Under the pieces are notes generated by a model that saw only the letters and a list, made by a program, of their open reading frames with translations, did not search any database and was not told the origin of the DNA. 16,163 nucleotides of DNA from assembly GCA_018065745.1 (NCBI GenBank), contig JAGHSS010000017.1, forward strand, positions 1 to 16,163, read 5' to 3'. The translations under genes were made by a program, and so were the position numbers. This stretch comes from Candidatus Neoflavobacterium equi. Lineage in GTDB: Bacteria > Bacteroidota > Bacteroidia > Flavobacteriales > Flavobacteriaceae. Shown here piece by piece: positions 1 through 16,163 of this stretch; position 1 is the stretch's first letter, and each line of letters starts with the position of its first letter.

Positions 1-1
1 G

Positions 2-340
2 ATCAAAATCTACCACAATCCCAAATGCAGCAAATCTAGAGCAGGTGTTTGTTTGCTTGAAGAACAACAAATTCCTTTTGAAACAATAAAATATTTAGAT
101 ACTCCATTAGAAAAAAAAGAAATTGAACAAATAATAAAACTTCTAGGAGTTGCACCAATAGCATTGGTAAGACAAAAGGAAGCCATATGGATTGAAAACT
201 TCAAAAACAAACAAATTACTGATGATCAAATCATTACCGCTTTAAGTACTTATCCAAAATTGATTGAACGTCCCATAGTGATCAATGGAAACAAAGCCGT
301 TATTGCGCGTCCCACAGAGCGTATAAACGAAATACTTTAA
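2..340 (+). CDS. arsC: ArsC/YfgD-family glutaredoxin-type arsenate reductase (lacks only its extreme 5' end)
   Basis: This small cytoplasmic thioredoxin-fold protein belongs to the glutaredoxin-dependent arsenate reductase family (E. coli ArsC/YfgD), which reduces arsenate to arsenite through one active-site cysteine. The reading frame is open from base 2 and starts IKIYHNPKCSKSR, with the catalytic Cys codon at 26-28. The three family arginines are present in LVRQKE, IERPIV and ARPTE, matching E. coli Arg60, Arg94 and Arg107. Base 1 is a G, consistent with the third base of an ATG, so probably only two bases of the gene are missing. About 112 residues are visible, matching the short YfgD-like subfamily rather than the roughly 140-residue plasmid ArsC. 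No arsenic efflux gene or ArsR regulator is adjacent, so a housekeeping redox role is as likely as arsenic resistance. The family call is secure; the substrate is inferred. Confidence 0.88.
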   Translation: MKIYHNPKCSKSRAGVCLLEEQQIPFETIKYLDTPLEKKEIEQIIKLLGVAPIALVRQKEAIWIENFKNKQITDDQIITALSTYPKLIERPIVINGNKAVIARPTERINEIL

Positions 341-415
341 CAGTTATTTAAGATATTATAATTAAACCTTTAAGATAATATTTTGTCTAATTTGAAATAC
401 CAAACGAATTAAAAC

Positions 416-2878
416 ATGAAGAATTTAATGAAAGTCCTCCAATTGGTCTTACTTTTTGTATCACTTAGCACATTTGCTCAAGGAGGTCCAAAATTTACCA
501 TCTCTGGAAGGGTTATTGAAAAAACAACCAATCAACCGTTAGAATATGCTAGTGTATTGGTTTTTAATGCAAACAATCCAAGTATTTCAGATGGTGTACT
601 AACAAATGAAAAAGGAGAGTTTAGTATCGCAATGCCAGCAGCCACTTACAATATTAAAGTGGAGTTTTTAGGATTTAAAACAGTTGAATTAAATGGTAAA
701 AACATTGCTAGTGATACTTTTTTAGGAACAGTTTATGTTGCTGAAGACTCTAAAATGCTTCAAGAAGTTGTCGTTATTGCTGAACAAAAATCAGTAGAGA
801 TTAAACTAGATAAAAAAATCTATAACGTTGGTCAAGACATGACAGTTAAAGGTGGAACTGCAAGTGACGTCTTAGACAATGTACCATCTGTTGCTGTTGA
901 TCAAGAAGGTAATGTATCTTTGAGAGGTAATGATAATGTAAAAGTTTTAATTGACGGTAAACCATCAGGTATTTCTGGTGATATTTCAGATGTATTAAAA
1001 TCTTTGCCTGCTGATGCAGTATCTAAGGTAGAGGTTATCACCAATCCATCTGCAAGATATGAAGCTGAAGGTGGTGCTGGTATCATCAATATTGTATTGA
1101 AAAAAGGTAAAGCTCAAGGAATTAACGGTTCTATTTCTGGAACAGTTGGTGATCCAAGAAATTACAGATTAAATGGTAATGTAAACTTCAGAGGGGAGAA
1201 ATATAACTTCTTTACTAATTTAGGATACAACAATGATATGAGCCCAGGTGTTTCTAAAAGGAATGCGACTTATTTAAACAACCTTGGAGAAATTAACAGT
1301 TATATGACTGAAGACAGAAAAACTAAAAGAGGACGCGAAGGTCATAACTTGGACTTTGGTTTGGACTTGTTCTTGACAAAAAGTATCACTTGGACCAACT
1401 CTGTGAGCTTGAGAAACCACGGTGGTAGTAGTGATGCGAATGTTGGATATGTAAATACAGATGCAAACCGCAATCTAAATTACTTGAGAAACCGTATTTC
1501 TGACGAAAACAACGATAGAAAAAGTGTTGATTACAGCACAAGATTTGAAAAGAATTTTGCTAAAGACGGACATAAATTAACTGTTGACGGTACTGTTTCT
1601 ACAAACAGCAACTATGAGGCATCTGTAATTAATGACGAAACTCAAGGTTCTTACTATAAATTATTGAATGAAAGAACGGTTAACAATCAAAGTCAAGATC
1701 GTCTTGTAGGATCAGTTGATTATGTATTGCCAATTGGTAAAGGAAGTCAGTTTGAAGCAGGTTACCGCATTTCAAATACAAATTTAGTTACTGACTTTAA
1801 AGTGGATTCACTTTCTAACAACAGTTGGGTAACTAATGATTTTTACACCAATACTTTTGAATACAAAGAGCGTATCCATGCGGTTTACACGCAATTTGGA
1901 TCTAAAATCAACAAATTCTCTTACTTATTAGGATTGCGTTGGGAAGATTCAAGAATCAATGTGAATGAATTAATTTCTGAGGATTACAACACTAAGAAAT
2001 ACAATAACTTCTTCCCATCTGCTTTTGTGTCTTATGAATTAAATGACGACAGCAATGTGTCTTTGAGCTACAGTAGAAGAATTAACAGACCAAGAGGAAG
2101 AATGTTGAATCCATTCTCAAACTACTCAAGTAACATCAATTTGTTTCAAGGTAATCCAGACTTAGATCCATCCATGACAGATGCAATTGATTTTGGATAC
2201 ATGACTAAATTTGGAAGAAAAACAACTTTTAATGCTTCTGCATATTTAAACAAAACAACAGACGCTTATCAATTTGTATCTCGTGAATCAGGAAGTTTTG
2301 TTGATGGTATTCCAGTAATTTTAAGCTCTCCAATAAACTTGGCAACTGAATACAGATATGGTACTGAAATTAATGTTGGATACAATCCTTACAAATGGTG
2401 GAAATTAACTGCAAATGTGAATGCTTACAGAAGTATTTCTGAAGGAGATTATACTTACATCAACTTTATTGGAGAAGAAGTAACTCAAAATTTTGACAAT
2501 GAAACATTCGCTATGAATGGTAGATTAACATCAAAAGTTTCTTTGCCTTGGAAAATTGACTGGCAAACAAACATCAGTTACAGAGCGCCAGAAAAAACAG
2601 CTCAAGGGAAAGTAAAATCTGAAACAGGAATGAACCTTGCATTGAGCAAAGATGTATTGAAAGACAACGGAACTATTGCGTTAAACGTTAGTGATGTTTT
2701 CAACTCAAGAAAGAGAAGAATGGAAACTAACTTAGCAACAGTAATGACAACGTCAGAAATGCAGTGGAGAACACGTCAAGTGAACTTAACTTTCACTTAC
2801 CGTTTCAACAAAAAGAAAAACGAAAGAGAACGTCAAATGAACCGCGAAGAAGGTGGGGAAGAAATGATGGGTATGTAA
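416..2878 (+). CDS. TonB-dependent outer-membrane receptor with carboxypeptidase-regulatory-like N-terminal domain
   Basis: This 820-residue protein is predicted to be an energised outer-membrane transporter. A signal peptide (about residues 1-21, ending STFAQ) is followed by a CarboxypepD_reg-like beta-sandwich (about 27-115, starting ISGRVIEKTTNQPLEYA). Next comes a TonB plug domain (about 125-230; DVLDNVPSVAVDQEGNVSLRG, VEVITNPSARYEAEGGAGIINI). A long beta-barrel of the OMP_b-brl_3 type fills the rest, with the final strand near LTFTYRFN. About 22 charged residues follow the last strand, rich in Lys, Arg and Glu and ending GGEEMMGM. No SusD-like lipoprotein gene is adjacent, so this is not a classical SusCD pair and the substrate cannot be read from context. 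ATG 416 gives the better signal peptide; the in-frame ATG at 428 is an alternative. I found no clean TAnnTTTG box in the 75 bases upstream. Confidence 0.93.
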   Translation: MKNLMKVLQLVLLFVSLSTFAQGGPKFTISGRVIEKTTNQPLEYASVLVFNANNPSISDGVLTNEKGEFSIAMPAATYNIKVEFLGFKTVELNGKNIASDTFLGTVYVAEDSKMLQEVVVIAEQKSVEIKLDKKIYNVGQDMTVKGGTASDVLDNVPSVAVDQEGNVSLRGNDNVKVLIDGKPSGISGDISDVLKSLPADAVSKVEVITNPSARYEAEGGAGIINIVLKKGKAQGINGSISGTVGDPRNYRLNGNVNFRGEKYNFFTNLGYNNDMSPGVSKRNATYLNNLGEINSYMTEDRKTKRGREGHNLDFGLDLFLTKSITWTNSVSLRNHGGSSDANVGYVNTDANRNLNYLRNRISDENNDRKSVDYSTRFEKNFAKDGHKLTVDGTVSTNSNYEASVINDETQGSYYKLLNERTVNNQSQDRLVGSVDYVLPIGKGSQFEAGYRISNTNLVTDFKVDSLSNNSWVTNDFYTNTFEYKERIHAVYTQFGSKINKFSYLLGLRWEDSRINVNELISEDYNTKKYNNFFPSAFVSYELNDDSNVSLSYSRRINRPRGRMLNPFSNYSSNINLFQGNPDLDPSMTDAIDFGYMTKFGRKTTFNASAYLNKTTDAYQFVSRESGSFVDGIPVILSSPINLATEYRYGTEINVGYNPYKWWKLTANVNAYRSISEGDYTYINFIGEEVTQNFDNETFAMNGRLTSKVSLPWKIDWQTNISYRAPEKTAQGKVKSETGMNLALSKDVLKDNGTIALNVSDVFNSRKRRMETNLATVMTTSEMQWRTRQVNLTFTYRFNKKKNERERQMNREEGGEEMMGM

Positions 2879-2890
2879 TATATACAACAA

Positions 2891-2930
2891 AAAAGAGGGG
2901 ATTTCCAAATGGAAATCCCCTCTTTTTTTT
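2891..2930. terminator. Bidirectional intrinsic terminator between the receptor gene and prfB
   Basis: A perfect inverted repeat pairs 2891-2906 with 2911-2926 around the loop AAAT. A T-run follows on the plus strand, and an A-run on the left gives a U-tract for minus-strand transcripts. It lies 12 bases after the receptor stop and 15 bases beyond the prfB stop, so it can end both converging transcripts. Confidence 0.93.
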
Positions 2931-2945
2931 AATATAAATCAAATG

Positions 2946-4041
2946 TTATTCTTCTTTCTGACCCATCATCATTAAAAAGGATTTCAAAAATTCATCAATC
3001 TCACCATTCATTATGCCATCAACATCACTGGTTTCATATCCTGTTCTGACATCTTTAACTAATTTGTAAGGATGCATAACGTAGTTTCTGATTTGTGAAC
3101 CCCATTCAATTTTCATTTTATTGGATTCAATTTCATCTCTTTTAGCTTGACGTTTCTTTAATTCAATTTCATACAATTGTGATTTCAACAATTGCATTGC
3201 TTTTGTTTTATTGTCTAGCTGAGATCTTGTTTCAGAATTTTCAATGATAATTCCCGTTGGATGGTGACGCAAACGAACTGCAGTTTCCACCTTGTTTACA
3301 TTTTGTCCCCCTGCTCCACTGGATCTCATGGTTTCCCAAGAAATATCTGATGGAGAGATTTCAATCTGTATGGTATCATCTGCCAATGGATAAACATAAA
3401 CAGAAGCAAAAGAAGTATGTCTTTTACCATTGCTGTCAAAAGGGGAAATGCGCACCAATCTGTGTACTCCATTTTCTCCTTTCAAATATCCAAATGCATA
3501 TTCTCCTTCAAATTCCAAAGTAACCGTTTTAACACCAGCTACCTCTCCTTCTTGGAAATTGAGTTCTTTTATTTTGAATCCTTGTTTTTCACCCCACATT
3601 AAATACATTCTCATCAACATGGCTGCCCAATCACAACTTTCTGTACCTCCCGCACCTGCTGTAATTTGTAACACGGCACTCAGACTATCCCCTTCATCAG
3701 ACAACATATTTTTAAATTCTAAATTTTCAATATGTGTTGATGCAAGTTGAAAAGCATCGTCTAATTCTTCTTCAGAAAGATCACCTTCTTTATAGAAATC
3801 ATAGGCCAATTGCAATTCATCAGCTAAAGCAACAGCTTTGTCATAGTCTTCAATCCATTTTTTCTTAGATCTCAGGGCTTTAACAATGGCTTCAGCTTCT
3901 TTTGCATTGTTCCAGAAATCTGGTGCAAAGGTCTGTTCTTCCTCATTTGTTACTTCAATAGACTTCTTTTCGATGTCAAAGATACCTCCTTAGTGCTCCG
4001 AGGCGCTCAATAATGTCCTTAATCTGTTCGGTATTAACCAT
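2946..4041 (-). CDS. prfB: Peptide chain release factor 2 (RF2), expressed by programmed +1 ribosomal frameshift
   Basis: RF2 recognises UGA and UAA stop codons in the ribosomal A site and triggers release of the finished peptide. The gene is in two frames. ATG at 4041 opens 21 codons ([21 protein letters not shown]) ending at an in-frame UGA (3978-3976). Skipping one base and continuing with GAC at 3977 gives 343 more residues, for 364 in total, against 365 in E. coli. The stop-recognition tripeptide SPF (residues 199-201) marks RF2 rather than RF1, and the GGQ catalytic motif is at 244-246 ([11 protein letters not shown]). Without the frameshift, the second frame has no good start and would lose the N-terminal domain. 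The gene converges on the receptor gene and diverges from the threonine aldolase gene. Expression should be autoregulated: scarce RF2 slows termination at the UGA and favours the shift. Confidence 0.96.
3976..3990 (-). other. RF2 programmed +1 frameshift site (internal Shine-Dalgarno, slippery CTT, TGA)
   Basis: Read on the minus strand the site is AGG AGG TAT CTT TGA followed by C. The Shine-Dalgarno-like AGGAGG (3990-3985), the three-base spacer TAT, the slippery Leu codon CTT (3981-3979) and the poor-context stop TGA-C match the classical E. coli arrangement, including its spacing. Shifting from CTT to TTT in the +1 frame makes the next codon GAC and restores the full RF2 frame. Confidence 0.96.
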
Positions 4042-4063
4042 AATATTTGTAGTTTTACAAACA

Positions 4064-4071
4064 CAAAAATA
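4064..4071 (-). promoter_or_regulatory. Putative prfB promoter -7 box (TATTTTTG)
   Basis: The minus strand reads TATTTTTG, an exact match to the Bacteroidota -7 consensus TAnnTTTG. Its last base is 23 bases upstream of the prfB ATG, implying a leader of roughly 17-20 bases. I see no convincing TTG -33 element at the usual distance, so this rests on the -7 box and its position. Confidence 0.55.
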
Positions 4072-4089
4072 GTCATTCCTTTTTAGAAT

Positions 4090-5115
4090 ATGGAAATTAA
4101 TTTAACAAGCGACACAGTAACAAAACCATCGCCAGAAATGTTGCAATTTATGCTGCGTGCAAAAGTTGGTGATGATGTTTTCAATCAAGACCCTACAGTT
4201 ATAGAATTACAAAATTCTGTGGCTAATTTGTTTGGCAAAGAAGCTGCTTTATTTTTCCCTTCTGGCACCATGGCCAACCAAACCGCAATCAAATTGCATA
4301 CCCAACCTGGGGATCAATTGATCTGTGATAAATGGTCACATGTATATTTATATGAATCTGGTGGAGCGGCCTTTCACAGTGGGGTTACCTGCGCCACAAT
4401 TGACGGATCCAGAGGAATGATCAAAGCGGTACAAATTGCAGAGCGCATAACCAATCCTGCGGCTTTTTATGAGCCTAGAACTTCATTGGTTTGTATTGAA
4501 AATACAACCAATAAAGGCGGTGGTGCGTGTTATGATATAGAAGAGTTAAAACGCATCAAAACACTTTGTGATAAAAATGGCCTTAAAATGCATTTGGACG
4601 GTGCCCGTTTATGGAATGCATTGGTAGCAAAAAGACAACATCCAAAAGTTTTTGGAGAATTGTTTGACACCATTTCTGTGTGCTTGTCAAAAGGTTTGGG
4701 AGCTCCGGTTGGATCACTATTGATTGGAGATCGTGAAACGATTCAACGTGCTGTACGCATCAGAAAAATGATGGGTGGAGGAATGAGACAAATTGGATAT
4801 TTGGCTGCTGCAGGTATTTATGCTTTGCAACACAATGTATCTCGATTAGAAGAAGACCATGTTCGTGCTAAAGAAATTGGTGCATTGTTAGCTCAATTGT
4901 ATTGGGTGGATGAAGTTGAGCCGGTGGAAACAAACATTGTGATCTTCTCTCTTAAACCAAAATATGAGGCACAATATATCATGGAAAAATTAAAGAGCAA
5001 CAACATATATATAAGTGAACTTGGAAAAAACAAATTGCGCATTGTTACGCATTTGGATTACAGACAAGTGATGCACTCTTATGTGATTGAACGTTTGAAA
5101 CGCATTGATATGTAA
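4090..5115 (+). CDS. ltaE: Low-specificity L-threonine aldolase (PLP-dependent)
   Basis: This 341-residue cytoplasmic enzyme of PLP fold type I is predicted to cleave L-threonine and L-allo-threonine to glycine and acetaldehyde. It starts with the family signature NLTSDTVTKPSPEM. It has the aromatic-stacking His84 (WSHVYLYESGG), the cofactor-binding Asp170 and Arg173 (HLDGARLWNA) and the PLP Schiff-base Lys201 (VCLSKGLGAPVGS). The length matches the usual 330-350 residues. It is monocistronic, with prfB diverging 48 bases upstream and a strong terminator downstream. A TAATATTTG stretch at 4041-4049 resembles a -7 box but has one extra base, so its promoter is not assigned. Related beta-eliminating lyases share the fold, but this active-site set fits threonine aldolase well. 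Substrate stereospecificity cannot be read from the sequence. Confidence 0.92.
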   Translation: MEINLTSDTVTKPSPEMLQFMLRAKVGDDVFNQDPTVIELQNSVANLFGKEAALFFPSGTMANQTAIKLHTQPGDQLICDKWSHVYLYESGGAAFHSGVTCATIDGSRGMIKAVQIAERITNPAAFYEPRTSLVCIENTTNKGGGACYDIEELKRIKTLCDKNGLKMHLDGARLWNALVAKRQHPKVFGELFDTISVCLSKGLGAPVGSLLIGDRETIQRAVRIRKMMGGGMRQIGYLAAAGIYALQHNVSRLEEDHVRAKEIGALLAQLYWVDEVEPVETNIVIFSLKPKYEAQYIMEKLKSNNIYISELGKNKLRIVTHLDYRQVMHSYVIERLKRIDM

Positions 5116-5136
5116 ACCATGTAAATACTACAAAAT

Positions 5137-5177
5137 AAAAAGCCCCCAAATAGAATCTTCTATTTGGGGGCTTTTTT
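5137..5177. terminator. Bidirectional intrinsic terminator after ltaE
   Basis: A perfect 19-base inverted repeat pairs 5137-5155 with 5158-5176. Its core is GCCCCCAAATAG and the formal loop is two bases, so the top pairs would open in practice. It begins 21 bases after the ltaE stop. A T-run on the right and an A-run on the left allow use on either strand. Confidence 0.93.
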
Positions 5178-5188
5178 AGGGTTGTTAT

Positions 5189-5323
5189 TTATGTTTTATT
5201 CTAGAACTGCGTTAGCGGGTGCAGCGGCATCCTTTTGGAAGGCCATGCCGACCAAAAGATAAAGCGGAACACGCGACTTTTACAAGCGTAGCGAGGTAAA
5301 AGAAACGCCAAAAAAAAACATAA
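5189..5323. repeat. Structured, GC-richer intergenic element with nested inverted repeats (probable dispersed flavobacterial repeat or small structured RNA)
   Basis: The space between the ltaE terminator and the DinB-like gene is folded like an RNA or a palindromic mobile repeat. The outermost arms are TTATGTTTT (5189-5197) and its exact complement AAAACATAA (5315-5323). Inside, GCGTT (5209-5213) can pair with AACGC (5304-5308). One hairpin pairs ATC-TTTTGG (5229-5238, one bulged C) with CCAAAAGAT (5252-5260), with a small GGC/GCC stem in its loop. A second pairs CTTTTAC (5277-5283) with GTAAAAG (5296-5302). The core 5201-5309 is about half G+C, clearly above the flanks. It has no plausible reading frame. 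The phrases GCGGCATCCTTTT and AAAAGATAAAGCGGA resemble intergenic repeats I recall from other Flavobacteriaceae, but that is memory I could not check. No second copy lies in this window. Confidence 0.6.
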
Positions 5324-5329
5324 CTAAAT

Positions 5330-5842
5330 CTATAAATATCTTTCTTTAAAAACCTGTAAATGGTGCTTTTCATGACCTATTAATATCCAACCTATGGCAG
5401 CTACATTGTAATTGAAAACACTTGCAGATCCCACTTGTGATAAAGCTTCTTGATCAAAAGATTTAAACATTTGAATTGTAGAGTGTCTTGCCATGGAATA
5501 CTCTTCTAGCAATCCTTTTAACGGTCTTGTTGAAGCCTGATTTGAAACGGTATTTGCAAAGAGATTTTCATCAAATCCCAAAAGCGTTTGAGGGTCTTTT
5601 CTGGCAATACTCAAGGCTCTGTAGGAATACACACGCTCACAATCTATCAAGTGCTGAACAATCTCTTTTATGGTCCATTTTCCTGGAGCATAACGGTAAT
5701 CAAATGCATGCATGGGAACGTCTTGTACAAAATGTATGGTTTCATGCAATGAAATTTCCAAGCTTTCCAAAAGGTTATATTCTTTGGGTACTAAATCTAG
5801 ATAAGATTGGAAATAATCTGAATATACTAATGGGATTTCCAT
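5330..5842 (-). CDS. DinB-like (DinB_2/YfiT) putative metal-dependent four-helix protein
   Basis: This 170-residue cytoplasmic protein resembles the DinB/YfiT-like superfamily. These are four-helix bundles with a His-based metal site; some members are thiol-dependent S-transferases and many are uncharacterised. Visible hallmarks are YRYAPGKWTIKEIVQHLIDCER (His64) and the C-terminal cluster GHEKHHLQVFKERYL (His157, His160, His161), a plausible metal triad. The start was set at ATG 5842, which lies one base after the dsbD stop. An open frame continues upstream to 5917, but that part is the antisense-free overlap with dsbD's 3' end and does not look like family sequence. It is the last gene of the minus-strand operon, so expression is probably coupled to dsbD. 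The biochemical activity is unknown. No separate terminator is obvious downstream apart from the structured element and the bidirectional terminator beyond it. Confidence 0.82.
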   Translation of the reverse strand: MEIPLVYSDYFQSYLDLVPKEYNLLESLEISLHETIHFVQDVPMHAFDYRYAPGKWTIKEIVQHLIDCERVYSYRALSIARKDPQTLLGFDENLFANTVSNQASTRPLKGLLEEYSMARHSTIQMFKSFDQEALSQVGSASVFNYNVAAIGWILIGHEKHHLQVFKERYL

Positions 5843-5843
5843 A

Positions 5844-7859
5844 TTATTTAAGTCCGCTTTCCAACCATGCTTTGTATGCAGAAACTTCTGGCATATACCC
5901 AACTGGCTTGTTCGCATCTACTCCATTTTCATCTAAAACAACATAGTATGGTTGGGCATTTGCCTTGTAACGGGTAATTTGAAAATCACTCCATTTGTTA
6001 CCAATAGTTTTGATGGTCTTACCAGTTTCTGAAGACACATATTTTTGGTCTTCTGGTAATTCTTTTTTGTCATCTACATAAAGTGAAATGATGACAAATT
6101 TATCTTTCAATAGATTTAAAACTTCAGGTTTTGACCAAACCATATCTTCCATACGTCTACAGTTGACACAGGCAAAACCGGTAAAATCTAATAATATCTT
6201 TTTTTGACTTGCTTTGGCAAACGCCAATCCTTTTTGGTAATCTGTAAAAACAATCAGATTGTGTGCGCCTCTTTTTGCACCTTCTGGAAGGGCTTCTTGA
6301 GTTGTAGAAACGGTTGAAACACCAAATCCATTTGGACTCTCACTGTAGGTCATTGGTGGTGGAAAACCTGATATCAATTGCAATGGCGCTCCCCAAAGTC
6401 CCGGAATCAAATACAAAGTAAATGCTGAAACTAAAAGGGCTAAATACAGTCTTCCCACTGAGATACGCTCTACTTTTGTATAGTCATGTGGCAGGTATAA
6501 TTTACCAAATAAATATAATGCCCATGCTGCAAAAATTACGATCCAAATAATCAAAAATAATTCTCTAGTCAACCAGTGTAGTTGCAGCACTAAATCTGCG
6601 TTTGACAAAAATTTAAATGCCAAAGCCAACTCCAAGAATCCAAGAGAAACTTTTACTGAATTTAACCATCCACCAGATTTTGGCAATGTATTTAACCAAC
6701 CTGGGAAAAGTGCAAACAACATAAATGGCAAGGCTAATGCAGATGAAAATCCAACCATACCTACCAAAGGCGCAATACCTCCTTTAGAAGCTGCTTGTAC
6801 TAACAGGGTACCCACAATAGGACCTGTACAAGAAAATGATACAATAGCCAAAGCTAATGCCATAAATAAAATACCGACTATACCACCACGATCCGCTTGT
6901 TTATCCACTTTGTTGGCCCAAGAATTTGGCAACATAATTTCAAAAGCTCCAAGAAATGAGGAGGCAAAAATAACGAGTATTACAAAGAATATGATATTGA
7001 AATATACATTTGTTGAAAGTGCATTTAATGCATCAGCTCCAAAAATACCTGTGACAATTAAACCTAAAACTACATAAATCACGATAATTGAAAGTCCGTA
7101 AATAATGGCATTTCGAACCCCTTGTGCCTTGGATTTACTTTGTTTTGTAAAGAAAGAAACCGTCATTGGGATCATTGGGAACACACATGGAGTCAATAAG
7201 GCTACAAATCCTGAACCAAATGCCAATAGAAAAATGGTCAACAAGCTTTTGTCATCCTCTGGCGCTTCTGTAGTTTCTACTGTTGTTTCAACATCTGTTG
7301 ATTTTGATACTGTAGTTGTATCTGCAGAAACCGTAGTCGTCGTGTCTAAGCTTGCGTTATCCTGAAGGTTTTCAGCAGTGTCCTGAGTTGTAATTGCAGA
7401 CGCAACAACTTCTGGAATTGCAAAATTAAACGTTTCATCTTGTTGAATACAAGACTCTTTGCAGACTTGATATTCCAAGCCTACTTTAATATTTTTTACT
7501 TTAGAATTGACAATTTTTACAGTCTGTCTGAACTGCGCCTGATTTTCAAATAAATATTCGTCAACCTCAAAAATGTCATTATAAACCTTTTTATATGGAG
7601 ATTCAATAGTTTTACCAACTAAGTTGTAATTTCCTTTGGATTCTTGATAGTCAAATACAGCTGGAAGGGATCCTCCATCTGGCGTAAACTGAGAAAACAT
7701 ATGCCACCCTTTGTCTATCGTAGCTTGAAAAATCAAAACAAATTCTGTGTCTGATTTCTTCTCTATAGATGTTTTCCATTTGACTGGATTTATTATCTGT
7801 GCCCAACTACTGTTGATGGTAACAGCGAATAAAAGTAAAAAAAAGAGTATTTTTTTCAT
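5844..7859 (-). CDS. dsbD: Thiol:disulfide interchange protein DsbD
   Basis: This inner-membrane reductase passes electrons from cytoplasmic thioredoxin to periplasmic thiol proteins. Its 671 residues show the three expected modules. After a signal peptide (about 1-20, ending SSWAQ) comes an N-terminal periplasmic domain with a Cys pair in QVCKESC (Cys133, Cys137). A Thr-rich linker (about 157-203) leads to a polytopic membrane domain with its redox Cys225 (LTPCVFPMIP) and Cys344 (SFSCTGPIVG). The C-terminal thioredoxin-like domain carries CVNC (564-567). All six redox cysteines are present, so the relay appears intact. The N-terminal pair is spaced CxxxC, closer than in E. coli DsbD. The ATG overlaps the tilS stop by four bases, and the DinB-like start is one base past the dsbD stop, indicating translational coupling. 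Likely clients are periplasmic disulfide isomerases or cytochrome c maturation proteins, none of which is encoded here. Confidence 0.95.
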   Translation of the reverse strand: MKKILFFLLLFAVTINSSWAQIINPVKWKTSIEKKSDTEFVLIFQATIDKGWHMFSQFTPDGGSLPAVFDYQESKGNYNLVGKTIESPYKKVYNDIFEVDEYLFENQAQFRQTVKIVNSKVKNIKVGLEYQVCKESCIQQDETFNFAIPEVVASAITTQDTAENLQDNASLDTTTTVSADTTTVSKSTDVETTVETTEAPEDDKSLLTIFLLAFGSGFVALLTPCVFPMIPMTVSFFTKQSKSKAQGVRNAIIYGLSIIVIYVVLGLIVTGIFGADALNALSTNVYFNIIFFVILVIFASSFLGAFEIMLPNSWANKVDKQADRGGIVGILFMALALAIVSFSCTGPIVGTLLVQAASKGGIAPLVGMVGFSSALALPFMLFALFPGWLNTLPKSGGWLNSVKVSLGFLELALAFKFLSNADLVLQLHWLTRELFLIIWIVIFAAWALYLFGKLYLPHDYTKVERISVGRLYLALLVSAFTLYLIPGLWGAPLQLISGFPPPMTYSESPNGFGVSTVSTTQEALPEGAKRGAHNLIVFTDYQKGLAFAKASQKKILLDFTGFACVNCRRMEDMVWSKPEVLNLLKDKFVIISLYVDDKKELPEDQKYVSSETGKTIKTIGNKWSDFQITRYKANAQPYYVVLDENGVDANKPVGYMPEVSAYKAWLESGLK

Positions 7860-9166
7860 TCTAAAACTTGTAATTTAATTGTATTAATGGTTGTATCGTT
7901 TGCTGAGAAACGAGCATCTTGCCTGTGCCCGATAACCCATATAATCTCATTATTTTGGCTTAATATCCAACAATCATCTTTCTCAAATTGTGAAAACTTT
8001 TCATCTTTGAAGTATTTTGATAATTTCTTTTTGCCGTTAAGACCTAGTGGATAAAAATAGTCAGCCGTTTGCCATTTTCTTATACACAAAGGAAACTTTA
8101 ACTTATTTTTATCAAATAAAGCAGTTTTTTTAGAAACTTGCGTGTTTTCTTCTAACACATTCGCTTTAACAGCTATAAATGGTACCCTTTCAAAATCTTC
8201 CCAACTTTCAATGACATAGGAAATCTCTGGATTTTCATCTTTTGGTCTTAAAACCAGATAATCTCTATCTTTTAATAAAATATGGGTTGGACTGCTTACC
8301 ATCTTACCGGATTGCTTGTCTTTTAATGTATAAATATCATTCCAAGCAGTAAATCCATAAGGTTTTAAAAAGGCATATAAAAAGGCTTCAGAAGCCTTAT
8401 GCTCATTTAAGGCAACAATGTGTAACTTGGTCAATTCCCTTTCTTTTGAAACTACCGTTTTTTCAATTTGTGAAATGGCGGTGTTGACCAAATCCTGAGA
8501 TTGCTTTAAATGTTGCAGTGTATCTTGAAAGACACTCAAAAATTGAGGGTTCAAATCTTTTAAAATAGGAACCACTTGATGTCTCAATTTATTTCTAAAA
8601 TATTTTGTTGAAGCATTGCTGCTGTCCTCCTTCCAAGAAATATTGTGCTGTGTAGCAAATGTCGCTATATCCTCCCTTGAAAAAGGCAATAATGGTCTGA
8701 CAATAAAACCATTTTGAACAGGGATCCCCTGCAAACCTTCCAAACCTGTCCCGCGAGTCAGGTTGATCAAAAAGGTCTCAACGACGTCATCTGCGTGATG
8801 AGCTGTCAAAACAAAATCACAATTTTGAGCCAAGCGGACTTTTTCAAACCATTCATATCTCAGTTTTCTGGCTGCAATTTGTATGGATAATTGATGGTCT
8901 GCCGCATAGGTATTGGTGTCAAAAAATATACTTTCAAAAGGAATATTTCTAGATTTTACATAATCCGATAAAAATGCTGTTTCTAGATCTGACTCTGCTC
9001 CTCTCAATTGAAAATTACAATGAGCAACGACAATGTCCAGATTCAATTCTTGAAAGAGATGCAACAAAACCATGCTGTCAACGCCTCCTGAAACCGCTAG
9101 AAGCAATTTTTTATTTAAAAGAAAAGGCAGGCTTTCTTGTATGTGATTTTTAAATGCAGTCCACAT
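7856..9166 (-). CDS. tilS: tRNA(Ile)-lysidine synthetase TilS
   Basis: TilS attaches lysine to C34 of tRNA-Ile with anticodon CAU, using ATP, so that it reads AUA and is charged with isoleucine. The 436-residue protein has the N-type ATP pyrophosphatase P-loop SGGVDS at residues 26-31 and the downstream motif VVAHCNFQLRG. LTAHHADDVVETFLINL is the conserved tRNA-modification signature, and FRNKLRHQVVPIL is also typical. The C-terminal TilS_C domain is present (about 365-436; PLGLNGKKKLSKYF, WVIGHRQDARF), so it is the long form. The stop codon overlaps the dsbD ATG as ATGA, and pabB ends 37 bases upstream. In most bacteria this gene is essential. Confidence 0.96.
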   Translation of the reverse strand: MWTAFKNHIQESLPFLLNKKLLLAVSGGVDSMVLLHLFQELNLDIVVAHCNFQLRGAESDLETAFLSDYVKSRNIPFESIFFDTNTYAADHQLSIQIAARKLRYEWFEKVRLAQNCDFVLTAHHADDVVETFLINLTRGTGLEGLQGIPVQNGFIVRPLLPFSREDIATFATQHNISWKEDSSNASTKYFRNKLRHQVVPILKDLNPQFLSVFQDTLQHLKQSQDLVNTAISQIEKTVVSKERELTKLHIVALNEHKASEAFLYAFLKPYGFTAWNDIYTLKDKQSGKMVSSPTHILLKDRDYLVLRPKDENPEISYVIESWEDFERVPFIAVKANVLEENTQVSKKTALFDKNKLKFPLCIRKWQTADYFYPLGLNGKKKLSKYFKDEKFSQFEKDDCWILSQNNEIIWVIGHRQDARFSANDTTINTIKLQVLE

Positions 9167-9203
9167 GATTAATGAGAATAAATGATAACAAATTTACTAC
9201 TTT

Positions 9204-10496
9204 CTATTGGGTTGAAAGCACATTTATCATGGCTTTAGCTTTTAATAGGCATTCTTCATATTCTGCTTCAGCAGCCGCCTCACTTGTAATGGCACTGCCA
9301 ACACTAAAGGAAACATATTTTTTTTGGGCGTTATAATAAATTGATCTGATGACCACATTAAAATCAAAATCTCCATCTGGAGTAAAATACCCCAAGGCAC
9401 CACTGTAAAGGCCTCTCTTGGACTCTTCTAATTCTTCAATGATTTTCATTGCTTCAATTTTTGGAGCTCCGGTCATACTTCCCATTGGGAAGGTGGTTTC
9501 TAAAACGTGCACAGCACTGTATGCACTATCTAGTGTAGAGGTGATGGTTGAAATCATCTGATGTACTTGTTCAAAGGTGTAAATTTTACATAATTCTTTG
9601 ACTTCTACACTTCCTTTGGTTGCCGTTTTTGACAGGTCATTGCGGACCAAATCAACGATCATGACATTTTCTGAACGTTCTTTTGGATTGTTTTCCAATT
9701 GAGACACAAGCCATTCATCTTCTTCTATTGACTGCCCCCTTTTGGCAGTACCTTTTATGGGTTGTGAAACTAATTGACTCCCTTTTTTTTGCAAATAGCG
9801 CTCTGGAGATGCACAACATGTATAATTTTTCTCCTGTCTAAAGAATGCTGCAAATGGAGGATGAGATAAAGTATTTAACTGATTGTAAACTTGCAAAGGA
9901 TTTATGTCTGCATGCTCAGAAAAAAACTCCATACAAAAATTAGCCTCATAAACATCCCCTTTTTGGATGTAGTCTTTTAATCGATTGACGCGATTGACAT
10001 ATTCCGCTTTATTGAGTTTAGCTGAAATTGAAAGATTTGGTTTTGACAGGAAATCAACCAAAAACGTTTGATTAATATCAGACAAATCATATTCAATCTC
10101 ATCTGCTACAAAATTTAAATAGTGAATTACAACAGCATCTTTTTCAAAGAAAAAAAGGCGTTTTGGCTGAAAGAAAAATAAATCAGGAAATTCCAAACCA
10201 TCGTGATTTGACGAATGTAAATTTTCCAATCCATTTTTTAAATCGTATCCCAAATATCCAAACAACCAATCTTTGGCATTTTTAAAATATCCTTCCAACT
10301 CCAAAAATCCATTAGTAGCGTCTGTCTTCAAACTTGTGAAAGCGTCAACAGCCAATACAGATTCAAATTGACTGTAAGCATCTGGATACATATTAGAATC
10401 ATAATATGCGATTTCTGTAAATTGTTGTGCCCACTGAAGTGCTTTTTTCTTGAATAAAGAAACATCCTGTAATGGTAGTGTAATTGTTGTTCTCAA
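9204..10496 (-). CDS. pabB: Aminodeoxychorismate synthase component I (chorismate-binding)
   Basis: PabB converts chorismate and ammonia into 4-amino-4-deoxychorismate, the precursor of p-aminobenzoate and folate. The 430-residue protein has a weakly conserved N-terminal region and the chorismate-binding domain (about 160-428). Landmarks are GDVYEANFC, PIKGT (246-250), ENVMIVDLVRNDL, FPMGSMTGAPKIEAM and RGLYSGALGY. PIKGT carries the lysine (Lys248) that acts as nucleophile in aminodeoxychorismate synthase; anthranilate synthase TrpE has Ala here. That separates the two related enzymes and supports PabB. The amidotransferase partner (PabA/TrpG) and the lyase PabC are not adjacent, so they must be elsewhere. 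It is the second gene of the minus-strand operon, 30 bases after the HAD gene and 37 before tilS. Confidence 0.93.
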   Translation of the reverse strand: MRTTITLPLQDVSLFKKKALQWAQQFTEIAYYDSNMYPDAYSQFESVLAVDAFTSLKTDATNGFLELEGYFKNAKDWLFGYLGYDLKNGLENLHSSNHDGLEFPDLFFFQPKRLFFFEKDAVVIHYLNFVADEIEYDLSDINQTFLVDFLSKPNLSISAKLNKAEYVNRVNRLKDYIQKGDVYEANFCMEFFSEHADINPLQVYNQLNTLSHPPFAAFFRQEKNYTCCASPERYLQKKGSQLVSQPIKGTAKRGQSIEEDEWLVSQLENNPKERSENVMIVDLVRNDLSKTATKGSVEVKELCKIYTFEQVHQMISTITSTLDSAYSAVHVLETTFPMGSMTGAPKIEAMKIIEELEESKRGLYSGALGYFTPDGDFDFNVVIRSIYYNAQKKYVSFSVGSAITSEAAAEAEYEECLLKAKAMINVLSTQ

Positions 10497-10526
10497 CAGA
10501 TTTTGTAGGTATAAATAAAAGGTGAC

Positions 10527-11183
10527 TTATTGTAATTTTTTTATGTATTCAGGAGTAATGACATTAAAGTCATCAATAATAACAGATGCTAAAGACAAAT
10601 CTTGTTTTTTTGTATTTGCACTAATGTATCCAACGCAGAATATACCAGCATCAAAAGCCGCTTTAATCCCATTAGTTGAATCCTCAATGACAATGCAAGC
10701 TGATTTTGGATGCATGGAAAGCGAAGCAGCATGCAAGAAAATGGCAGGGTCTGGTTTGGATTTTACAAAATCTTCCCCGCTAACCTTATGTAAAAAATAA
10801 CGATCTAAATTAAACCGCTTAAACACCCTATCAATCGTAGTTTTTGCAGCAGAGGATGCTAAAATTAAATCAAAACCTGCATCATATAACGATTTGATTA
10901 ACTGTTCTACTCCATCAATCAGATACAAGTCTTCTTTAAGATCAAAAGCCTCATAAAAAAGAGAACGCTTGCGCAAAACCATCTCCTGAACTTCAAAATC
11001 AAGCTGAAAAAGATCTTTTATTTTCTGATATACATTTTTTGTAGAGTTTCCAGTAAATGTGGAAAACAATTCTTCAGAAACAGAAATCCCCATTTCTTCA
11101 AAATGTTTGTAGTAAGCAAATTTGTGAACCGGTTCAGAATCAATGATGACGCCATCCATGTCAAATATTACAGTTTGTATCAT
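10527..11183 (-). CDS. HAD-superfamily phosphatase/phosphomutase (beta-phosphoglucomutase-like subfamily)
   Basis: This 218-residue cytoplasmic hydrolase has all four HAD motifs. Motif I is FDMDGVIIDSEP, with nucleophile Asp8 and acid/base Asp10. Motif II is the Ser in ILASSAAKT (about 110-111), motif III is Lys143 in KSKPDPAIF, and motif IV is Glu167-Asp168 in IVIEDSTNGIKAA. A helical C1-type cap sits between motifs I and II (about 16-85). Similar proteins include beta-phosphoglucomutase and sugar-phosphate or phosphoglycolate phosphatases, and the sequence does not settle the substrate. It leads the five-gene minus-strand operon, with a -7 box 24 bases upstream of its ATG. Because pabB follows, a role in removing a phosphate in folate synthesis is conceivable, but that is speculation. 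Confidence 0.9.
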   Translation of the reverse strand: MIQTVIFDMDGVIIDSEPVHKFAYYKHFEEMGISVSEELFSTFTGNSTKNVYQKIKDLFQLDFEVQEMVLRKRSLFYEAFDLKEDLYLIDGVEQLIKSLYDAGFDLILASSAAKTTIDRVFKRFNLDRYFLHKVSGEDFVKSKPDPAIFLHAASLSMHPKSACIVIEDSTNGIKAAFDAGIFCVGYISANTKKQDLSLASVIIDDFNVITPEYIKKLQ

Positions 11184-11206
11184 TATAGTTATTGTGTTGT
11201 TTGGAA

Positions 11207-11214
11207 CAAATTTA
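11207..11214 (-). promoter_or_regulatory. Putative promoter -7 box (TAAATTTG) for the HAD-pabB-tilS-dsbD-dinB operon
   Basis: The minus strand reads TAAATTTG, an exact TAnnTTTG match. Its last base is 23 bases upstream of the HAD-gene ATG, giving a leader of about 18-20 bases. It faces away from the sigma-operon promoter in the same 120-base divergent gap. No clear TTG -33 element was found. Confidence 0.6.
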
Positions 11215-11298
11215 ATAATTAAATGAGGAATATACCGACGAGTTGGTTTAAAATTAAATATTGAACAAGGAGTTACTTTATAAACCTTAAAAAAAAGC

Positions 11299-11306
11299 TA
11301 CATTTG
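11299..11306 (+). promoter_or_regulatory. Putative promoter -7 box (TACATTTG) for the ECF sigma operon
   Basis: TACATTTG matches TAnnTTTG exactly. Transcription should begin about 5 bases later, near 11311. That excludes the in-frame TTG at 11304, which lies inside the box, and supports the TTG at 11334 as the sigma-gene start. Confidence 0.6.
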
Positions 11307-11333
11307 CTTCTTAATAGTGCATCTTTATCAAGA

Positions 11334-11879
11334 TTGGAAGAAGAAGAAAAAAAATTCATACAACGTTTAAAAAATTCTAAAACGCAAAACCAAGCGTTTG
11401 AAGAACTTGTATCTTCTTACCAAAAAAAATTATATGACCACATCAGACAAATCGTATTGGGACATGAGGACACCCATGATGTGCTACAGAATACATTCAT
11501 AAAAATCTTTAATCACATAGAACACTTTCAAGAAGACAGCAGATTATTTACTTGGATGTACAGAATAGCTACGAATGAATCTTTAAATTTCCTGAAAAGC
11601 AAGGCGACAAAGTTTGGATTGACTACTGAAGCGCTACAAGAACATATGGTTGCTGATCTAGTTACTGATGATTTATATAGTGGGGATGAAATTGCACATA
11701 AATTACAAATGGCGATTGCCAAGCTACCAGAAAAGCAACAATTGGTATTTAAAATGAAGTATTTTGAAGAATTAAAGTATGAAGAAATATCCCAAATTCT
11801 GGAAACTTCTGTTGGCGCTTTGAAAGCCTCTTACCACCATGCGGTCAAAAAAATTGAACTTTTATTAGAAGACCATTAA
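11334..11879 (+). CDS. ECF-type RNA polymerase sigma factor (sigma-70 family)
   Basis: This sigma factor of about 181 residues would direct RNA polymerase to a dedicated promoter set. Sigma region 2 spans about 24-90 (LYDHIRQIVLGHEDTHDVLQ, FTWMYRIATNESLNFL). Region 4 spans about 124-178 (KLPEKQQLVFKMKYFEELKY, then the helix-turn-helix ISQILETSVGALKASYHHAV). There is no region 1.1 or 3, as expected for an ECF factor. No ATG lies in frame before WMYR, which is inside region 2, so the start must be non-ATG. TTG 11334 lines up with the usual family N-terminus (FIQRLKNSKTQNQAFEEL follows a few residues later), while TTG 11304 sits inside the likely -7 box. It is followed after 30 bases by a probable anti-sigma gene and then an exported helical protein, forming one operon. 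It is probably held inactive by the membrane protein until a periplasmic signal arrives. Confidence 0.9.
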   Translation: MEEEEKKFIQRLKNSKTQNQAFEELVSSYQKKLYDHIRQIVLGHEDTHDVLQNTFIKIFNHIEHFQEDSRLFTWMYRIATNESLNFLKSKATKFGLTTEALQEHMVADLVTDDLYSGDEIAHKLQMAIAKLPEKQQLVFKMKYFEELKYEEISQILETSVGALKASYHHAVKKIELLLEDH

Positions 11880-11909
11880 ACCATTCTACTTTTAAATTGT
11901 CTAAGAATT

Positions 11910-12299
11910 ATGAAACCTTTTGATTTGCATACACATAATAAAATTAATTCTGGATTTAAAACTCCAGAAGGATACCATGCGCAATTGACACAACAAATTG
12001 TTGCGAACTGCATCAAAGATTCAAAAAAGAAATCCTTTGTATTTACATTACCTAAATTGGGTTGGGCGGCAGCTGCATCACTTTTAATTGCTGGATTTAT
12101 AACGTACCAAATGATGGAGCGTCAAAACGAGGCTAAACTGTCGTCAGCAGATTTGGAATATTACTTAATATCCAACACTTCTGAAGAGGACTTAAGCAAG
12201 TTGTTAAATCAAGAGGATATCAATCAACTGGAAAATGCGATTACTTTAAACAAAGAGGAAGTATCTCATTATATAGAAAATTATAGTGAACATTATTAA
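11910..12299 (+). CDS. Single-pass membrane protein, probable anti-sigma factor for the adjacent ECF sigma
   Basis: This 129-residue protein has no signal peptide. Its N-terminal segment of about 45 residues contains FKTPEGYHAQLTQQI, resembling the FKxPEGYF-like segment common in flavobacterial proteins encoded just after ECF sigma genes. One hydrophobic helix follows at about 49-68 (LGWAAAASLLIAGFITYQMM). Lysines precede the helix (KDSKKK), which suggests a cytoplasmic N-terminus able to hold the sigma factor. The roughly 60-residue C-terminal part would face the periplasm; it is acidic and helical (SEEDLSKLLNQEDINQLENA). No zinc-binding HxxxCxxC anti-sigma motif is present. The assignment as anti-sigma is inferred from gene order, size and topology, not from a recognised domain. 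It lies 30 bases after the sigma stop and 12 before the next gene. Confidence 0.72.
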   Translation: MKPFDLHTHNKINSGFKTPEGYHAQLTQQIVANCIKDSKKKSFVFTLPKLGWAAAASLLIAGFITYQMMERQNEAKLSSADLEYYLISNTSEEDLSKLLNQEDINQLENAITLNKEEVSHYIENYSEHY

Positions 12300-12311
12300 A
12301 CTAGAGCGCTT

Positions 12312-12755
12312 ATGAAATTGAAATATGCACTATTATTAATTCCTTTTTTAATAACTCAATTGGGGTTTGCACAGGCATCTGCTGAAAAGCTGCAACAAAT
12401 TAAGCAACTTAAAATTGGTTTTATCACGACTGAAATTGATTTGACAACAAGTGAATCTACCAAATTTTGGCCCGTTTACAATGAGTATCAAGACCGCATT
12501 TTAGATTTGATACAACGAAGAAATTCCACCTATGACAAGAATATAAAGGGTAAAAACGTAGATAAACTCAGTGAAACTGATGCTAAAAAAGTATTGGAAG
12601 AAATGGAGGAATACGAATCCAAAATTTTGGATTACAAACAAAAAATGAACAGTGCTTTGGAACCGATTATCGGGTCTGTAAAAACAATAAAATTGCGCAT
12701 CGCAGAAGAGAATTTCAAACGCAAATTGTTAAATCAATATCGCAAAAATAAATAA
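12312..12755 (+). CDS. Exported helical Spy/CpxP-like protein, putative periplasmic sensor of the ECF sigma module
   Basis: This 147-residue protein starts with a signal peptide (about 1-20, ending LGFAQ). The mature part is almost entirely charged and helical. It contains IGFITTEIDLTTSESTKFWPVYNEY, resembling the degenerate LTxxQ/LTxxE-type repeat of the Spy/CpxP family, and a long probable coiled coil (about 60-125). Flavobacterial relatives in this gene position are commonly annotated as sensors of ECF-type sigma factors. I infer that it senses envelope stress and signals to the membrane protein encoded just upstream. The mature protein contains no His and no Cys, arguing against metal sensing of the CnrX type and closer to a Spy-like chaperone or sensor. 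Its stop codon overlaps the start of the operon terminator. Confidence 0.78.
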   Translation: MKLKYALLLIPFLITQLGFAQASAEKLQQIKQLKIGFITTEIDLTTSESTKFWPVYNEYQDRILDLIQRRNSTYDKNIKGKNVDKLSETDAKKVLEEMEEYESKILDYKQKMNSALEPIIGSVKTIKLRIAEENFKRKLLNQYRKNK

Positions 12756-12776
12756 ACCACGAAAGTGGTTTTTTTT
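12754..12776 (+). terminator. Intrinsic terminator of the ECF sigma operon
   Basis: AAACCAC (12754-12760) pairs with GTGGTTT (12765-12771) around a GAAA tetraloop, which is especially stable when closed by C-G. A run of eight T's (12769-12776) follows. The stem starts inside the TAA of the last gene. Confidence 0.88.
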
Positions 12777-12823
12777 ATGACAAATTCTTAAATTAAGCTG
12801 TTATTTGAATGTAATTTAAAACT

Positions 12824-13699
12824 ATGAAAAACATTAATATACTGGACCTTTCACAATTCAATGAAGCTGATTTTGGTCAAGAGTTTTACATAAATACCAT
12901 TGAAAATCACATAAAACAAACCCACCTCCACATAGATAAACCCCACAAACACAATTTTTATGTAACGGTTTTATTCACTAAAGGTTCCGGAAAACACGAG
13001 ATTGATTTTGTCAATTATGACATTGTTCCAGGTAGTGTGTTCTTTTTAAATCCTGGACAGGTACACCACTGGGAGCTTAGTGCTGATATTTCTGGGTATA
13101 TATTTTTTCACACTCAATCCTTTTTTGAGAAAGATTTCACCCACAACCACATTCACAATTTCCCGTTTTTCTACCATCAACAGAATTATGCTAAAATTGA
13201 TTTAGAAGGTAGAAACACCTTGTACATCACCAGTCTCTTTATTTCAATTTACAACGAGAATAAAATTGACTTATCCTTTAGAGCTGAGAAAATTATAACA
13301 CTGATTCATCTGATCTATATTGAATGCAGCCGTTTGTATTTTGAGAAAAATTTACCAGAACAAATAGTTCAAAATGGGTATGCGAGAAAGTTTAAAAGCT
13401 TTCAGGATTTGGTTGAACAACATTACAAAACAGAAAAGAGTGCATCTCAATATGCATCATGGTTACACATGAGTGCCAAACATCTCAATAGGATCATTCA
13501 AAACATCATTGGAAAAACAACCACTGAATATATTATCGAACGGGTGATGTTAGAGGCAAAAAGAGAGATGATACATCAAAAGAAAAACCTCAATGAAATA
13601 GCACTGGATTTAGGTTATGACGATTATGCCTATTTCAGCAGATTATTTAAAAAACATTTTAACGAAAACCCTTCAGATTTTATTAATCGATATCCATAA
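12824..13699 (+). CDS. AraC-family transcriptional regulator with N-terminal cupin sensing domain
   Basis: This 291-residue cytoplasmic DNA-binding regulator has an N-terminal cupin-like AraC_binding domain (about 20-110). It includes PHKHNFYVTVLFTKGSG, the turn VPGSVFFLNPGQVHHWEL and several His residues that may line a ligand or metal pocket. The C-terminal AraC DNA-binding domain (about 188-291) carries two helix-turn-helix units, near 207-228 (ASQYASWLHMSAKHLNRII) and 256-276 (LNEIALDLGYDDYAYFSRLF), and ends with the family signature FKKHFNENPSDFINRYP. It is a single gene with a terminator just upstream and a separate promoter downstream. No adjacent target operon is obvious and the ligand is unknown. 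I found no exact TAnnTTTG box in the short upstream gap. Confidence 0.93.
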   Translation: MKNINILDLSQFNEADFGQEFYINTIENHIKQTHLHIDKPHKHNFYVTVLFTKGSGKHEIDFVNYDIVPGSVFFLNPGQVHHWELSADISGYIFFHTQSFFEKDFTHNHIHNFPFFYHQQNYAKIDLEGRNTLYITSLFISIYNENKIDLSFRAEKIITLIHLIYIECSRLYFEKNLPEQIVQNGYARKFKSFQDLVEQHYKTEKSASQYASWLHMSAKHLNRIIQNIIGKTTTEYIIERVMLEAKREMIHQKKNLNEIALDLGYDDYAYFSRLFKKHFNENPSDFINRYP

Positions 13700-13719
13700 A
13701 AATATACGATATAATTTAT

Positions 13720-13727
13720 TATCTTTG
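13720..13727 (+). promoter_or_regulatory. Putative promoter -7 box (TATCTTTG) for the RNA methyltransferase gene
   Basis: TATCTTTG is an exact TAnnTTTG match lying 18 bases before the ATG at 13746. The implied leader is only about 14 bases. It shows the gene starts after the araC-like gene rather than inside it. No clear -33 TTG is visible. Confidence 0.58.
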
Positions 13728-13745
13728 AAGACTGAAATAAAAACA

Positions 13746-14957
13746 ATGAGATTACACAGAAACTTAGTATTTACGGTTATTGATTCGTTAATGGCTATTT
13801 TTAACGAAGGACAATATGCTGACAAAGTTGTTGCGATTGCCTTAAAAAAGGATAAAAGATGGGGAAGCAGCGATAGAAAATTTGTTGCGGAAACTATATA
13901 TGAAATGGTACGTTGGAAAAGACTTTACTCAGAAATTGTAGAGATTCGCGAACACTATTCAAGAGACAATGTATGGAAAATGTTTGCTGCATGGGCAACA
14001 TTAAGAGGATATACACTTCCAGACTGGAGGTATTTTGAAAGTACCCCATCAAGAAAAATCAAAGGAAGATTTGATGAGCTTTCTAAAAACAGAGCCATCA
14101 GAGAATCTATTCCTGACTGGATGGATGCTTTAGGAGTTGCAGAATTAGGAGAAGATGTTTGGACAAAAGAGTTAAAAGCTCAAAACCAACAAGCTCGCGT
14201 AATTTTGAGAGTCAACACCTTGAAAACAACAAAAGAAAAATTGCGTTCTATATTAATGGATTTAGACATTGATACTGAATTTGATGAAAATTACCCAAGT
14301 GCTTTAATTCTTAAAGAGCGTGCTAATGTATTCATGACACCTGCATTTAAAGAAGGTTTGTTTGAAGTACAAGACGGTTCTTCTCAGTTAGTTGCTCCAT
14401 TTTTGGATGTACAGCCTGGAATGCGCGTAGTTGATACTTGTGCAGGTGCAGGTGGAAAAACACTACACCTTGCTTCTTTGATGGAAAACAAAGGACAATT
14501 GATTGCAATGGATTTATATGAAAGTAAATTGAATCAATTGAAATTAAGAGCTAGAAGAAATGGTGTGCACAATGTAGAGCCTAGAGTTATTGAAGGTACA
14601 AAAACTATCAAAAAATTATATGAGAAAGCTGATCGTGTTTTGATTGATGCACCATGTAGTGGATTGGGAGTTTTGAAAAGAAATCCAGATAGCAAATGGA
14701 AACTTCAACCGGAGTTCATTGACAACATCAAAAAAACTCAGGCAGAAGTTTTAGAAAACTATGCTAATATTGTAAAACCAGGAGGAAAACTTGTATATGC
14801 TACTTGTTCTATCTTACCTTCTGAGAATCAAGAACAAGTGGAACGTTTCTTACAAACAGAAGTAGGTAAAAACTTTACTTTTGAAAAAGACAAAAAGGTT
14901 CTTGCTTGCGAATCTGGATTTGATGGTTTTTATATGGCTCAGTTTACCAAAAAATAA
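13746..14957 (+). CDS. RsmB/NOP-family SAM-dependent RNA (cytosine-5) methyltransferase
   Basis: This 403-residue enzyme is predicted to methylate C5 of a cytosine in rRNA or tRNA. Its Rossmann-type domain has SAM-binding motif I at 230-237 (DTCAGAGGKT), then the motif around AMDLYES. Motif IV is DAPCSGLG (Cys304) and motif VI is YATCSILPSENQ (Cys354). Both cysteines of the two-Cys mechanism are present: the one in TCS attacks C6 of the base and the one in PCS aids release. The first 130 residues are helical and may be a degenerate NusB-like RNA-binding region as in RsmB, though I cannot confirm that. ATG 13746 was chosen over an upstream in-frame ATG at 13617 because the latter lies within the araC-like gene and a -7 box falls between. 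RsmB, RsmF and YebU-like members are hard to separate by eye, so no symbol is given. Confidence 0.9.
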   Translation: MRLHRNLVFTVIDSLMAIFNEGQYADKVVAIALKKDKRWGSSDRKFVAETIYEMVRWKRLYSEIVEIREHYSRDNVWKMFAAWATLRGYTLPDWRYFESTPSRKIKGRFDELSKNRAIRESIPDWMDALGVAELGEDVWTKELKAQNQQARVILRVNTLKTTKEKLRSILMDLDIDTEFDENYPSALILKERANVFMTPAFKEGLFEVQDGSSQLVAPFLDVQPGMRVVDTCAGAGGKTLHLASLMENKGQLIAMDLYESKLNQLKLRARRNGVHNVEPRVIEGTKTIKKLYEKADRVLIDAPCSGLGVLKRNPDSKWKLQPEFIDNIKKTQAEVLENYANIVKPGGKLVYATCSILPSENQEQVERFLQTEVGKNFTFEKDKKVLACESGFDGFYMAQFTKK

Positions 14958-14981
14958 AAACTACCTAATCACCAAAAAACT

Positions 14982-16034
14982 ATGAAAAAAATTACCCTAC
15001 TACTCGCATTATTTGCAACCTCCGTAATTTTTGCCCAACAACAAGCCTACTACAATGGAATTGATTTCAATTTAAATGGACAGGCTTTAAAACAAGCTTT
15101 ATCGACAAAAATAACAAGCACACATACAAGAAGTTTGTCTTATGGTGACCTTTGGAATTTGTATGCACAAACAGATAAAGCTGAAAACAACTCAAGTCAC
15201 GTTGTCTTGATCTATGGATGGGAAAACGGAACAGACGCTGATGTAACAAATGACAGAACCAGACTAGCTACAAATCACGGTGGTAATAATGGTCAGTTTA
15301 ATAGAGAACACGTTTTTGCTCAATCACTAGGAACTCCAGCACTTGGAGAAAGTGGAGCAGGATCTGACGGACATCATTTAAGACCTGCTGACGTTCAAAG
15401 AAACTCTTCAAGAGGTAATTTGAAATTTACAACAGGAACAGGAAATTCAAGAGCTAATAACGGCGGTTGGTATCCTGGTGATGAATGGAAAGGAGATGTT
15501 GCACGTATCATCATGTATACCTATTTAAGATACCCTACACAATGTTTGCCTACAAATGTGGGAATTGGAAGTTCAAGCGGTACAGGTGACGCAATGATTG
15601 ATTTATTTTTGAGATGGAATGCTGAAGATCCGGTTTCTGCGCTTGAAATTCAACGCAACGATTATTTAGCAAACAGATCAAATACTTATGGTCAAGGAAA
15701 TAGAAATCCTTTCATTGACAATCCATATCTTGCTACTAAAATTTGGGGAGGTCAGGAAGCAGAAGATCGTTGGGGTACTCTAGGAACTACTTCACAATAT
15801 GTGGCGTACTCAGTTTACCCAAACCCAACTGACACAGGAGAGGTAAATATTGTATCTCAAAATGCTGTTGATCAAATTCAAGTTATTGACATTAAAGGTC
15901 AGGTTTTAAAAAACTATACTTTTGATGGAGAAACTGAAATTAAAATAAACATTAAAGAATTTACTCCTGGAGTATATTTCTTAAAGATTATAGGTAACCA
16001 AGGAGTAACTACTCGCAAGGTTATTCTAAACTAG
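14982..16034 (+). CDS. Secreted endonuclease I family nuclease with T9SS C-terminal sorting domain
   Basis: This 350-residue protein is an EndA/NucM-type non-specific nuclease expected to cut extracellular DNA, perhaps also RNA. A signal peptide (about 1-19, ending VIFAQ) leads into the nuclease domain (about 20-250). That domain has the active-site segment FNREHVFAQS (His110) and SDGHHLRPADVQRNSSRGN (His131, His132, Asn146), followed by GDVARIIMYTYLRY and NRNPFIDNPYLA. These fit a His-metal-finger nuclease using a divalent metal. The last 75 residues or so form a type A type IX secretion sorting domain: YPNPTDTGEVNI, then IDIKGQVLKNY, then FTPGVYFLKI, ending TRKVILN. The protein should therefore be carried by Sec to the periplasm and across the outer membrane by T9SS, then released or anchored. 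It starts 24 bases after the methyltransferase stop and probably shares its transcript. Uptake of DNA as phosphate or nucleotide source is a likely role but is inferred. Confidence 0.94.
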   Translation: MKKITLLLALFATSVIFAQQQAYYNGIDFNLNGQALKQALSTKITSTHTRSLSYGDLWNLYAQTDKAENNSSHVVLIYGWENGTDADVTNDRTRLATNHGGNNGQFNREHVFAQSLGTPALGESGAGSDGHHLRPADVQRNSSRGNLKFTTGTGNSRANNGGWYPGDEWKGDVARIIMYTYLRYPTQCLPTNVGIGSSSGTGDAMIDLFLRWNAEDPVSALEIQRNDYLANRSNTYGQGNRNPFIDNPYLATKIWGGQEAEDRWGTLGTTSQYVAYSVYPNPTDTGEVNIVSQNAVDQIQVIDIKGQVLKNYTFDGETEIKINIKEFTPGVYFLKIIGNQGVTTRKVILN

Positions 16035-16058
16035 TCTTTCATTTTTATATTTATACCT

Positions 16059-16095
16059 AAGCGGTCTCTAATTTTTTTAGAGATCGCTTTTTTTT
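16059..16095 (+). terminator. Intrinsic terminator after the endonuclease gene
   Basis: AAGCGGTCTCTA (16059-16070) pairs with TAGAGATCGCTT (16078-16089) with one G-U wobble; an A-T pair (16071, 16077) may extend it. A T-run at 16088-16095 follows. It lies about 25 bases past the stop codon. Confidence 0.9.
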
Positions 16096-16133
16096 GTGTT
16101 GTTAAAATTTATGTTAATATCCATTTATTTGAA

Positions 16134-16141
16134 TACATTTG
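16134..16141 (+). promoter_or_regulatory. Putative promoter -7 box (TACATTTG) for a gene beyond the right edge
   Basis: TACATTTG, followed by CACCC, is an exact TAnnTTTG match and identical in its eight bases to the sigma-operon box. It lies downstream of a terminator and within 30 bases of the window end, so a rightward gene probably starts just outside. No start codon can be assigned here. Confidence 0.5.
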
Positions 16142-16163
16142 CACCCTTGATGCATTTTAATCT

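Follow-up and report, generated by a model that had tools for sequence, protein, structure and literature searches.

What is the structured stretch that lies between two convergent genes of Candidatus Neoflavobacterium equi, and is it an RNA gene or an element that moves? The window (the whole stretch of DNA analysed here, 16,163 nt) carries a Beta_elim_lyase gene on the + strand (4090-5115) and a DinB_2 gene on the - strand (5330-5917), which converge across the element. The first-pass annotation had noted that this gap already contains a terminator, and the hairpin scan indeed placed a terminator-like hairpin at 5137-5176, as a neighbour outside the element. The annotation had further described nested inverted repeats. 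Their inner pair is present as GCGTT (5209-5213) and AACGC (5304-5308). The two hairpins with CTTTTGG- and CTTTTAC-like stems were found as well, the first (5232-5243/5247-5258) being 83% complementary and the second (CTTTTAC at 5277-5283, GTAAAAG at 5296-5302) exact. The outer AT-rich arms, TTATGTTTT at 5189-5197 and AAAACATAA at 5315-5323, are exact reverse complements in this copy, and the inverted-repeat list of the window extends the pairing to 5185-5200/5312-5327 at 88% complementarity, but they could not be upheld as a conserved helix of the family described below. In the 113 copies whose flanks are complete, the best exact helix between the 28 nt upstream and the 28 nt downstream had a mean length of 4.91, no better than the 5.10 obtained with swapped partners, and a helix of at least 8 occurred in 7 of the 113, the window copy among them. 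The conserved unit is about 5209-5309 plus the A-rich end that follows it. The folding of 5209-5309 was stronger than that of all 200 dinucleotide shuffles, with z values of -3.40 under RNA and -3.30 under DNA parameters.

The element belongs to a family that is already known, and its Rfam name was absent from the annotation. At gathering thresholds, Rfam gave no match anywhere in the window. A relaxed scan returned RF01705 (Flavo-1) on the + strand at 5194-5282, with 39.6 bits against a gathering score of 42 and an E value of 2.8e-7 in 301 bases; each of the 54 other listed matches was far under its own gathering score. The sub-threshold match covers model positions 1-76 of 76 and includes the fixed phrases and the pairs of the main hairpin. 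In Table 1 of PMC2864571, Flavo-1 is rated as probably an RNA, probably not cis-regulatory and probably not a riboswitch, in Bacteroidetes. A 2022 review (PMC9029176) names it among the most abundant sRNA families. In the transcriptome study of F. psychrophilum (PMC9723704), the passage on Flavo-1 reports that its matches gave no real clue to function and had no consistent relation to transcribed regions.

The family is abundant. At E <= 1e-3, the Rfam model detected at least 115 copies in the own genome (150 of 424 candidates scored), of which 81 reach 42 bits; since this genome is an incomplete draft (2.17 Mb, 402 contigs, 83.6% complete), 115 is a floor. With 5180-5330 as query, blastn found at least 40 places. 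Because at least 115 copies share the structure, it is beyond chance in the window, and the suggestion of a dispersed palindromic repeat or an abundant structured RNA gained support. The annotation had also placed similar phrases in other Flavobacteriaceae, which is borne out by Flavo-1 matches in 113 of 121 genomes of Flavobacterium, the genus inferred from the best protein relatives; 60 of these had at least 35 matches. The eight genomes of this set without a match (G018, G020, G033, G058, G076, G084, G085 and G087) are a natural contrast set for a hunt for the machinery. Class-wide, 109 of 295 genomes and 54 of 155 genera were matched (69 genomes over the cut-off), and 14 control genomes had no match. 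On one contig of the own genome (C9, L122), two copies at 1478-1578 (-) and 1778-1886 (+) lie inverted, about 200 nt apart.

How is the repeated unit built? When all 115 copies were cut out with their flanks, a common unit emerged that reads GCGTTA - GNG - purine - NN - G - N - AGCGGCATCC - stem - GATATAGCGG - A - NN - purine - CNC - GAC - P3 - AACGCC(C)AAAA, with a length of 77-126 nt (median 102) in the own genome. Inside the GCGTT/AACGC helix, named P1, lie the Flavo-1 hairpin P2 and another hairpin, P3, whose sequence varies freely; aligned to the window copy, the Rfam model spans P2 alone and lacks P1 and P3. From P1 to P1, the window copy measures 100 nt (5209-5308, +), and its 3' arm is followed by the frequent C-C-A-rich 3' end. 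The base of P2 is formed by GCGGGTGCAGCGGCATC (5215-5231) and GATAAAGCGGAACACGCGA (5258-5276), in which the short helices 5215-5217/5272-5274, 5219-5220/5269-5270, 5224-5225/5264-5265 and 5229-5231/5258-5260 are separated by the mismatches G.A 5218/5271, G.A 5221/5268, A.G 5223/5266 and G.A 5226/5263. It is topped by the distal hairpin TTTTGGAAGGCCATGCCGACCAAAA (5233-5257), whose letters are free while pairing is kept, and P3 follows as CTTTTAC-AAGCGTAGCGAG-GTAAAAG (5277-5302). The idea of fixed phrases around stems free to vary holds for the family: GCGGCATCC and GAT-N-N-AGCGGA are near-invariant, and the stems between change with pairing kept.

A search of the genome and its relatives for copies with compensating stem changes, proposed in the annotation, was run and found copies with pairing maintained. 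For 84 of the 115 copies, aligned with MAFFT, RNAalifold predicted 16 P2 pairs, nine of them with changes on both sides. Over the 21 pairs of P1 and P2, 98.7% of the cells were paired, 12 pairs and 194 cells were changed on both sides, and the covariation score was 0.315; none of 500 shuffles equalled these values (means: 85.6% paired, 6.8 pairs, 60.6 cells, score 0.082), and sliding the helix columns by 1-3 lowered the score to 0.086 at most. Both-side changes were seen in three of the five P1 pairs, a figure favoured by construction since the 84 copies were drawn from 106 with standard spacing in which the P1 3' arm was picked for pairing; the P2 base columns are anchor-fixed and thus free of this bias, and kinship among copies inflates the counts of both helices. 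In 86 copies with a long P3, its ends pair at 4.71 of 5 positions against 3.77 with partners swapped. P3 is short (10 nt or less) in 26 of 115 copies, and in 12 of the 26 it is CCCGGAGGG.

Seven of the 115 copies lack the standard spacing and were set aside; the fine structure was counted in the other 108. In these, P2 is an alternation of short helices and purine mismatches. At the first of the mismatches, 53 copies have A.G and 47 have G.A, together 100 of 108 where about 51 are expected from the columns; this swap is a non-canonical covariation. The remaining mismatches are nearly fixed (G.A in 107, A.G in 104 and G.A in 106 of 108). Beside the first mismatch lies a pair that is T.G in 16 of 108 copies and A.C in none, which assigns the conserved fold to the + strand.

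Is the folded molecule RNA or single-stranded DNA? When the window copy and one copy from G042 are folded to minimum energy with DNA parameters, P1, P2 and P3 all appear as predicted by covariation. RNA parameters lose the base of P2 in the window copy, which still has P1, the distal stem and P3, and they lose P1 in the G042 copy; a variant copy from G112 (type C, see below) takes the predicted fold under neither. With DNA parameters, 45 of 106 copies had all 15 supported pairs in their minimum-energy fold, and with RNA parameters 19 of 106, a comparison for which a control of 16 tRNAs was hardly discriminating and in which several parameter sets gave the same numbers and may not have switched within one kind. 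Mean pair probabilities were equal (0.548 and 0.545), with the 106 copies split 55 to 51. The P3 loop is a GNA triloop in 38 and a GNNA tetraloop in 15 of 115 copies, and CTTCGG occurs in neither P2 nor P3. GNA loops are extra stable in DNA, and the triloops are a weak hint in this direction. We have a preference, and not more, for single-stranded DNA over RNA.

The distal part of P2 exists in several versions, which we name types A to D and which were read by eye in stretches of relatives. Type A is TAGCCCCGATAG-AGTGGAAATCC..GATTGCAACGGATAGCGGGA; type B is the form of the window copy; type C has GGAGCTC..AAAGCGGGAACGG in its distal part; type D is AGCAAGCTACCGAAGTAGGCGGA and has weak model scores of 20-26 bits. 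Types B to D have P1, the GNG/CNC helix and P3 in common, which points to a constant base with a swappable distal module. This arrangement suggests that subfamilies of the element co-evolve with their machinery. In G120, two type D-like elements of high G+C (L331, 2094-2280 and 5332-5521) lie about 1 kb or more to either side of a gene for a REP-associated RAYT transposase.

Do the copies move? The own genome has no close relative: among the best matches listed against 398 genomes of the genus, none exceeded 74% identity, and relatives were therefore compared with each other, using syntenic 200-kb blocks of G112, G094, G175 and G267 and shorter pieces of G030, G158 and G164. A model built from A1 gave 27 matches at E <= 1 in these 839 kb, of which the two weakest were dropped and 25 used. 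The comparison of filled and empty orthologous sites, which the annotation had put forward, yielded 26 filled and 32 empty gaps in an automated check that calls too many gaps empty (the 150592 site of G175, for example, is filled when read by eye). A safe set remains of gaps of 12-51 nt, too short to hold the element, at four sites (eight comparisons, six distinct gaps), two of which were also aligned, and gain and loss look alike at most of the compared sites. At the 130906 site, G094 and G112 carry type C copies in opposite orientations (L286, around 10906-11010, and L221, around 8173-8295) and G175 another sequence, while G030 and G158 showed none. Over 114 nt, 93% identity was found between copies that lie at different places in G094 and G175. 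Presence thus differs at orthologous sites, as expected of mobile elements in general, and together with the opposite orientations and the near-identical copies elsewhere they argue for dispersal rather than for a fixed sRNA gene. A site such as 130906, with opposite orientations and an unrelated third sequence, looks like a hotspot.

In other genera of the class, near-identical units were found of 118 nt at 99% (G468, where one of the copies touches a contig end), of 172 nt at 98% (G446) and of about 320 nt at 87-93% (G573 and G437). The last is a non-coding repeat (L342 3240-3558, L343 3327-3643, L344 2868-3184 and 12283-12597) with Flavo-1 near its 3' end and a perfect palindrome of 26 nt. 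Among the relatives compared, which are about 75-93% identical and whose flanking intergenic DNA has turned over, no base-precise insertion was caught for this reason, and no target-site duplication was seen, the relatives being too diverged to place the ends of the element.

A different history would be one of descent without movement, in which old 3'-end elements are passed on vertically and merely change rapidly where they stand, for instance through gene conversion among copies. Sites 33253 and 150592 would fit it, being common to three and four species, respectively, with flanks about 75-91% identical, and they show that copies can be inherited too; their distal stems differ completely, and in G267 at 150592 the core does as well. 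Inheritance in place accounts poorly for two orientations at one site and for gaps of 12-51 nt at others, nor does it suit the aldolase locus of 13 relatives, where 143 kb contained a single Flavo-1 match above the cut-off, elsewhere than at the site of the element. We regard this history as very unlikely.

The genomic context was determined in the own genome with script-called ORFs of at least 90 aa. The 115 copies are located in convergent (50), tandem (34) and divergent (2) gaps, inside a called ORF (8) or at a contig edge (21), so that divergent (promoter) gaps, with 2 of the 86 intergenic copies that were classified, are almost avoided. Where the gap is tandem, the folded strand runs antisense to the genes in 26 copies and with them in 8 (p 0.003). 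The 25 elements of the relatives are tandem (16), convergent (5), divergent (2) or inside ORFs (2), with nine antisense and seven same-strand copies; neither the convergent nor the antisense bias is clear in them. The bias of the own genome may have arisen by selection in a small genome rather than from the insertion mechanism. Lagging-strand targeting was rejected, as 75:75 was counted on the two replication strands among 150 listed of 253 matched copies in three complete genomes (ori located through dnaA, terminus taken to lie opposite). Carriage by phages or plasmids was likewise dropped, since blastn at 1e-3 with the window copy (type B) and one type A query gave no match in either collection.

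These data bear on the view, expressed in the classification of Flavo-1 as an sRNA gene in Rfam, that the family is an abundant structured RNA, expressed at many places in the genome, with a role in trans or as an antisense or 3' RNA. The strong compensating changes, non-canonical ones included, resemble those of a selected RNA, the rating in Table 1 of PMC2864571 agrees with this view, and the antisense excess of 26 of 34 in the own genome speaks for it as well. However, this excess is gone in the relatives (9 vs 7), the sites of the element are without conservation among them, and the F. psychrophilum matches treated in PMC9723704 lie in sense or antisense indistinctly, many of them outside transcribed regions. 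No promoter-like site was found in 5050-5400 of the window by a scan whose models leave Bacteroidetes promoters uncovered. An RNA function of this kind is in our opinion improbable.

If the copies disperse, which enzyme could move them? One candidate is a RAYT, the Y1 HUH transposase that mobilises REP elements in trans, e.g., that of the Bacteroidetes subclass 2.6 (PMC6006769). Y1_Tnp (PF01797) is present in 86 of the 121 genomes of the genus, and a stretch just 5' of the hairpin, CCCGATAG, is by eye common to the REPs of RAYTs and to Flavo-1 of type A, which keeps this link as a small lead; CCCCGATAG occurs 12 times in the 839 kb of relatives, mostly in type A copies, in a region that offers no RAYT REP for comparison. 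Against this origin, no Y1_Tnp was detected in the own genome, which is 83.6% complete. Flavo-1 exceeded the cut-off in two of 20 IS200-like loci. At the 20 RAYT-type loci (Rfam scan of 18, model scan of all 20), the nearest copy lay 438 nt from the Y1 match (L325) and the others about 1 kb or more away. By eye, RAYTs were flanked on both sides by their own, different REPs in at least 15 of 16 printed loci, a linkage that serves as a positive control for the locus scan. The equal strand distribution given above does not favour a RAYT either. Rich genomes (at least 30 matches, n = 77; 35 or more counted as 35) have Y1 in 60 cases and lack it in 17, and poor genomes (fewer than 10 matches, n = 19) have it in 12 (p 0.24), although the present-day distribution leaves room for enzymes since lost. 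Being undetected in the own genome, unlinked to Flavo-1 and without relation to copy number, Y1/RAYT was rejected as the visible partner, and mobilisation by a RAYT appears unlikely to us. The Flavobacterium RAYTs themselves measure about 184-188 aa and have REPs of the form CCCGATAGCGCGGATTTGCAATCCGTGCCC or CCCCGCTACCGCGCGAATCCCTTCGCGTGG on both sides (L314, L315, L317-L324 and L326-L331); these are probably the 'atypical secondary structures' mentioned for subclass 2.6 in PMC6006769.

A SINE-like retroelement was also considered, in which an RNA is reverse-transcribed and inserted at T-rich terminator ends, leaving an A-rich 3' end. In the own genome a run of 0-10 A follows CGCC, terminator-like hairpins lie near copies on either side, and the fold is RNA-like. 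In relatives, however, the 3' end reads by eye as CCCAAA with mixed A/T and no long A-run, and RVT_1 is absent from the own genome and from 39 of the 77 rich genomes (present in 38, against 9 of 19 poor; p 1.0). The link to a reverse transcriptase was therefore dropped for lack of correlation with copy number, and such an origin is extremely unlikely. Neither Y1 nor RVT_1 is found in 11 of the 77 rich genomes. Near the own copies (371 ORFs, 112 loci), recurrent gene families comprised nothing of interest, the only recurrences being ABC-type ATPases in 6 loci and, in 10, a spurious frame that lies within the element itself, and no parent transposase was found in these loci. An attC-like site was considered too, and its consensus did not fit by eye.

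Taken together, dispersal, compensating changes, the folded + strand and presence differences between syntenic relatives are observed, and the unit is too short to encode a transposase. Our favoured reading, with a probability of roughly 0.6, is that the stretch is an extended-form copy of Flavo-1 and that Flavo-1 is a mobile element, non-autonomous and recognised by way of its single-stranded fold. In this model, P1 would close a three-way junction that holds P2 and P3, a putative trans-acting protein would recognise the single-stranded fold and insert or copy the element, and copies would survive mainly where harm is small, at gene 3' ends, the fold being maintained while distal stems turn over. 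It is tempting to speculate further that Flavo-1 as a whole is a new class of mobile element and not an RNA, namely a folded ssDNA three-way junction with regular two-base-pair steps, purine mismatches and a swappable distal arm (A-D), moved across Bacteroidetes by a dedicated, putative single-strand nuclease or recombinase; this extension is doubtful at present. Flavo-1 has been without an assigned function since its description in 2010 (PMC2864571). If it is a mobile structured element, abundance counts of sRNA families mislead, and the question becomes a directly testable one, namely which protein binds the fold. For such a protein, the covarying purine mismatches are a sharp probe. The family itself is known; no description was found of its larger unit, of the non-canonical covariation and modular variants, or of evidence for dispersal at the level of sites. 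In the open-licence literature searched, taken without the supplements of PMC2864571 on single motifs, we found no description of mobility or of P1 and P3.

How does the element compare with known systems? In general, bacterial MITEs are short, non-coding, dispersed and intergenic. The Flavo-1 element is likewise all of these. As for terminal inverted repeats, P1 is a closing helix of 5 bp. Differences are that the outer arms are unconserved and that neither target duplication nor a parent transposase was found near copies. With the REPs of RAYT subclass 2.6 (PMC6006769) it shares an intergenic location, many copies, an imperfect single-strand fold and strand specificity; the RAYTs of the genus carry other REPs, and no Y1 gene was found in the own genome. 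REPs are defined in PMC3733652 as palindromes of 20-40 bp, in contrast to the junction of about 100 nt proposed here. The first-pass annotation had also offered a REP-like repeat, and membership in the REP/RAYT family does not hold, given units of 77-126 nt, conserved columns without a GTAG or CGTC tag, no flanking of RAYTs and no RAYT found in the own genome. The CGTC-tagged REPs (PMC3733652) resemble it as widespread palindromic repeats with no dedicated transposase known, but their 8-9 bp stems, 4-5 nt loops and CGTC tag were not seen here. Flavo-1 as filed (RF01705, PMC2864571) agrees in the P2 hairpin, the conserved phrases, the internal mismatches, the taxa and the intergenic location; it differs in that its model lacks P1 and P3, that the window copy scores 39.6 against 42, and that it is filed as an sRNA gene while the sites compared here point to mobility.
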